DNA of 64,000 nucleotides from NCBI GenBank assembly GCA_013001595.1, contig JABDMH010000042.1:62001-126000 (forward strand), written 5' to 3'. The DNA comes from Saprospiraceae bacterium (lineage in GTDB: Bacteria > Bacteroidota > Bacteroidia > Chitinophagales > Saprospiraceae). A program made the translations under genes and the position numbers. Below are positions 1-64,000 of the stretch, in pieces. The first letter of the stretch is position 1. Each line of letters begins with the position of its first letter. The notes under the pieces are model-generated. The model saw only the letters and a list, made by a program, of their open reading frames with translations, made no database searches and was not told the origin of the DNA.

Positions 1-346
1 CTGTTTGCAGCTACCGATTGAGAATTTGTAAAGATAATTTGATTCAAATAATATTCAAATTAATCACAATTTGAACTTGTACGTGGGCTTCATACTGGTA
101 GCCTAACGACAAGAACCTTGCCAATATTCTTCAGGATTCCAATTTTAAATCAGATATTTTATCGCCTGATTTATAGGTATTGGACCCAAAATTTTGATGC
201 TACCGGCATCCTTCCCAATGTGTTTACAGACTATGGTGCTCAAGATACGCTTCTTTGATAGGGGCAAGCACTTCTTACCTACCTTCAAAGAAGATGCCAT
301 AATTCACTCCTGACCTTAGAAACATGCAAAAAACCCATAAATAGTA
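1..346. other. AT-rich left-edge stretch without a recognised gene
   Basis: No reading frame of useful length or recognisable product is seen on either strand. A 7-bp inverted repeat (AAATCAG...CTGATTT, about 145-171) is present but has no T-run or other sign of function. The stretch is the downstream side of the PorP/SprF gene. Confidence 0.5.
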
Positions 347-1336
347 CTAAAATCTAGGGTTATATATTATGCGCTCAGGCCTACCAATTCCAATTGGTTT
401 CCCCAAATTGTAATGCAATACGATCTCATGCGTACCCTCACTATAATTACTGATCTTGGACAGGGTGATATCATATGCATAGCTTACTGACAACTTGCTA
501 CTCAATCTTGCTCCAACAAACATAGCCAAGGCATCAATCGTCTGTGCACTATACCCTCGGAATAGCAGCCCACCAAAATATACATCTTGATAATCAGCCC
601 TTACAGACAAATCCACCTGGGTTTGAACCAAGTCAGACTTGATAAAAATTGCCGGATAAAGCTGCACCAGATCATTCAATGGATAGCTGTATTCCACAAA
701 AGCATTGAACGTTCGCTTGAGACTAAAGGTGGTTTCTTCAGTATTGTTTAGGGTGATCTTGTTTCCCAAAAACTGATCAATTGAAATACCGGCTTCGAAA
801 TAGTCGTTGGCAAAGTAAACTCCAAAGTTCGTAGATGGTCCTAGACCGGCACCCCTTGTATCTGATAAGATCGGATCGTTGTGCACTATGGTAAATCCTT
901 CATAGATACCTTCTGGTGCTCTGAGCTTACTTCCATCCAGTCTCTTTTGTGCTAAGCCCAAGCTAAGACCGAAGGAAAACAGACCAATACTACTTTCGTA
1001 TACATAATTGTACGAGGCTTCAAACCCGGTCGTTTCCTCTTCTGCAATAGCATCATTAAATATTTGAAATCCCACTCCCCCTCCAGCTATGTATAGGGGC
1101 ATGTGCGCAGTAATGCTTTGAAATTTTGGACTGCCAGGAAAAGTCTCCCACTGAGATTTTATGGCGCCCGTTATACTTAGCGAAGCATCCATACCACCAT
1201 AACCTGGATTATCCCGGTATTTGTCCAGCATGGTCAGGGTGTACTGTGGGACCTGTTGAGCAAAAGCCACCCCAACTCCAATTGTGAGTAATACAAAGAG
1301 AAATTGCTGGCGAAGTGAATTGAGTAGTCTACACAT
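347..1336 (-). CDS. PorP/SprF family type IX secretion membrane protein
   Basis: This 329-residue outer-membrane protein resembles the PorP/SprF family, which accompanies T9SS and gliding adhesins and is thought to anchor or help display cell-surface substrates. Residues 1-26 form a signal peptide ending FAQ. The mature start with QxPxY..L, an early NPGYGG segment and alternating beta-strands up to a terminal NPRF are typical of the family, as is the length. The ATG at 1336 directly starts the signal peptide. It stands alone rather than next to a large adhesin gene, which is common for multicopy PorP/SprF paralogues. Its partner could be a T9SS substrate elsewhere, for example the large proteins at 27.5-37.7 kb, but nothing here proves it. 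Confidence 0.85.
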   Translation of the reverse strand: MCRLLNSLRQQFLFVLLTIGVGVAFAQQVPQYTLTMLDKYRDNPGYGGMDASLSITGAIKSQWETFPGSPKFQSITAHMPLYIAGGGVGFQIFNDAIAEEETTGFEASYNYVYESSIGLFSFGLSLGLAQKRLDGSKLRAPEGIYEGFTIVHNDPILSDTRGAGLGPSTNFGVYFANDYFEAGISIDQFLGNKITLNNTEETTFSLKRTFNAFVEYSYPLNDLVQLYPAIFIKSDLVQTQVDLSVRADYQDVYFGGLLFRGYSAQTIDALAMFVGARLSSKLSVSYAYDITLSKISNYSEGTHEIVLHYNLGKPIGIGRPERIIYNPRF

Positions 1337-1496
1337 TCAATATCAATGATCGTCAATTATTGAATCAAAGTCAATAGGCAACTGGTCCTAATCTGCTTAT
1401 TCATACCAATTTTGACTTTGTGCGACATGCAGAGCCACTCTTTTAATATGATCTGCGGCTGGTCTCGCTGATTATTGCCATACCATACCATTAGTA

Positions 1497-2261
1497 TTAC
1501 AAATGGATCTCTAGCCCATCATATGCCAGGAATCTTCCCTCAGGCAGAGTATCCTGGATCTGCCTATGCAGACCCATGTGATGACTCATGTGGGTGAAAT
1601 ACACGGAGTTAACATCTAAGGAGTCTGTTAGTTCTAGTGCTTGTGCAAGGTTAAAATGTGAATGATGAGTCTTATGGTGCAAGGCATTTAAAACCAGCAC
1701 CTTACTTCCCTTGATGACCTCTAGGCTTTTAGGGGGAATATGATTTGCATCTGTGACATAACTTACATCTCCTATGCGAAATGCCAAGACATCGAGATTG
1801 CCATGGTGGACTAAAAAAGTCTGGACCTCAATTCCTGCCAGGATTATCGATTGATATGCATTGAGCTCATTAAGTACCACCGTAGGTGCTCCTGGATATG
1901 ACTCATTTGCGAATATGTAAGCAAACCTCCTTTTAACATCATTTAATACCCTTGCTAAGCCATATACCTGCATGGGTTCTTTTTGTAAGAAATTAAATGG
2001 TCGCACATCATCCAAGCCTGCGATGTGATCATTGTGTTCATGAGTCAGCAGGATCGCCGAAAGACTGCGGATGTTGACGGCCAGCATCTGATGACGGAAA
2101 TCAGGACCTACATCTATAGCCAAAGAAGTATCTTCAGACTGGATCACTGCAGCTGTCCTTGAGCGTTGGTCACGGGTATCTTGAGAAGTGCAGGTCTGAC
2201 AAGTACAACCAATAACTGGAATACCTTGAGAAGTGCCGGTACCAGTGAATATAAATCTCAA
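1497..2261 (-). CDS. MBL-fold metallo-hydrolase (PhnP-like)
   Basis: A 254-residue metallo-beta-lactamase fold hydrolase related to PhnP/RNase Z-like phosphodiesterases. The metal motif HEHNDH (about residue 75), the later VHHG, TDANH and a final MSHHMG histidine supply two metal sites. An N-terminal CTCQTC motif resembles the structural Cys cluster of PhnP. No phosphonate genes lie near, so the substrate (cyclic phosphodiester or nucleotide) is unknown. Its ATG overlaps the stop of the upstream small gene by four bases (ATGA), so the two are probably translationally coupled. Confidence 0.85.
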   Translation of the reverse strand: MRFIFTGTGTSQGIPVIGCTCQTCTSQDTRDQRSRTAAVIQSEDTSLAIDVGPDFRHQMLAVNIRSLSAILLTHEHNDHIAGLDDVRPFNFLQKEPMQVYGLARVLNDVKRRFAYIFANESYPGAPTVVLNELNAYQSIILAGIEVQTFLVHHGNLDVLAFRIGDVSYVTDANHIPPKSLEVIKGSKVLVLNALHHKTHHSHFNLAQALELTDSLDVNSVYFTHMSHHMGLHRQIQDTLPEGRFLAYDGLEIHL

Positions 2262-2545
2262 TGGCTGGGTAGCTGCACTGGTGCTTTCTCAAAATCGAGC
2301 TTATGCAGCACCTTCTGAGCTGATTCATCCAGCTGACCAATCTCGAATTCCAGATTGCGTAGGATTTCGATGAGCGTACTGACTCTTCCCTCGATATCAA
2401 AAAACTTGTTGATCACGGCTATTTTCCGATCTTCCACAATGCAGTATCCAGAGTGGAAGTTGCCTTTCTCATATCTTACCTTATATTCGAGTTGCTCAAA
2501 GACATGCTCAAGTTTATGCAATGTCGTTTTTGTATACTTACTCAT
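2258..2545 (-). CDS. Conserved small hypothetical protein upstream of MBL hydrolase
   Basis: A 95-residue soluble protein that I do not recognise by function. The N-terminal half is a charged amphipathic helix (LEHVFEQLEYKVRYEKGNF) and the middle reads CIVEDRKIAVINKFFDIEGR, a small alpha/beta pattern, with a Gln/Glu-rich end. The ATG at 2545 is preferred over a GTG-like extension because GGGAGAG lies 5 bases upstream and a perfect TAnnTTTG box lies further up. The coupled MBL gene suggests a shared pathway. Low-complexity or transferred features are absent. Confidence 0.75.
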   Translation of the reverse strand: MSKYTKTTLHKLEHVFEQLEYKVRYEKGNFHSGYCIVEDRKIAVINKFFDIEGRVSTLIEILRNLEFEIGQLDESAQKVLHKLDFEKAPVQLPSH

Positions 2546-2570
2546 ATTTCTCTCCCTTATGCATCGCAAA

Positions 2571-2578
2571 CAAAGGTA
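2571..2578 (-). promoter_or_regulatory. Bacteroidota -7 box for small gene + MBL hydrolase
   Basis: TACCTTTG on the minus strand, 25 bases before the ATG at 2545. It fits TAnnTTTG exactly; no clear -33 TTG at the usual spacing is seen. Confidence 0.6.
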
Positions 2579-2605
2579 ACAATCACTGAAGGATCCATTA
2601 GATAT

Positions 2606-3199
2606 ATGCGAAGAATATATATACTTAGTCTGATCTTAGTCTCTAGCTGCTCGATCGCTACCGGGCAAACTTTTCGGGCAGCTATCGTGGGAGGGCTCAA
2701 TGCCTCACAGATCAATGGTGATCTTATTGCAGGTTTTGACAAACTTGGCATCCATGGAGGATTAAAGGTTGTTGCAGATCTGCGTGATAGATTGGAAGGC
2801 AGCATCGAATTACTATACTCCGAGAGAGGTAGTCGGGCCTCCGGCCGATTTGTGGATCCCTTCTCAATTCGGATCAACTACGTAGAAATACCATTGACAA
2901 TAGCTTATAAAGACTGGATACGAGAAGATCACTACCGATTGCGGTTTGAAGGAGGATTATCAATTGGCAGATTATTGAAGGCAGAGCAAGAGGATGTGAC
3001 TGGGACTAGGGTACTGGATGAATATCAGGATACCGATATTTCATGGTTGGTAGGTGCCACTTTCTTCACTAATGAAGACCTAGCCTTTTCTGCACGTTAT
3101 AGCCAATCCATTAACTTTCTCTTGTCTCAAAATTTACCCACTGGTTTCACCAGAATGCGTGGTTTCTTTTTGACATTTAGGATAATGTATTTCCTGTGA
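2606..3199 (+). CDS. PorT-like outer-membrane beta-barrel protein
   Basis: A 197-residue protein with a signal peptide (to about residue 20, SIATGQ) followed by alternating beta-strands of an eight-stranded OmpA/PorT-type barrel, for example RLEGSIELLYSERGSR and INYVEIPLTIAYKDW, ending in an aromatic strand (FRIMYFL). These proteins sit in the outer membrane; most have no assigned role. The ATG at 2606 is chosen because it starts the signal peptide; an in-frame extension to 2453 would overlap the divergent gene. Its stop codon shares a base with the start of the ppx gene (TGATG), so the two are cotranscribed. Confidence 0.8.
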   Translation: MRRIYILSLILVSSCSIATGQTFRAAIVGGLNASQINGDLIAGFDKLGIHGGLKVVADLRDRLEGSIELLYSERGSRASGRFVDPFSIRINYVEIPLTIAYKDWIREDHYRLRFEGGLSIGRLLKAEQEDVTGTRVLDEYQDTDISWLVGATFFTNEDLAFSARYSQSINFLLSQNLPTGFTRMRGFFLTFRIMYFL

Positions 3200-4119
3200 T
3201 GGCCCAAAAAGAGATAGCTGTGATCGACCTAGGGACCAATACCTTCCATCTGGTCATTGCCAGTCTACAACAAGATGGTACATTTGATATTCTGGTTCGA
3301 AAAAGGATCTTTGTCAAGCTTGCAAACGAAGGAATAAACACCTTGGGCAAAGCTTCAATGGATCGTGGAATGCAAGCCCTAGGAATCTTCGTCAATCTTC
3401 TTGAGGAACGCGGCATTTCATCTAAAGAAGTGGTGGCTGTGGGAACAGCAGCTCTACGCACAGCCAACAATGGCTCTGCGTTTCTCAACAGGATTAGATC
3501 TAAATTTGGCCTGGAGATAGATATTATTGACGGCTTAAAGGAAGCAGCGTTAATCTATAAAGGTGTTCGTCAAATATGGAATCCCGCTGACTTTCCGGTA
3601 CTGATCATGGATATAGGCGGTGGAAGCGTTGAATTCATCATTGCCAATCAAGAAAAAGTCCTTTGGTCACGGAGCTACCCGATTGGCGTATCCATACTAT
3701 ATAGGACTTTTCATCATGCCGATCCCATATCACCGCAAGAATCCGAAAAGCTGCACAAATTCTTGTGTAATGAACTTCGCAACCTCAGTATGGCCCTTGA
3801 GACTTTTCATCCTCGCACCATGATCGGAGCATCGGGTACTTTTGATGTGTTGGCCGATTTACTTGATGTGAGTCCAGGGCAGCTCTACGCCGAGGTTGCT
3901 AGCAGTTCTGTGATTCCGGTGCTGGAACCTCTGACGAAAATGACAGTTGCCGAACGAAGTGCCCACCCACAGATTCCCGAAACACGTGTAGACATGATCG
4001 TGGTCGCTGTTTGCTTGCTGATCAACGTGATACGCTTGGGAGACTTTCACACGATTGGCATTAGTAGATATGCTTTAAAAGAAGGTGCCATTGCTGAGCA
4101 ATGGGAACAGGTGAGTTAA
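3199..4119 (+). CDS. ppx: Ppx/GppA exopolyphosphatase-family phosphatase
   Basis: A 306-residue member of the ASKHA-fold Ppx/GppA family, which removes terminal phosphate from polyphosphate or converts pppGpp to ppGpp. Visible motifs are the phosphate-1 loop DLGTNTFHLVIA near the N-terminus, GTAALRTANN (about residues 82-91) and the phosphate-2 loop MDIGGGSVEF (about 137). The length matches the short two-domain form without an HD domain, so polyphosphate or pppGpp activity cannot be told apart. A GTG at 3196 is a possible alternative start; ATG 3199 overlaps the preceding stop by one base and is preferred. Confidence 0.85.
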   Translation: MAQKEIAVIDLGTNTFHLVIASLQQDGTFDILVRKRIFVKLANEGINTLGKASMDRGMQALGIFVNLLEERGISSKEVVAVGTAALRTANNGSAFLNRIRSKFGLEIDIIDGLKEAALIYKGVRQIWNPADFPVLIMDIGGGSVEFIIANQEKVLWSRSYPIGVSILYRTFHHADPISPQESEKLHKFLCNELRNLSMALETFHPRTMIGASGTFDVLADLLDVSPGQLYAEVASSSVIPVLEPLTKMTVAERSAHPQIPETRVDMIVVAVCLLINVIRLGDFHTIGISRYALKEGAIAEQWEQVS

Positions 4120-4165
4120 AGCTGTCATTCTTATTCCTTAATTTTCAACCTAGCTTCGAGGACAT

Positions 4166-5653
4166 ATGGAAGAACTTTGGGAATTATTTCAACAAGTTTG
4201 GGCCATTCGTGCTTTAGTGGCATCGATCTTAGTCGGTATCATGTGTGGTATTTTAGGCTGCTTTATTGTATTGCGCAATATGGCGCTCATAGGTGACGCA
4301 CTTTCACATGCCATTCTTCCAGGAATTGTCGTTGCCTTTATTCTTTTCGGTTACTCAACCATAGGCTTTTTTGTGGGATCGGTATTTGCCGGCTTATTGA
4401 CAGCTGTAGGCATCACTTGGATACAGCAAAAGATAAAAACGAAAAATGACGCTGCAATCGGGATTGTTTTTACAGCTATGTTTTCGCTTGGTGTCATAGG
4501 GATTTCTTGGATAAGTAAAGGTCAGGGCGTTCATCTTGACCTAAAAGACTTCTTGTTTGGAAACGTACTTGGAGTCTCAGATGAAGATTTGTATTTGACC
4601 TTCGGAATCACCCTCTATGTGATCGCTAGTGTAATTGTATTCTATAGGTACCTCTTTTTGAGCACATTCCAGCCGGTGATTGCAGAAACGATGGGCATAT
4701 CAACCACCTTAATTCACTATTTTATAATGCTACTTCTGTCTTTTGCCGTGGTAGCATCCTTGCGCACGGTAGGGGTGATTCTGGTTGTAGCCATGCTGAT
4801 TACACCCGCCTCCACTGCACTGCTCCTCTCGGATCGACTAAAAAAAGTGGTGATACTCGCTGCAGCCATTGGCATGCTATCTGCTTTTTTAGGACTGGTT
4901 GCAGCCATCGTATTGGATACTACACCGGGACCTGCCATCGCTGTGGTCGCCACTTTGATTTACTTGATCGCAGCATTATTGTCTCCAAGCAAAGGGATCA
5001 TCTTTAGGTTCTTTCAGAAGCGAAAACAAGAAAAAAGAGTGCGGCAGGAGGACATATTGAAACAAGCTTTTCGACTTCAAAAAGCCGGAGCCTTAAGCAT
5101 GGACAAACTCTTGGATAGCATGGCGATTACTGGCGGTGACCTAGGGGCTTTTTTAAAAAAAATGGGAACAAGGGGGCTGGTCAAGATCAAGGGTCGAACG
5201 ATTGAACTGACCCAAGTGGGTGAGGATGAAGCAAGAAGGTTGGTGCGGGCACATCGTCTATGGGAAACCTACTTGGTCGACCAACTAGGGCTCGACGAAG
5301 GACAAATTCATGCCGAGGCAGAAAAGTACGAACACTTACTCACAGACGAAATCCTGGACGAAGTAGATAGAGAGCTGGGATTCCCTACGATTGATCCCCA
5401 TGGCTCCCCCATACCTTCCAAAGCCGGATCGCCCAAATCTTCACTCTGGCAAGTAGAAATCGGACAGAAAGTCAGCATTGCTCAGAAACAACCAAATCAA
5501 TTGATAGCGGCTGACTTATGGAAGTTGGGACTGTTGCCAGGCACGAAAGTACAAGTCAACCAAAAGACTCAAGACACTGTATCACTTGATACTTCAGGAA
5601 ATACCATTGCCATACGTAAGGAGTTGGCCGAGAAAATCAATACCAGCAATTGA
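4166..5653 (+). CDS. Metal ABC permease (ABC-3 family) fused to DtxR-like regulator
   Basis: The 495-residue protein joins a membrane part (residues 1 to about 280, eight or nine hydrophobic segments, with the family signature GDALSHAILPG near residue 43) to a cytosolic part. The first belongs to the ZnuB/MntB/TroC permeases of Mn/Zn/Fe importers. The second has a winged-helix segment (about 295-355, LSMDKLLDSMAITGGDL), a DtxR dimerisation/metal segment (about 360-415, RRLVRAHRLWETYLVDQLG) and an FeoA/SH3-like end (about 430-495). No ATPase or binding-protein gene is adjacent. GAGG lies before the ATG. The fusion suggests metal sensing coupled directly to transport, an inference. Confidence 0.85.
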   Translation: MEELWELFQQVWAIRALVASILVGIMCGILGCFIVLRNMALIGDALSHAILPGIVVAFILFGYSTIGFFVGSVFAGLLTAVGITWIQQKIKTKNDAAIGIVFTAMFSLGVIGISWISKGQGVHLDLKDFLFGNVLGVSDEDLYLTFGITLYVIASVIVFYRYLFLSTFQPVIAETMGISTTLIHYFIMLLLSFAVVASLRTVGVILVVAMLITPASTALLLSDRLKKVVILAAAIGMLSAFLGLVAAIVLDTTPGPAIAVVATLIYLIAALLSPSKGIIFRFFQKRKQEKRVRQEDILKQAFRLQKAGALSMDKLLDSMAITGGDLGAFLKKMGTRGLVKIKGRTIELTQVGEDEARRLVRAHRLWETYLVDQLGLDEGQIHAEAEKYEHLLTDEILDEVDRELGFPTIDPHGSPIPSKAGSPKSSLWQVEIGQKVSIAQKQPNQLIAADLWKLGLLPGTKVQVNQKTQDTVSLDTSGNTIAIRKELAEKINTSN

Positions 5654-5681
5654 TCTGCGTATCGAAGCCAAAAATGAGCTG

Positions 5682-6056
5682 CTATTCATCCTCTGATCCA
5701 TCAGCCTGCGATTCATTGATCTTATCGAAGAGTGCATTGAGTTTGTACATTTCGTCCAAGGTCTCATCGATGTACATTGCGAACTCAGGAATTCGCCTCA
5801 CATGTTTACGTATACGCTGTCCAAACAACTGCTTTAGACGATGGTGTTGTTCCTCCAGTTTTAGCAACACTGCCTGCTTGTTGTCTGTGTTATAAATACT
5901 TAGATAAATCTTAGCTTGACTAAGATCAGGCGTAACTTGAACATTAGTGACGGTCACCAGAGCATCTTCGTAAATGTACCTACCTTCAAGTTGTAGCACC
6001 GCACTAAAGTGCCTTTTTAATGTCTGAGAAACTTGTCTTTGCCGCTTAGATTCCAT
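5682..6056 (-). CDS. rbfA: Ribosome-binding factor A
   Basis: RbfA binds the immature 30S subunit near helix 1 of 16S rRNA and is needed for late maturation and cold growth. The 124-residue protein has the typical KH-like fold: N-terminal basic helix (SKRQRQVSQTLKRHFSAVL), YEDALVTVTNVQVTPDLSQAKIY strands, and the RIRKHVRRIPEFAMYIDETLDE segment ending in an acidic tail. It lies convergent to the metal permease gene, 28 bases apart, and is not in the rimP-nusA-infB operon found at 54-59 kb, where many bacteria keep it. Confidence 0.93.
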   Translation of the reverse strand: MESKRQRQVSQTLKRHFSAVLQLEGRYIYEDALVTVTNVQVTPDLSQAKIYLSIYNTDNKQAVLLKLEEQHHRLKQLFGQRIRKHVRRIPEFAMYIDETLDEMYKLNALFDKINESQADGSEDE

Positions 6057-6063
6057 AGCGCTA

Positions 6064-6071
6064 CAAATATA
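6064..6071 (-). promoter_or_regulatory. -7 box for rbfA, very close to ATG
   Basis: TATATTTG on the minus strand ends 7 bases before the rbfA ATG, so the transcript would have almost no 5' leader. Confidence 0.6.
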
Positions 6072-6194
6072 GAGCTTTATCCACCCCCTTATAAAACAAG
6101 CAATAATAGCATTCTACTATATCATCTTGATGAAGTGCCATCAATAATCCAGGCATCTCTACAAGCAGTTCGTAGATTTGTATCTCAAACAAGA

Positions 6195-8312
6195 ATGCAA
6201 TTGGCCACATCATTCATAGATCAGGAGCTGACCTACATCAAAGGCGTAGGACCATCTAGAAGCGAACTCCTCAAGAATGAGCTGTCCATAGTATCCATTA
6301 GAGATATCTTAGTTGATTATCCAACCAGGTATGAAGATCGCACTCAATTTCAGTTGATCAAAGACATCAGGACCGGAAATGATGTAGTGCAGATTAGAGG
6401 TGTTATCACCAGCTTGGCCACAGTGGGCACCGGGAGGAAGAAGAGACTCGTAGGCCATTTTAAGGATAAAAGTGGAAGTGTTGAATTGGTGTGGTTTCGC
6501 AGTATTCGCTGGTTACAAGAAAATCTAGAGACTCACAAGCCGTATATCGTCTTTGGGAGGGTGAGTAAATTTGGCCGCAGGCTGTCCATAGCTCATCCCG
6601 AGTTAGAACTTGTGACGCAGCAAAAACTTAAATCGACTGCCACTTTTGTACCCATTTATCGCAGTACAGAACGCTTAGGTGCTTCAGGGTTGGATAGTAA
6701 GGGCCGAAGAAAAATTGTTCGTACCATCCTGGCGCAATTGAAGGATGAAGATTTACCAGAACATATGCCTGAATATCTGGTAAAAAAACTACACTTCCCC
6801 TCTTATAAGGATGCCCTGCACTACATTCACTTTCCTCCCGATAATGAAGCCTTACGAAAAGCCGAACAACGATTAAAGTTTGAGGAACTCTTTCTCATTC
6901 AGCTTACCATTGTCAAACAATATGTGACCCGCCGTAAGCTTCTCAAGGGGCATCTTTTTCCCGAAATCGGCGATTATTTCAATGACTTTTATGCAAACCA
7001 TTTGCCTTTTTCGCTCACTGGCGCCCAAAAGCGTGTGCTGAAGGAAATCAGAAGAGACTTCAAGAGTGGTCAACAAATGAATAGGCTGCTCCAGGGCGAT
7101 GTGGGGAGTGGGAAAACCATAGTCGCTTTAATGAGTATGCTGATGGCCCTTGATAATGGATTCCAGGCATGCTTGATGGCACCTACGGAAATCTTGGCCC
7201 AGCAGCATATGGCAGGAATCTGCGAACTCTTAGCCAAGACCAAAATCAGGGTTGCCATCCTAACGGGTTCTATAAAAGGAAAAACCCGGCAAGAAGTCCT
7301 GAAGTTATTGCGATTGGGTGAAATTCATTTCTTGGTCGGTACGCACGCTTTAATTGAAGAACACGTACAATTTAAGCACTTGGGCTTGGCCATCATCGAC
7401 GAACAACATCGCTTTGGCGTAGCTCAACGTGCTAAACTGTGGGAAAAGGGAAAGAGCAAGCCACCGCACATTCTAGTAATGACTGCTACACCCATACCTC
7501 GCACCTTACATATGACTTTATACGGAGACCTGGATGTATCCGCATTGGATGAGCTTCCTCCCGGTCGGAAGCCCGTTAAAACGCAACATAAAACGGAGTA
7601 TCACCGTCCAGCAGTTTACAAATTCGTCAAGGAGCAAATAGCTGCTGGCCGTCAGATCTATATCGTCTATCCACTCATCGAAGAATCTGAGCATCTTGAT
7701 CTGGAAAATCTAGATAGCGGATATGAACGCTTGCTCGCAGACTTCCCTCCTCCTAGCTATCAGATAAGTGTAGTGCATGGTCGAATGAAACAGGAGCAAA
7801 AGGATTTTGAAATGCAACGGTTCGTATCTGGAAAAACGCATCTCATGGTTGCTACTACGGTCATCGAAGTAGGGGTTAATGTACCAAACGCTTCAGTGAT
7901 GATCATAGAGAATAGCGAGCGCTTTGGGCTATCTCAACTGCATCAACTAAGGGGTCGAGTGGGAAGAGGTGCGGATCAATCCTACTGCATTTTGATGACC
8001 AGTTTTAAATTGACTCATGAGGCTAAAGAACGAATCAATACTATGGTCTCTACCAACGATGGCTTTGAGATCGCCGAAGTAGATCTTAGACTTCGAGGAC
8101 CAGGTAGTATGGCAGGTACCCAGCAAAGTGGGCTGCCTACACTGAAGCTGGCTAATCTAGTCAGAGATAACGTCCTATTGAAGACTGCTCGGGAAATCGC
8201 AATGCGGATTTTGGATAAAGACCCAGATCTTCGATCGGTTCACCACCTCCCGCTTCGCGCATATTTAGAAAAGTACGTAGAAGATGCCAAAGACTGGAGC
8301 AAAATCAGTTAA
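6195..8312 (+). CDS. recG: ATP-dependent DNA helicase RecG
   Basis: RecG remodels stalled replication forks and branch-migrates Holliday junctions. The 705-residue protein has the N-terminal wedge/OB region (about 1-260, LTYIKGVGPSRSELLKNEL at the start), Walker A GDVGSGKT near residue 300, the DEQH box within IIDEQHRFGV near 400, TATPIPRT, and QLRGRVGRG near 583, followed by the RecG C-terminal segment. The length is normal. ATG 6195 is chosen because the open frame upstream to 6033 would run over the 5' end and promoter of the divergent rbfA and lacks similarity to the family. Confidence 0.93.
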   Translation: MQLATSFIDQELTYIKGVGPSRSELLKNELSIVSIRDILVDYPTRYEDRTQFQLIKDIRTGNDVVQIRGVITSLATVGTGRKKRLVGHFKDKSGSVELVWFRSIRWLQENLETHKPYIVFGRVSKFGRRLSIAHPELELVTQQKLKSTATFVPIYRSTERLGASGLDSKGRRKIVRTILAQLKDEDLPEHMPEYLVKKLHFPSYKDALHYIHFPPDNEALRKAEQRLKFEELFLIQLTIVKQYVTRRKLLKGHLFPEIGDYFNDFYANHLPFSLTGAQKRVLKEIRRDFKSGQQMNRLLQGDVGSGKTIVALMSMLMALDNGFQACLMAPTEILAQQHMAGICELLAKTKIRVAILTGSIKGKTRQEVLKLLRLGEIHFLVGTHALIEEHVQFKHLGLAIIDEQHRFGVAQRAKLWEKGKSKPPHILVMTATPIPRTLHMTLYGDLDVSALDELPPGRKPVKTQHKTEYHRPAVYKFVKEQIAAGRQIYIVYPLIEESEHLDLENLDSGYERLLADFPPPSYQISVVHGRMKQEQKDFEMQRFVSGKTHLMVATTVIEVGVNVPNASVMIIENSERFGLSQLHQLRGRVGRGADQSYCILMTSFKLTHEAKERINTMVSTNDGFEIAEVDLRLRGPGSMAGTQQSGLPTLKLANLVRDNVLLKTAREIAMRILDKDPDLRSVHHLPLRAYLEKYVEDAKDWSKIS

Positions 8313-8513
8313 GTATACTAACATTTCAGAGGTTGGTCAACCAATCTAACTCCCAATAGTGCTCAAATCATCATTTCTCCTTTGGAGAAGCTTCTAGTTT
8401 TGTCCCACCAATATTCCAAATCCAAGGTCGCCCCGTCTTGTTTCTCGATTCTTTGGTAGATTTATTTTGCTCTGCAGGAATATTTATCCTTACTTGTTTA
8501 GGAAAATCAGTCC

Positions 8514-8804
8514 ATGAAAAAGAAATATCAAATGACCGGCTGTGCCAAATTCTTTGTAGTCATACTACTTTTGGCACCCTTAGCATATATTGGTGCTTCC
8601 TACTATAATGGTCAGGATGGAATCGAAAATTTGAAATCCCTACTAGGAATTGGGACACAGACTAGCGAGCCTACAGTTCGTAGTCAGGATGATGATGCAG
8701 AAATCGAACTCTCTAATGCCTTGAAGGACGTCAAATATTTCGAAGGTGAAGTAGAAAGGCTGAGAAAGGAATTGGAAGCATGTCAGGAAGCCAGACAGCA
8801 GTGA
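8514..8804 (+). CDS. Small single-pass membrane protein with coiled coil
   Basis: A 96-residue protein of unknown function. Residues 13-30 (FFVVILLLAPLAYIGASY) make one transmembrane helix after a short basic N-terminus; residues 60-92 (ELSNALKDVKYFEGEVERL) have heptad-like charge spacing and probably form a coiled coil outside or inside the membrane. It sits alone between recG and a dehydrogenase gene with about 200 bases on the left. The fit of signal and charge favours a real gene, but no family was recognised. Confidence 0.6.
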   Translation: MKKKYQMTGCAKFFVVILLLAPLAYIGASYYNGQDGIENLKSLLGIGTQTSEPTVRSQDDDAEIELSNALKDVKYFEGEVERLRKELEACQEARQQ

Positions 8805-8977
8805 CCAGTTTTTCGTTTATGAAAAGAATAGGTCTGCACGATCGCACTCCGATCAAATATCTAGAGCTCTTTAATGAGTTCATTGGAAATGACATTCGAG
8901 AATCTTTTTTGCCTGCATAGAACTGACATTAGCTAAAAATTTTACGTTCTTTGCGGCCAATAAAAAATCACAAAGGA

Positions 8978-9937
8978 ATGATCAGGATTCTTGCCAATGA
9001 TGGTATACATGCCAGTGGAAAAACACAATTGGAAGATGCGGGCTACGAGGTGGTAACCGACAAAATTCCTCAGGAGGAACTCCCTGAGAAATTGCCGGCA
9101 TTTGATGTTGTCATTGTAAGAAGCGCTACCAAAATTCGTAAGGATTTGATCGATGTTTGCCCAAAGCTAAAAGTCATCGCAAGGGGCGGAGTTGGGATGG
9201 ATAATATCGATGTCGACTATGCAAGATCTAAAGGTTTGGCAGTGGTAAATACACCCGCTGCTTCATCCAGATCTGTAGCGGAACTGGCTTTCGGACATAT
9301 GCTTTCGCTTACACGGTTCTTACACCTATCCAACCGTGAAATGCCCTCAAAGGGAGCTTCGGAGTTTAAGACACTGAAAAAAAACTTTGCAGGTGGATCA
9401 GAACTACATGGGAAAACATTGGGCATCCTTGGTTTTGGCAGAATCGGTCAGGAAACAGCCAGAATTGCTTTAGGAATGGGCATGAAAGTGCTGCCTGTAG
9501 ATCTTTATGTAAAGGAAGCTACCATTGATATAAAAATTTTCGAATTGGATCATAGTTCCATTTCGGTAAAGTTGGATACTGTGGATATGGCCCACATGCT
9601 GAAGAACAGCGACTATATTTCTACCCATGTCCCTTTTAGTGGTGACAAAGCCCTAGTCGGGAGTGAGGAAATTGAAATGATGAAAGATGGAGTCATTTTA
9701 GTTAATACTGCCAGAGGTGGCATCATTGGTGAAGATGCTTTGTTGGCTGGGTTAGAAAGCGGTAAAATTCGAGCTGTTGGTTTAGATGTGTTTGATAACG
9801 AACCCACTCCAAACGCCACTTTGTTGAATCATCCAAAAATATCAGTCAGTCCACATATTGGAGCTGCCACTGGAGAGGCACAGGCTAATATCGGAAAGGA
9901 ATTGGCAGACCAAATCATCGATCACTTGGGCAGTTGA
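8978..9937 (+). CDS. D-2-hydroxyacid dehydrogenase (3-phosphoglycerate dehydrogenase-like)
   Basis: A 319-residue NAD-dependent dehydrogenase of the SerA/FDH family. It has the substrate-domain segment GGVGMDNIDVDYA, the Rossmann loop LGILGFGRIGQETA (about residues 147-160), the catalytic Arg in NTARGG, Glu in DVFDNEP and His in PHIGA. There is no C-terminal ACT domain, so if it is 3-phosphoglycerate dehydrogenase it is the short form. No serC or serB is adjacent, so other 2-hydroxyacids are possible. ATG 8978 directly follows AAAGGA; a TTG at 8951 is a less likely start. Confidence 0.85.
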   Translation: MIRILANDGIHASGKTQLEDAGYEVVTDKIPQEELPEKLPAFDVVIVRSATKIRKDLIDVCPKLKVIARGGVGMDNIDVDYARSKGLAVVNTPAASSRSVAELAFGHMLSLTRFLHLSNREMPSKGASEFKTLKKNFAGGSELHGKTLGILGFGRIGQETARIALGMGMKVLPVDLYVKEATIDIKIFELDHSSISVKLDTVDMAHMLKNSDYISTHVPFSGDKALVGSEEIEMMKDGVILVNTARGGIIGEDALLAGLESGKIRAVGLDVFDNEPTPNATLLNHPKISVSPHIGAATGEAQANIGKELADQIIDHLGS

Positions 9938-9963
9938 TAGGCTATCAGGATGGTATGGGGCCG

Positions 9964-10575
9964 TTAACGTGACTTCGCTTCGGTCTCTATAATCTCTATC
10001 AATTCAATTTCAAAGCGCAGATGCTGATTTGGCCCAACCAGCTGGCCAAAGCCTTCACTCCCATATGCTAGGTAAGCTGGAATTAAGAAAACCCCCCGAC
10101 CCCCAACACCAAGCATTGATAGGGCATAGTTCCATCCAGGTATGGCATTGCCTACATAGGATTTGAAAGCAGTTCCGCGCTGCCTACTGGAGTCAAATCG
10201 ACTGCCATCCAGCAAGTATCCCTCATAGTGCGTGGTCACTTTATCCCCCCACTTTGCCAAAGGCGGCTTGCCAACCTCGAAAATGTGATAGAAAATCCCG
10301 GATGAAGAAGGATAGAAATCGAGTGCGCTGTTGATAATGAAATCAATCAGCTGGTTGGTTTCCTGGTCTATGGTATCCTTATTATCTGGTACCATATAAT
10401 CCACAAAGCGATCGATCAAATCTGTTTCAGAAACCCGCGGAATAGTCCATGTGATCTCTTCAAGAGCTGCTTTTCCGGCATTTGGACTCTGCGTGCAGGA
10501 GAATCCCAGCATACTACTAATCAAACAAAGTGAAATAACTCTGAGCGGACTAAATAAGGTTGGATATGAAAGCAT
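9964..10575 (-). CDS. FKBP-type peptidyl-prolyl isomerase lipoprotein
   Basis: A 203-residue predicted lipoprotein that should catalyse proline isomerisation in the periplasm. The signal peptide ends in a lipobox MLGFSC with Cys27 as the acylated residue. The C-terminal FKBP domain (about 105-200) shows VTTHYEGYLLDGSRFDSS, IPGWNYAL and FLIPAYLAYGSEG, including the usual pocket residues. It is the last gene of the purH-coaX-envelope protein run and starts 3 bases after the TPR lipoprotein stop. Its place suggests folding of envelope proteins, perhaps those encoded just upstream. Confidence 0.88.
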   Translation of the reverse strand: MLSYPTLFSPLRVISLCLISSMLGFSCTQSPNAGKAALEEITWTIPRVSETDLIDRFVDYMVPDNKDTIDQETNQLIDFIINSALDFYPSSSGIFYHIFEVGKPPLAKWGDKVTTHYEGYLLDGSRFDSSRQRGTAFKSYVGNAIPGWNYALSMLGVGGRGVFLIPAYLAYGSEGFGQLVGPNQHLRFEIELIEIIETEAKSR

Positions 10576-10578
10576 GCA

Positions 10579-12012
10579 TCACTTCTTGGCTGTCCGGATC
10601 CTCGTGTTTTCTTGGATCCAACATCCAACCCTAAATACATCACCTTCATTAAGGTTGCGTTGAAAAACATCTTCTTTGTCCGGCATATATTGGGCATAGG
10701 TGTTGATCCATTTATTAGCCTCTGCACTTGCGGTTGGATCTATGCGCTTAGCATGATTCCATTTATCTATGGCCGGCCAGACCACGATCTGACTATCCCA
10801 TCCCCTACCCGGTCCACACAGTGGTCCACTGGAGGCATAAAGTCTTCCAATTAGTAGATACGGTTCGCCCCAGTCAGGCCGTTGCTCTGCAGCTTGAAGT
10901 GCATATTTGCGAGCAAGTGGAAATTTCTTCAAATGAGCGTAGTAAATTTTCGAAATCAACAAAAGATAGGTAGCTTTTTTTTCCAGATCCTCTGTACCTA
11001 GGCCTGCTTTCTCAAAAAGGTCCACGGCATCCTCGTAGCTGCCTTCTCTCAAAGCTTGATAAGCCAATCTTGATTCAGATGGAGGAACCACTACAACACA
11101 GTGCTTTAAACGTGCGCTGTCAATAGCTACAAGCTTCTCATCGCTGGCTGCGCATCCTCCCCATTTAAGTTTACCGTACACTTCATCTATCACTTCACAA
11201 TTTGTCGAATCAGCCAAAAACAATGGAAAATACTTGTCGGAGTAGTAGGCACAATCATAGAAGCCTCTAACGCCCTCAAGCGCTTCCAAACGTTTTGGTA
11301 TGTAGTCGTTGATGATGCTCCATTGCGCCTGATTTTTTCCACTCTCCAGCCCTTTCTGCAAACGATCCCGGATCATTTTTTCATATTGGCGTGCTTCCTC
11401 CAACGGAATTTCATCATTGAGAAATCGTCTAACCAAAATATCTGTGAAAGGGTTTAGGATGAAGAACTGTGCTTCATCACCATCCGCTTCAATGGAGGTG
11501 ACAAATAGATCGTAAATCTCTTTCTGCGATGCTCTGCCCTTGTACTTGTAGTACAGGTCAAACGCCTTCCTTCCAGCTACATATCCATCGGCGTCATAGC
11601 AGACACTGATCTGATCATAAAACTTGAAGATCTGGTCTATATAGACCTGATGCCTGCTTGTATCTGTTTCTTCTGCCAAAAAGTGCTCGTAAAACTTAAT
11701 GCCATCCGCATAGTGGGTATTTCTGCGACCATCAGCGGCTGGTGCAAGATCGTATGCTACTTTCCAATAAGGGAAGGCCTCATCAAATGCACCTTGTTTG
11801 AGAAAATCTCTGTAGATCACGTGTGCATTGAGCGATTGCTCTTTGTCTCTAGATTGATCAAAGGTACCGCAAGGACCCACGGGTTTGACAGAATCCACCT
11901 TTTCTGCCTTCGAGGTATCCTCGACAAGTTCCTGGGCAACCTTGGGTGTGCAGGCCAGCGCAGTCCATAATATGAAACTGCAAAGGACCAGCATTCTTAC
12001 CGTAGCATTCAT
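10579..12012 (-). CDS. TPR lipoprotein, paralogue of the upstream gene
   Basis: A 477-residue lipoprotein (lipobox near LWTALAC, Cys21) built of helical TPR-like repeats, for example FDEAFPYWKVAYDLAP and SYEDAVDLFEKAGLG. It is clearly homologous to the protein at 12103-13524: both contain PAADG.R..HY.DGIK.Y near residue 90, ARKYALQAAEQRPDWGEPYL-type repeats and the ending GDV..VGCWI.E.T..R. Function is unknown; a scaffold at the outer membrane is possible. ATG 12012 is chosen over a TTG at 12033 because it directly precedes the signal peptide. Confidence 0.8.
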   Translation of the reverse strand: MNATVRMLVLCSFILWTALACTPKVAQELVEDTSKAEKVDSVKPVGPCGTFDQSRDKEQSLNAHVIYRDFLKQGAFDEAFPYWKVAYDLAPAADGRRNTHYADGIKFYEHFLAEETDTSRHQVYIDQIFKFYDQISVCYDADGYVAGRKAFDLYYKYKGRASQKEIYDLFVTSIEADGDEAQFFILNPFTDILVRRFLNDEIPLEEARQYEKMIRDRLQKGLESGKNQAQWSIINDYIPKRLEALEGVRGFYDCAYYSDKYFPLFLADSTNCEVIDEVYGKLKWGGCAASDEKLVAIDSARLKHCVVVVPPSESRLAYQALREGSYEDAVDLFEKAGLGTEDLEKKATYLLLISKIYYAHLKKFPLARKYALQAAEQRPDWGEPYLLIGRLYASSGPLCGPGRGWDSQIVVWPAIDKWNHAKRIDPTASAEANKWINTYAQYMPDKEDVFQRNLNEGDVFRVGCWIQENTRIRTAKK

Positions 12013-12038
12013 GCCTTTTTCTTGCTTTCTCAAATCTT

Positions 12039-12075
12039 AAAAAAAGCCTCGCAAACTGGTGCCTACGAAGCTTTT
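12039..12075 (-). terminator. Possible weak terminator between the two TPR genes
   Basis: On the minus strand AAAAGC-TTCG pairs with CGA-GGCTTTT across a 14-base loop with one mismatch, followed by a run of seven T. It could cut transcription partway between the paralogous TPR genes and lower expression of the second. Confidence 0.4.
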
Positions 12076-12102
12076 ATCAATCCTAATTATTGATTGCAAA
12101 TG

Positions 12103-13524
12103 CTACTGCACCCGCAATTTTGTTTTTTCACCAATCCAACATCCGGTGCTAAGTACATCTCCCTCCTTGTGTCCTCGCATAAACGCATCGTCCTTATTGG
12201 GTCGATTGGCATTATAGATCGAAATCTTTCGATTAGCTTCAGTGGCTACGGATTCATCGATGGCTCGAGCTTTCAGGTATTTGTCTAGAGCAGCCAGAAT
12301 GACAACGCGAGCTCCGAAAGAATCACCGCCACAAGAATTGGCTGCATCTGCATAGATATCCCCAATCAGCAAATAAGGTGCTCCCCAATCTGATCTTAGT
12401 TGTGCGGCTTTTAGGGCTTTACTGCGTGCAGATTGCAATTTCTTCAGTTTCCTGAATTCTATGGATGCAATATTCAAATGGTACTGTGCTTTCTTAAGCT
12501 GATCCTCCTCGTTTTCCAGCGCTTCCTCATACTTGGAGATGGCTCCTTCGAAATCGCCCTCCTTATATAGTCGGCTTGCCACAACGCCTGGGTTTTTAGC
12601 TTCAAACTCAGCCTGCATTTTTGCATTTTCTTCCGAGGCATATTTCTCATAAGTACTTTGCAATTTCGCTAGAAAAGGATCTTCCTTGGGACAGCCTTCC
12701 TGCAATAGTTTGTTGTATACATACTTGACGACATCGGGATCATCCGGCTTCTCATCATGCATAGGTATCAATTTGCCTTTGAAGTAATCACAGTCAAAGA
12801 CTTCACTTTCTATTTCCGAAAATTTTGCCAACATACGAGCCTTCGAAGATTCAAAGTATGCCTTATACTGCTCATTGTTTTCAATGCCATAATCAGCCGC
12901 CTCGACTAGCTCCTCATGTATTTCACGTACTTTTGCGGCATCAATCTGTTCATTTTGAAATTGATACACCAGTATGTTTGCCGTAGGTTCAAATACGATA
13001 TATTCCACATCATTATTCGATAACTCTAGGCACCTTTCGAACATGGCCAAATTTTCGGGATAAGGTGAATTGAATTCGTAAAACATATCAAAGGCCTTTC
13101 TTCCTAATACCTGTCCGGCTTTCTGCTTCTGACAGGTATCATCACAATCTTTCAGTTTGATGGCAGTACTCTCATAGCACTGAACTGCTTGATCGTACAA
13201 AGTCAGAATCTTTGCAATAATCTCTTTACGCATTGCATCATCTGTGATGTTTTTTAATTGCTCTTTATAAATCTTAATGCCATCCATGTAGTGAAAATCC
13301 CTGAGGCCATCAGCCGCAGGAGCAATGTTATAAGCTTTTTGCCATTCCGAAAAAGCAAGCTCAAAGTCTTTCATTTTTAGCGCAGATCGGTAGTTTGTAT
13401 GCGAATTTTCAGCTTCTTCCTTCTGGGGCGAATCATTCCATGTCTCGCATTGAGCTGAAGCAAATTGAATGCTCGCACCCAAGAATAAAATGGGCAATAA
13501 ATAGACTATACTCTTGGAAACCAT
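12103..13524 (-). CDS. Secreted TPR-repeat protein
   Basis: A 473-residue protein with a cleavable signal peptide (to about residue 25, FASAQ) and helical TPR-like repeats, clearest at GDFEGAISKYEEALENEED and ARSKALKAAQLRSDWGAPYL. Several Cys pairs (CDDTCQ, DCDY, GCPKED) fit a periplasmic or surface protein. It shares its whole layout with the next gene downstream, so the pair arose by duplication. It starts 2 bases after the stop of the barrel protein gene; ATG 13524 is preferred to a TTG two codons earlier. Exact role unknown. Confidence 0.8.
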   Translation of the reverse strand: MVSKSIVYLLPILFLGASIQFASAQCETWNDSPQKEEAENSHTNYRSALKMKDFELAFSEWQKAYNIAPAADGLRDFHYMDGIKIYKEQLKNITDDAMRKEIIAKILTLYDQAVQCYESTAIKLKDCDDTCQKQKAGQVLGRKAFDMFYEFNSPYPENLAMFERCLELSNNDVEYIVFEPTANILVYQFQNEQIDAAKVREIHEELVEAADYGIENNEQYKAYFESSKARMLAKFSEIESEVFDCDYFKGKLIPMHDEKPDDPDVVKYVYNKLLQEGCPKEDPFLAKLQSTYEKYASEENAKMQAEFEAKNPGVVASRLYKEGDFEGAISKYEEALENEEDQLKKAQYHLNIASIEFRKLKKLQSARSKALKAAQLRSDWGAPYLLIGDIYADAANSCGGDSFGARVVILAALDKYLKARAIDESVATEANRKISIYNANRPNKDDAFMRGHKEGDVLSTGCWIGEKTKLRVQ

Positions 13525-13526
13525 GA

Positions 13527-14882
13527 TCAATTGAATTTTCTTTTATAGAACCACAAATTATTATTAAGGGTCACTCCTACATTAAAACGTACAAAATTTG
13601 TCTTTACGGGTATATTACCTGCATACCTCCCATATGCAACGCCTAAGTTAATAAATGATAATTGTCTGGAAAGCACAATGGGAAGGCCAAATCCGACATT
13701 TAGGGTAAAATTCTTTATTTGCTCACCCTGAAAAGTTCTTGGATCTGTACCAAAGTTAATTCCTGCACGGTAAGATATACGTCGATAGAAGTAGCGATAT
13801 GAAGATGCATCTGGCACATATTGGGCTCCCAAGGAAACCTGAAAGGCATTATCCAGGTTTGAACCTTCTTCAGATTTGAGGCCATTTTCATATTTAGACC
13901 ATGCCGAAGAGCTAAAATTCGCCCCAAGAATCCATTTTGTACTGTGCTTATATACAGCCCCAAATGAAATTGAACCCGGCATCTTACCCTGATTTTCTTG
14001 CCCTTTACTAAAAGAGAGCGTATCCGTGATTTCATCTGGAAACTCGTCATTTAGTCCCTTGTAGGTAATATCTTTTAAAGTGGAGATGTTGTCAGAAACT
14101 GTGCGGAAATTCCACCTGCTATGTCCAGTGAGACCTAAGGTCAGTGATTGCGCTGTTCTTGCATCTTCCTTACCCTTGCCTGTTGACAAATCGATCTCAT
14201 ACTGTATACCAGCATTCCAAAAGAAGCCCCTGTAGCTTGCGTTGGTCGCTTGATAATTATTAGACGCCAACACAATTTCCTGAAATAGCACGGCTCGCTC
14301 TTCTTCAATGGTGCCAAATAAATATCCCATATTCAGTCCAAAGCGCCATTGTTTATATTGCACACCATTCCCAAAGGAGAACCTGTTTGTTCCGCCATCA
14401 CCTCCATATTCTCTGACGATGTTCCCGATTTGTGGCAGATCTTCTTCAATAGAAGTGAAATACCCAACTCTACTATTGGGGGTCAGTGCAAAACTCATAC
14501 CCCAATTAAAATCTTCGCTCTTTCGATCCAATAATCTATTTACCGGATTGATCAGCGGAAAAGCCAGTGAGAAATAATTGAGATTGCCTGTCCAGAGACT
14601 TTCCTTCTGATCACCATTACTCAATTGACTATTCAACGCATCAAAACCCACTTCAAAGGAAGTTGCTTTCAGCATTGCCAAGGATGCAGGATTCGCAAGA
14701 TTAGTTAGGTACGGGTCTGAAAAAGCTGCGGAAATACCCCCCATAGCGCGTAAGGGAGCAAAATTTTGATCTACTAGGTCTCCGATACCAAATCTAGAAT
14801 AAGGAGAATCAGTTTTCACCTGGGCATAGCTACCAAAGATGACACCCAGTCCCAACAAAGTGAGTACAGTCCTATTCAACAT
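13527..14882 (-). CDS. Outer-membrane beta-barrel protein (FadL-like)
   Basis: A roughly 451-residue barrel protein. The signal peptide is MLNRTVLTLLGLGVIFGSYAQ; just after it comes TDSPYSRFGIGDL, a motif seen in Bacteroidota barrel proteins that resemble FadL/PorV. Many amphipathic strands follow to the end (FVRFNVGVTLNNNLWFYKRKFN). ATG 14882 begins the signal peptide and overlaps the coaX 3' end by 11 bases; an ATG at 14909 in frame is less likely. Substrate unknown; lipid or hydrophobic transport is only a fold-based guess. Confidence 0.78.
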   Translation of the reverse strand: MLNRTVLTLLGLGVIFGSYAQVKTDSPYSRFGIGDLVDQNFAPLRAMGGISAAFSDPYLTNLANPASLAMLKATSFEVGFDALNSQLSNGDQKESLWTGNLNYFSLAFPLINPVNRLLDRKSEDFNWGMSFALTPNSRVGYFTSIEEDLPQIGNIVREYGGDGGTNRFSFGNGVQYKQWRFGLNMGYLFGTIEEERAVLFQEIVLASNNYQATNASYRGFFWNAGIQYEIDLSTGKGKEDARTAQSLTLGLTGHSRWNFRTVSDNISTLKDITYKGLNDEFPDEITDTLSFSKGQENQGKMPGSISFGAVYKHSTKWILGANFSSSAWSKYENGLKSEEGSNLDNAFQVSLGAQYVPDASSYRYFYRRISYRAGINFGTDPRTFQGEQIKNFTLNVGFGLPIVLSRQLSFINLGVAYGRYAGNIPVKTNFVRFNVGVTLNNNLWFYKRKFN

Positions 14883-15609
14883 TGTGTACATTGTAATTGA
14901 GTATTTCATTGAGACCTTGAAGTACTAGGTGAGGGGCGGCAAATATCTTTGTTTTCAACCTTTTAACAAAAAAAGGTGCATCTCCCCCAGTTAAGAGAAT
15001 GTTAAGTTTCTTAAAGATTTTACTATAGTGGTCAATAAATCCACGCATTTCAAGAACTGTACCCATCTGGACACCAACTTGCAGTGCGGAAATTGTGTCG
15101 ACGCCCATGGTTAATAAACGATCTGAGAGGCCAACTTGTGGCAATTGGTCGGTCATTTCATGCATGGCCCGCAGGCGCATAAGCAATCCCGGAGAGATAT
15201 TTCCACCTAGGTAACTATTGGTCGAATCAAGCAGATCGTAGGTGATGCATGTTCCAGCATCAATTATCAAGGATGCTTCTCCTGGATGTAGGCTACTGGC
15301 AGCAGCAACCGAGGCAATTCGATCTTTACCTAATGTACTTGGAGATTCATAGTTATTCTCAAAGGGTAGTCGGCTATCGCTATCCAACAGCATGTAGTTT
15401 TTTCTCACTTTGAAGAGATTGCGCATCTTAATAGTAAGATGCCTGGTACTGGACAAAATGACGTGCGTCGCAGAAAATTTCTCGATCAATTCATCCAAGA
15501 CTACGGCATTCCATCGGGTAACAACACCGTCAGATATCATAACCTTGTCTTGAAATACACCATACTTCACTCGTGAATTCCCTGCGTCAAAGGCAAGCGA
15601 AATCGACAT
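14872..15609 (-). CDS. coaX: Type III pantothenate kinase
   Basis: CoaX phosphorylates pantothenate, the first step of coenzyme A synthesis; panC and panD that supply pantothenate lie at 45.7-47 kb. The 245-residue protein shows the ASKHA motifs FDAGNSRVKYGVF at the N-terminus, LGKDRIASVAAA near residue 86, IIDAGTCITYDLLD near 117 and LLTGGDA near 215. The type III family is the usual form in this phylum. It starts 5 bases after the purH stop and overlaps the next gene, so it belongs to the purH run. Confidence 0.93.
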   Translation of the reverse strand: MSISLAFDAGNSRVKYGVFQDKVMISDGVVTRWNAVVLDELIEKFSATHVILSSTRHLTIKMRNLFKVRKNYMLLDSDSRLPFENNYESPSTLGKDRIASVAAASSLHPGEASLIIDAGTCITYDLLDSTNSYLGGNISPGLLMRLRAMHEMTDQLPQVGLSDRLLTMGVDTISALQVGVQMGTVLEMRGFIDHYSKIFKKLNILLTGGDAPFFVKRLKTKIFAAPHLVLQGLNEILNYNVHNVE

Positions 15610-15614
15610 GACAA

Positions 15615-17138
15615 CTAGTGTTTGAAATGTCGGACACCGGTGAGCACCATCGCCATATCATGCTCATCACAATAGGCAATACTCTCATTATCTTTGATGG
15701 AACCGCCAGGTTGAATAACTGCGCAAATTCCAGCTTGGTCCGCTATCTCCACACAATCGGGAAATGGAAAGAAGGCATCGGATGCCATCACAGCACCATT
15801 TAGGTCAAAATTAAAATGCTGAGCCTTAACGATGGCCTGTTTCAGTGCATCTACGCGAGATGTCTGACCGCACCCCATACTTAAAAGTTGGTTATTCTTG
15901 GCCAGCACAATGGTATTTGACTTGAGATGTTTGGCACAAATGGCAGCGAATAACAAATCATCTACCTGCTGTTCGGATGGTTGCTTTTTAGTCGCAACCT
16001 TTAAATCTTTTGCTTGCTCTGTAGTCAGGTCCATGTCCTGTTGGATAATGCCGTTTAAAAGAGATTTGAACTGCTTATCCTGAACAGCATAGGACTTAAT
16101 CTTCAATAGGATACGTTTCTTCTTCTTAAGTAGATGGGCCTGAGCATCTTCACTAAAAGAAGGAGCAATCAGCACTTCATAGAAAATCTTGTCAATTGCC
16201 TCGGCTGTAGGAAGGTCAATCTCTTGATTGCTGATAAGAATGCCACCAAATGCTGAAATCGGGTCTCCAGCCAGTGCATCTTCCCAAGCTTCAAGAATCG
16301 TCTTTCTGATGGAAACACCGCAGGCATTGGTATGTTTTAAAATGGCAAACGCTGGATCACCATCAGCAAATTCGCGCATCAATGACACGGCTGCGTCTAC
16401 ATCTACGAGGTTGTTGTATGAGAGTTCCTTCCCTCCAAGTTTGTCAAAGATTACGCCTAGCTGACCATGAAAAACACCTTTCTGGTGTGGATTTTCACCA
16501 TAGCGCAAGACCTGACCACCATTGATGCTTTTCTGAAAGTTGAGATCTGCTTCATCGCTGAAAAAATCATGAATTGCTGTATCATAACCAGCAGACACAC
16601 TAAAAGCATGCTTAGCAAATTGCTTGCGATCAGACAAATTACTCTGTCCCATCTTTTCATCCAACAGTTCTTCCAAGTCTGCATACTTGGCTTGTGAAGC
16701 TACGACCAACACATCTTGATAATTCTTAGCAGCAGCTCGAATCAGTGAAATACCTCCGATATCTATTTTCTCAATGATGGCAGATTCATCATCGGTAGAG
16801 GCAACGGTTTTTTCAAAAGGATACAAATCAACAATAACTAAGTCGATTTCCGGTATATCATATTCGGCCAATTGAGCCAAATGATCATCTTCTCTTCTGG
16901 CCAATATTCCACCGAATACTTTCGGATGTAGTGTTTTGACCCTACCACTTAGAATTGAAGGGTATGAAGTGAGGTCTTCAACACGAGCAACCTCTACACC
17001 TTGGTCCTGTATATACTTCTCTGTACCACCAGTGGAGTAGATCGTTACGTTCAAGGCATCCAGTCTTTTAATGATGGCATCTAGTCCTTCTTTGTGAAAT
17101 ACAGAAATGAGCGCCGAGTGAATTTTTTTTGACTTCAT
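15615..17138 (-). CDS. purH: Bifunctional AICAR formyltransferase / IMP cyclohydrolase
   Basis: PurH performs the last two steps of de novo IMP synthesis. The 507-residue protein has the N-terminal cyclohydrolase domain (about 1-190; STGGTEKYI, LSGRVKTLHPKVFGGIL, DLYPFEKT) and the C-terminal transformylase with LKHTNACG near residue 270 and PGGSIKD near 480. Length is normal. A perfect -7 box lies 23 bases before the ATG, and the gene leads an operon with coaX and envelope proteins. Confidence 0.95.
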   Translation of the reverse strand: MKSKKIHSALISVFHKEGLDAIIKRLDALNVTIYSTGGTEKYIQDQGVEVARVEDLTSYPSILSGRVKTLHPKVFGGILARREDDHLAQLAEYDIPEIDLVIVDLYPFEKTVASTDDESAIIEKIDIGGISLIRAAAKNYQDVLVVASQAKYADLEELLDEKMGQSNLSDRKQFAKHAFSVSAGYDTAIHDFFSDEADLNFQKSINGGQVLRYGENPHQKGVFHGQLGVIFDKLGGKELSYNNLVDVDAAVSLMREFADGDPAFAILKHTNACGVSIRKTILEAWEDALAGDPISAFGGILISNQEIDLPTAEAIDKIFYEVLIAPSFSEDAQAHLLKKKKRILLKIKSYAVQDKQFKSLLNGIIQQDMDLTTEQAKDLKVATKKQPSEQQVDDLLFAAICAKHLKSNTIVLAKNNQLLSMGCGQTSRVDALKQAIVKAQHFNFDLNGAVMASDAFFPFPDCVEIADQAGICAVIQPGGSIKDNESIAYCDEHDMAMVLTGVRHFKH

Positions 17139-17161
17139 AAAGCGTTAATTGACTTGCCGTG

Positions 17162-17169
17162 CAAAGGTA
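17162..17169 (-). promoter_or_regulatory. -7 box for purH operon
   Basis: TACCTTTG on the minus strand, 23 bases before the purH ATG, in the 91-base gap after tdk. Confidence 0.65.
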
Positions 17170-17229
17170 CTAATTGCGCTCAAAGAAAGAGACTTACCCA
17201 ACGCTAATCGATGCCTGAGGCGCCATTTG

Positions 17230-17817
17230 CTATCCATTCAAATTTAGAATATTACCCATATCGAAGCACTTCCTACAACGGGGTTCATACACACCTATCT
17301 CACCTAGCAAAACCTGGCTGCGCTCAGCAATCAGACGATAGGAATGTGTGGCAAGGTTTCCGCAGTGCGGACATATTGGATGTACCTTTGTTATGTATTC
17401 TGCAACTGCCAGGAGGTTAGGCATCGGGCCAAAAGGCTTGCCTTCGTAATCCATGTCTAGTCCCGCCACAATCACCCTAACTCCAGTCAATGCCAACGCT
17501 TCACAGGCATGAGGAAGTTCATCGTCAAAAAACTGAGCTTCATCAATGCCTACAACTTGGATATCACTGTCCACATGTTGCAATGCTTCAGAGTGGTCAA
17601 GGGTTATTGATTCTAGTGAATTTCGGTCATGAGAAGTCACATAGGCTTCCTCATATCGTTGATCTGTGACCGGTTTAAACACCATTGTTTTCTGCCCAGC
17701 ATACTGTGCCCGCTTAAGCCTACGGATCAACTCCTCAGTTTTACCAGAAAACATGGCCCCGCAAATTACCTCGATCCACCCACTGCGTTGGCTACCAAAA
17801 TGAGGTTCAAGAAACAT
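17230..17817 (-). CDS. tdk: Thymidine kinase (type II)
   Basis: Thymidine kinase salvages thymidine to dTMP with ATP. The 195-residue protein contains the P-loop GAMFSGKTEELIRRL (about residues 20-34), IDEAQFF (about 92), and zinc-binding Cys pairs CPHCG and CRKC in the C-terminal lasso region, all typical of the tetrameric type II enzymes. Its neighbour upp at 22 kb is another nucleotide-salvage gene but is not linked. A -7 box ends 7 bases before the ATG. Confidence 0.94.
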   Translation of the reverse strand: MFLEPHFGSQRSGWIEVICGAMFSGKTEELIRRLKRAQYAGQKTMVFKPVTDQRYEEAYVTSHDRNSLESITLDHSEALQHVDSDIQVVGIDEAQFFDDELPHACEALALTGVRVIVAGLDMDYEGKPFGPMPNLLAVAEYITKVHPICPHCGNLATHSYRLIAERSQVLLGEIGVYEPRCRKCFDMGNILNLNG

Positions 17818-17824
17818 AATAGAG

Positions 17825-17832
17825 CAAATTTA
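17825..17832 (-). promoter_or_regulatory. -7 box for tdk, very close to ATG
   Basis: TAAATTTG on the minus strand ends 7 bases before the tdk ATG; the transcript should be nearly leaderless. Confidence 0.6.
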
Positions 17833-17932
17833 CCCCCGCATCTAATTTAATATGCGCTTTTATGATATTTCCAGTTCTAAGATACCATAAGGCAATCGAT
17901 TATTTCGTTAACACTTCCAAACGACACAACTT

Positions 17933-18868
17933 ATGTCAAAGCGAAAAATTGAAACCTTACTGCGTAAACTATCTAGCATGCTTCTGCCGGAGCCATCCTT
18001 AAGTATACTCGAGCAAGATCTTGTCAAAGGCTATCTGCGTGAATTGTACGAGATCGTTACCGAGATGGAAGAAGGATCAACCGAGTCTAGGTATGTACCG
18101 GAAGTGAGTGAGGTAAAAACCCATAAGGATTTGGATGTGACAGCAGATCGTACTGCGATCAAGACATCATTTCCACTCACCCATGATCAAGAGCCCCCTC
18201 CTAAAGATCCCCTTAGAGAAGATCCTCATGCACCAGAAATGGTTGAAAGTTCACCAAACAATGGTCAGAGCCTGATTGAGGAAGTCGAAGTAACAAAGGA
18301 CATATCAACCGTCGAGATTAAAGCACCATCAGTCCCACCAGAGGAGGATGAAACAAACCCATCGAGTCCTCCGAGCACAAGGATTGTTGAACAAGCAGCT
18401 ACCCAGCCGAGAATCACTGAGGAAGGTACTGGAGAGATGCATGCACAAGACAGCGAAGGTAAGAGCATCAGTAATCAGTCTCGCACACAAGAGCCCTCAT
18501 CCGTGATAAAAGAAAACTTGAGAGAAATCATAGAACAGCAAAGCCCAGTACCTCCGAAGTACAGTCCTTTGTTCGAGCAAGGAAAGGGAAATGAACTTTC
18601 AGATAGATTAAGCAGAACGCCTATTCAAGACCTACAAAGGGCTTTTGGTATCAATGATAAGCTACTGGTGACTAATGAACTTTTTGACGGAAATTCTGAT
18701 TTCTTCAACGAAACATTGGATGTTTTGAACAGGAAATACAGCTTCGAAGAAGCAAAATCGCACATCATTCGCCATATTGTCGATAAATATCAATGGCTCG
18801 ACGATCAGAGGCTTGAAGGAGCACGACAATTCATTAAGTTGGTGGAAAGAAGATATCAACGAATATAA
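17933..18868 (+). CDS. Hypothetical protein with long acidic linker and conserved C-terminus
   Basis: A 311-residue soluble protein. The N-terminal 45 residues are helical (LLRKLSSMLLPEPSLSILEQ). Residues about 55-215 are a Glu/Pro/Ser/Thr-rich, probably disordered linker. The C-terminal 85 residues are ordered and contain a segment (IQDLQRAFGINDKLLVTNEL, then YSFEEAKSHIIR and ARQFIKLVERRY) that I recall in Bacteroidota hypothetical proteins. No enzymatic motif. Its stop is directly followed by the ATG of the rhomboid gene, so they are likely coupled. Confidence 0.75.
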   Translation: MSKRKIETLLRKLSSMLLPEPSLSILEQDLVKGYLRELYEIVTEMEEGSTESRYVPEVSEVKTHKDLDVTADRTAIKTSFPLTHDQEPPPKDPLREDPHAPEMVESSPNNGQSLIEEVEVTKDISTVEIKAPSVPPEEDETNPSSPPSTRIVEQAATQPRITEEGTGEMHAQDSEGKSISNQSRTQEPSSVIKENLREIIEQQSPVPPKYSPLFEQGKGNELSDRLSRTPIQDLQRAFGINDKLLVTNELFDGNSDFFNETLDVLNRKYSFEEAKSHIIRHIVDKYQWLDDQRLEGARQFIKLVERRYQRI

Positions 18869-19573
18869 ATGGCATCTGGAAAATCATCTCATTTTACCAA
18901 TAGTATTAAATTTCCGGCACTGACCATTCTGGTGCTTTGGATTGTCCAGGTCTTTCAAATGGTGACCCAGGTCAGCTTGAGTGGGTTAGGTGTTTATCCC
19001 AGACATCCCTACGGTATCAAAGGAATCTTTACCTCTCCTTTCATCCATAGTACAGATGTTACACATTTGATTAACAATTCTATTACGCTATTTGTGGGTA
19101 TGTCAATGGTACTTTTCTTTTATCGGCGCATTGCATTTAAGGCCATTTTTGTCATCTACTTACTCACCGGTCTGGGTGTCTGGCTCTTTGCGCGTCCAGT
19201 CCTACACATCGGCGCCAGTGGAGTAGTGTATGGTTTGATATCCTTCATTTTTTGGAATGGCATTTTTCGCAGAAATATGAAATCAATAGTGCTGGCATTG
19301 ATCGTTGTCCTGTTATATAGTGGCATGCTGGTGGGTGTACTACCAAATCAGCCAGGCATATCATGGGAGAGTCATTTGATTGGAGGTATTGTAGGCATAA
19401 TTGCATCGTACCTTTTCCGTAATCAAATCGAAACGGACGAACAGGCAATTACTCCAACCTATATTGATGAGGAGCAGGGTGAGTTTTTTCTGGATCGGCA
19501 TACCTTCGAAAAATCTAGGTCTGAACGCCGGGATGACGAAAACAATGGTTGGTTTTCAGATTCTACCTTTTAA
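18869..19573 (+). CDS. Rhomboid-family intramembrane serine protease
   Basis: A 234-residue membrane protein with six hydrophobic segments. Catalytic Ser117 lies in HIGASGVVYGL and His169 in SWESHLIGG, and the HLINN motif is present before TM2, so the protease should be active within the membrane. The C-terminal 50 residues are cytosolic and acidic. It follows the hypothetical gene without a gap. Substrates are not evident from the sequence; the acidic-linker protein could be functionally linked, an inference from position only. Confidence 0.88.
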   Translation: MASGKSSHFTNSIKFPALTILVLWIVQVFQMVTQVSLSGLGVYPRHPYGIKGIFTSPFIHSTDVTHLINNSITLFVGMSMVLFFYRRIAFKAIFVIYLLTGLGVWLFARPVLHIGASGVVYGLISFIFWNGIFRRNMKSIVLALIVVLLYSGMLVGVLPNQPGISWESHLIGGIVGIIASYLFRNQIETDEQAITPTYIDEEQGEFFLDRHTFEKSRSERRDDENNGWFSDSTF

Positions 19574-19582
19574 TCCCTTTCG

Positions 19583-20392
19583 CTACTCCTTAGTCATCCG
19601 TTCAGCAGCGGCACGAACACTTCCCGCATCTAGCAACGCTTCTCTGGCTTGCTCATAGTCGATATTAAACTGGTTCATGAGCATTTTGGTACCCCTGTCC
19701 TTTAGTTTGTCATTCGAAAGTGCCATATCTACCATTCTATTGTCTACTACCCTACCTAACTTAATCATGAGGGTCGTGCTTATCATGTTCAGGATGAGTT
19801 TTTGAGCAGTACCAGATTTCATTCGTGTGCTTCCTGTAACAAATTCTGGTCCTACAACAGCCACCATCGAGTAATCGGCATATGCAGTGATGGGAGCTCC
19901 GGGATTACAGGTGATGCATCCAGTTGCAATACCCTGCTCCTGACACGACTTTAGGCCATGCACGACATATGGGGTGGTACCTGAAGAAGCAATTCCAACC
20001 ACCACATCATTGACATTGATGTGATAAACACCCAAGTCTTTCATTGCCTGATGGGTATCGTCTTCTGCATGCTCCACACTCTTGCGCAGAGCAGTATCAC
20101 CCCCGGCAATGAGTCCGATGACCCAATCAGGCGGAACACCATAAGTCGGTGGACATTCGGACGCATCTAATACACCAAGACGACCACTCGTACCCGCACC
20201 AATATAGAATAGGCGGCCACCGGCATGGAATTTTCTGACCAACACTTCCACCAGTTTTTCTACCTGCGGGATGGTTTTTTCCACGGCGATAGCTACCTTA
20301 TGGTCCTCATTGTTCATTTTTTCCAAGATCTCCCTAGTTGACATCTTATCTAGGTGACGATAAATGGATTGCTGTTCGGTTATCTTCTTCAT
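19583..20392 (-). CDS. murQ: N-acetylmuramic acid 6-phosphate etherase
   Basis: MurQ cleaves the lactyl ether of MurNAc-6-phosphate in cell-wall recycling, giving GlcNAc-6-phosphate and lactate. The 269-residue protein has the SIS-domain loop FYIGAGTSGRLGVLDASECPP, GIASSGTTPYV, and TGSTRMKSGTAQK with the catalytic region; length is normal. It is the last gene of upp-symporter-murQ, 39 bases after the symporter, which suggests the symporter imports a MurNAc-type sugar. Confidence 0.94.
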   Translation of the reverse strand: MKKITEQQSIYRHLDKMSTREILEKMNNEDHKVAIAVEKTIPQVEKLVEVLVRKFHAGGRLFYIGAGTSGRLGVLDASECPPTYGVPPDWVIGLIAGGDTALRKSVEHAEDDTHQAMKDLGVYHINVNDVVVGIASSGTTPYVVHGLKSCQEQGIATGCITCNPGAPITAYADYSMVAVVGPEFVTGSTRMKSGTAQKLILNMISTTLMIKLGRVVDNRMVDMALSNDKLKDRGTKMLMNQFNIDYEQAREALLDAGSVRAAAERMTKE

Positions 20393-20431
20393 AGTTTGAG
20401 GCAGTTATCTTGCGCTAGCCGACTTGGTGTA

Positions 20432-21961
20432 TCAGGACTTGACAGCATGACTTGATAAAAGGGATGAATCTGTTTGTTCTGGTCTAGAGAAGAGCCACAG
20501 GCCAAGAAAAGTAATGATCCCGTTAAGGATCAGGATCTCGAATCCAAATTTATAGCCCCAAAGCAGCTGATCTGAAAAGGTATCTATGAGCAGAGAAATG
20601 AGCGGTGCCAAAATACAGACCAATGGAATGAATTTATCATTTGATTTTCGGTTTATAAAAAACCCAAATGCATAGAGACCTAGCAAGGGACCATAGGTAT
20701 ATCCAGCGATCCTAAATAAGGCCTTGATGACGGCTTGATCATTCAGATAATAAAAGATCATAATGATCAGGAAAAGCAGGAATGAGAAGCCTAAATGGAC
20801 CCAAAGCCGTCTTTTTCGCTTTTGGCCTTCTGACAGTGCAGACTTTTCAAATCCAAGGAAATCTATGCAGAAAGAAGTCGTCAGAGCGGTCAGTGCTGAA
20901 TCTGCACTGGAATAGGCTGCAGCTATTAATCCTATCAAGAAAACAATGCCAACTGCGGGACTAAGATAACCCAAAGCCAATGTTGGGTATAAAAGATCAG
21001 AAGCAGCTTTAGCCTCTCCGTTTACTATTCGTGTTGGCATTTCGAGGCCTATTTGCGCTGTATAGAGATACAGTAATACACCCAATGAAAGAAACAGCAA
21101 ATTAGCCAGCACTAGAACACCTGTCATGGTCATCATGTTTTTCTGTGCATCACGCAGATTGCGGCAACTTAGATTTTTTTGCATCATATCCTGGTCCAAT
21201 CCAGTCATCACGATCGTTATGAAAATGCCACTCAAAAACTGCTTGAAGAAATTCTCAGAATCTGACCAACCGCCTTCAAAAAACCAAATCTGAGATAACT
21301 CGCTTTGTCGAACCGTCTCGACAATTTCCCATGCACCCAAGTTCATCTCTCGACCCAGCACAATAATGGTGGCTATCACAGCAATAAGCATTGAAGCAGT
21401 CTGCAAGGTATCTGTCCACACAATGGTTTTGATTCCTCCACGAAAAGTATAGATCCAGATGAGTCCTATAGTAAACAGTATGGTAGCAGCAAAAGGGACT
21501 CCAAAGGGCTGCATCAAGAACTGTTGGAGTACAATAGCCACCAGAAATAAGCGAAAGGCTGCTCCGATCGAGCGCGAGAGCAAGAAATAGGCCGCCCCAG
21601 TTTTGTACGCTCGCCAACCAAATCGCTTTTCGAGATACGTGTAAATGCTGGTCAATCGCAATCGATAATACATCGGCATGAGGACAAATGCGATGATAAT
21701 ATATCCTACAATATAGCCCAACACTACCTGCATGTAGGAGAATTTGGAATCACCAACAAACCCAGGAATCGAGATAAACGTAACACCTGATAAGGTGGCG
21801 CCGATCATGCCGAATGCCACGATGTACCATGGTGATTGCCTCCCTCCCACAAAAAAATCTTCGCTTTGAGATCCCTTTGAAGTGACGTAGGATATAATCA
21901 TTAAGAAGAGAAAATATCCACCAATGATAGAAAGGATAAGCAGAGGCGAAATTTCAGCCAT
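20432..21961 (-). CDS. Sodium:solute symporter (SSS family)
   Basis: A 509-residue inner-membrane transporter with about 13 transmembrane helices. Motifs include SEDFFVGGRQSPWYIVAFGMIGATLSG at TM2 entry, typical of SSS proteins, and RGGIKTIVWTDTLQ. The family imports sugars, amino acids or sialic acid with Na+. Adjacent murQ suggests a cell-wall sugar, an inference; no kinase gene that would make MurNAc-6-P is seen. The gene starts 11 bases after upp. Confidence 0.88.
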   Translation of the reverse strand: MAEISPLLILSIIGGYFLFLMIISYVTSKGSQSEDFFVGGRQSPWYIVAFGMIGATLSGVTFISIPGFVGDSKFSYMQVVLGYIVGYIIIAFVLMPMYYRLRLTSIYTYLEKRFGWRAYKTGAAYFLLSRSIGAAFRLFLVAIVLQQFLMQPFGVPFAATILFTIGLIWIYTFRGGIKTIVWTDTLQTASMLIAVIATIIVLGREMNLGAWEIVETVRQSELSQIWFFEGGWSDSENFFKQFLSGIFITIVMTGLDQDMMQKNLSCRNLRDAQKNMMTMTGVLVLANLLFLSLGVLLYLYTAQIGLEMPTRIVNGEAKAASDLLYPTLALGYLSPAVGIVFLIGLIAAAYSSADSALTALTTSFCIDFLGFEKSALSEGQKRKRRLWVHLGFSFLLFLIIMIFYYLNDQAVIKALFRIAGYTYGPLLGLYAFGFFINRKSNDKFIPLVCILAPLISLLIDTFSDQLLWGYKFGFEILILNGIITFLGLWLFSRPEQTDSSLLSSHAVKS

Positions 21962-21972
21962 ATCTGTTCGAA

Positions 21973-22623
21973 TTACTCTTGCAACTTTTCTCCAAAGAGT
22001 AGGTCTCCTGCATCGCCTATACCTGGGACAATATAAGACTTCGCTGTAAGTTCATCATCTAAATCGCCCACCCAAACTTTGACTTTGGGAAAAATTCGCT
22101 TAAGGTAATTCACTCCATCCACAGAAGCGATGATAGAGACGACGTGAATTTGCTTTGGTTTACCATGCTTCTCAAGCACTTTCAATGTGGCCTCCATTGA
22201 TGCACCGGTAGCAACCATAGAATCTATCAAGATAAGCACAGAATCCTGCAGATCAGGACATGTGGCATACTCGAGATTGATCTCGAAAGTGCCATCTTTA
22301 TGGTGCTTTCGGTACGCTGATATGAAGGCATTATCGGCATCATCTAATATGCCAAGCATGCCTTGATGAACTGTCAGACCAGCTCTTAGAATACTAGCAA
22401 GCACAATACGGTCTTTGGGTATTGCAACCTCAGCTATACCGAGTGGCGTTTCCCTTTCCTCTTTTTGATAGGTAAATGTCTTGCTTATCTCATAGGCGAA
22501 GATCTGCCCCAATCGCTCTGCGTTCCTGCGAAATCTCATTCTATCTCGCTGTACGTCCACATCCCGCAGTTCAGCAATAAACTGATTGGCTATGCTAGAG
22601 TGGTCAACTAATTTAAAAAGCAT
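21973..22623 (-). CDS. upp: Uracil phosphoribosyltransferase
   Basis: UPRT converts uracil and PRPP to UMP in pyrimidine salvage. The 216-residue protein has ILRAGLTVHQGML, the PRPP loop LIDSMVATGAS (about residues 133-143) and the uracil-binding end YIVPGIGDAGDLLFGE. It leads a minus-strand run with the SSS transporter and murQ, an unusual mix of pyrimidine and wall-sugar salvage. Confidence 0.92.
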   Translation of the reverse strand: MLFKLVDHSSIANQFIAELRDVDVQRDRMRFRRNAERLGQIFAYEISKTFTYQKEERETPLGIAEVAIPKDRIVLASILRAGLTVHQGMLGILDDADNAFISAYRKHHKDGTFEINLEYATCPDLQDSVLILIDSMVATGASMEATLKVLEKHGKPKQIHVVSIIASVDGVNYLKRIFPKVKVWVGDLDDELTAKSYIVPGIGDAGDLLFGEKLQE

Positions 22624-22864
22624 ATTTGGTACAAATTCTGCTGTAAGAATTATCTGCTAAAGCTGTCCAATATAATATACTCACACTTGGCAATACCGAA
22701 TCGAGTCAAAAAGATGAGCTTGGATCTCTACCGAAAGGAACAAGTGTTGAACAAAAAGGACCACCTAACTGTATTTGTATTGAATTTGGATCCTTTTATC
22801 TACATCTGAATTGCAAAATTGTGGCTTTTCACTTATCTTTTATCTTCCATTAAAGTAGGCTCTT

Positions 22865-23641
22865 TTGAATAATTGCTTTTTTCTTGTCTTCGCGCTTTCC
22901 ATGACCTTTTCTTGGGTTCACGGACAGTATAAGATTTTGCCCAAACCAATTGGTGATGAGTCTTTGGTTTTTGAACAGGAGAAAATATTTGAGCTACGTT
23001 TTCATTCCAATGGAATGTCTATTGGTTACAGTGTGGCCGATATCGAGACCTGGTACCGAACACGCTATTATTACTTTGATGCAGGTTCCTTAAGAAACCC
23101 TAAAGAATATTCGCAAAATTTCAGAAACTTTGGTGGTATTAGTGGTGAGACTTCGAGATCTTTTGTATTCGGAAAGCAAAATCGCCTATATGCCCTGAGA
23201 GCAGGTATAGGAAAAAAGCGCCTCTTCTCAGAAAAAGCACGCAAGAAGAGTGTCGTAGTGGGCGTGAGTTATGAATATGGATTTACCATGGGACTGCTAA
23301 AGCCCTACTATCTAAACTTGCGGCCACCAGGTGACGGCACAGGAAATCCAGAGCCTGAGAAATATACTGAGGATAATGCAGATCGTTTTCTCGATGAGAC
23401 GCTCATATTTGGCGGTGCCGAATTTAAAGAAGGTTTAGATGAGATCAAGATTAGACCTGGTTTACATGGCAAACTTGGTGCAAATTTCTCTTGGGGCAAT
23501 AACGATCGGCTAATCAAAGCATTGGAAGTTGGTCTGATGCTCGATGTATTTCTCAATAAAGTGCCCATCATGATCATAGAGGAGAACAAGCCCTACTTCC
23601 TCAATGTTTATATAACTTTACAGATCGGCAAAAGATCGTAA
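22865..23641 (+). CDS. Outer-membrane hypothetical protein upstream of lipA
   Basis: A 258-residue protein with a signal peptide (MTFSWVHG at its end) and repeated beta-strands ([35 protein letters not shown]), ending in ITLQIGKRS, as in a small outer-membrane barrel. No family recognised. The start is probably TTG 22865; ATG 22901 would remove half the signal. It lies 16 bases before lipA. Confidence 0.68.
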
Positions 23642-23657
23642 AGGCCGTAATAATCCA

Positions 23658-24524
23658 ATGATAGATTTACCTATAGCAAGCGAAAAGGCCTCGCGTAAGC
23701 CCAATTGGCTGCGGGTGAAACTCCCAATCGGTGAAAGTTACAAGCATGTGCGAGGTTTGGTAGATGAGTATAATCTGCACACCATCTGTCAGAGCGGCAA
23801 CTGCCCAAATATGGGAGAGTGTTGGGGAGCTGGCACCGCTACCTTCATGATATTAGGAAATACTTGTACCAGATCATGCTCTTTTTGTGCGGTAAAAACA
23901 GGAAGACCTCCAGAATACGATGAAGATGAACCCCGCCGTGTAGCCGAGGCCATTAAGCTGATGGAAGTAAAACATGCGGTGATCACCTCTGTGAATCGAG
24001 ATGAGTTGAAGGATAGGGGGGCTGAGATCTGGTATCAGACCGTGACGAAAGTCAAGGAACTGTCGCCTGATACGACAATTGAGACACTTATTCCAGATGT
24101 AAAAGCCAACTGGGATGCCCTCATACGTATGATAGAAGCTGACCAAGAGGTGGTCTCTCATAATATGGAAACCGTAGAGCGGTTGTATCGACTGGTGCGC
24201 CCCCAGGCAAAATATCAGCGAAGCCTAGAACAAATAAAGCGCACAAAAGCCTATGGCAAGCGAACGAAATCAGGCATTATGGTTGGTTTGGGTGAAACTC
24301 CGGATGAAATAAAGGCAACTATGGCAGACCTATTAGATAATGGATGTGATGTACTTACCATCGGTCAGTATCTGCAGCCAACAAAGATGCACCTGGAAGT
24401 GGACGCATACATTCATCCTGATCAGTTCGCAGCCTATAAAGATATCGGTCTACGTATGGGGTTTGACTTTGTCGAAAGTGGACCTTTGGTTCGTTCCTCT
24501 TATCATGCCGAGCGCCATCTGTAG
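23658..24524 (+). CDS. lipA: Lipoyl synthase
   Basis: LipA inserts two sulfurs into octanoyl groups on lipoate-dependent complexes. The 288-residue protein has the auxiliary cluster CX4CX5C ([12 protein letters not shown]), the radical-SAM CX3CX2C (CTRSCSFC), and the C-terminal RSSY motif whose Ser ligates the auxiliary cluster. Complete and of normal length. It converges on dprA with only 6 bases between stops. Confidence 0.96.
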
Positions 24525-24530
24525 ACATGA

Positions 24531-25628
24531 TCACACGATCATATAAAGTTTGCCTGGCAACGCTTTGATGATACCCTTGAATTCTAGCCCGAGTAGCAAG
24601 GAAGCCATCTCGCTGGCAGATAAATTAAAGCTATTGTAAAGCTTATCTATACTGACGGGACTACTCTCCCGAAGCAGCGCACATATTTTTGACTCATTTT
24701 CATCTAGATCTGCAAAAAGTCTGCGCTGGATCGATGGTGGTTCTTCTACCGTCCATTGCATGTACTCTGCTAAAGCAGTACCACCATCTAATAGGTGCGC
24801 TTTATTTGACTTAATCAGATCATTGCATCCTCGACTCCATTGGTCTCCGATCCTTCCTGGAATGGCAAACACATCCTTATGATAACCATTTGCTAGTTCA
24901 GCAGTAATCATAGAACCACCCCTTGAATCAGACTCTACCACTACAAGCGCATCCGACAGGCCGGCAATTACACGGTTCCTCATGGGAAAATGCTCTCGAT
25001 CTGGAAGCGAATCATGCTTGAATTCTGTCATGATTCCACCGTCAAGCAACATTTCCCTTGCCAGTCTCTTATGGGCAGCGGGATAAATATTACTAAAACC
25101 ACTGCCCAAAATACCGACAGTCGGCAGACCCACATCGAGTGCCTTTTTATGGGCGGTGGCATCAATGCCGTAAGCCAATCCACTCACGATGAGCACATCC
25201 AGGTCCCTAAGTGAGTCGACGATTTTCTCGCATTGAATCTTTCCGTAGGTAGTGGGTCGACGAGTACCCACAATACCAACCGTACGCTGGACATTGCAAT
25301 CCAGATTTCCCCTCGCATACATCAGGATCGGTGCATCCTTGATCCGTTGTAGACGATAGGGGTAATCGTCATCTAAATAGAATAACACTTTAACATCTTT
25401 CTCCTGGACAAAAGCCAGTTCCGATTCTACTACGTTCCAATATTGCTTATGTACGATGGCATCAGCAGTGGTTGGACCTATACCTGGAATCTTGAGTAGG
25501 TGCTGCCTTTTTTCGGCAAAGACAGCTTCTACACTTCCGCAGTAACTCACCAGATTTCGCGCCAAGACCGCACCTACAAGGGGGATCTGTGTGAGGCCAA
25601 TTTTATAGACAAGTGCTGGGTCTGACAT
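24531..25628 (-). CDS. dprA: DNA-processing protein DprA
   Basis: DprA (Smf) loads RecA on incoming single-stranded DNA in natural transformation. The 365-residue protein has an N-terminal HhH/SAM part (LLKIPGIGPTTADAI), a Rossmann domain with GIVGTRRPTTYG, SGLAYGIDATAH, RNRVIAGLSDALVVVES and SRGCNDLI, and a C-terminal winged helix (LRESSPVSIDKLYNSFNLS). Complete. No competence pilus genes are near, as usual for this gene. Confidence 0.93.
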   Translation of the reverse strand: MSDPALVYKIGLTQIPLVGAVLARNLVSYCGSVEAVFAEKRQHLLKIPGIGPTTADAIVHKQYWNVVESELAFVQEKDVKVLFYLDDDYPYRLQRIKDAPILMYARGNLDCNVQRTVGIVGTRRPTTYGKIQCEKIVDSLRDLDVLIVSGLAYGIDATAHKKALDVGLPTVGILGSGFSNIYPAAHKRLAREMLLDGGIMTEFKHDSLPDREHFPMRNRVIAGLSDALVVVESDSRGGSMITAELANGYHKDVFAIPGRIGDQWSRGCNDLIKSNKAHLLDGGTALAEYMQWTVEEPPSIQRRLFADLDENESKICALLRESSPVSIDKLYNSFNLSASEMASLLLGLEFKGIIKALPGKLYMIV

Positions 25629-25765
25629 AAACTATTAGAAAAAGAGTAATCGAGATAGTTGACTGGAGGTTGATCAACATGGTCCAAAATAATGAAAAAG
25701 CGCTGTTGATTACATTGCCGACTAGTTAGATATCGAAGATGGAGCATGCATCAACTAAATTCAAT

Positions 25766-25773
25766 TAGATTTG
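25766..25773 (+). promoter_or_regulatory. -7 box for rnhA, close to ATG
   Basis: TAGATTTG ends 9 bases before the ATG at 25783, again implying a very short leader. Confidence 0.55.
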
Positions 25774-25782
25774 AGATTAGAT

Positions 25783-26409
25783 ATGGCTAGAAAAAAGAAG
25801 TACTACGTTGTCTGGAATGGCGTTCATCCTGGAGTCTACGAAAGTTGGAATGAATGTAAGCAACAAATTGCCGGATATCCAGGTGCCAAGTATAAGGCAT
25901 TCCAAAGTCTTGCCGAAGCTGAGGAAGCTTTCACCGAAGGATTTGGTGAGCATATTAGTGTTAAGAAAAGTGTACGTCCAACTTCTTATAATCAGGAGGG
26001 TATCATCTGGCAAAGCATCTCTGTCGATGCAGCTTGTAGTGGAAATCCTGGGATAATGGAGTATCGGGGTGTTGACACCAAGCTAAAAACGGAACTCTTT
26101 CGCAAGGGGCCTTTTCGTCGAGGGACGAACAATATTGGAGAATTCTTAGCGCTTGTGCATGCATTGGCGCTTTTGCAAAAAGAAAACAAATTAGCAATGC
26201 CAATTTATTCAGACTCGAGAACAGCCATGGCTTGGGTAAGGAACAAAAACGTGAAGACGACCTTGAAAAGGGATCGGATCAATAGTGCCATGTTCGAACT
26301 TGTGGATCGTGCTCTACTGTGGCTAAAATCAAATTCCTACCGGAATCCAATCATCAAATGGGATACAAAGTCTTGGGGTGAAATTCCAGCAGATTTCGGG
26401 AGAAAATAG
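25783..26409 (+). CDS. rnhA: Ribonuclease HI with N-terminal hybrid-binding domain
   Basis: A 208-residue RNase H that should cleave RNA in RNA-DNA hybrids. Residues 1-50 form the viroplasmin/RNase H1 N-terminal hybrid-binding domain (YYVVWNGVHPGVYESWNECK and YPGAKYKAF). The catalytic domain (about 70-205) has SVDAACSGNPG with the first Asp, NIGEFLALVHAL with Glu, YSDSRTAMAWV with Asp, and a final ADFGRK region. The fused N-terminal domain is common in Bacteroidota. ATG 25783 lies behind a -7 box. Confidence 0.9.
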   Translation: MARKKKYYVVWNGVHPGVYESWNECKQQIAGYPGAKYKAFQSLAEAEEAFTEGFGEHISVKKSVRPTSYNQEGIIWQSISVDAACSGNPGIMEYRGVDTKLKTELFRKGPFRRGTNNIGEFLALVHALALLQKENKLAMPIYSDSRTAMAWVRNKNVKTTLKRDRINSAMFELVDRALLWLKSNSYRNPIIKWDTKSWGEIPADFGRK

Positions 26410-26444
26410 GATTGCCATAAATGAAGAAAATGAGCTAATTCCGC

Positions 26445-26993
26445 CTAGGTGAAGCGTAGAGGATAATCCACTTCTGCCATGCCCCTCTTAAGATTTTCAA
26501 GTTTTCTTTTTACCCGCCGTTTGCGCACTGGTTTGAGCAACTCAGTAAATAAGATCCCTTCTAAGTGGTCATATTCATGTTGAATGACTCTCGCTTCAAT
26601 ATCTGTGAATGTTTCTTCTACCTCTTTCCATTCTTCATCTAGATATTTTAGAGTAATCTCAGTAGGTCTTTCCACATCTCCCCTTACGTCTGGGATACTT
26701 AGGCACCCCTCTTCATAGTTCCAATCTTCACCATTCTCAGTGACCTTGTTCGCATTAATAAAGACACGCTTTATCCCTTCTACTTCTCGTTCTTGAGAAA
26801 TCTGGGTGGTGTCTATTACGAATAGCCGGATAGACTTACCAATTTGTGGTGCGGCCAGACCAACACCACTGGCGTTGTACATCGTCTCCCACATACTTTC
26901 GATCAACGTAGTTAAACCAGGATACCCTTTATCAATGTCCTTAGCTTGCTTCTTCAGCACTCGAGCACCATAGGCAAAGATCGGAAGTATCAT
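26445..26993 (-). CDS. def: Peptide deformylase
   Basis: Def removes the N-formyl group from new proteins using Fe2+. The 182-residue protein contains all three family motifs: GVGLAAPQIG (about residues 43-52), EEGCLSIP with the metal Cys, and QHEYDHLEG with the two metal His and catalytic Glu. It starts 2 bases after ruvX. Confidence 0.95.
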   Translation of the reverse strand: MILPIFAYGARVLKKQAKDIDKGYPGLTTLIESMWETMYNASGVGLAAPQIGKSIRLFVIDTTQISQEREVEGIKRVFINANKVTENGEDWNYEEGCLSIPDVRGDVERPTEITLKYLDEEWKEVEETFTDIEARVIQHEYDHLEGILFTELLKPVRKRRVKRKLENLKRGMAEVDYPLRFT

Positions 26994-26995
26994 GG

Positions 26996-27403
26996 CTAGA
27001 TGTGTTGTAGATAAGCTTGCAAGATCAGTACAGCGCTGATCTTATCGACGAGTGTTTTGTCTCTCCTTTTTTTCTTGCCGATCCCACTTCTCAGAATGAT
27101 ATCTCTAGCTTGACTGCTCGTATACGATTCATCTTGATAGACAATTTCCAGACCTGGATGGTCCTTTCTTAGCCCCTCTCCAAATGCAGTTATGGTATCA
27201 GCCAATTGAGCAGGATTGCCATCGGGATGTCGGGGATATCCTATCACAATTTTAGAGACTGGCTCTTTGGCGATGTATTTTTTTAAGTATGCCGTGAGGT
27301 TTCCTGTCGCTACGGTCTCCAATCCGGAAGCAATGATCTGTAGCGGATCGGTCACCGCCAGACCTGTTTTTTTAGCCCCATAATCTATACCCAGCACTCG
27401 CAT
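26996..27403 (-). CDS. ruvX: Putative pre-16S rRNA nuclease / RuvX
   Basis: YqgF/RuvX family: RNase H-like nuclease that finishes the 5' end of 16S rRNA and was first called a Holliday junction resolvase. The 135-residue protein has MRVLGIDYGAKKTGLAVTD with the first Asp, VIGYPRHPDG, YQDESYTSSQA with the second acid pair, and DKISAVLILQAYL. ATG 27403 is chosen because the family starts at this motif and a -7 box lies 6 bases upstream; the longer frame to 27469 is not family-like. Confidence 0.92.
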   Translation of the reverse strand: MRVLGIDYGAKKTGLAVTDPLQIIASGLETVATGNLTAYLKKYIAKEPVSKIVIGYPRHPDGNPAQLADTITAFGEGLRKDHPGLEIVYQDESYTSSQARDIILRSGIGKKKRRDKTLVDKISAVLILQAYLQHI

Positions 27404-27409
27404 TAGCTG

Positions 27410-27417
27410 CAAATATA
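27410..27417 (-). promoter_or_regulatory. -7 box for ruvX-def
   Basis: TATATTTG on the minus strand ends 6 bases before the ruvX ATG. Confidence 0.6.
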
Positions 27418-27421
27418 CATA

Positions 27422-27452
27422 CAAAAATCCCTCTAGACTGAGCGAGAGGGAT
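27422..27452 (-). terminator. Terminator after the 1326-residue T9SS protein gene
   Basis: On the minus strand a perfect 8-bp stem ATCCCTCT/AGAGGGAT with a 10-base loop is followed by TTTTT. It ends the large gene before the ruvX promoter. Confidence 0.75.
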
Positions 27453-27484
27453 CTTATAATGCTATCCATAAATGGAATGGATGA

Positions 27485-30400
27485 CTATCTTAGTAGGACC
27501 ATTTTCTTGGTCAATGTTCCAGTAGCAGTTTTCAGTTGATAGTATAACACTCCAGGTGTTAACTCATTGCCGGCGAATTGTACAAGTTGGTTACCTTCTG
27601 CATAATGACCATACACCTGCTTAATCTGCCTGCCAGAAGCATCAAAAACGGTTATGGTGGCTTCACCTGTAGAAGACATGTAAAATTCTATCGTTGTAGA
27701 TTCACGGAAAGGATTTGGCCTATTCTGATAAAGAGTCGTCTGATCCAATTGATTCGATTGCTCAAATTGAAGAGACAGTCCTATGGTTTCATCATCCACA
27801 TCATACATTTCAGGCTCCAAAGTACGTTCGAGGGCCACGGCTTTAGAGATTTTCCCCTGGGACTGTGCTATAAACCTGAGGGTAAAAAGTGGTTTATCCG
27901 CAACTAGGGGCATACCATCCGCGAATGTCCAGCTTAATGAAATCAATCCATTTTCAACCGACTCGATGTTTAGCATTTCACTGGTCAGATCAAGTTGACC
28001 AGATACAATATCTGTAAACTGCAAACTGCCAATGTCGAATGACCAACGCAATTGCATCCCTTCGATGGATCGGTCCACATCGATATAGACCGGGACCGAA
28101 ACAGCATTTGCCACCGCAAAGTCATGATCAGCTACTTTGATAATCGAGTTCTTTGTAGAACGCTTGGCGGATCTTCCCGCAAACACATTCCCATTCAGGT
28201 CACCGACCTTAAGACCTATGAAATCCTTATACATATGGTCAGAAGTATTGGCATGAAGCTCGTACTGCTCGGGGAAATCTTCCGCCAATGCATCAGAGTG
28301 ATGTTTGAAGCGATAATCTGCATCAACAAAGCGCCAAGAGGTATTGCTGGGGAAACGGTCCTCTTTTCCAAGGATGACTCTTCGCATCTGAATCATATCA
28401 ATGGGATTAAGTTTCTTGTCACCATTGACATCTGCAGCTATTAACCCATATGGAGAATTGATGCGCTTTATATCCAGAATATGCTTTTGAAGTCGTATCA
28501 AATCAGCTGTTGACACTCCATTACCGTGATCAGTATCTTTTTCCGGTCGAAGGATGGTTGGTGTCCCAGAATGGAAAACTTGATACCTACCGTCATCTGA
28601 AGTAACTACTGCATTCTGATCGTCTTGATTTACTTTCTTGACTTCTACATTGGCGATCTGCTCACTATTCTCGGTCAGAATACTACCTGTTACCACAATT
28701 TGCTGAGTAGCTGTGCCATTGCATATGCCATGATTATCATAAAGCATTACCACAGCATTGCTATAATCTGCCGTGTTGTTTAATGTATCAACGACCCAAA
28801 ATTGAACGGGTATGGCAGTTGGATTTGAAACAAAATCACTGCAGAAAAAAGCTAAAGAGGTGGCATCCAGCGGCGGAACAGAAGAGCTATCGGAGGCCTG
28901 TCCCTTTTCTAATAGAAATACAAGATTGGCAGCACTTCCACCGCAAGGTGCAGACGAGCTTGAGTTGAATTCATCAGCCCAAATCTCTCCCATCCCGAAA
29001 TCATTGATACCATCATTATCTGAATCCATGGGTGTCAAGATGGTCGTCAAAGAGGAATGATTGACGATCCCAGGCAATGCATCACTCGTAACACTGAAAG
29101 TCGAGATGATCTCCGTTACATTATTGCAATTGTCCTTGGCACTCCACAAGATCTGATAGTTGCCAGGAAGTAAGAGATCTGCAGGAGCTGCAATTTCTCC
29201 GGTTCCTTGAGCCAAGACACCTGCACCCACTTGGCGCAGATACCAAGATACTGTGGGATCTTGACCACATCCATCGCTGGCTTCAACTTCACCAACGAAT
29301 GCAGCTGCACAACTGGAGGTAACCATGTCGGGCACATTCACTTCCATAAGGGTCGGAGGAATGGTATCCATTACCTTAATGTATTGATTGAACGTCACCA
29401 CTCCTGGTTTTCCGACCATATCCGACCACGCACCCCTGAAAGTTACCTGACACCAATCTACCACACACCAGGTACGTTGCACTTTTTTACATCCTACTCC
29501 GCTCACGATGTCAAAAACTTTGTCAAAGTAACCCATCCCAAATTGACTGCATGAAGGCAGATTATCTGGCAGGCTAGGCCCCTGGGTAACAATGGTCGTG
29601 TTGCCATCTAAACCGAAAGTAACACCACAGTCGAAAATGGTGGTGTCCTTCACTGGATAACTCACCTCTAAATCATCCAATAGACAAGTAGTTAGATATA
29701 TGTATTGTGTTGCATAAACATGCTCCACAACACCAGCATTGGTGGACACTAAGGCAATGAATTCCCTTTTAATGGTTGAATTGGCACATCCACCATGTGT
29801 TTGTGTATAGCGTTCTCTCAAAGTACTACCACAATTGTCATAGACCAATCCGTCTACAAAACTGGAAGTGGTGGGCATAGTCAGATCATCACATGATAAA
29901 TCTTGCACTTCAAAAGTGGTCCTATCAGTTGGCGAAAGCACATACATGCCAAAGGCTGCTTGAATGGCAGTAGTGTCTGCGAATTCAAAGAGTCCTGGGT
30001 AATAAGTATCATATGCTGCACAATTAAGGGATATGTCAGATAGTGGTTGAATAACCTGTGGAGCGACCTTGTCTTCGACGTTCACATATCCCCAACAGCG
30101 GTCCACGTTACAATTATTATCGATGACCACGATCTCCACCTTAATCTGCTTGCCCACATCTTCGCAACAGAATGGTACTTCTTCGGCAAATCCAAGTTCA
30201 AAAATATCTTGGCAAATACCAGGATCGATGTCTACCCATTGCTTGTAGGTTTGATAGAAATCACCTACGGGTGTACTGGTGGTATCATCGATATATCCAC
30301 AAGCAGTCATCCAATCCATCCTTCGGGCAAGTATTTTGTAAATACCGCAATTATCGTAGCTGTCGGCATCCATACTTCCTGCTTTCATCAAAGACAATCC

Positions 30401-31465
30401 TTCCACATTGGTCAATGATAAATTGACTGCAGCGTGACAAGCAGCATTGGCTGGACTTTGATCGGCAACCACCAATACTACGGTATCAAAGGTATAGTTC
30501 CAACATGCATCTCGTGATTTATAAATCAAGACCGCTTTTTCCGGAGGAATGTTACTGATGGGAAGGGCTTTAAATTCATCGCCTGTGTACTCATGAAGTA
30601 TGCCGCCTCCCAAGAGCTCCACTTGAACCGTGACATCACTCAGATCACTGCAAGCATCTTGTGCGGTGGCATAAGGCGCCAATCCTTGTCCAAAACAGCT
30701 GGCACCAGTACCAATCGTATCTGTATAGTACTCACCTCCAAAACTCAAAAATGAGTGTATTTCTTTCTTGAGGTCAAAGGTTAGATCAGGTCCAAGAGTA
30801 TCGAGCAATACTAAGGTATCTAGGCAAACTATATGTTCTCCACATGCATGAATGTTCCACTCACGAAGTACGGTCCCAGTGTTTCCGCAGGAAGGCCACC
30901 ATGTGTCTGTATGACTGATCTGGACATCGCACAGATCGCCTGATGCAGAGAGCAAATCGAACGAATCTAGATTTGCATTTACGTAGCGCGGTGCCCGCAA
31001 TGATAGAGAGTCGATGGCATTCAATGTATCTCCGCAATAAATGCTGTCAACACCAGTGGCACAAACGATAGAGTCTAGATTAATACGTATGACGTAGATG
31101 GTATCGGTGCATAGAGTTGGCCCACCCGGTAGATTCCACATGCGCATAATAATGTGGGAGGTATCACTTTCGCATTTATTCTTATAGGGAATGGGCCAGG
31201 TTACATTCATGAGTCGTTCGGGGATGTCATCCATATTGCAGCTATCAATTATCATGGGTGTGTATCCCGGATCACCGCTCAGTTGGGCAGCTGAATCTGT
31301 ACAAGACACGGTCATGCTCGTACATTGTAAGATGGGTTCGCATATGGTCTGTGCGGTCACATTAGCCGCGAAGAACAGCATTAACCACAATGCTAGGAGG
31401 GAAATCTTAAATTTTGAGGAATTGACATAGCTAGGCAGTGTCAAACAGGACGTACACATTTTCAT
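27485..31465 (-). CDS. Giant secreted protein with dockerin, cohesin-like domain and T9SS tail
   Basis: A 1326-residue surface or secreted protein. A signal peptide ends FAANVTAQ (about residue 39). Residues 40-900 contain Cys- and Asp-rich Ig/HYR-like repeats with recurring DNCG and (I/V)xDTxxP motifs. Then come a Ca-binding-like DSDNDGINDFG, a carboxypeptidase-regulatory-like strand region (about 922-963), a type I dockerin (about 975-1035; STADLIRLQKHIL, ADVNGDKKLNPIDMIQMRR), a cohesin-like beta domain (about 1105-1230) and the T9SS type A tail (about 1243-1326; NRPNPFRESTTIEF to KKMVLLR). Paralogous to the gene at 32383-37710. No catalytic motif; adhesin or matrix role is inferred. Confidence 0.88.
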   Translation of the reverse strand: MKMCTSCLTLPSYVNSSKFKISLLALWLMLFFAANVTAQTICEPILQCTSMTVSCTDSAAQLSGDPGYTPMIIDSCNMDDIPERLMNVTWPIPYKNKCESDTSHIIMRMWNLPGGPTLCTDTIYVIRINLDSIVCATGVDSIYCGDTLNAIDSLSLRAPRYVNANLDSFDLLSASGDLCDVQISHTDTWWPSCGNTGTVLREWNIHACGEHIVCLDTLVLLDTLGPDLTFDLKKEIHSFLSFGGEYYTDTIGTGASCFGQGLAPYATAQDACSDLSDVTVQVELLGGGILHEYTGDEFKALPISNIPPEKAVLIYKSRDACWNYTFDTVVLVVADQSPANAACHAAVNLSLTNVEGLSLMKAGSMDADSYDNCGIYKILARRMDWMTACGYIDDTTSTPVGDFYQTYKQWVDIDPGICQDIFELGFAEEVPFCCEDVGKQIKVEIVVIDNNCNVDRCWGYVNVEDKVAPQVIQPLSDISLNCAAYDTYYPGLFEFADTTAIQAAFGMYVLSPTDRTTFEVQDLSCDDLTMPTTSSFVDGLVYDNCGSTLRERYTQTHGGCANSTIKREFIALVSTNAGVVEHVYATQYIYLTTCLLDDLEVSYPVKDTTIFDCGVTFGLDGNTTIVTQGPSLPDNLPSCSQFGMGYFDKVFDIVSGVGCKKVQRTWCVVDWCQVTFRGAWSDMVGKPGVVTFNQYIKVMDTIPPTLMEVNVPDMVTSSCAAAFVGEVEASDGCGQDPTVSWYLRQVGAGVLAQGTGEIAAPADLLLPGNYQILWSAKDNCNNVTEIISTFSVTSDALPGIVNHSSLTTILTPMDSDNDGINDFGMGEIWADEFNSSSSAPCGGSAANLVFLLEKGQASDSSSVPPLDATSLAFFCSDFVSNPTAIPVQFWVVDTLNNTADYSNAVVMLYDNHGICNGTATQQIVVTGSILTENSEQIANVEVKKVNQDDQNAVVTSDDGRYQVFHSGTPTILRPEKDTDHGNGVSTADLIRLQKHILDIKRINSPYGLIAADVNGDKKLNPIDMIQMRRVILGKEDRFPSNTSWRFVDADYRFKHHSDALAEDFPEQYELHANTSDHMYKDFIGLKVGDLNGNVFAGRSAKRSTKNSIIKVADHDFAVANAVSVPVYIDVDRSIEGMQLRWSFDIGSLQFTDIVSGQLDLTSEMLNIESVENGLISLSWTFADGMPLVADKPLFTLRFIAQSQGKISKAVALERTLEPEMYDVDDETIGLSLQFEQSNQLDQTTLYQNRPNPFRESTTIEFYMSSTGEATITVFDASGRQIKQVYGHYAEGNQLVQFAGNELTPGVLYYQLKTATGTLTKKMVLLR

Positions 31466-32279
31466 GAGACCTTAGTTTTAACTTTTATAAAAAACCATTA
31501 TAGGGGGCATCCCAATAACAGTCTACCTTAGTCATGTAAGTGTGGTCAACTACTCATTCGGTCACATAAGAACTAATGCCTACATTGATTTAGGAGGCAG
31601 TAAGCTCATTCTTTCAACTATCTATAAGACAAATATATATTATGTTTTTTTATAATATATAATCTGTGACGTACTATTTTTCATATTGCCAGATGTATAT
31701 CTATATCCAGCTGATCACCATAGTACTACATATGGTGTCATGTATAATGTATTGGAAATTTAACATTCAGAGTAGAATGTTACATGTAGGTCATGAAGAT
31801 GGTGCTGTTGAGCAGCTAGGCCATGTCTACTTTGGGATGGCGCTAGGTGAACAGAAGGTCGCTTTATGACAGAACTCTCTTTGCCAAAATCATTCGTACT
31901 ACCTTAAGGCAGATGGGTAGGAGTATAAAAAACCAAAGATTCATCGGGATAGTTTATTGTGTCTTGACATATTAGTACCAATAATCATACCAAAATTGAT
32001 TGTTACCCTTGTTTTATCGCACCTGAATAAATTGATTCTAAGGCGTTTATTGCAAAAACTAATATCTAAATGCACACCATACCGAGGTCCAAGTTTCCCA
32101 AAAGACCTTTGAATACAATTGATCATTGCGACAATTGGCCAGCATTAAGCAATACCTTATGACAATAGTGATAGAGAGTAGTAGTCTTTTAGTGTTGAGC
32201 TGATACTTACTAGGGCATTCGTGAATGATGGTCTCATCTAGCTGTTGATCAAGGTGCATAACACCCGTAAATTGAAAAA
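31466..32279. other. AT-rich intergenic region upstream of the 1326-residue protein
   Basis: About 0.8 kb with no convincing gene. It holds the leader shared with the other large gene (about 31461-31500) and a 10-bp AT palindrome TATATATTAT/ATAATATATA at 31634-31661 with an 8-base T-rich loop, possibly a regulator site. The remaining short frames lack coding character. Confidence 0.5.
31634..31661. repeat. AT-rich 10-bp inverted repeat
   Basis: Arms 31634-31643 and 31652-31661 pair perfectly around GTTTTTTT. It lies about 170 bases upstream of the large gene starting at 31465. Confidence 0.5.
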
Positions 32280-32306
32280 GCCCCCCTCCACAAAGCGGAG
32301 AGAGGC
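32275..32306 (-). terminator. Terminator after the 1775-residue T9SS protein gene
   Basis: Minus-strand stem GCCTCTCTCC/GGAGGGGGGC (10 bp, two G-U pairs), loop GCTTTGT, then TTTTT. It lies about 77 bases after the stop. Confidence 0.8.
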
Positions 32307-32382
32307 CATCCCAAAAACCGATTTTAATTTACCTCTAAAACTCGGTTCGACTTACACAATCTTTACTCATGACCCAGACTGA

Positions 32383-35300
32383 TTACTCAATCACGATCAT
32401 CTTCTTCGTAGCAGTGAATGCTTCAGTATCTAACTGATAGTAAAGTACGCCAGTAGTGTTCAGGTCAGCACGCTTGAATGTTACTTCATTATAACCTTTA
32501 GTATAGTCACCTTCTACTACTTTCAATACTTTACCAGTTACATCGTATACAGTCACTGTCCCACTCAATGCTTCAGGTAAGTTGAATCCTACTTGTGTAG
32601 TTTCTTTGAATGGATTTGGTTCGTTCTGATACAGGGCGAAACCTGTTTCAGCCAAATCTCCACCAAAGTTCAAGCTTACATCATGAATTTGATCAGCGCT
32701 GTTATATGCCTCAGCTGAAGTGATACGGCTATTGACGGTCATGATATTGCTTAATTCTTCAGCATTTTTAGCTTCAACAATCAAGCTAAATACTACTTCA
32801 TCATTAGCGATACTCATGCCTTCAGCAGCGTTCCAACTGGTAGTCATCATACCATCTTCGATACGATTCATACCAAAGTTATCAGCATCAACTTCCAGTA
32901 CACCTGGCTCAACGTTCAACACCTTAATGGAGTTTTTGTCGAAGTTTAGTGTAAACTGATATCCAGAGATATCGTTGAAGTTGTTGGCTTTGAAATCAAC
33001 TTTATACTGATTACCCGCGATTAGTTGTGCATTGTCAACGTTGAAGACAAGTGACTTACCACTTCGACCAGCACTTCTGCTAGGATCGTTGCTGTTGTCA
33101 ACATCTCCAATCTTAACTCCCGTCCAATCTACACGCATGATACCATTGATACCATTGATGGTGTAGGTTTCTTCAGAGTTCTCTTTGTTGAAGAATCTCC
33201 AACTATCAACATTCGCGAATTTGTCAGTTTTTCCTAAGATCAGTTTTCTGATCTCCAGTAGATCCAATGGAGTAATCTTGCCATCATTGCTTGCATCAGC
33301 AGCAATAAGTCTTAGATCAGATTCCAAGGAAGCTTTTCCTAAGATGTGCTTCTGAATCTTAACAAGGTCAAGTGTACTTACACCGTTGTCAGCTTCAATT
33401 GTCTTCTTAGGCGTAACAGTTACATCTACATTTAGTGATGTTGCTAAGCTGTATGCTCCGCTTGCTGATGTTACTCCGCTTAGAACGGCACCATCAGTTA
33501 CACGAGCAACTACTTCAACTTGTTCTACTTTGTCATCCAGTTCAGTAGTGATCACACCGGCCACAGCAGCGCTAATGTCGCCACAACCACCCATCCAATT
33601 CTGAACAATCAACAATACCTCACAGTAATCGGTTGCGCCATTAGGTGCTCGTACCCACAAACGAACAGGTTTTGAGCCTACGTGCTCACAACCAAGCGCT
33701 AAGCTATCAAGATCACCGGCACCGAGAGACGGAGCCTCAGTATCATCAGGATCAACAAGTTCAAGGAAGAACTCAAGCTCATCATCTTCGTATCCACAAG
33801 GAGCAGCACTACTACGGTCGAATTCTGCTGCCCAAACAGTAGCTGCAGCTGTATCCACTTCACCATCATTATCTAGATCCCATGGCTGAAGTTCAACTGT
33901 GATGCTAGTAATACATACTGGAGCAGGCTTCTTACCTGTAACCACAGTGAAGTTATACTCACAGTAGCTTTCGTTCTGACATTCGTCAGTAACTCTAACT
34001 TTCAGTTTATAATCTCCATCGCCAAGAAGAGGTTCTACTTCGATTGCGAAGTTGTCGGAACCTCCTTCGAGTTCACCTGAATAATAGTCAACCAACTCGT
34101 GTGGATCTTTGGTGATGTCTTTCAACTCCCAGTAGTACTGTACCAATCCACAAGAATCGGTTACGTCTACCGTTGCATTGAAGTCATAGTAGCAACCAGC
34201 AGCCTGGATGGTATCACCATCGGCTACAGGACCGGTAATCACACATACTGGTGGAACAGTATCGATCACCAGGATCTTCTGCACACACTCATCATAGACA
34301 GCATCACGGTTTTTCCACCATAGATCATCTACTGGCTTACCACCGCACCAATCTGCGAAGTACCAAGTTCTAACGATCTTATAGCAACCTTCGTCACCAC
34401 CAACGATCTTGAAGACTTTGTCTTCATGGGCGATGCCAACAATGCGACAATCGTCATCGAATTTGTATTCTGGATAACCAGTATACTCAGGACCAGCTGC
34501 ACCAACTACATTACCACTACCATCTGGATCGTAGTCAATGCCACAGGCATAAACTGTCTGATCGTACGGTACATGGAACATGTATTTGTCAAGTTCACAG
34601 TTGTTACCAACCCAAATGCGCTGATGTCTCACAATCGTGTCTGGATAGTGGCCTGAACTATGCTCCTCGTTTGGAGGACATCCTTGCCAGATCTTAAACT
34701 TACGATAAATCACGCCCTGACCACAATGGTCAAAATCACACCAGATTTCTTGCTCACACTGTACATTCTGAGGACAGTTTACAGCAACAATACCTTTATA
34801 AAATGGTACATCGACATATTCATTGTAGCATTTCGTATAAGAGCTATCCTTCCAGAGATAACCGAGGTGGTCATCATATACTCTAATTTGCGTATCGATC
34901 TTCTCACAAGTACATTGATAATCTTGATATGTGATGTCACAATCAATCTCTTCACCATACTCATCTACATAGTTACCATAAGGATCAACCCAAGCTTTGC
35001 AGTATCCACCAAGGATGGCATCAATTGTATCTAGTGCACTCTGGTCACCCTCCTTACCTTTTTCAATGAGGTACTCAAGACTAACCGGATGCTCTTCACC
35101 AGGATAATAGTAAGCTGCTTTCTTATAAGAAGCACAAGTGATCTCACCATCGACTACATCTTTAGCCACTACTGGTGGAGTTTTGTCCTCAACCCAAACT
35201 TTAGTCCAGGCTTTAGTCCAGTTGCACCAGTAGTCCATTGCTAGGATCTCAACAGTAACGGGACCGCAAGCATCCTCACAACTGAATGGAACTTTCTTAG

Positions 35301-37710
35301 CCCATCCACCACCGATCTGTTCATAGAGATCGATTTTTGCAGCAAGATCTTTGTGAGATATAGAACCACCATTTTCATTCGACATGGCAGTGCCATTCGA
35401 CATATCATCACATCCAAATCCTGGATGATCAGGGATGTAATGGAATCTATCGAAGCAGTACTCCACTGGAGTTCCAGGATCTATGTCGTTGAATGTTGAG
35501 AATTCCTTCTTCTCTACTTCTAGATCCCCAACACCATTACTATGTGTTACGTGATAATCATAGTAGCACTGCTCAAACAGGTGACGGAAGTAATCGTCAT
35601 CAACATCATAATCATGATCTGCACAATATAGGGTAGCATACTTCATCAAGTCATACAACCAGGCGTTGTAGATGATCGATGCACATTCTTGTCCGTCTGA
35701 CCACAGCCATTCCAAAGTCTCTGCATAGTAAGCTTCCACTTCGTCCTTATGTTTATCAGGCTCTAAGAAGGCCATACGAAGCGTATCACCATGAGGTCCA
35801 GCACAGCACCAGTCGACGCTATCACATAGATTAACACAAGCTAACTCATCGGACCAATCAGCTCTTCTAGCCAATAGGAAGTTGATTCCACAGTTGTCCC
35901 AGCTACCTTCATCGAAGGTTTCTGCATCAACCCATACTTTCTTCGACCCTAAGCTTACCGTAACGCCTTTGTCGGCTACAGCAACAGGTCGTGTACGATC
36001 TTTAACTAGCATATAAGCATAGATGGTATCGATCTGATGGCAGCTATCCATGATTTCGTAGAATACTACGTAAGGATACTCTGACTTAGGCAACTTCACT
36101 GGATCGTGGAATTCATAACAATAGCCATGATCAGGAGCAATTGGAGGATCGTGGAAGAAATCACATTCTTCACCAGTTGCTTCAGCTACAAAAGAACCAA
36201 TGTTCATATCTACATGCTGAGTAAAGCCACTTGTATAGAAAGCATGATAGTCTATGATCCGAGCTTTCACTTGCTTCAATCCAGCCCAGTCGTCGTAAGC
36301 ACATACCGGCGGAATGTACGTATGTCCAGCACAATCATGTGTTGTGGTTGGAACGACAATAAGAGGTTGATAATGAGCCCTCATAACATCGCCTGTACCC
36401 GCTAATTCTGCTGAAATCGGTGTATAGAAACAATGGTACTCATCAAAGTGAGGATCATCATCATCAACATATTGCGAGGGCACTAAATTTTGCTCTTGCA
36501 ATTTGTCATACTTCACCGCAGAATAAGGAGGAATTGTGTCTAAGTCGATTACCCAGTATTCGCATCTCCAGTATCCCTCTGCGATCTCTTCAAACGCATT
36601 AGGATTACCAGGTCCCATAGCTATAGGGTCAACAGGACATACCGTGCCCTGGTCTGCGCCGTAGCAAGATTGCTTAATATCCAGCACCACTTTGTACTGT
36701 GGACTACAAGCATCTTCAAATTTCCACTTATCTACATGGATCTGTAAACCGCACTTCGTGTCAAACGTAGCGGGGGTCCAATCTTCATTTAGAAAGTAGA
36801 TGGTGTCACAAGTTGCCCCGTCATGGTTTTGTACAACCATAAATGGTCCGCCATAGTAAACACCACAATAAGTTGTGTCCTTTTCAGCACAGAAGATATT
36901 ATTCACTGTGATCTCTGGTAGTCGAAGCACCACAATCGTGTCGAAAGCAAAGCCACGACGACCTTCCTTATCGAAAGCTTCAAATTCCCGGTAGATCACC
37001 TTGGCCGTGTCTTGTCCGGGTACACAGTCGTAGGCGACAATCCAGTCAGCTGCAAATTCAGCTTCGGAATACCCTCGACATGGGATGTAAGCTGGGTGAT
37101 ATTCTCCTGCTTCCAACTCGCCATCGTCGTTTCCATAGAAACGATCGAGGTACATGTCGATATCACTGACTTCCGGATCGAGGCACCACACCCATACAGA
37201 GGTGTCGGGCACGATAGGTCCGTTGCTTTGCTTGAAAGTCCAGTCAATCCAGCATGATCCAACATTGTTAGATAAACTAACCTTCAGTGTCCGACCAATG
37301 TAGCGACAAGCCTCAACACTAATAATGTCGTCAAATGCTGCCAAGGCAGTAGGTCCACTGGATGGGACACCATTAACAAAAAACTGCGCCTGACCACCGT
37401 ACTCATTTTCTATCGACATTGTCAACGGAAAATAAGCTGGTGCCTGGGCAAAACTGGAGGTAAATTCCCATACAAAAGCATGGGCCATATCCATCGCCAC
37501 ATCGGGAGGAAACGGCAAAGTCATTTGAGCGGGTGCGTCTCCGACGGCAGAGTTTATACCGCCCCCACAATTGGGGCCCAGTATTTGCGACCAAGCCGAG
37601 GCAGTCATAAAGACTGCTAGAAAGCCCGATAACAGCCACCGTGTTGTCTGCCTCATCGTAGACGGAATCCAACTCGAAGGCTGAATAGAAGTAACATTCG
37701 TCATTTTCAT
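32383..37710 (-). CDS. Giant secreted protein (1775 aa) with dockerin, cohesin-like domain and T9SS tail
   Basis: Largest gene of the window. The hydrophobic signal (WLLSGFLAVFMTASAWSQ) follows an unusually long N-region, so ATG 37656 is a possible start. Residues 45-1400 are Asp/Cys/Tyr/Trp-rich repeats with DNCGINFLLARRADW, VEDKTPPVV and DTVPPVC motifs, matching the paralogue at 27485-31465. DLDNDGEVDTAAATVWAAEF resembles a Ca-binding loop. A dockerin (about 1438-1497; NGVSTLDLVKIQKHILG), a cohesin-like domain (about 1557-1687; ISGYQFTLNFDKNSIKVLNV) and a T9SS tail (about 1693-1775; NEPNPFKETTQVGF, KKMIVIE) follow. No enzyme motif seen; probably an exported adhesin or matrix protein. Confidence 0.88.
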   Translation of the reverse strand: MKMTNVTSIQPSSWIPSTMRQTTRWLLSGFLAVFMTASAWSQILGPNCGGGINSAVGDAPAQMTLPFPPDVAMDMAHAFVWEFTSSFAQAPAYFPLTMSIENEYGGQAQFFVNGVPSSGPTALAAFDDIISVEACRYIGRTLKVSLSNNVGSCWIDWTFKQSNGPIVPDTSVWVWCLDPEVSDIDMYLDRFYGNDDGELEAGEYHPAYIPCRGYSEAEFAADWIVAYDCVPGQDTAKVIYREFEAFDKEGRRGFAFDTIVVLRLPEITVNNIFCAEKDTTYCGVYYGGPFMVVQNHDGATCDTIYFLNEDWTPATFDTKCGLQIHVDKWKFEDACSPQYKVVLDIKQSCYGADQGTVCPVDPIAMGPGNPNAFEEIAEGYWRCEYWVIDLDTIPPYSAVKYDKLQEQNLVPSQYVDDDDPHFDEYHCFYTPISAELAGTGDVMRAHYQPLIVVPTTTHDCAGHTYIPPVCAYDDWAGLKQVKARIIDYHAFYTSGFTQHVDMNIGSFVAEATGEECDFFHDPPIAPDHGYCYEFHDPVKLPKSEYPYVVFYEIMDSCHQIDTIYAYMLVKDRTRPVAVADKGVTVSLGSKKVWVDAETFDEGSWDNCGINFLLARRADWSDELACVNLCDSVDWCCAGPHGDTLRMAFLEPDKHKDEVEAYYAETLEWLWSDGQECASIIYNAWLYDLMKYATLYCADHDYDVDDDYFRHLFEQCYYDYHVTHSNGVGDLEVEKKEFSTFNDIDPGTPVEYCFDRFHYIPDHPGFGCDDMSNGTAMSNENGGSISHKDLAAKIDLYEQIGGGWAKKVPFSCEDACGPVTVEILAMDYWCNWTKAWTKVWVEDKTPPVVAKDVVDGEITCASYKKAAYYYPGEEHPVSLEYLIEKGKEGDQSALDTIDAILGGYCKAWVDPYGNYVDEYGEEIDCDITYQDYQCTCEKIDTQIRVYDDHLGYLWKDSSYTKCYNEYVDVPFYKGIVAVNCPQNVQCEQEIWCDFDHCGQGVIYRKFKIWQGCPPNEEHSSGHYPDTIVRHQRIWVGNNCELDKYMFHVPYDQTVYACGIDYDPDGSGNVVGAAGPEYTGYPEYKFDDDCRIVGIAHEDKVFKIVGGDEGCYKIVRTWYFADWCGGKPVDDLWWKNRDAVYDECVQKILVIDTVPPVCVITGPVADGDTIQAAGCYYDFNATVDVTDSCGLVQYYWELKDITKDPHELVDYYSGELEGGSDNFAIEVEPLLGDGDYKLKVRVTDECQNESYCEYNFTVVTGKKPAPVCITSITVELQPWDLDNDGEVDTAAATVWAAEFDRSSAAPCGYEDDELEFFLELVDPDDTEAPSLGAGDLDSLALGCEHVGSKPVRLWVRAPNGATDYCEVLLIVQNWMGGCGDISAAVAGVITTELDDKVEQVEVVARVTDGAVLSGVTSASGAYSLATSLNVDVTVTPKKTIEADNGVSTLDLVKIQKHILGKASLESDLRLIAADASNDGKITPLDLLEIRKLILGKTDKFANVDSWRFFNKENSEETYTINGINGIMRVDWTGVKIGDVDNSNDPSRSAGRSGKSLVFNVDNAQLIAGNQYKVDFKANNFNDISGYQFTLNFDKNSIKVLNVEPGVLEVDADNFGMNRIEDGMMTTSWNAAEGMSIANDEVVFSLIVEAKNAEELSNIMTVNSRITSAEAYNSADQIHDVSLNFGGDLAETGFALYQNEPNPFKETTQVGFNLPEALSGTVTVYDVTGKVLKVVEGDYTKGYNEVTFKRADLNTTGVLYYQLDTEAFTATKKMIVIE

Positions 37711-38365
37711 GAGTTCTAGTTTTGGTTATTAAATAATTCGGTTTTTATAAAAAATACAATTCAAAGAAATACTATCCTTGTCAACGCACAAAGGCCCAAA
37801 ACACTACCAATCAAGTGTTTAGACTTTATGTATCAGTACTAAAACCAAATGTAATAGGAATGACTCCTTGATTGAGGAAATCACTTTTGAAGGGAATACT
37901 TGAGTTAGCTTCGAAGTAGTTGTTCTTCATCCAAATGAGTTAGATCCTAATACAGTTAATTGTTCTAGTCCTTGTTCTTACCAGCTAACCTAAATCCTAA
38001 AAACTTTCCTTGAGTTCTTTGCCAGGGATTTAAGATAACCTTCACAAATATAATCGAATGAAACAAAGTTTGTATACCAATCAAACGGTAATTTTTACAT
38101 TAGAAGAAACCACTATGTCTATCTTAATGTCTATCAATTGCTTCAATCTATTTGCTTCCCAAAAAAAATCGCTGCTCTTTTTAACCAATTTTTGATCAAA
38201 ATCCAGCTTTATATATAAAAGTACCTTATAATGTTAAGATCTTCATATGATATTGTCATATGACATAGGCTTTCAACGTGTTATAAAATTTACACAATTA
38301 CCTTCAGCTCGAAAGGCCCTGTTGGGTAGGACTACGGTTCGGATTCAATTTATAACAATAATGAT
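37711..38365. other. AT-rich region upstream of the 1775-residue protein
   Basis: No gene is seen. The first 50 bases carry the leader shared with the 31465 gene (an A/T block TTTTTTATAAAA and AAAACTAG before CTCATGAAAATG, minus strand). The rest is AT-rich and probably regulatory. Confidence 0.5.
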
Positions 38366-38401
38366 GCCATGAAAGACTTCGCTACACTGCGCATCCATGG
38401 C
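38366..38401. repeat. Diverged palindromic repeat, unit 4
   Basis: GCCATG and CATGGC flank a centre that resembles (ACTTCGCTACACTGCG) the repeats beside tRNA-Ala. It lies beyond the tRNA terminator. Confidence 0.55.
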
Positions 38402-38490
38402 AAGTCTCTTCATGCTTTCCTGGGCATCCTTTATATATACGCTCCCATTTCGCTGCGATCATCCTTTCTTAATAAACTTAGTAGCAGGCA

Positions 38491-38523
38491 AAAGAAAAGG
38501 GCCTATGTGTGATACATAGACCC
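38491..38523 (-). terminator. Terminator of the tRNA transcript
   Basis: Minus-strand stem GGGTCTATGT/ACATAGGCCC (10 bp, one G-U), loop ATCAC, then TTTTCTTTT. It starts 8 bases after tRNA-Ala. Confidence 0.8.
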
Positions 38524-38530
38524 ATTATCG

Positions 38531-38604
38531 TGGAGAATACCGGATTCGAACCGGTGACCTCCTGGTTGCAAACCAGGCGCTCTAGCCAACTGAGCTAATC
38601 CCCC
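38531..38604 (-). tRNA. tRNA-Ala (anticodon TGC)
   Basis: A 74-base cloverleaf: acceptor GGGGGAT with ATTCTCC (two G-U pairs), D-arm GCTCAGTTGGCTAGAGC, anticodon arm CCTGG-TTTGCAA-CCAGG with TGC, T-arm ACCGGTTCGAATCCGGT, discriminator A. CCA is not encoded. It is second in a two-tRNA transcript. Confidence 0.95.
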
Positions 38605-38636
38605 ATGAAGGACTTCACTGCGTTTCGCCTTCATGG
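38603..38636. repeat. Palindromic repeat fused to tRNA-Ala 5' end (unit 3)
   Basis: Perfect 9-bp arms CCATGAAGG (38603-38611) and CCTTCATGG (38628-38636) around 16 bases. Two arm bases are the first two G of tRNA-Ala. Confidence 0.75.
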
Positions 38637-38654
38637 CAAGCCACATTGTCCTAC
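38610..38654. repeat. 45-bp direct repeat, copy 1
   Basis: Identical to 38673-38717, period 63 bp. It starts GGACTTCACTGCG and includes one arm of the tRNA-adjacent palindrome. Confidence 0.9.
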
Positions 38655-38672
38655 TTCATTTACTTTCTGCAT

Positions 38673-38717
38673 GGACTTCACTGCGTTTCGCCTTCATGGC
38701 AAGCCACATTGTCCTAC
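38673..38717. repeat. 45-bp direct repeat, copy 2
   Basis: Perfect copy of 38610-38654. Here the left palindrome arm is truncated to GCATGGAC, so this unit is incomplete. Confidence 0.9.
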
Positions 38718-38789
38718 CAGCTAGGCTGAGCCAAAGCTGGAGTCCCATTGCGAAATCTGCCTCAACAAACTTCTTTCTCGAGGGGCCTG

Positions 38790-38825
38790 CCATGTAGGCA
38801 TAGCCGCAGGCGACGTCCTACATGG
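38790..38825. repeat. Palindromic repeat fused to tRNA-Ile 3' CCA (unit 1)
   Basis: Perfect 9-bp arms CCATGTAGG (38790-38798) and CCTACATGG (38817-38825) around 18 bases. The terminal TGG is the complement of the tRNA-Ile CCA. Confidence 0.75.
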
Positions 38826-38899
38826 TAGTCCCGGGCAGACTTGAACTGCCGACCTCTACATTATCAGTGTAGCGCTCTAACCAGCTGAGCTACGGGACT
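38823..38899 (-). tRNA. tRNA-Ile (anticodon GAT), CCA encoded
   Basis: Cloverleaf with acceptor AGTCCCG/CGGGACT, D-arm GCTCAGCTGGTTAGAGC, anticodon arm CTACA-CTGATAA-TGTAG with GAT, T-arm GGCAG-TTCAAGT-CTGCC, discriminator A and an encoded CCA. It is first in the pair, 218 bases before tRNA-Ala. These two tRNAs usually sit in the 16S-23S spacer; here no rRNA is present. Confidence 0.95.
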
Positions 38900-38963
38900 A
38901 TCTAGTAGTTAAGTACTTTCTTTCAACATCTTTACGACTGCAACATTTTGCAAAAAGCGGTCG

Positions 38964-38971
38964 CAAATATA
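38964..38971 (-). promoter_or_regulatory. -7 box for the tRNA-Ile/tRNA-Ala transcript
   Basis: TATATTTG on the minus strand, 64 bases before tRNA-Ile, with a TTG 15 bases upstream, slightly tighter than usual. Confidence 0.55.
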
Positions 38972-38998
38972 AGAGTATTTTCAGAACAAGTATTTAGA

Positions 38999-39835
38999 AT
39001 GAGAAGCAAAATCCTTGTACCTTCTTCCATAGATGCAAAGGGGATAAATAACTTTAATACGTCACTCCTATATCAAACCATGACGAACATTCTACAGACA
39101 GCCATTTATAGTTCAGATCGCGACCTGCAGCACAGACTGGGTACACTACTGCCTATGTTCTCCTTTCAACCAAAGTATATCGCAAATCAGACTAATTTTA
39201 CTCAAATCCTAGTGGCTTCTGAAGCTCATCTTCTGATCATTGATCTCAGAAGTTTTCATGAACAAGTCCTTACAGAAACCAACTCCCTGGTGCTTAATAC
39301 TCTGAAAGAGCCCATCATTTTTATCGACGATAGCACCGACAAATGCCTCGATTCATTCCATTACCGTGTGATCGATTTCCTTGTCATGCCTTTTGATGAG
39401 CGCAGACTCCTCCAGGCTTTAAAAAAAGCCAACAGCATTATTTCTAATCCTTCATCTGGTATCGTCTTACCAACGAGATTAGCTGCAAGTCAACCACTTC
39501 AGGTAGAACCCACTAATATCGCTTTTAAAAACGCCGGAAAAATTCAATTTGTCTCAATCTCTGACATCTACTTTATACAAGCCTCAGGATACTATCTCGA
39601 AATCAATACTGCCGAAAGAAAGATTCTTCTACGAGAATCAATGGGAAATATATTGAAGAGGCTGCCGACCACCATATTTACTCGCATACATAGATCCACG
39701 ATCATTAATCTTAGGTACATGCAAGAAATCGACAAGGTCAACACAAGGGAACTCACCGTGCTTTTAGAGAATGGTCAACAGCTGCGTGTGAGCAATTCCT
39801 ACAAGAAAGACCTACTTAACATTATAAATATTTAA
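38999..39835 (+). CDS. LytTR-family regulator with degenerate receiver
   Basis: About 278 residues. The C-terminal 100 residues form a LytTR DNA-binding domain (FVSISDIYFIQASGYYLEI, FTRIHRSTIINLRYMQEI, VSNSYKKDLLNII). The middle (about residues 28-145) looks like a response-regulator receiver with YSSDRD and LLIIDLRSF, but the position of the conserved Lys reads FLVMPFDE (Met), and the Ser/Thr site is unclear. It may therefore act without normal phosphorylation. No histidine kinase is adjacent. TTG 38948 or ATG 39080 are alternative starts; 38948 would cross the opposite tRNA promoter. Confidence 0.8.
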   Translation: MRSKILVPSSIDAKGINNFNTSLLYQTMTNILQTAIYSSDRDLQHRLGTLLPMFSFQPKYIANQTNFTQILVASEAHLLIIDLRSFHEQVLTETNSLVLNTLKEPIIFIDDSTDKCLDSFHYRVIDFLVMPFDERRLLQALKKANSIISNPSSGIVLPTRLAASQPLQVEPTNIAFKNAGKIQFVSISDIYFIQASGYYLEINTAERKILLRESMGNILKRLPTTIFTRIHRSTIINLRYMQEIDKVNTRELTVLLENGQQLRVSNSYKKDLLNIINI

Positions 39836-40428
39836 TGACATTTATTTATTTTTTTATCGACATTGTCTGTTCGAAAATGATTCACGTTTTCACCTATTTA
39901 ACATCTAAAGGAATTTTGATGATATTGAGCAAAGAAAGTGATTTTATTGTGCGCCGAATTATTTAGGTTTTCGAACAATTTTATCAATTTTCGACAAATA
40001 ATTCCCCCCACCTTAATCGCTCTCTTTTTTTATCTAAAATTTTTGGACATTATTTTCGCACTTAAAAAACGTGCATCCGTATTACATGGATCATTCCTGC
40101 ACCTAGATAACAGATCAAGGACTGCAGACATTTAGTCACCGACACTAAGCACCGCTTACAATTTTGTGATACACTTTAGTATAGATGGATTAAGCTACAT
40201 TTGTTTCTAGCATTTGTTAGTTGATCGACATTTCGTTAGACTGCCATCTAATTTTCAAAAACCTAAATTCCAATTTCTACGCACAACACATTCCCGACTC
40301 ATTTTGCAACTTTATCATCCGAACCTAAATCCTAATTATTTGTCAAAATAAATGATCTCCCAAGTATTTATTTCTACAATTAGATTTAAATGCAGCAGAA
40401 AATATAATTATCTTAAAAAAAAGAATGC
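39836..40428. other. AT-rich intergenic region without a recognised gene
   Basis: About 0.6 kb, very AT-rich, between the LytTR gene and the convergent MORN-caspase gene. Short frames lack coding character. No clear hairpin terminator was found. Confidence 0.45.
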
Positions 40429-40593
40429 ATGCGGAGAGAGTTGGCAATTGAATACTCCGAGGCATTTCGGTCGCTTCCACAAATCGTCAGTGAATGGACT
40501 GTTGGTATTTCTTCTACGAGACTCGACACAAAGATTCAAGAAATACCCTCTGAATATCGAATGGTTATTTGTCAGAGCATAGATGGAATTTGA
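40429..40593 (+). CDS. Possible small protein (54 aa)
   Basis: ATG 40429 opens a frame of 54 codons (MRRELAIEYSEAFRSLPQIV at the start, then EWTVGISSTRLDTKIQEIP, ending QSIDGI). The composition is protein-like and charged, unlike the AT-rich flanks, and a G-rich GGAGAGAG lies just inside rather than before the start. No family recognised; it may also be a remnant of a longer gene. Confidence 0.25.
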   Translation: MRRELAIEYSEAFRSLPQIVSEWTVGISSTRLDTKIQEIPSEYRMVICQSIDGI

Positions 40594-40696
40594 AGAAATC
40601 AAATTAAGTCAAATTCATTCCCTGCAATTCTGACATGCCAATTATAATCCGTTTATTGATGATCGCTAAGCAAAACAACAAACTCGGGAGTATGGT

Positions 40697-42193
40697 CTAC
40701 CGGATCATTCCTACTGGCATAGCTTGGTCAAATCGTCCGGCTAGAATTGGTGTTTGGGCCATCTGAGTATATTCCCTTACCTGGCTATATACATATTTGT
40801 AAAGTTCTGCCACAGTAACGATCTTATCATGATCTTTGTCAGCTTTGCCCTTGAGGCCCTCGATTAGAAAGTGGCTAAAAACACCCTGGCGCAAACCCTT
40901 CGATTCTAGTGAAAATTCCTCCTTCTTAGAAGATAATAAGAATGCCGTGCCACCTGTACTTTCATTCAGCTTGGTGTATAACATATCAATGGATTCCGTC
41001 AATGTGGTTCTTGAGGCCAATAAACTTCCTGAATGGCAAGCATCGGCCACATATAACTTCTGTTTGGCTTTGCATGCTTGCAATCGATCTTTGACCTCGG
41101 TATAAGTCAGCGCATTTCGATATCCGTCTGAATCGATGGGTAGGAAAGAACCATTGATACCGTGTCCAGAGAAAAAGCAAAAAACTGCATCGTTTTCGCC
41201 TGCCCTTGCCACGAGATCATCAAGGGACTTCATGATATTGCGCTTGGTGGCACTCTCGTCAATCAGTATATTGATTTGCTCATCGGGAATGGCACCACCT
41301 TCTGGACTTTTTAAGAAAGCATATATGCGATAGGCGTCATCGTCCGTATATTTTAGGGATTCAAACTGCTCGTACCTAGATATCCCCACCAGCAGGGCAT
41401 AGATCTTATTCTCACCCTCTTGGCGCTCCTTCAACATCTTTTTGCCCTTACGAAATTTTCCAGCGTACCATGAGCCGTCCAAAATATCTCCATTCTGATA
41501 TTCCATTTTACCCTTTCCATGAGGTTGGTGTTTAAACCACTCTCCACTATACTTGTCTCCATTTTGATAGAGGCAAATGCCTTGTCCATGTGGAAGTCCA
41601 TTAAGAAACTCTCCTTCATATCGAGCTCCATTGCCGTAGGTGAACATTCCTAAACCACTTGGGCAATAATTTACGTTGCAATCTGGGAGCTCCTCATAGA
41701 CAATTTCTTCTTCGACACTTTCTTCTTCAACTAAATCATCTGGCTTTTCCCTTTCACCTTCTTGCTGTACAAGCTTGCCATCGGCCCAAATACCCACGAG
41801 GGTCATTTCATCTGACTTAAAGAGGCTACCTTCTCCATGGGGTTTGCTTTCCTGCCAGTAGCCTTCATATCGATTCCCATTCTTAAACTGATAGATCCCG
41901 TAACCTTGAAATTTATTGGCAACAAATTGCCCTGTATAGGTTTCTCCAGCCGAGAAGATCATTTTACCCTCTCCATCCTTGAGACTCCTCTTCCAATGTC
42001 CTATATACTTGTCGCCATTCGAAGAGATCAATGTACCCATGCCATGAGGCTTGCTCTGGGAGAAGTCACCAGAATAGACAGCACCATTTTGATAGCGATA
42101 AACTCCTTTTCCAGTTTTACAATTACCTTTGATGCATTGGGCGGCCCCGATTATCGGCAGACAAAGTAGGCATACGACAGTCCAGATCTTCAT
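40697..42193 (-). CDS. Secreted MORN-repeat protein with C-terminal caspase-like (p20) domain
   Basis: A 498-residue protein. Signal peptide to about residue 18 (IIGAAQ). Residues 30-130 hold about four MORN repeats (for example GAVYSGDFSQSKPHGMGTL, NRYEGYWQESKPHGEGSL), residues 140-170 are an acidic linker, 178-245 hold three more repeats, and 260-490 form a peptidase C14 domain. The catalytic dyad is intact: His344 in FFSGHG and Cys386 in ADACHSG. An active Cys protease of the metacaspase type is expected, cutting after Arg/Lys or Asp (not decided). MORN repeats usually bind lipids. It is transcribed alone. Confidence 0.88.
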   Translation of the reverse strand: MKIWTVVCLLCLPIIGAAQCIKGNCKTGKGVYRYQNGAVYSGDFSQSKPHGMGTLISSNGDKYIGHWKRSLKDGEGKMIFSAGETYTGQFVANKFQGYGIYQFKNGNRYEGYWQESKPHGEGSLFKSDEMTLVGIWADGKLVQQEGEREKPDDLVEEESVEEEIVYEELPDCNVNYCPSGLGMFTYGNGARYEGEFLNGLPHGQGICLYQNGDKYSGEWFKHQPHGKGKMEYQNGDILDGSWYAGKFRKGKKMLKERQEGENKIYALLVGISRYEQFESLKYTDDDAYRIYAFLKSPEGGAIPDEQINILIDESATKRNIMKSLDDLVARAGENDAVFCFFSGHGINGSFLPIDSDGYRNALTYTEVKDRLQACKAKQKLYVADACHSGSLLASRTTLTESIDMLYTKLNESTGGTAFLLSSKKEEFSLESKGLRQGVFSHFLIEGLKGKADKDHDKIVTVAELYKYVYSQVREYTQMAQTPILAGRFDQAMPVGMIR

Positions 42194-42377
42194 TTACTAC
42201 TAGATTGATTCTTAGGTACCTGTCGAGGCTTATAGTTGATGTGCTTTGCTTATGAATAAACTGGTCTTCCCAGAATATATTGCCTCCCAAAACGTTTGAA
42301 AGTCAAATCTTTGGGATTGAAATATGTAACCAATTATTGCTCACTTTTGTAGCACAATAAGAACAAACCAAATCATT

Positions 42378-42842
42378 ATGAAAAAGTCCATTTTATGTAT
42401 TGGATTGCTGATTGGCCTACTTGGCCCTGTAGTTCTATCTCAAACCATGGAGGAATACGAGTCTTTTGGAGAGGTCATTCAATCAAAAGAAGCTATAGCA
42501 CCTTCAGATCTTATAGACAAACTTAATGACGCAGACTCTGTCCAAGTAACGCTCAAGGCGCAGGTAGATGAAGTCTGCCAAATGAAAGGATGTTGGATGC
42601 AAGTGTCAGATGATCAACATTCCCTATTCGTCAAATTCAAAGACTATGGCTTCTTTGTTCCGAAAGACATAGCTGGTAAGGAAGTTATTATGGAAGGAAT
42701 AGCCTTTCAACAGATCACATCTGTGGAAGATCTAAGGCACTACGCTAAGGATGCGGGCCAGACCCAAGCGGAGATCGATAAAATCGTAGACCCCAAGGAA
42801 GAAATTTCCTTTGTTGCCAACGGCGTCTTGGTTAAGAAATAA
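42378..42842 (+). CDS. DUF4920 domain protein
   Basis: A 154-residue exported protein (signal peptide to VVLSQ, about residue 22). The domain starts at YESFGEVI and carries the Cys pair VCQMKGCWMQV (about residues 67-77), which typifies DUF4920; the two Cys could bind metal or form a disulfide. Function unknown. It stands alone, convergent with the next gene, separated by a structured element. Confidence 0.85.
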   Translation: MKKSILCIGLLIGLLGPVVLSQTMEEYESFGEVIQSKEAIAPSDLIDKLNDADSVQVTLKAQVDEVCQMKGCWMQVSDDQHSLFVKFKDYGFFVPKDIAGKEVIMEGIAFQQITSVEDLRHYAKDAGQTQAEIDKIVDPKEEISFVANGVLVKK

Positions 42843-42893
42843 ATATTGTGTCTCACTGGCAGCGGGAAGAAGAACAGTGTCGTTAAGTTAAAA

Positions 42894-42973
42894 AGCAGCC
42901 CCGGGATTAAACTCTCTACTGCTAAAGTTTAAAAAATTAAGGGAATTACGAACGTATGAAATGCGGGGCTGCT
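42894..42973. ncRNA. Candidate structured RNA or complex terminator
   Basis: Perfect 10-bp closing stem AGCAGCCCCG (42894-42903) with CGGGGCTGCT (42964-42973), enclosing 60 bases with a nested 7-bp hairpin TTAAACT/AGTTTAA (42907-42932). On the minus strand the closing stem is followed by TTTTT. It lies between convergent genes, so it could be a terminator with a large loop or an independent small RNA; strand not decided. Confidence 0.4.
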
Positions 42974-43058
42974 CTATTCTTTGAGTTTGGATCTAGGAAT
43001 TTACAACTAATTCACCTATAAAACCCTCAGATCCAAATTTTATTTCGAATTATACGTA

Positions 43059-44159
43059 CTATTTGCCACTTACATCCATGATTTGGTCTAAATCGATATG
43101 AGTAGTGATCAGATCGATGGCCCGATTGATCTTCCACGGTGTGTTCAGATTGATTTTAACTTCGATCTTACTTATCTTCATAACTGATCCATAGGTGTCA
43201 AGATGAGTCCTTATGAGTGGTATCTGGTGTTCTTTTAAGAATTCCATGCTTTCTTCCCCAATATCACCCTCTCCAGTTGCAACAATTCCGGCAATTGGAA
43301 ATTTGGGGATATTATTGACCTTGATCAATAAATCAGCTTTCGCAAGGGCTTCTCCTACGCGATCGGCACCTGCTACTAGCAGTACATTCTTGGCTTGGAT
43401 AAACCGCTTTGAATCGATGAGTGAACCAGGCATGATGTCTTCAACCTTCCGTTCAATTTGATGCGCATTTAGCACTACAGAACCACTGACTGCCTCAGAA
43501 ATTGTACTAATGATGGGAAAAGCCAAAGACTCATCGTAAGGCAAAACGCCCAGTAGATTCAATCCCATGTGCGCCAACTTCTTGCCTACGTAGGTGCGAA
43601 CTTTGTCAAGCTTGTCTTCCCTGACCTTGTTGACAATCACCCCCACCATGGGTATATTTTGTTCCCTAAACATGGCTAGGCTCACATTGAGCCGGTCTAT
43701 AGTGCTGCCGATGCCTCCTTCAACGATCATAATAACAGGTGCCTTGACCATTTTGGCAACATCAGCATTGGAGAGATCCACCACGCTCCCAACACCGGGA
43801 TGGCCCGTTCCCTCAAATATGACGCATTCGTGAGATTGCCACAACTGTTGTGCAGCATGCATGATTTCTGAACGAAAATCGAATTTCGTGGGATCATCAA
43901 GGTAACTAGTTGTTGCCCCACGGCCCAGGATCACTGGTGAATGTAGTGCGGGCTCGATCTTAAATCCAAGAAGATCTGCAAATAATAAGGTGTCCTTGTC
44001 TACCCGAATGTTATCTAGATCCAAGTAGCGCTGCCCCACTGGCTTGCAATACCCCATATTTATCCCGCGCTGCTTTAGTGCAGACACCAGGCCCAAGGTA
44101 CTTGTCGTCTTGCCCACATGCTGGTTAGTGGCAGCAACGTAAAAGCTGTTCGCATTCAT
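43059..44159 (-). CDS. BioD-like P-loop ATPase with DRTGG domain
   Basis: A 366-residue protein. The N-terminal half (about 1-215) resembles dethiobiotin synthetase/CobB-like ATPases: TNQHVGKTTSTLGLVSAL (P-loop), CKPVGQR, IFEGTGHPGVGSVVDLSNAD and VGVIVNKV. The C-terminal part (about 220-330) is a DRTGG domain (VLLVAGADRVGEALAKADL, IVATGEGD). This is the regulatory N-terminal architecture of long phosphotransacetylases, here without the catalytic part. Role unknown. ATG 44159 preferred to TTG 44168. Confidence 0.82.
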   Translation of the reverse strand: MNANSFYVAATNQHVGKTTSTLGLVSALKQRGINMGYCKPVGQRYLDLDNIRVDKDTLLFADLLGFKIEPALHSPVILGRGATTSYLDDPTKFDFRSEIMHAAQQLWQSHECVIFEGTGHPGVGSVVDLSNADVAKMVKAPVIMIVEGGIGSTIDRLNVSLAMFREQNIPMVGVIVNKVREDKLDKVRTYVGKKLAHMGLNLLGVLPYDESLAFPIISTISEAVSGSVVLNAHQIERKVEDIMPGSLIDSKRFIQAKNVLLVAGADRVGEALAKADLLIKVNNIPKFPIAGIVATGEGDIGEESMEFLKEHQIPLIRTHLDTYGSVMKISKIEVKINLNTPWKINRAIDLITTHIDLDQIMDVSGK

Positions 44160-44607
44160 CGCCCTCAAAATAGAAAAAGCGCCAATAAATAAGCATCAAT
44201 CCAGGTATTGAACTAGGAGAGAATACAAAAATACCGCTGCCACCAGGTCAATCCATTGATCTCAGCACTACAATGAGTGTGATTGATTCAAACCACCATG
44301 TAATACCTATCCAGGGGACCCAACCTGAGTGGCCAATGCCAATTCCCTCGTAGCTTCCAAACGACCATCTCGATCCTCTACCCGATGTGAAGGACAAGGT
44401 CTACCAGGCCAAACAAACCCTAATTTTCGGTATTCAGTGAGTTACATGGTGGAATTAGCTGAATAGATATTTCAAAAAAACTGATCGATCTTAGCAGATC
44501 ACAACCCTTTATATCATTTTGTAGGATATTTTCATCATCTCGAAACTATTACTACCTATATGGCATTTGAAAAATCATGAGATTTTCTGAATCTTTAATG
44601 AACAGAT
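44160..44607. other. Intergenic region without a recognised gene
   Basis: About 450 bases between divergent genes. No frame or RNA recognised; promoters for both sides are expected here, but no perfect TAnnTTTG box was found. Confidence 0.45.
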
Positions 44608-45642
44608 ATGTCTAAACTTAAGACCGGGACATTGCTTACCATCTTCACTTGGTTTACTGCATTGTACTGTCAGAATGACCCGGTTTTGTCAAACTCTCCT
44701 CTAAGTAAACCGGTCAAAGGACTGACCTTAGTAGCTCCTCCCCAACCATTCCAGACTGACCCAGCAATGGAACTCATATCAATAGGCGCAAACTGCGTGG
44801 CTATTATTCCATATGCGTACACACCTCCAAGACAAGCGAAGGTGCGCTTTGGATCTAAGCGTCAATGGTGGGGCGAACGACCAGAAGGTGTGAGAAAATC
44901 CATAGAACTGGTTCACGAACAGGGAATTCACGTTTTGTTAAAGCCCCAAGTTTGGAGTCCAGGATGGTGGACCGGTGACTACGATTTTCCGACTGATCAA
45001 GAATGGAGTAGTTGGGAAGGTCAATACACGGACTACATCACACATTTTGCTGAAATCGCTGAGGAAATGAATGTCGAGGCCTTTTGTATTGGTACCGAAT
45101 TCAAATTGGCAATCCGAAAGCGTCCTCAATTCTGGCATGACCTGATTCAACACATCAAAACCATATATACCGGCAGACTGACTTATGCCGCCAATTGGGA
45201 TAATTTCGAAAACATTCCGTTCTGGAGTGAACTAGACTACATAGGGATCAACGCTTACTTCCCCCTCTCAACTAAGGAAACGCCTTCAGTACAGGAACTA
45301 GTGAATGCGTGGCAACCGGTAAAAAAGAAGATTGCCGAGCACTATACAATTCATAAAACACCTGTTATTTTTACGGAGTATGGATATCTTAGCGTAGATG
45401 GGTGCGCTAACAAAACTTGGGAGTTGGAAGCTTCGATCGATCAAATTGCCATAAATGAAACTGCCCAGGCCAATGCAATTGATGCGCTACACACAGCCTT
45501 TGCATCTGAGCACTATTGGAAAGGAGGGTTTCTTTGGAAATGGTTCCCAGATATGCAAGGTCACGAAGGTTATCCTGAAAGAGACTATACTCCTCAGGGA
45601 AAAAAATCAGCACAAATTTTAGAAGCCTGGTTTAGTAAGTAA
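44608..45642 (+). CDS. Glycoside hydrolase TIM-barrel protein (GH113-like)
   Basis: A 344-residue exported or lipid-free secreted protein (signal-like TGTLLTIFTWFTALYCQ). The TIM barrel carries the proposed acid/base Glu164 in CIGTEFKL and nucleophile Glu257 in VIFTEYGY. WSPGWWTGDYDFP and YAANWDNFENIPFWSELDYIGINAYFPL also fit the GH113-like group (beta-mannanase relatives). Exact substrate unknown. It is 31 bases before panC, so probably in the same transcript. Confidence 0.8.
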   Translation: MSKLKTGTLLTIFTWFTALYCQNDPVLSNSPLSKPVKGLTLVAPPQPFQTDPAMELISIGANCVAIIPYAYTPPRQAKVRFGSKRQWWGERPEGVRKSIELVHEQGIHVLLKPQVWSPGWWTGDYDFPTDQEWSSWEGQYTDYITHFAEIAEEMNVEAFCIGTEFKLAIRKRPQFWHDLIQHIKTIYTGRLTYAANWDNFENIPFWSELDYIGINAYFPLSTKETPSVQELVNAWQPVKKKIAEHYTIHKTPVIFTEYGYLSVDGCANKTWELEASIDQIAINETAQANAIDALHTAFASEHYWKGGFLWKWFPDMQGHEGYPERDYTPQGKKSAQILEAWFSK

Positions 45643-45673
45643 GGTCTCGTCAATAATTCAAGAATACACTCCT

Positions 45674-46519
45674 GTGATACCAATATGTACAACTGTTGAT
45701 GGCTACAAAGCCCGACGTTCAATTTTCAAATCTGAAGGCCACCGAATTGCATTAGTTCCTACGCTAGGAGCATTGCATGATGGTCATCTCAAATTGATGG
45801 AGCATGCACAGAAGCTGGCAGATCGCCTTGTAGTCAGCATTTTTGTCAATCCCAAGCAGTTTAATGATGAGGAAGATCTAATCAAATATCCGCGACCCTT
45901 ACAACAAGATATTCACCTACTGAACCAGCTCGGTATTGACTTGCTCTTCCTTCCCAGTTCAGCTGAAATGTATCCAGCAGGGCATGCGGAGACCATCGAT
46001 GTTGAGCTAAGTCATCTGACAAGCCCTCTTGAAGGACGATATAGACCTGGTCATTTTGATGGCGTGATCGCCGTAGTACATCGCTTACTTGACATCATTG
46101 AGCCGGACTTTTTAGTCATGGGGCAGAAGGATTACCAGCAATTGACCATAATCAGAGAAATGATCAAGAGATTAGGCCTACCTGTAGACTTGGTTGCTCA
46201 CCCTACCATCCGCGAAGCTGATGGCCTTGCCATGAGTTCTAGAAATGTTCGTCTATCAAGCAAGGCTAGAAAACAAGCTCCAGCCATATACCGTATACTT
46301 CAAAAGGCCAAGGCCTTAAAAGATCAATACAGCCCAGCAGAAGCAGTGGCCAAATGTATCATCGAACTAGATGAGCGGATATTTCGGGTGGATTATTTTA
46401 AAATTGTTGACACGGACTCCCTGAAACCCCTGACCAGCTGGCGAATGCAGGGCAAAAATCTAGTTTGTGTGGCTGCCTGGTTGGGGGACGTCAGATTAAT
46501 AGACAATATCATTGTTTAA
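45674..46519 (+). CDS. panC: Pantothenate synthetase (pantoate-beta-alanine ligase)
   Basis: PanC joins pantoate and beta-alanine with ATP. The 281-residue protein has PTLGALHDGHLKLM (HIGH-type motif, about residues 29-42), FVNPKQFN, PLEGRYRPGHFDGV, GQKDYQQL and MSSRNVRLS (KMSKS-type). The GTG start at 45674 is used because the family begins about 25 residues before the HIGH motif and no ATG is available. panD follows after 142 bases. Confidence 0.94.
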   Translation: MIPICTTVDGYKARRSIFKSEGHRIALVPTLGALHDGHLKLMEHAQKLADRLVVSIFVNPKQFNDEEDLIKYPRPLQQDIHLLNQLGIDLLFLPSSAEMYPAGHAETIDVELSHLTSPLEGRYRPGHFDGVIAVVHRLLDIIEPDFLVMGQKDYQQLTIIREMIKRLGLPVDLVAHPTIREADGLAMSSRNVRLSSKARKQAPAIYRILQKAKALKDQYSPAEAVAKCIIELDERIFRVDYFKIVDTDSLKPLTSWRMQGKNLVCVAAWLGDVRLIDNIIV

Positions 46520-46609
46520 GGATATGCAATAACGGAAACCATTGTAGGCCACCAATCGTTGGAACGCTTGCAGGCGAGTGTGATTTTGCTTCTCTGCAGA
46601 TAATATGTT

Positions 46610-46636
46610 GTAGATCATGCGAGACGTGAGATCTAC
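46610..46636. promoter_or_regulatory. Inverted repeat in the panD promoter region
   Basis: Perfect 7-bp arms GTAGATC/GATCTAC with a 13-base spacer, ending 10 bases before the panD -7 box. The place suits a regulator operator. Confidence 0.45.
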
Positions 46637-46646
46637 GATAAAAATT

Positions 46647-46654
46647 TAATTTTG
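46647..46654 (+). promoter_or_regulatory. -7 box for panD, very close to ATG
   Basis: TAATTTTG ends 7 bases before the panD ATG. Confidence 0.65.
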
Positions 46655-46661
46655 CGCCAGA

Positions 46662-47012
46662 ATGCTGTTACAAATTTTTAAATCTAAGATTCATCGAGCC
46701 ACGGTTACAGAGGCTAATCTGAACTATGTCGGCTCCATAACCATCGATGCTGATCTGATGGAAGCAGCCAATCTGATGGAGGGTGAAAGGGTTCAGATTG
46801 TTAATAATAACAATGGTGAACGGCTGGAGACCTATGTCATTAAGGGAGAGCGAGGTTCTGGCGTGATCTGTCTTAATGGTGCTGCTGCAAGAAAAGCTGA
46901 AGTAGGCGACATTGTAATCATCATTGCCTATGGATACATGACGCCAGAGGAAGCCGCAGATTTCAAAGCCGTGGCGGTCTTTCCAGATGAAAACAATTTA
47001 CTACCGTCTTGA
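46662..47012 (+). CDS. panD: Aspartate 1-decarboxylase
   Basis: PanD makes beta-alanine from aspartate with a pyruvoyl group formed by self-cleavage at Gly-Ser in YVGSITID (about residues 22-29). The 116-residue protein also has [21 protein letters not shown]. Complete. It leads a dense run: its stop overlaps the start of the next gene (TTGA). Confidence 0.95.
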
Positions 47013-48067
47013 ACAAATTGTTGGTTTCTGGTTTTAAGGTCCTATTCTTTCTGGGCATCGGCATTGGCATACTCTGGTTACTATACAATAATCTAAACGC
47101 GAAGTATATTGAAGATTGTGCTACCCGGGGAATTCCTGAATCCGCTTGCAGTTTAATTGATAAAGTCACCACCGATTTGAAATCCGCCAATGTCTATTGG
47201 CTCTTGGTGATCACTGTATGTTTCATTATTAGCAACATTAGTCGGACTATTCGTTGGAGACAATTCATTAGGCCCCTTGGCTATGACACTAACATTTGGA
47301 ATGGATTTCACGCAATCATGCTCGGATATTTTGCCAATCTAGGTTTTCCACGGCTGGGAGAACCTGTAAGGGCTGGCACATTCGCCAAATATGAAAAGAT
47401 TGCATTTGAGAAGGTAATGGGCACGGTAGTGCTGGATAGAGTACTAGATCTGATTTTTTTCGCCCTTGTATTTCTATTGGCACTTTTCCTTCAATTTGAA
47501 ACCCTATGGACGTACATCACCACCCATGCAACATTGGACTTGGTTTCAATCTTTAATTCAAATTGGGTTAAAGTCCTATTACTCATACTTCTTGCTGGTA
47601 TCCTGGCTACTTGGTTCTACCGGAATCTTATCATGGCTTCGAAGGTGTTTTTCAAACTCAAACACTTGTTGGCTGGATTTATGGATGGTTTAAGCTCCAT
47701 TCGCAAAGTAGAAAGCTTGCCTTGGCTTTTCTTTCATAGCGTCGTCATTTGGTTAATGTACTATTTGATGACTTATCTATGCTTTCAATCGTTTGCCCCA
47801 ACATCTCACCTGGGACCCCTAGCGGGTCTACTCGTATTTGTTTTTGGCAGCTTGGGCATCATTATTCCTACACCAGGTGGAATGGGCAGCTATCATGCAC
47901 TGGTGATGGCAGCATTGGCCCTGTATGGAGTTGGCCTAGATGATGCATTTTCCTTTGCAATGATAATCTTCTTTACAATTAATATTTTTGGAAATGTACT
48001 GTTTGGAGTAATTGCATTGCTATTTCTCCCCGGGTATAATCGCAATTACCAACCTGTCAGAACATGA
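47009..48067 (+). CDS. UPF0104 / LPG synthase TM-like membrane protein
   Basis: A 352-residue inner-membrane protein with about eight helices of the flippase-like AglD/UPF0104 family ([55 protein letters not shown]). Related to the membrane part of MprF, without its synthase domain. A role in lipid or isoprenoid flipping is a family-based guess. TTG start overlaps panD stop. In Bacteroidota it often follows panC-panD. Confidence 0.85.
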
Positions 48068-48564
48068 TGTGGCAAAAAATCACACAAAAAATCAAGTCTA
48101 TTGAAGAAGCGGCAGCTTTAGTCGAAGCATGGCGATCCTCCGGTGAAAAGATTGTTTGGACCAATGGTTGTTTCGATCTCCTACACTTGGGGCACATCAA
48201 ATATCTGTGCCAAGCTCGAGGCCTGGGTAACAGACTCATTGTGGGTGTCAATAGTGATGCCTCAGTTAAGAGATTGAAAGGGCCACAAAGGCCCATCTTA
48301 GATCAAGAGAGCAGACTCACGAAAATTGCAGCACTTGAAGCTGTAGACATGGTAGTGCCTTTTGAGGAGAACACTCCAATCGTCCCAATTTGCAGACTAA
48401 GACCTGATGTCTTGGTAAAGGGAGGCGACTACAAACCTGAAGAAGTTGTTGGCGCAGCAGAAATAAAGGAGTGGAATGGAGTGATATTCATAATTGATTT
48501 TGAGGCTGGACACTCCACCACTGAAATCTTACGCAAGATTAAAACTCTGAGAGATGTTGATTGA
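48064..48564 (+). CDS. rfaE2: D-glycero-beta-D-manno-heptose 1-phosphate adenylyltransferase-like
   Basis: A 166-residue nucleotidyltransferase matching the C-terminal half of HldE: TNGCFDLLHLGHIKYL with the HxGH motif, VGVNSDASVKRLKG, and VKGGDY. It transfers AMP to heptose-1-phosphate in LPS core synthesis. The kinase half is not here, so it is the stand-alone form. Starts with an ATGA overlap to the upstream gene. Confidence 0.88.
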   Translation: MMWQKITQKIKSIEEAAALVEAWRSSGEKIVWTNGCFDLLHLGHIKYLCQARGLGNRLIVGVNSDASVKRLKGPQRPILDQESRLTKIAALEAVDMVVPFEENTPIVPICRLRPDVLVKGGDYKPEEVVGAAEIKEWNGVIFIIDFEAGHSTTEILRKIKTLRDVD

Positions 48565-49336
48565 AGCCATTACCTCATATTTGGAAGGGATAGCTCCCCT
48601 TGAATTGCAAGAGCCCTACGATAATGCGGGTTTATTGACAGGCTCAAAAACCTGGGAAGCGACAGGTGCTATACTATGTTTGGACTCTACTGAAGAAGTT
48701 ATACAAGAAGCCATTGCGAAGCGATGCAATTTGGTGATTGCCCATCACCCCATCATCTTCAGCGGTCTCAAGCGATTGACGGGAGCCCACTACATTGAGC
48801 GAGCGATCATCTGTGCCATCAAACATGACATTGCCATTTACGCCATCCACACTAACCTTGACAACATATTGCAAGATGGTGTAAATCAAAAAATTGCACA
48901 AAGATTGAAACTGGCAGACCTGCAAATCTTAGCTCCGAAGGAATCTGCCACAATCGGTAGTGGTCTCCTTGGAACTTTACCTGAAGCTATGCCCCCGTCT
49001 GATTTTATAGAATTTGTAAAAAACCAAATGCACACAAGTTGTATTAGGCATACCAAGATCTTGGACAAACCTATCGGTAAAGTAGCTATTTGTGGGGGAT
49101 CAGGTCGATTTCTGCTATCTGACGCCATAGCTCACCAGGCGGATGCCTTTGTTTCAGCAGATTTCAAATACCACGAGTTTTTTGAAGCCAATGATGAAAT
49201 AGTAGTATTAGATATTGGTCATTATGAAAGTGAGCAGTTCACCATAGCTTTACTACGAGATCTGCTAACTAGGAAATTTGCTAACTTTGCGGCCCATAAT
49301 ACCGAAGTGGTCACCAATCCAATAAATTATAGATAG
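48554..49336 (+). CDS. Nif3-like dinuclear metal protein
   Basis: A 260-residue NIF3 family protein. Metal motifs: VIAHHPIIFSGLKRLTG (about residues 60-76), IHTNLDN (about 97) and GHYESE near residue 220. It lacks the PII/CutA-like insert found in longer Nif3 proteins. Function uncertain (the GTP cyclohydrolase name is doubtful). Overlaps rfaE2 by 11 bases and is followed after 3 bases by the zinc-ribbon protein, a frequent pair. Confidence 0.9.
   Translation: MLIEAITSYLEGIAPLELQEPYDNAGLLTGSKTWEATGAILCLDSTEEVIQEAIAKRCNLVIAHHPIIFSGLKRLTGAHYIERAIICAIKHDIAIYAIHTNLDNILQDGVNQKIAQRLKLADLQILAPKESATIGSGLLGTLPEAMPPSDFIEFVKNQMHTSCIRHTKILDKPIGKVAICGGSGRFLLSDAIAHQADAFVSADFKYHEFFEANDEIVVLDIGHYESEQFTIALLRDLLTRKFANFAAHNTEVVTNPINYR
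49282..49289 (+). promoter_or_regulatory. Possible internal -7 box before zinc-ribbon gene
   Basis: TAACTTTG inside the nif3 3' end, 50 bases before ATG 49340. Could be chance coding sequence. Confidence 0.35.
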
Positions 49337-49339
49337 AAA

Positions 49340-50098
49340 ATGGCAAAAGTTGAAAAATCAATTCCGGAAAAGTTGGCAACTATGTATGAGTTGCAAAGCA
49401 TTGATTCTGAGCTAGATAAGATCGCTGTCCTCAAGGGAGAGCTTCCTATCGAGGTAAGTGATCTCGGAGATGAAATCGCTGGTTTGGAGACAAGAATTGG
49501 AAAACTTGATGAAGCGATTGCAGAGCTAAATGACAATATTTCTCAGTATCGTGGAAAAATGAAGGACGCAGAGATGTTGATCGCCAAATATGGTCAGCAG
49601 CTCGACGATGTCAAGAACAACCGAGAATATGAGGCCTTAACCAAAGAGATAGAGCTACAGCGCTTAGATATTCAACTATCCGAAAAGCGCATCAAGGAAG
49701 TGGAGGTCAGCATTGAAGCCAAGCAAGAAACCCGTAATTCTGCTCAGGAAAGACTAGAGCAAAAACAGCAAAACTTCGAAACCAAGAAGGTGGAGCTAGA
49801 AAAAATCATAGCCAAGACCGACAAAGAGGGCAAGAAACTGGTCAAGCAGAGCGAAGCGCAACGAAAAAATATAGAATCTCGACTCTTGAAGGCTTATGAT
49901 CGAGTTCGAAGTACCTACCGCAATGGTTTGGCCGTGGTTACTGTAGAGAGAGATGCATGTGGAGGCTGCTTCAATAAAATACCACCTCAGCTGCAGTTGG
50001 AAATAAGTTTGCAAAAGAAAATCATTGCCTGTGAACATTGTGGCAGAATCTTGGTAGATTCCTCATTAGTTCAGGAGGATGTGCCTTCAGAGGCATAG
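49340..50098 (+). CDS. Coiled-coil protein with C4 zinc ribbon (CT398/CdsZ-like)
   Basis: A 252-residue protein. Residues about 15-185 form a long coiled-coil hairpin (LETRIGKLDEAIAELNDNIS and VKNNREYEALTKEIELQRLD), and residues 195-240 a zinc ribbon with CGGC and CEHCG. The family is widespread next to nif3; proposed roles in nucleic-acid or secretion contexts are not settled. Confidence 0.85.
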   Translation: MAKVEKSIPEKLATMYELQSIDSELDKIAVLKGELPIEVSDLGDEIAGLETRIGKLDEAIAELNDNISQYRGKMKDAEMLIAKYGQQLDDVKNNREYEALTKEIELQRLDIQLSEKRIKEVEVSIEAKQETRNSAQERLEQKQQNFETKKVELEKIIAKTDKEGKKLVKQSEAQRKNIESRLLKAYDRVRSTYRNGLAVVTVERDACGGCFNKIPPQLQLEISLQKKIIACEHCGRILVDSSLVQEDVPSEA

Positions 50099-50156
50099 CT
50101 ATACTTGGCAACCATCATGGAAAATCCCAACAGCATTTAAAGGACAACTAAAGCCC

Positions 50157-51650
50157 TTGAGAGTTCTAACCACAGCTTGTGCAATTCTAATCTTGGCAAC
50201 TGAGGTTATAGCTGTGGGTTATTTTGAGTATACTCCGGTTGCCAGACAAGCATACAATCAAATTTTCTCCCTGCGGTTTCAAGAAGCTCGGAGCACCTTA
50301 GTCCAGCTCCAAGTCGAAGAACCGGACAATTTGATTTTGCATAGCCTCCATAATTATATGGATTGTCTTGCCATATTTATCGGTGAGCGAGACGATACAT
50401 ATGCCCAACTTAGAGATCGGAAGCACGAAAGATTATCCTCCATACGTGGAGGTGATCGTGGATCACCTTATTACCTATATTGTCAGGCAGATATTCATTT
50501 GCAATGGGCAATTGCCAGGGTCAAGTTTGAAGATTATTTTCAGGCCGTCATGGAGATCAAGCGGGCTTTTCAGCTTCTGGAGCGCAATGCCGCATTGTTT
50601 CCCGACTTTATGCCAAACAAGAAAAACTTGGGGATTTTGCATGCTTTAGTAGGTACGGTTCCTGATCAGTTTCGGTGGGGCCTAAGGTTGCTCGGTATGT
50701 CAGGTACCATATCTCAAGGTAAAGCCGAAATCGAAGAGGTACTGCATCATGCAAAAACCAATGATTTCGTGTTCAGGGATGAGATCTATGTCATGTATGC
50801 CTACCTTCTCCTTCACCTGGAGAACCAGGGAGAAGAAGCTTGGAACGTCCTTCACCGTGCCAAACTGGACTCCCAGAAAAATCCGCTCTCTTGTTTTGTA
50901 ATGGCCAATGTGGCCATGCAGACAGGTCGTAATAAGGTGGCCATTGATCTCCTGAAACACAAACCCAGTGGAGATCGGTATTTTCCCTTCCCCTACCTCT
51001 CCTTCATGGAAGGAGTGGCTCGTTTGAATAGGGGCGATGAAGATGCCGACGAATATCTGAAGATCTTCCTAAGACACACCAAAGGGAAACATTACATCAA
51101 AGAGGCATATCAAAAATTGGCTTGGCACGCCATCATTCATGACCAAAAGTCACGCTATTTTTCTTATCTGAAGGCCTGTAAAGAGCAAGGCGCAGCTGTT
51201 ATAGATGAAGATATTTCTGCACTCAATGAGGCACGGGCCAGACAGGCGCCCGATCGCGATCTATTGATGGCCAGGGTACTTTTCGACGGAGGCTACTTTC
51301 AACAAGCAGCCGCTCATCTAGAATCGATCAAGTCGGATCAATTTCAAGATCCAATGCTGGACTTAGAGTATCTCTATCGCCTGGGCAGAATAAACGATGC
51401 GCTGCACCTGTATGTGAAAGCGTTGAACTACTATGCAAGGACCATCGAAGCAGGTCGATATGAACGTCACTATTTTGCATGCAATGCAGCCTTAAAAAGT
51501 GGAAGAATCTATGAATCGATGCAGGACATGGAAGCAGCCATCCAGCACTATGAGCTGGCATTGAGTATGCATCCAGACCAGTACCGGGCTAGCCTGCATC
51601 AAAAAGCCAAAGCGGGATTACTCCGCATTTCAGAAGGTATTAGTAAATAG
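50157..51650 (+). CDS. TPR-repeat exported protein
   Basis: About 497 residues with a hydrophobic leader (TACAILILATEVIAVGY) and helical repeats, for example FQEARSTLVQLQVEEPDN, DYFQAVMEIKRAFQLLER and QDMEAAIQHYELALSMHPD. A middle motif PNKKNLGILHALVGTVPDQF is recalled from Bacteroidota TPR proteins. TTG 50157 starts the leader; an ATG at 50079 (right behind AGGAGG, overlapping the zinc-ribbon gene) would add 26 residues. Role unknown. Confidence 0.72.
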   Translation: MRVLTTACAILILATEVIAVGYFEYTPVARQAYNQIFSLRFQEARSTLVQLQVEEPDNLILHSLHNYMDCLAIFIGERDDTYAQLRDRKHERLSSIRGGDRGSPYYLYCQADIHLQWAIARVKFEDYFQAVMEIKRAFQLLERNAALFPDFMPNKKNLGILHALVGTVPDQFRWGLRLLGMSGTISQGKAEIEEVLHHAKTNDFVFRDEIYVMYAYLLLHLENQGEEAWNVLHRAKLDSQKNPLSCFVMANVAMQTGRNKVAIDLLKHKPSGDRYFPFPYLSFMEGVARLNRGDEDADEYLKIFLRHTKGKHYIKEAYQKLAWHAIIHDQKSRYFSYLKACKEQGAAVIDEDISALNEARARQAPDRDLLMARVLFDGGYFQQAAAHLESIKSDQFQDPMLDLEYLYRLGRINDALHLYVKALNYYARTIEAGRYERHYFACNAALKSGRIYESMQDMEAAIQHYELALSMHPDQYRASLHQKAKAGLLRISEGISK

Positions 51651-51777
51651 GATGACTTTGATCAATGCAATCGATGCTTAATCAAATACTAAACTTGAAT
51701 GCAGAATTATGCGATGCCTGTTCGATGGCTTGAGGGATTGCATATGCCGGAAAATAACTACATTCAAAACATATTCA

Positions 51778-52794
51778 ATGACAACCATGAGATTTAGACA
51801 TCGTACTACCTTAATATTGACCATTTGCTTGATGGTCATAGGCTACTCATCACTTTACGGTGCAGCACTTGAAGAGTATTTGGGCAAATGGTCTTTACAT
51901 TTACCCACGGGAGCTGGCTGGCTTGATATTCGTCAAGAAAATGGACACCTCGATGCCGATGTTCTTTGGATAGGTGGAAGTGTGGTCCCTGTAGACCATA
52001 TCTACTATGCAGATGGTAAAATCTATATTCAGCGACTGGCTCGAAAACCGGTGGCAGTCAGCTCTGACCGAACACACCAACCTACTAATTATCTGGAGCT
52101 TGAAGCGAGCGGCACCAAATTAATAGGCAGATATGTAGAACCTGCTAATGACGGACACGGTGCGAAAAGCACTGTTTTCTACGGCACCCGCATACCACCT
52201 CTTCCCGATCCACCCGATTTAAGTGCTGTGACTTTTGATGATCCAATATCCTTATTTGATGGAAAGTCTTTGAATGGATGGACTGCCATACCATCTGAAA
52301 GAAAAAGTGCATGGCAAGTGAATGAAGGGGTGTTGATCAATGATCCAGCCGCTGTATCAGATGATGATCATCCCCGCACCGCAAATCTGAGATCGGACGC
52401 AGTTTTTGAAGACTTTAATCTGACCCTAGAAGTTAATATACCCAAGGGTAGCAATAGTGGCGTCTATCTTCGTGGAATATATGAAGTACAGGTAATGGAT
52501 AGCTACCAAATGGAGCTAGACAACCATCATATGGGCGCGTTATACAGTCGCATAAAGCCGGAGGTCGCAGCAGAACTAGCTCCAGGTGTCTGGCAGACCC
52601 TTGATCTGACACTGTGCGATCGCCACCTAACGGTAGTATTGAATGGAAAGACCATTATAGATAATCAACCGATTGAAGGAGTGACAGGAGGAGCGCTTTC
52701 AGCCGATCAGTTTGCACCTGGTCCCATTTATCTGCAAGGTGATCATGGCAAAGTCCGGTATCGAAATATAATCCTTAGAACCATTATTAAATAA
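51778..52794 (+). CDS. Secreted DUF1080 (3-keto-disaccharide hydrolase-like) protein
   Basis: A 338-residue exported protein. Signal peptide to about YGAALEEY (residue 28). Residues 30-140 form an N-terminal beta domain (LGKWSLHLPTGAGWLDIRQ). Residues about 155-338 are the DUF1080 jelly roll: SLFDGKSLNGW, FEDFNLTLEVNIPKGSNSGVYLRG, YEVQVMDSY and PIYLQGDHGKVRYRNI. Family members hydrolyse 3-keto-sugars. ATG 51778 starts the signal peptide. A VOC-fold gene follows. Confidence 0.86.
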   Translation: MTTMRFRHRTTLILTICLMVIGYSSLYGAALEEYLGKWSLHLPTGAGWLDIRQENGHLDADVLWIGGSVVPVDHIYYADGKIYIQRLARKPVAVSSDRTHQPTNYLELEASGTKLIGRYVEPANDGHGAKSTVFYGTRIPPLPDPPDLSAVTFDDPISLFDGKSLNGWTAIPSERKSAWQVNEGVLINDPAAVSDDDHPRTANLRSDAVFEDFNLTLEVNIPKGSNSGVYLRGIYEVQVMDSYQMELDNHHMGALYSRIKPEVAAELAPGVWQTLDLTLCDRHLTVVLNGKTIIDNQPIEGVTGGALSADQFAPGPIYLQGDHGKVRYRNIILRTIIK

Positions 52795-52825
52795 TGACTA
52801 CTAACCAGCAATCACATCCACTAAT

Positions 52826-53887
52826 ATGAGTTACACGATTCACGGCATACAACACATAGGTGTCGGTGTCCCTGAGCATGGTCAAGCCTGGCAGTGGTAT
52901 CGCAAGCATTTTGGACTTGATGTACCTTTCTTCAATGATGAAGCTGAAGCTCACCTAATGACCATCTATACAGGTGGGAAGGTAATTTCCAAGCGGGCAG
53001 CAATGGTACTCAACCTAAAGGGTGGATGTGCCATGGAGATAGTCTGTCCCAGCACATTCAAAGCCCGTCATGCTGATCAGAAGCATGAACTGGGGGACTT
53101 GGGCATCTATATGGGTTGGATAAAAACACCGGATGTTGCTGCTACCTATCAATACTATGAACAACAGGGTTTAGACCTGGTATCGCCACTAAGGAAGATG
53201 CCTAATGGATGGGATACATTCTATCTCAAAGACATCAATGGCCTTGTTTTTCAGATCATTCCCGCCAAAGATTTTTATACCAAATCAAAACATAAGACAG
53301 GGGGTACGGCAGGCTGTTCGATTGGAGTATCAGACATTAAAAGGGCTATAAATTTCTATAGCATTCTAGGGTATGATCATCTGGTATATGATCAAGAGGC
53401 ATCTTTTCAAGATTGGTCAACTTTAGATGGTGGAGATCGAAAATATCGCCGTGTCCTTCTAAGCCAAAGTAAACCTTCTGGCGGTGGATTTTCAAAACTT
53501 ACCGGAAAGTCATACATCGAGTTAGTTCAAGATCTATCCGGTCGGACACCAGTGAAGATATATGATAATCGCTACTGGGGCGATGTAGGATTCGTACACT
53601 TGGGTTTTGATGTGCGAAATATGACAAACTTGGGTCAGGCCCTGGAAGAAGCAGGATATGGATTTACGTGTGACACAAAAGATGTATTGAGTATGGGTGA
53701 AAGCACGAAGGTCCATTGCACCTATACCGAAGATCCAGATGGCACGCTCATTGAAATGATCGAGGTCTATAAGATCCCCATCATTGAGCGCTTGGGAATA
53801 CACCTAAATGTTGAAAAGCGTAGTCCGTCTCAACCCTATCCAGACCTCATGCTCAAGGCACTAAAGTTTGCTCGAATAAGAGATTGA
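52826..53887 (+). CDS. Double VOC-domain protein (glyoxalase/dioxygenase superfamily)
   Basis: A 353-residue protein with two VOC modules. The first (about 5-150) begins IHGIQHIGVGVPEHGQAWQWY and ends KDINGLVFQIIP; the second (about 160-330) begins GCSIGVSDIKRAINFYSILGY and has HLGFDVRNM and DPDGTLIEMIEVYKIP. Metal-binding His/Glu pairs (HIGV, HLGF, EMIE) are plausible. Substrate unknown; the neighbour DUF1080 gene hints at sugar or aromatic chemistry. Confidence 0.8.
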   Translation: MSYTIHGIQHIGVGVPEHGQAWQWYRKHFGLDVPFFNDEAEAHLMTIYTGGKVISKRAAMVLNLKGGCAMEIVCPSTFKARHADQKHELGDLGIYMGWIKTPDVAATYQYYEQQGLDLVSPLRKMPNGWDTFYLKDINGLVFQIIPAKDFYTKSKHKTGGTAGCSIGVSDIKRAINFYSILGYDHLVYDQEASFQDWSTLDGGDRKYRRVLLSQSKPSGGGFSKLTGKSYIELVQDLSGRTPVKIYDNRYWGDVGFVHLGFDVRNMTNLGQALEEAGYGFTCDTKDVLSMGESTKVHCTYTEDPDGTLIEMIEVYKIPIIERLGIHLNVEKRSPSQPYPDLMLKALKFARIRD

Positions 53888-53981
53888 TGGGGTCTGTCGC
53901 ACTTTTCTGGTAGGAAGTAAGTGGAGCGATGCTAATCTCCTCTTGTAGTCATGCCAATATCTATGATTCTCACCCTGTATC

Positions 53982-54764
53982 TTACATAGGTTCACCTTTA
54001 TTCAATACCCCTAGGCCAAAGAGTGCAAAATCATACTTAGTGGGATCATAAGGATCTAAATTCTTCAATTGAGCGGTTAACTCCTGGACCGTGAGCCAAT
54101 CCGTTTGTCGCCTCGTAATCAAGGCTAGTTTTCGGGCCACACGATCCACATGAACATCGAGGGGTATCTGCAACTCGCTAGCTTGAAGCCGCCTCCAGAT
54201 GCCAAAATCAACACCACGGTCATCTTGCCGGACCATCCACCGTAGAAACATATTTAATCGCTTGCAGGTGCTTCCGCGCTCAGGTGTTGAGATGTGTTTG
54301 CGTGTGCGCTGAGGTGCGTCCTTCAGACCAAAGAAGGTGTGGTGTAGTCGCACCAACCCACTGTGAATGCGCCCGTTTTCTGACCGATCTGGCAACACAA
54401 ATAAGTCCTCCAGGCTATCATGTTGGTTATAATACTGTTGTAGAAAACGTAAGAAGTAGCAGGTATCTGTATACTGAAAAGTGCGATGCGTAAACGATGA
54501 AAAGCGCTTGCGATCTTTCGGTCTGTGATGAATGACAAAGTCATATGGACTATTGTCCATGAGCTCAAATAAAGTCCTAGCCTTATTAATTATGGTCTTG
54601 CGTTGGCCCCAAGCAAAAATCGAAGTCCAAAATGCCGCAATTTCAATATCCTGTTGTGTTGAGAAAGAATGAGGTACACAAATTGGGTCATGCTCAATAA
54701 ATGATGGGCGATTGAACTTGTCAACATAGAAATCAAGCAATTCCTTCAGTGAACCTTCCGACAT
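53982..54764 (-). CDS. TIGR02757 family protein
   Basis: A 260-residue conserved protein (DUF2400/TIGR02757). Recognised segments: ELLDFYVDKFNRPSFIEHDP, IAAFWTSIFAWGQRKTII, CKRLNMFLRWMVRQDDRGVD and LQIPLDVHVDRVARKL. Function unknown, though the fold resembles HhH DNA glycosylases. It follows infB by 12 bases, so it ends the rimP operon. Start is ATG 54764; GTG 54767 is adjacent. Confidence 0.88.
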   Translation of the reverse strand: MSEGSLKELLDFYVDKFNRPSFIEHDPICVPHSFSTQQDIEIAAFWTSIFAWGQRKTIINKARTLFELMDNSPYDFVIHHRPKDRKRFSSFTHRTFQYTDTCYFLRFLQQYYNQHDSLEDLFVLPDRSENGRIHSGLVRLHHTFFGLKDAPQRTRKHISTPERGSTCKRLNMFLRWMVRQDDRGVDFGIWRRLQASELQIPLDVHVDRVARKLALITRRQTDWLTVQELTAQLKNLDPYDPTKYDFALFGLGVLNKGEPM

Positions 54765-54776
54765 CACGAAAGTGTG

Positions 54777-57494
54777 CTATGATGGCGCCTTTAGAACCTG
54801 TTTTATCTCAATAATCTGGTACCCTTCGATCACATCATCAACTTTAATGTCATTAAAATTCTTGACGGTGACTCCACATTCTAGGCCGTTCTTGACCTCT
54901 TTGACATCATCTTTAAATCGTTTCAGTGAGCTGAGTTCACCTACTACTCCTTCCCTGGTCGGATAAATCACTATACCATCTCTAATCACCCTAATTTTAG
55001 TGTCTCTACTAAATTTGCCGTCATCTACATAGCAACCAGCTACTGTGCCCACTTTGCTGATTTTATAAGTTTCTCTGACAACCATCTGACCAACGATTTT
55101 CTCCTCCTTCGTAGGCTCGAGCAACCCTTCAATTGCAGAGGTGATCTCTTCTATGGCCTCATAAATTATTGAGTAAAGTTTAATTTGCACTCCTTCAGCT
55201 TCGGCGAGCTTTCGAGCAGTCAAAGAAGGTCTTACCTGGAAACCAATTATGATCGCATCAGATGCTGAGGCCAGCAGCACATCCGATTCAATGATTTGAC
55301 CCACTGCCTTGTGGATTACATTCACCTGTACCGTCTTCTGAGATAGCTTGATCAAGGAGTCGGACAAAGCTTCGATACTTCCATCCACATCACCCTTGAC
55401 AATGAGATTAAGCTCTTTAAATGTGCCTAAAGCCAGACGCCTTCCAATTTCATCCAGGCTAATGCGCTTGCTCGCTCTATTAGCTTGCTCTCTACTTATC
55501 TGGGCTCGCTTGGTAGCAATTTGGCGAGCTTCTTGTTCTGTTTCAGTGACTCTAAATTTTTCTCCAGCTTGTGGAGCACCACTTAGCCCAAGAATTAGTA
55601 CTGGTCTAGATGGACCTACATCCTTGAGCCGCTTTCCCCGCTCGTTATACATGGCTTTCACTCTTCCCGAATGCTCTCCAGACACTACGGAATCTCCCAC
55701 CTCTAAGGTGCCATTGGTAACGAGTAATTTACAGACATAACCCCGTCCCTTATCCAAAGATGCTTCTATGACCGTACCTAATGCTTCTCGATCAGGGTTG
55801 GCTTTCAATTCCAAGATATCGGCTTCCAATACAATTTTCTCAAGTAGCATATCAATGCCCTCGCCTGTCTTAGCGGAGATATCTTGTGACTGATACTTTC
55901 CTCCCCATGACTCTACTAAGTAATTCATGGAGGCCAGCTGTTGCTTTATCTTTTCCGGATCAGCTCCTGCCTTATCGATCTTATTGATGGCAAAAATCAT
56001 AGGCACACCAGCCGCCTGCGCATGGCTCATAGCCTCTTTCGTCTGTGGCATGATGTCATCATCTGCAGCCACGATAATGACTGCTATGTCCGTAACTTTA
56101 GCACCCCGAGCTCGCATAGCCGTAAAGGCTTCGTGACCGGGTGTATCTAGGAAAGTGATTTTCCGATTGTCGTCACCAACTTCAACTTCGTAAGCACCGA
56201 TGTGCTGGGTAATGCCGCCAGCTTCTCCTTCGGCTACCGTGGCTTCTCGGATGTAGTCAAGTAAGGAGGTCTTTCCGTGATCCACATGACCCATTACGGT
56301 CACAATAGGAGCACGCGGCTTTAGATCTTCCGGATCATCGATGATTTCCTCTTCATCTTCCGTTTCTTCTTCCGCACTGATAAACTCTACTTCATGATCA
56401 AACTCTTCAGCGAGCAGCTCGATTATTTCGGCATCCAATCGCTGGTTGATCGATACGATGACGCCAAGATTCATACAGGTGGTGATCACTTCAGCCACCG
56501 ACACGTCCATTAGATTGGCCAGTTCTTGAGCGGTGACAAATTCTGTGAGCTGAATGGCAGTGGTCTCTTTTTCCATCTGCTCCTGCTCTTGCTTTTCACG
56601 TATTTCATCTCTGCGATCACGCCTGATCTTTTGACGTTTTTTCTTTCCGCCGCCAGAAAGACGAGCCATGGTAGCTCTTATTTTCTCATCGATCTCTTTT
56701 TGCGTGACTTCTTTTACTTCTTCATTGCGTCTACTACCTCGATCTCTCTGACCACCGCGATTGGTGCCGATCCGTGAAGGCTTCACCTTAGTCCGTCTCC
56801 GCCTCCTTTTCTTGACCTCATCTCCACTCTTCTCTTTGGTATCCTTGCTCGGAGCGGGTTCGGCCTTTTTCTTAGGACGATCAAACTTCTTTGTATCGAT
56901 CTTCCCAAGAATCTTAAGCCCTTTAAGTTGTGGAGTTTCGGCTCTAATCAGCTCATCTTCCTTGGTATCTTCTGCTTTCTCGCCTGCTTTCGGAGCCTCA
57001 TCAGCGACTTCCTCAACTGGTGTTGTAGGTTCAGCTTCTTCCTGCTGCTCTTCCTTCTCTTCCTTCTCTTCCTTCTCTTCCTTCCTAGCTGTCTTTTTCT
57101 TAGGCTCGAGATCAATTTTTCCAACGACTTTGACCTGTGCCTTTTTATCTTCCCGCAGGTCTACGACGTCCTCCTCTTCTTGTACTTCTGGAGATTCTTC
57201 CGACTTGGCTGCTTCTGAGGGCGTCTCCCGAGGAACTTCAGAAGGTACCGTACCAGCCGGTTTGGGTTCTTCTTCCTCCTCTTTGCCAGGTCTCGTTCCG
57301 ATGATGAGCTGGTTGGCCTTCTCTTTGACTGCCATTGAGTTCTGAAATTCCTTAAGCAGAGCATCGTACATCTCGTCTGTGACCTTTGCCGTTGGCTTAT
57401 TGTCAATTTCAAAACCATTAGCCAGCAAATGATCTACGATCGTAGTCGTCCCTACATTTAACTCCTTAGCTATCTTTACCAAACGTCTTGCCAT
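54777..57494 (-). CDS. infB: Translation initiation factor IF-2
   Basis: IF-2 is the GTPase that places fMet-tRNA on the 30S subunit and joins subunits. The 905-residue protein has the N-terminal helix domain ([20 protein letters not shown]), a long charged linker (about 75-310) with a KEE repeat, a second IF2-N segment ([20 protein letters not shown]), the G domain from about 395 (GHVDHGKT near 402, [12 protein letters not shown]) and domains II-IV. Complete. A -7 box lies 22 bases before the ATG, and GAGG directly precedes it. Confidence 0.96.
57051..57085. repeat. 9-bp tandem repeat in infB linker
   Basis: Unit TTCCTTCTC repeated nearly four times, coding Lys-Glu-Glu on the minus strand. 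Copy number may vary between strains. Confidence 0.85.
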
Positions 57495-57516
57495 CCTCAG
57501 AATTAGTATCCTGTTA

Positions 57517-57524
57517 CAAAGTTA
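57517..57524 (-). promoter_or_regulatory. -7 box between nusA and infB
   Basis: TAACTTTG on the minus strand in the 46-base gap, 22 bases before infB. Suggests extra infB transcription. Confidence 0.5.
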
Positions 57525-57540
57525 GTTAAACTATTTAAGC

Positions 57541-58782
57541 TTACTCCTCCTCATCAAACTCAGAGGCCAGTATTTTCAGTATATCTGTGATTGTCTCCTC
57601 TTCGAGATCGGACCGCCTAACCAGCTCATCTTTACTCAACTTCAACACCGATCTTGCTGTATCACATCCGATGTTCTTAAGCTCATCTAGTATCCAAGCT
57701 TCGATCTCATCTGAAAACTCATCCAACTCGACATCATCGACTTCAATTTCATCTGAATCTCTAAACACATCGATTTCTAACTCTGTCAAGCGGCTGGCCA
57801 ACTTGATGTTTGAACCACCTTTTCCTATGGCAAGCGATACCTGATCCGGTTTGAGAAATACAGATGCCCTGCGCTGCTCCAAATCAAGGTCAATATTGGT
57901 CACTTTAGCTGGAGTTAGTGATCGCTGGATAAACAGTAGTATGTTATTCGTAAAATTGACAATGTCTATATTTTCATTGCGGAGTTCCCGTACAATCCCG
58001 TGAATACGACTTCCCTTCATGCCCACACAAGCACCCACTGGATCGATGCGGTCATCATAAGACTCCACAGCTACCTTGGCGCGCTCTCCAGGAATACGTA
58101 CAATCTTCTTTATCGTGATCAGACCATCTTCGATCTCTGGAACCTCCTGCTCCATCAGTCGCTCCAAGAATATGTTTTCAGTCCTTGAAATTACGACCAC
58201 AGGAGTATTGTTTTTCATCTCCACCATCTTGATGATGGCCTTAACCATATCTCCTTTTCGAAAGAAGTCACCTCTGATCATTTCAGTGCGGGGCAGCACC
58301 AATTCACTGCCTGTTGCATCATCGATGACCAGTATTTCACGTTTCAAGATTTGATGGACCTCGCCAATGACTACATCTCCAACTCGCTCATTATACCGTT
58401 TAAAGACTTCATCTTTCTCCAGCTCCATTATTCTGGATATTAGCGTTTGCCTGGCAGCCATAATCGCTCGCCTACCAAAATCCTCCAGAAACAGCTGCTC
58501 ATAGCATTCCTCACCAATCTCATAATCCTCATCAATGGAGAGTGCCTCTGAAATGGAGATCTGACTACTTTCATCTGTAACTTCACCGTCTGGTACGATT
58601 TCTCGAACACGCCAAAGTTCAAGATCTCCCTTCGTTGTATTGACTATGACATCGAAGTTTTCGTCATCACCAAACTTCTTTTTGATCAGTGTCCGAAAGA
58701 CATCCTCTAACACACGCACCATCGTCGGACGGTCTATGTTCTTACCGGTCTTAAATTCTGAAAAAGTATCTACCAGATTCAT
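57541..58782 (-). CDS. nusA: Transcription elongation/termination factor NusA
   Basis: NusA binds RNA polymerase and controls pausing, termination and antitermination. The 413-residue protein has the N-terminal RNAP-binding domain (1-130), S1 domain (about 135-200; VGDVVIGEVHQILKREILV), two KH domains (GACVGMKGSRIHGIVREL, and LAIGKGGSNIKLASRL near 310) and an acidic C-terminus. Eight bases separate it from rimP. Confidence 0.95.
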   Translation of the reverse strand: MNLVDTFSEFKTGKNIDRPTMVRVLEDVFRTLIKKKFGDDENFDVIVNTTKGDLELWRVREIVPDGEVTDESSQISISEALSIDEDYEIGEECYEQLFLEDFGRRAIMAARQTLISRIMELEKDEVFKRYNERVGDVVIGEVHQILKREILVIDDATGSELVLPRTEMIRGDFFRKGDMVKAIIKMVEMKNNTPVVVISRTENIFLERLMEQEVPEIEDGLITIKKIVRIPGERAKVAVESYDDRIDPVGACVGMKGSRIHGIVRELRNENIDIVNFTNNILLFIQRSLTPAKVTNIDLDLEQRRASVFLKPDQVSLAIGKGGSNIKLASRLTELEIDVFRDSDEIEVDDVELDEFSDEIEAWILDELKNIGCDTARSVLKLSKDELVRRSDLEEETITDILKILASEFDEEE

Positions 58783-58790
58783 TATAAATG

Positions 58791-59267
58791 CTATTTAAAT
58801 CTTACTTCAACAAAAGTTTTTTCTATCTCACTAAAATTGATTTCCTTTTTCTGCCCCCAACTGAAGGCCTTTTGCTTTCCCTTACGAACCTGGGGTTCGA
58901 TCGTAATACTTTCTTCGTTTACTTCACTTAGCCGTCCCTTCATTGCTAGGCCCTCCTTCAATATTATATTCAGCAGACGGCCTTTATTCTTCTGATACTG
59001 CCGTAAAGAAGTGAGCGGCCGATCCAAGCCCGGTGAGGAGACATCCAAGGCATACTCTTCACCCAGCAGGCCTTCTACATCCAATGCGCTCTCCAATGAG
59101 CGACTAATCGCTTGACATGCTTCCAGGGTAACTCCCTCGTCAGAGTCTAAGTAAACTACCAGTCTGTTTGAAGAACTTCTCCAGTCTAGATCCACAAGAA
59201 AGTAAGTTCCGCCTTCTATTTCTCTCAGTCGATCTTCTAACCAACTTTGCCATTTGTCACGATCCAA
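58791..59267 (-). CDS. rimP: Ribosome maturation factor RimP
   Basis: RimP helps assemble the 30S subunit. The 158-residue protein has FLVDLDWRSSSNRLVVYLDS, ISRSLESALDV, YALDVSSPGLDRPL (family signature) and a C-terminal SH3-like domain (KGRLSEVNEESITIEP). The TTG start is supported by TAAGGAG only 2 bases upstream; no better ATG exists. It leads rimP-nusA-infB-TIGR02757. Confidence 0.93.
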   Translation of the reverse strand: MDRDKWQSWLEDRLREIEGGTYFLVDLDWRSSSNRLVVYLDSDEGVTLEACQAISRSLESALDVEGLLGEEYALDVSSPGLDRPLTSLRQYQKNKGRLLNIILKEGLAMKGRLSEVNEESITIEPQVRKGKQKAFSWGQKKEINFSEIEKTFVEVRFK

Positions 59268-59290
59268 AACTCCTTAGGTCATTTAACCAA

Positions 59291-59317
59291 AAGAGGGAAC
59301 AACTCCTGTTCCCTCTT
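59291..59317 (-). promoter_or_regulatory. Hairpin in the rimP-nusA-infB leader
   Basis: Perfect 10-bp stem AAGAGGGAAC/GTTCCCTCTT with loop AGGAGTT on the minus strand, followed by TTGG. It lies between the -7 box and the rimP start and could attenuate the operon. Confidence 0.6.
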
Positions 59318-59338
59318 CTGCACTTCTCTGTAAGGCTG

Positions 59339-59346
59339 CAAAGATA
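59339..59346 (-). promoter_or_regulatory. -7 box of the rimP-nusA-infB operon
   Basis: TATCTTTG on the minus strand, 71 bases before the rimP start, leaving a leader that contains the hairpin. Confidence 0.65.
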
Positions 59347-59421
59347 GCAATTTAATCCGTAGGTAGTCAACCTCCCTTATGTGGGTTAGTTTTAAGGTGA
59401 AGAATTGTCACTAGCATTCCA

Positions 59422-60948
59422 TCAAAACCATTGAAAGGCAAAATACATTGCTGGTTGTTCTCCGATGTTCTTAATGGCATGAGGTACGTGGGCACCTAGG
59501 TAGTAAATATCTCCCGATCTTCCCTGATATCTGGCGTTGCCAATTTCTTCTTCAGTTTTTCCGTGGATCATAATAATCAATTCCTCTGCTTTATGAGTAT
59601 GAGGCAAGTGACTCTTCAATCCCGGTTTCAGCGTCGTCATATGCATTTCAAATCGGCCGCACATATGAGTTGATGTATCAAAATACTTTCTCACACCACC
59701 TTTGCTGTGCTCAGTAAATGCCACCTCTTCATAAGAAACTGTAAATGAAGGTGTTTGCTCCTTTTGTGCCTGACGTGCCGCAAATGACAGGTGATAAACG
59801 AGTGAAGTAGTATCTCTTCTACTTATTTTGAGATGATCACCTTGAGCAAGAAAGATGACGCTGTGGTTAGGCAGTGTTTGCTTCTTAGCATCCACCGCAG
59901 CAGATACTTGTCCGTCGATTACGATAAAGAGTTGCTCATGATCGCTGTCAAAAAAAGACATTGAATCCTTTATTTCGATGGCATCGCACTGCAAGTGGGA
60001 AAGATGCATTGTTTCTCCACTGAACATGGTGGCATTCTGTACACCCAAATTAGGTCTTCGATAGACTTTTGATGCCATCCTTTCTGGCACCTTGTCACTC
60101 CACAACCAGGTCAGTGATTCAGGCAAGACTTGACCTGCGTACTGGCCATTGTGCCCGCCACTATCCTTCATAAACTTGTACTCATAATTCTTAAACGCCA
60201 ATGCCGCAGCCATTTGTTGATTAGCCAACCACCAATTGCCAAATTCATTATCTAGATCCTTGCTTCCATCTTGCAATAAAACCTTGAGTGGCTTCTTGTC
60301 AGTCTGCCTAATCATAGGTGGATAATTATGACCTCCCTTGATATCCGTAAAACTGCCAATATGACTGAGCACTTTCTGAAAGATGTCCGGCCTGCGCCAT
60401 GCAGCAGTAAAGGCGCAGATGCCCCCAGAAGAAATTCCACATATCGCGTGCATACTCGGATCATCAGCGATATGATATTGCTTCTTGATTTCAGCTAGTA
60501 GTTCTTCCTCTAAGAATTGCACATATCTGTCTGAGAGTGTATCATATTCTATGCTTCTGTTTGATACACGCCAAGGATTATCAGGTACCTCCATATTGAT
60601 GTCATGACCTGGATTGATAAACAGACCTATGGTTACAGGCATTTTCTCTTGTGCTATCAAATTGTCAAAGACTATGGGAACTCTAAAGTCACCTTCTTCT
60701 TTCACGTATGTGTGACCGTCTTGGAACACCATCAAAGCTGCTGGAACTGATGCATCACACTGCGCCGGAACATATACAAAGTAATCTCTTACTGTATTCG
60801 GATACATACTGCTATGCCAAGTGTGCTGAATCAATTGACCACTAGGTATTTTAGGGTAAGCCCCACTATTAGGACCTAAATTGGCCCCACTCTGAGCAAG
60901 TAATGAGGATGAGGATAATATGAAGAAAAGTAGTACTATTAGTCGCAT
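59422..60948 (-). CDS. Exported esterase (Fes/D-type) fused to a C-terminal cupin region
   Basis: A 508-residue exported protein (signal peptide MRLIVLLFFILSSSSLLAQ). Residues about 30-290 are an alpha/beta-hydrolase of the enterochelin-esterase type: FVYVPAQCDASVPAALMVFQDG, the nucleophile elbow CGISSGGICAF, DGSKDLDN with the acid, and SGGHNGQYAG with His. Residues about 300-508 hold beta-strands of one or two cupin domains, clearest at HLPHTHKAEELIIMIHGKTE and GDIYYLGAHVPHAIKN (metal His likely). The substrate is unknown. ATG 60948 starts the signal. Confidence 0.82.
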   Translation of the reverse strand: MRLIVLLFFILSSSSLLAQSGANLGPNSGAYPKIPSGQLIQHTWHSSMYPNTVRDYFVYVPAQCDASVPAALMVFQDGHTYVKEEGDFRVPIVFDNLIAQEKMPVTIGLFINPGHDINMEVPDNPWRVSNRSIEYDTLSDRYVQFLEEELLAEIKKQYHIADDPSMHAICGISSGGICAFTAAWRRPDIFQKVLSHIGSFTDIKGGHNYPPMIRQTDKKPLKVLLQDGSKDLDNEFGNWWLANQQMAAALAFKNYEYKFMKDSGGHNGQYAGQVLPESLTWLWSDKVPERMASKVYRRPNLGVQNATMFSGETMHLSHLQCDAIEIKDSMSFFDSDHEQLFIVIDGQVSAAVDAKKQTLPNHSVIFLAQGDHLKISRRDTTSLVYHLSFAARQAQKEQTPSFTVSYEEVAFTEHSKGGVRKYFDTSTHMCGRFEMHMTTLKPGLKSHLPHTHKAEELIIMIHGKTEEEIGNARYQGRSGDIYYLGAHVPHAIKNIGEQPAMYFAFQWF

Positions 60949-61057
60949 ACGCTTTTTCAAGTCTGAGATTAAGGTATCCAAAAAAACAGACTTGTTTTCC
61001 TAATTATGGATTCTGTTTAGAGATCAATTCCTCATCAACCCCTAAACTTCACTTTCC

Positions 61058-61065
61058 TATATTTG
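61058..61065 (+). promoter_or_regulatory. -7 box for mqnC
   Basis: TATATTTG, 22 bases before the mqnC ATG. Confidence 0.6.
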
Positions 61066-61087
61066 TTAATCATCCAAACTTCATCAC

Positions 61088-62233
61088 ATGAATGCCAGTG
61101 CATTGTTGCTTCAAAGGGCGTTAAATCGTGAATTCCTAACTGTAGAAGAAGGTCTTTTTCTTTTTGAAAATGCCTCGACCGCCGATCTGATGTATGTTGG
61201 CAATCAGCTTCGTCAGTATCATGTGCCGGGAAAGACAGTGACTTGGATCATCGATCGCAATTCGAATACAACGAATGTCTGTATCGCTTCCTGTAAATTC
61301 TGCAATTTCTATCGTCGACCAGGTCATGAGGAATCATACATTACTACAATTGATGAATATAAAGTAAAAATTGAAGAGACATTTGCTCTCGGCGGCGAAC
61401 AACTGTTGTTACAGGGTGGACATCACCCCGATCTGGGACTGAGTTTCTACTGCAACCTATTCCAAAAATTGAAATCACTATACCCTGAACTCAAACTTCA
61501 TGCTTTAGGACCTCCAGAAATTGCACACATTACTAAACTGGAAGGGTCTACACATTTTGAAGTGCTAAAAGCACTGAAAGAGGCGGGGCTTGATTCCCTA
61601 CCTGGAGCGGGTGCAGAGATACTAAGTGATCGGGTCAGGAGGTTGATTTCCAAGGGAAAGTGCGGATCGGAGGAATGGCTCAATATCATGCGTACCGCTC
61701 ATCAACTTGATTTAACGACATCAGCTACGATGATGTTTGGACACATCGAAACCAATGTGGAAAGGATGCAACATCTGGTCGATATTCGTATGGTGCAGGC
61801 AGAAAAACCCAGCTCTGCTAAGGGCTTTCTAGCTTTTATTCCCTGGCCTTTCCAAGATCAAGACACCATTCTGAGAAAAATCAAACGCGCTCGCAATACA
61901 TGCACCGGCGATGAGTATGTACGGATGATCGCAATGACCCGGATTATGCTTCCCAATGTGATCAATATTCAAGCATCCTGGCTCACGGTAGGTAAGTCCG
62001 TAGCACAAGTCTGTCTTCATGCTGGCGCCAACGATTTTGGAAGCATCATGATTGAAGAAAATGTGGTGTCAGCAGCTGGAGCCGCTTTCAGGTTTACAGC
62101 GGATGGCATTCAACAAGCCATCATTGAGGCTGGTTACCTTCCACAGCTGCGTAATCAGCAATATGAATATCGCGATCTGCCCGAAAATATACTGCAACAA
62201 GATCTTGACCATCAGACAATGATTGTCGATTAG
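61088..62233 (+). CDS. mqnC: Cyclic dehypoxanthinyl futalosine synthase
   Basis: MqnC is the radical-SAM enzyme that cyclises dehypoxanthine futalosine in menaquinone synthesis. The 381-residue protein has the cluster motif CIASCKFCNFYRRPG (CX3CX2C, about residues 65-79), GGEQLLLQGGHHPDLG, LPGAGAEILSDRVR and ASWLTVGKSVAQVCLHAGANDFG. Complete. Other mqn genes are not in the window. It shows the organism uses the futalosine route. Confidence 0.94.
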   Translation: MNASALLLQRALNREFLTVEEGLFLFENASTADLMYVGNQLRQYHVPGKTVTWIIDRNSNTTNVCIASCKFCNFYRRPGHEESYITTIDEYKVKIEETFALGGEQLLLQGGHHPDLGLSFYCNLFQKLKSLYPELKLHALGPPEIAHITKLEGSTHFEVLKALKEAGLDSLPGAGAEILSDRVRRLISKGKCGSEEWLNIMRTAHQLDLTTSATMMFGHIETNVERMQHLVDIRMVQAEKPSSAKGFLAFIPWPFQDQDTILRKIKRARNTCTGDEYVRMIAMTRIMLPNVINIQASWLTVGKSVAQVCLHAGANDFGSIMIEENVVSAAGAAFRFTADGIQQAIIEAGYLPQLRNQQYEYRDLPENILQQDLDHQTMIVD

Positions 62234-62433
62234 CATTGAATACTCCAACTTCACGATGCGCTGCGATCAAACCACAGTAGAATCGTAGTGCCTGGCATCT
62301 AACAATCAAGACCATGCATGATCAGCTGCCAAATTTGTTGATCAGATTCTAGTCAGCTGCTTTATCTTTGTCTGCTTGGCGGCAGCCCAACCAGTATTAC
62401 TGCTGGGTAATGAAAAAGAATATTTGCACTAAT

Positions 62434-64000
62434 ATGGAGGATGTTATAGAAGTAGTGGGCGCTAGGGAGCACAATCTTAAGAACATCGATGTGCAGATAC
62501 CCAAGAATAAGCTGGTGGTCATTACTGGCATCAGTGGCAGTGGAAAATCTTCCCTTGCGTTTGATACTTTGTATGCTGAAGGACAGCGCCGATACATGGA
62601 AACATTCGGGGCTTATGCCAGACAGTTCATTGGCAAAATGGATCGGCCTGATGTTGAACATATCCATGGATTGAGTCCAGTTATCTCCATTGAACAGAAA
62701 ACCACTGGATGGAATCCTCGCTCAACCGTAGGCACAATTACTGAGATCTATGATTTCCTCCGTCTACTTTATGCAAGAATAGGAGAAGCCTATTCATATG
62801 CTACCGGAAAACGTATGATCCGTTTTTCAGAAGAGGAGATCATCAACCACATTCTCGATCACTACCGTGATAAAAAGATTGTCATTTTGGCACCGGTTGT
62901 TCGAGGAAGAAAAGGTCATTATCGTGAGATGTTTGATCAAATTCGCAAGCAAGGATACGCTAAGGTACGTGTAGATGGTAAGCTCTTAGATTTGGAAAAG
63001 GGCCTACAAGTAGAGCGCTTCAAAACACATGATATTGAGATCGTAGTGGATCGCCTCAAGATCGATATCAAGAAAAGAGATCGCCTATCTGCCTCACTCT
63101 ATACCGCACTCAAACTGGGTGACGGACTCATTATGATTCTTGATTATGATACGGGTGAAGTCAGCCCATTCAGCAAAAATCTGATGGACCCCGAATCTGG
63201 CATTTCGTATGAGGAGCCCTCTCCAAATGCGTTTTCTTTCAATTCTCCATACGGCGCGTGTCCTACTTGTGGGGGGATGGGCAAAATCTCTGTGGTTGAC
63301 CCCAAAAAGGTGATCCCTGATCCGCGTAAAAGTATCAATCAAGTTGGAATCGTTCCTTTTGGAGAAGTCAGGGATAATTTCACTTTCAAACAGCTCAGAG
63401 CCATTGCCAAGAAATTTAAGTTCTCCTTCGCTACACCTATAGATGAAATTCCAACGGATGCTCTAAGTACCATTCTTGAAGGTGGCGACGACTCATTTGA
63501 TGTGCGGATGCCATATAGTAAGCATGATTTCACCTACAACCTCGCCAATGAGGGACTCTACCGTATGTTAGATCGATGGTACAACGACACTTCTTCAGAA
63601 AAAGTAAGGCAATGGGCAGAAGCCTTTATGACCGTGACAGCATGCCATGACTGTCAAGGACAACGACTAAAGAAAGAATCAAGGCAATTTAAGATCGCCG
63701 GGCAAAATATTGCAGAACTGGCCGCTTTAGACTTACAAGAACTGCACGATTACTTTGCTACAGTGGAGTCCAAGCTGTCTAAAAAGCAGCTCACCATTGG
63801 CAAGGACGTACTCAAAGAAATCAAGTTGCGCTTAAAGTTCTTGCTTCATGTAGGTTTAGACTATCTCAGTTTAGACAGGCCAGCACGCAGTCTTTCAGGT
63901 GGAGAATCACAACGCACCAGATTGGCCAATCAAATTGGTTCACAGCTCACCGGCATTACCTACATCTTAGATGAACCCAGCATTGGCTTACACCAACGTG
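62434..64000 (+). CDS. uvrA: Excinuclease ABC subunit A, N-terminal half (cut by window end)
   Basis: UvrA finds bulky DNA damage and loads UvrB. About 522 of some 940 residues are visible, open to the edge. Seen: [17 protein letters not shown], Walker [13 protein letters not shown] (about 32), [21 protein letters not shown], zinc Cys CPTCGG (near 275) and [13 protein letters not shown] (near 403), ABC signature SLSGGES (near 486) and Walker [13 protein letters not shown] at the end. ATG 62434 fits family starts; ATG 62410 would add 8 residues. Confidence 0.93.

What the first reader, a model, noticed from the sequence alone, without database searches (positions are those of the whole stretch)
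38366..38825. Palindromic repeats fused to the ends of tRNA-Ile and tRNA-Ala
Four related 34-36-bp units (38366-38401, 38603-38636, a partial one near 38670-38700, 38790-38825) share CCATG...CATGG arms. One ends exactly on the tRNA-Ile CCA, another shares the first two G of tRNA-Ala. Two 45-bp perfect direct repeats lie between. Insertion targeted to tRNA ends, or hairpins that guide tRNA processing, would both be unusual.
Basis: seen in the sequence. Interest (0 to 1): 0.62.

Follow-up and report, generated by a model that had tools for sequence, protein, structure and literature searches.

The report
Hairpin repeats fused to tRNA gene ends
A rare family of 34-base hairpin repeats sits flush against the ends of tRNA genes in some bacteria, looks like a small genomic parasite that settles at tRNA genes, and in several relatives lies beside the gene of a small DNA-cutting enzyme.

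Summary
tRNA-Ile and tRNA-Ala (minus strand) are separated by 218 bp that begin and end with perfect 9-bp-stem palindromes: one starts on the Ile CCA, the other ends on the first two G of Ala. Congeners G003 and G004 have the same tRNA pair with 25-33 bp between and no palindrome.

The units form one interspersed family, found in 10 of 398 genomes of the bacterial family (model R1, E<=0.001). Of 11 clusters defined by exact arms in 199 genomes, 8 lie within 300 bp of a tRNA or tmRNA. At every flush junction seen, the same element end touches the tRNA. The Ile junction recurs in three genera, and only those tRNA-Ile genes encode CCA (3 of 3; 0 of 9 without the element). In four genera the element follows tRNA-Asn and precedes a small GIY-YIG nuclease ORF. 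Such ORFs in this family lie beside tRNA genes and broken tRNA copies (23 of 30 loci, all codirectional), as phage SegB does.

Best reading: a short non-autonomous palindromic element that inserts at tRNA boundaries, perhaps at cuts made by a SegB-like nuclease. The insertion mechanism is inferred; the nuclease link is correlative, and the window holds no demonstrable nuclease gene. RNA-processing hairpins are the main rival.

The parts
38826..38899 (-). tRNA-Ile(gat), without CCA; CCA is 38825-38823
38790..38825 (+). palindromic unit A, 36 nt, perfect 9-bp stem; its GTCC...CATGG end abuts tRNA-Ile and supplies the CCA
   Evidence: R1 42.0 bits; used in building R1
38603..38636 (-). palindromic unit B, 34 nt, perfect 9-bp stem; its GTCC...CATGG end abuts tRNA-Ala and its last GG is G1-G2 of the tRNA
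   Evidence: R1 52.0 bits; used in building R1
38530..38604 (-). tRNA-Ala(tgc)
38673..38699 (-). palindromic unit C, truncated after GTCC
   Evidence: R1 18.8 bits over 38669-38699, E 0.013
38367..38400 (-). palindromic unit D, degenerate (7 of 9 pairs), 130 bp downstream of tRNA-Ala
   Evidence: R1 29.6 bits, E 2.1e-5; not used in building R1
38610..38654 (.). 45-bp direct repeat, copy 1 (contains most of unit B)
38673..38717 (.). 45-bp direct repeat, copy 2, identical (contains unit C)
38490..38523 (-). intrinsic-terminator-like hairpin and T-run downstream of tRNA-Ala
   Evidence: read
38962..38973 (-). TATATTTG promoter-like box upstream of tRNA-Ile, shared with congeners G003 and G004 (consensus recalled, not tested)
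   Evidence: read

Best explanation
The units are copies of a short (34-36 bp) interspersed palindromic element, R1, found in a few genomes of this bacterial family (probably Saprospiraceae). It inserts preferentially at tRNA and tmRNA genes. When it sits flush, the same end (GTCC...CATGG) touches the tRNA. At tRNA-Ile it sits directly after the discriminator base and so supplies an encoded CCA; at tRNA-Ala it ends on G1-G2. It has no coding capacity and is therefore non-autonomous. Inferred mechanism: a small GIY-YIG homing-type nuclease, whose gene lies beside the same element in some relatives, cuts tRNA genes; the break is mended with capture or copying of the palindrome. The copy is tolerated because the hairpin lies outside the mature tRNA and is trimmed with the leader or trailer. 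Shown: the family, its tRNA association, the end polarity at flush junctions, recurrence at the same nucleotide in three genera, absence from congeners, and co-occurrence with one GIY-YIG subfamily. Inferred: movement, the nuclease's part, the repair step and the trimming.
For: Same family elsewhere: R1 hits 10 of 398 family genomes at E<=0.001. Association: exact CCATGNAGG...CCTNCATGG arms in 199 genomes give 11 clusters, 8 within 300 bp of a tRNA/tmRNA (one is a partial tRNA-Pro read by eye) and a ninth at 646 bp; the 9 other pattern matches (at least one CCGTG-type arm) have 0 of 9 tRNAs in their loci. In other taxa 1 of 75 comparable palindromes lies within 1 kb. Exact junction: tRNA-Ile followed at once by CCATGNAGG in G000, G017 and G186; CCA encoded in 3 of 3, and in 0 of 9 tRNA-Ile without the element (Fisher p 0.0045). 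Polarity: 7 R1-scored flush junctions (Ile x3, Ala x2, Asn x2), all with the GTCC end at the tRNA; G167 and G146 Asn agree by eye. Empty site: G003 and G004. Nuclease link: R1 in 4 of 4 GIY-YIG loci with >=53% identity to the query and 0 of 26 others. GIY-YIG loci lie beside tRNAs, 23 of 30 within 400 bp and all codirectional. Precedent: SegB cuts inside tRNA genes (PMC13096335, passages and section 10).
Against: 10 of 20 R1 clusters show no tRNA/tmRNA in the stretch fetched (three of these, in G296, include two near contig ends). Among the 8 clusters with no unit in the model, only 1 (G129:C160) has a tRNA. Six of 11 R1-positive genomes, the window's own included, have no GIY-YIG with >=50% identity to the subfamily. 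No GIY-YIG relic is supported in the window: best tblastn E 0.33 with one of four queries, none by profile. No target-site duplication was found. At 36-180 bp from a tRNA the orientation is mostly the reverse of the flush rule (5 of 6). Most genomes in R1's list are drafts or MAGs. In-house selection of the 17 model sequences by core similarity is partly by eye.
Confidence: 0.5

Rival explanations
1. RNA-processing hairpins: the units are selected features of the Ile-Ala precursor, guiding RNase III, RNase P or 3' trimming. The Ile-side and Ala-side units are inverted copies that can also pair with each other into one long stem joining the two tRNAs.
For: They lie in the transcribed spacer. 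The 375-nt precursor folds with z -5.4; in the window the two end units pair with each other (mean probability 0.89). Stems keep pairing through double changes (3 pairs, 6 cells), although the sequences were picked as palindromes. G009 has a different insert with inverted flanks in the same spacer.
Against: Absent from congeners with the same tRNA pair. Long-range pairing is not conserved: G017 0.42, G186 about 0, and the gain over local folding in the window (-19.9) lies within the 60 shuffles (mean -11.1, lowest -24.4). CCA is kept in only 2 of 4 Asn junctions. Half the clusters are not at tRNAs.
Confidence: 0.2
2. REP/BIME-type element mobilised by a Y1 (RAYT) transposase.
For: Short imperfect-core palindromes in intergenic DNA; the own genome has two Y1_Tnp matches.
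Against: No R1 match at E<=1 in the stretches around either Y1_Tnp place; 5 copies in the genome at E<=0.05, far fewer than typical REPs (recalled).
Confidence: 0.1
3. Composite insert of intervening-sequence type: the whole 218-bp spacer is one element with inverted ends, as in G009 where a 23S_rRNA_IVP ORF fills the same spacer.
For: Inverted units at both ends of the spacer in G000 and G017; G009 spacer holds a PF05635 ORF.
Against: G186 has only the Ile-side unit; no ORF in the window spacer; single units occur alone at other tRNAs.
Confidence: 0.1
4. Chance or assembly artefact.
For: Inverted repeats of this length occur by chance; draft genome of 161 contigs.
Against: Same sequence and same junction in three genera.
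Confidence: 0.02

Closest known systems
Phage SegB, free-standing GIY-YIG homing endonuclease of T-even phages (PMC13096335; passages and section 10 seen)
   Same: GIY-YIG nuclease genes beside tRNA genes with tRNA duplication; the paper reports cutting inside tRNA genes and a motif RAWTSGAAC, whose complement resembles the tRNA T-loop sequence (my comparison; GTTCGAATC is at position 54 of the window's tRNA-Ala; the window's tRNA-Ile does not match).
   Different: Section 10 surveys phage and archaeal-virus genomes; here the ORFs are on bacterial contigs, about 85-95 aa, and one subfamily has palindromes. The window itself has no GIY-YIG gene at the finding.
REP/BIME palindromes with RAYT transposases (recalled)
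   Same: Short intergenic palindromes.
   Different: No link to the Y1_Tnp places; low copy; tRNA-end junctions.
Rickettsia palindromic elements (recalled; one search gave a listing only)
   Same: Small palindromic repeats inserted in or at genes and tolerated.
   Different: RPEs are best known in open reading frames; here tRNA boundaries.
23S rRNA intervening sequences with four-helix-bundle ORF (PF05635)
   Same: Inserts in stable-RNA transcripts with inverted ends; found in the Ile-Ala spacer of G009.
   Different: No ORF in the window spacer.

Membership tests
REP/RAYT | short palindromic intergenic repeat | tested here: met
REP/RAYT | repeats flank a Y1_Tnp (RAYT) gene | tested here: not met
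   0 R1 matches at E<=1 in L003, L004, L067, L068
MITE (non-autonomous transposon) | interspersed copies without coding capacity | tested here: met
   20 clusters in 10 of 398 genomes
MITE (non-autonomous transposon) | target-site duplication | tested here: inconclusive
   none seen at the Ile or Ala junction; only two congeners serve as empty sites
MITE (non-autonomous transposon) | autonomous partner with the same ends | tested here: inconclusive
   GIY-YIG subfamily with R1 units in 4 of 4 loci at >=53% identity plus the query's own locus, but lacking in 6 of 11 R1-positive genomes
SegB-like GIY-YIG cassette | GIY-YIG ORF at the locus | tested here: not met
   none at the window locus; present at tRNA-Asn loci of G019, G129, G146, G167
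SegB-like GIY-YIG cassette | nuclease cuts tRNA genes | not testable with these tools
   needs biochemistry
23S-IVS type insert | four-helix-bundle ORF inside the insert | tested here: not met
   no ORF of 80 aa or more in 38605-38822 on the tRNA strand
Integrative element with tRNA attachment site | duplicated tRNA 3' end at the far side | tested here: not met
   no extra Ile or Ala copy in the window beyond mutual D-arm similarity

The most novel reading that the evidence does not exclude
Bacterial chromosomes of this family host a SegB-like system of miniature GIY-YIG nucleases that attack tRNA genes; palindromic elements, R1 among them, are captured at the cut or at the unpaired parts of tRNA genes (D-loop, variable loop, T-loop, 5' and 3' ends), leaving tRNA genes with hairpins fused to them and rows of broken tRNA copies. 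The window shows the scar of such an event after loss of the nuclease.
Probability: 0.3. Interest if true: 0.82.

Novelty: new variant of a known kind. Interest (0 to 1): 0.62.

Why it matters
tRNA genes are favoured targets of mobile DNA, but short palindromes placed to the nucleotide on the mature tRNA end, supplying the encoded CCA, are not something I found in print (searches; open-licence papers only). If the nuclease link holds, it would extend a tRNA-cutting homing strategy known from phages to bacterial chromosomes and give a natural set of tRNA precursors with hairpins fused to the 3' CCA or the 5' end, on which RNase P, RNase Z and trimming rules could be tested.

Tried and rejected
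REP/RAYT origin: no R1 match near either Y1_Tnp place. GIY-YIG relic at 38415-38501: tblastn E 0.008 in 1.6 kb with one query looked promising, but E is 0.33 over the window, other queries and the profile do not place it there: not claimed. CCA supply as a selected function: CCA kept in 2 of 4 Asn junctions only. Rule of polarity for all copies: holds for flush junctions only. Wide taxonomic spread: of 396 genomes of the order, the only R1 hit outside the family is G651 (E 7.4e-4, no tRNA), taken as chance; I do not know how many of the 396 lie outside the family. Weak R1 hits (E 0.009-0.036) in G012, G065, G132 and G207 have no tRNA nearby and were not counted. The five stretches set aside from it were L109, L114, L120, L133 and L147 (this bacterial family or Bacteroidetes).

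Full report
What is there. tRNA-Ile(gat) and tRNA-Ala(tgc) lie on the minus strand, in the order of an rRNA spacer but with no rRNA match in the window. Between them are 218 bp (38605-38822) beside the Ile CCA. On the tRNA strand this spacer opens with CCATGTAGG...CCTACATGG, whose CCA is the tRNA-Ile CCA, and closes with CCATGAAGG...CCTTCATGG, whose last GG is G1-G2 of tRNA-Ala. A truncated unit lies in the spacer, inside a 45-bp direct repeat, and a degenerate unit lies 130 bp beyond tRNA-Ala. Six units folded as RNA have z from -2.8 to -5.0. Perfect 9-bp inverted repeats are not in themselves rare in this window; the shared sequence and the exact placing are the finding.

A family of elements. 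A model (R1) of 17 units from seven genomes was run over genomes of the same bacterial family. It matches 13 of 199 genomes at E<=0.05 and 10 of 398 at E<=0.001. In the own genome it finds five places at E<=0.05: three here, one degenerate copy 66 bp upstream of a tRNA-Val, and one on contig C6 with no tRNA in that 6-kb contig. None of the five congeners matched. In 396 genomes of the order the only match outside the family is one weak one without a tRNA.

Association with tRNA genes. I use the exact-arm pattern CCATGNAGG-N14-20-CCTNCATGG, which does not depend on my choice of units. In 199 genomes it gives 11 clusters (my grouping of places). Eight are within 300 bp of a tRNA or tmRNA: G186, G000, G017:C51, G129:C46, G129:C155, G129:C191 (tmRNA), G146, and G165 (a tRNA-Pro cut by the contig end, read by eye). 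G167 is 646 bp from a tRNA-Asn. Two clusters on G017:C63 have no tRNA in 7.5 kb, but one is beside a GIY-YIG ORF. The nine other matches of that call, with at least one CCGTG-type arm, have no tRNA in any of nine loci. In other taxa 1 of 75 palindromes of a similar pattern lies within 1 kb of a tRNA (partial tRNAs not looked for there). By the R1 measure there are 20 clusters: 8 within 300 bp, 2 more (G129:C160, G167) beside a tRNA-Asn at 447-787 bp with weaker flush units, and 10 with no tRNA in the fetched stretch. Of the eight clusters with no unit in the model only one has a tRNA, so the association is strongest in the well-conserved copies. Clusters in one genome are not independent, and the p-values rest on a background of 0.8-1% that I estimated, not measured.

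Junctions and polarity. Seven R1-scored units are flush with a tRNA: Ile 3' end in G000, G017, G186; Ala 5' end in G000, G017; Asn 3' end in G019 and G129:C160. In all seven the GTCC...CATGG end touches the tRNA. By eye G167 and G146 tRNA-Asn agree (the G146 unit is weak, 16.7 bits). Units 36-180 bp away mostly point the other way (5 of 6). Among 12 distinct tRNA-Ile sequences held, the three with the element encode CCA and the nine without it do not; their base 74 is C, followed by T or G. Congeners G003 and G004 have the same promoter-like box and tRNA pair with 25 and 33 bp between. At tRNA-Asn the bases after the discriminator are CCA, CCA, CTA and CCC, and in the CTA case the other arm has the matching change. 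So the encoded CCA looks like a by-product of where the element sits.

The nuclease link. At tRNA-Asn in four genera the element is longer, carries an intrinsic-terminator-like hairpin in its loop, and is followed by a GIY-YIG ORF (Pfam PF01541). A search with the G167 protein found matches in 47 of 120 genomes. Of the 30 loci returned, 23 have a tRNA within 400 bp, always on the same strand; R1 units occur in the four loci with at least 53% identity and in none of the other 26 at E<=0.1. Two larger GIY-YIG genes of the own genome have no tRNA nearby. Among 11 further loci 9 have a tRNA. tRNA fragments lie beside the ORFs in 26 of 37 loci examined; 37 of 84 fragment ends fall at six positions (21, 22, 43, 44, 54, 55), against about 7 if uniform (ends within one locus are not independent, and similarity between different tRNAs may add some). 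Eighteen short inserts in 11 loci split tRNA copies there, most of them foldable and of other sequence than R1. Against the link: six of 11 R1-positive genomes, the own one included, have no close GIY-YIG relative, and no relic is supported in the window.

Mechanism. The nearest precedent is phage SegB, a GIY-YIG nuclease reported to cut inside tRNA genes and to amplify tRNA segments, with genes often near tRNAs in phages (PMC13096335, passages and section 10). Its motif RAWTSGAAC is, read on the other strand, like the tRNA T-loop; this comparison is mine. I propose that R1 units are captured at breaks in or beside tRNA genes and tolerated because leader and trailer are removed. The rival, a processing role, draws on the stable fold and on pairing between the two end units in the window (0.89), but that pairing is not shared by G017 (0.42) or G186 (about 0), and congeners do without the units.

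Verdict. The family and its tRNA association are well supported; movement and the nuclease's part are inferred.

Noticed in passing
L256-L285 (30 loci): Small GIY-YIG ORFs in this bacterial family lie within 400 bp of a tRNA gene in 23 of 30 loci, always codirectional, with many tRNA kinds.
   Followed up: partly
L264, L267, L269, L271, L275, L278: tRNA copies split at D-loop, variable-loop or T-loop positions by short palindromic inserts of other sequence families, without target duplication.
   Followed up: partly
L251 (own genome contig C158, about 45280-46020): tRNA-Pro(tgg) followed by two GIY-YIG ORFs with stops, each followed by a copy of the tRNA-Pro 3' half and a terminator-like hairpin.
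   Followed up: partly
L059 (G009), L097 (G129:C155): A four-helix-bundle ORF (PF05635 in G009; similar by eye in G129) sits between tRNA-Ile and tRNA-Ala, and between tRNA-Val and tRNA-Pro.
   Followed up: partly
L260 1-390 (G086): Three tandem 85-bp units each begin with the first 27 nt of tRNA-Met, ahead of the intact gene.
   Followed up: no
L091, L096, L097 (G129): GTGTGGGTGTG-type low-complexity stretches flank R1 units beside tRNA and tmRNA genes.
   Followed up: no
window 40697-42193 (-): Protein with MORN repeats and a caspase (Peptidase_C14) domain.
   Followed up: no
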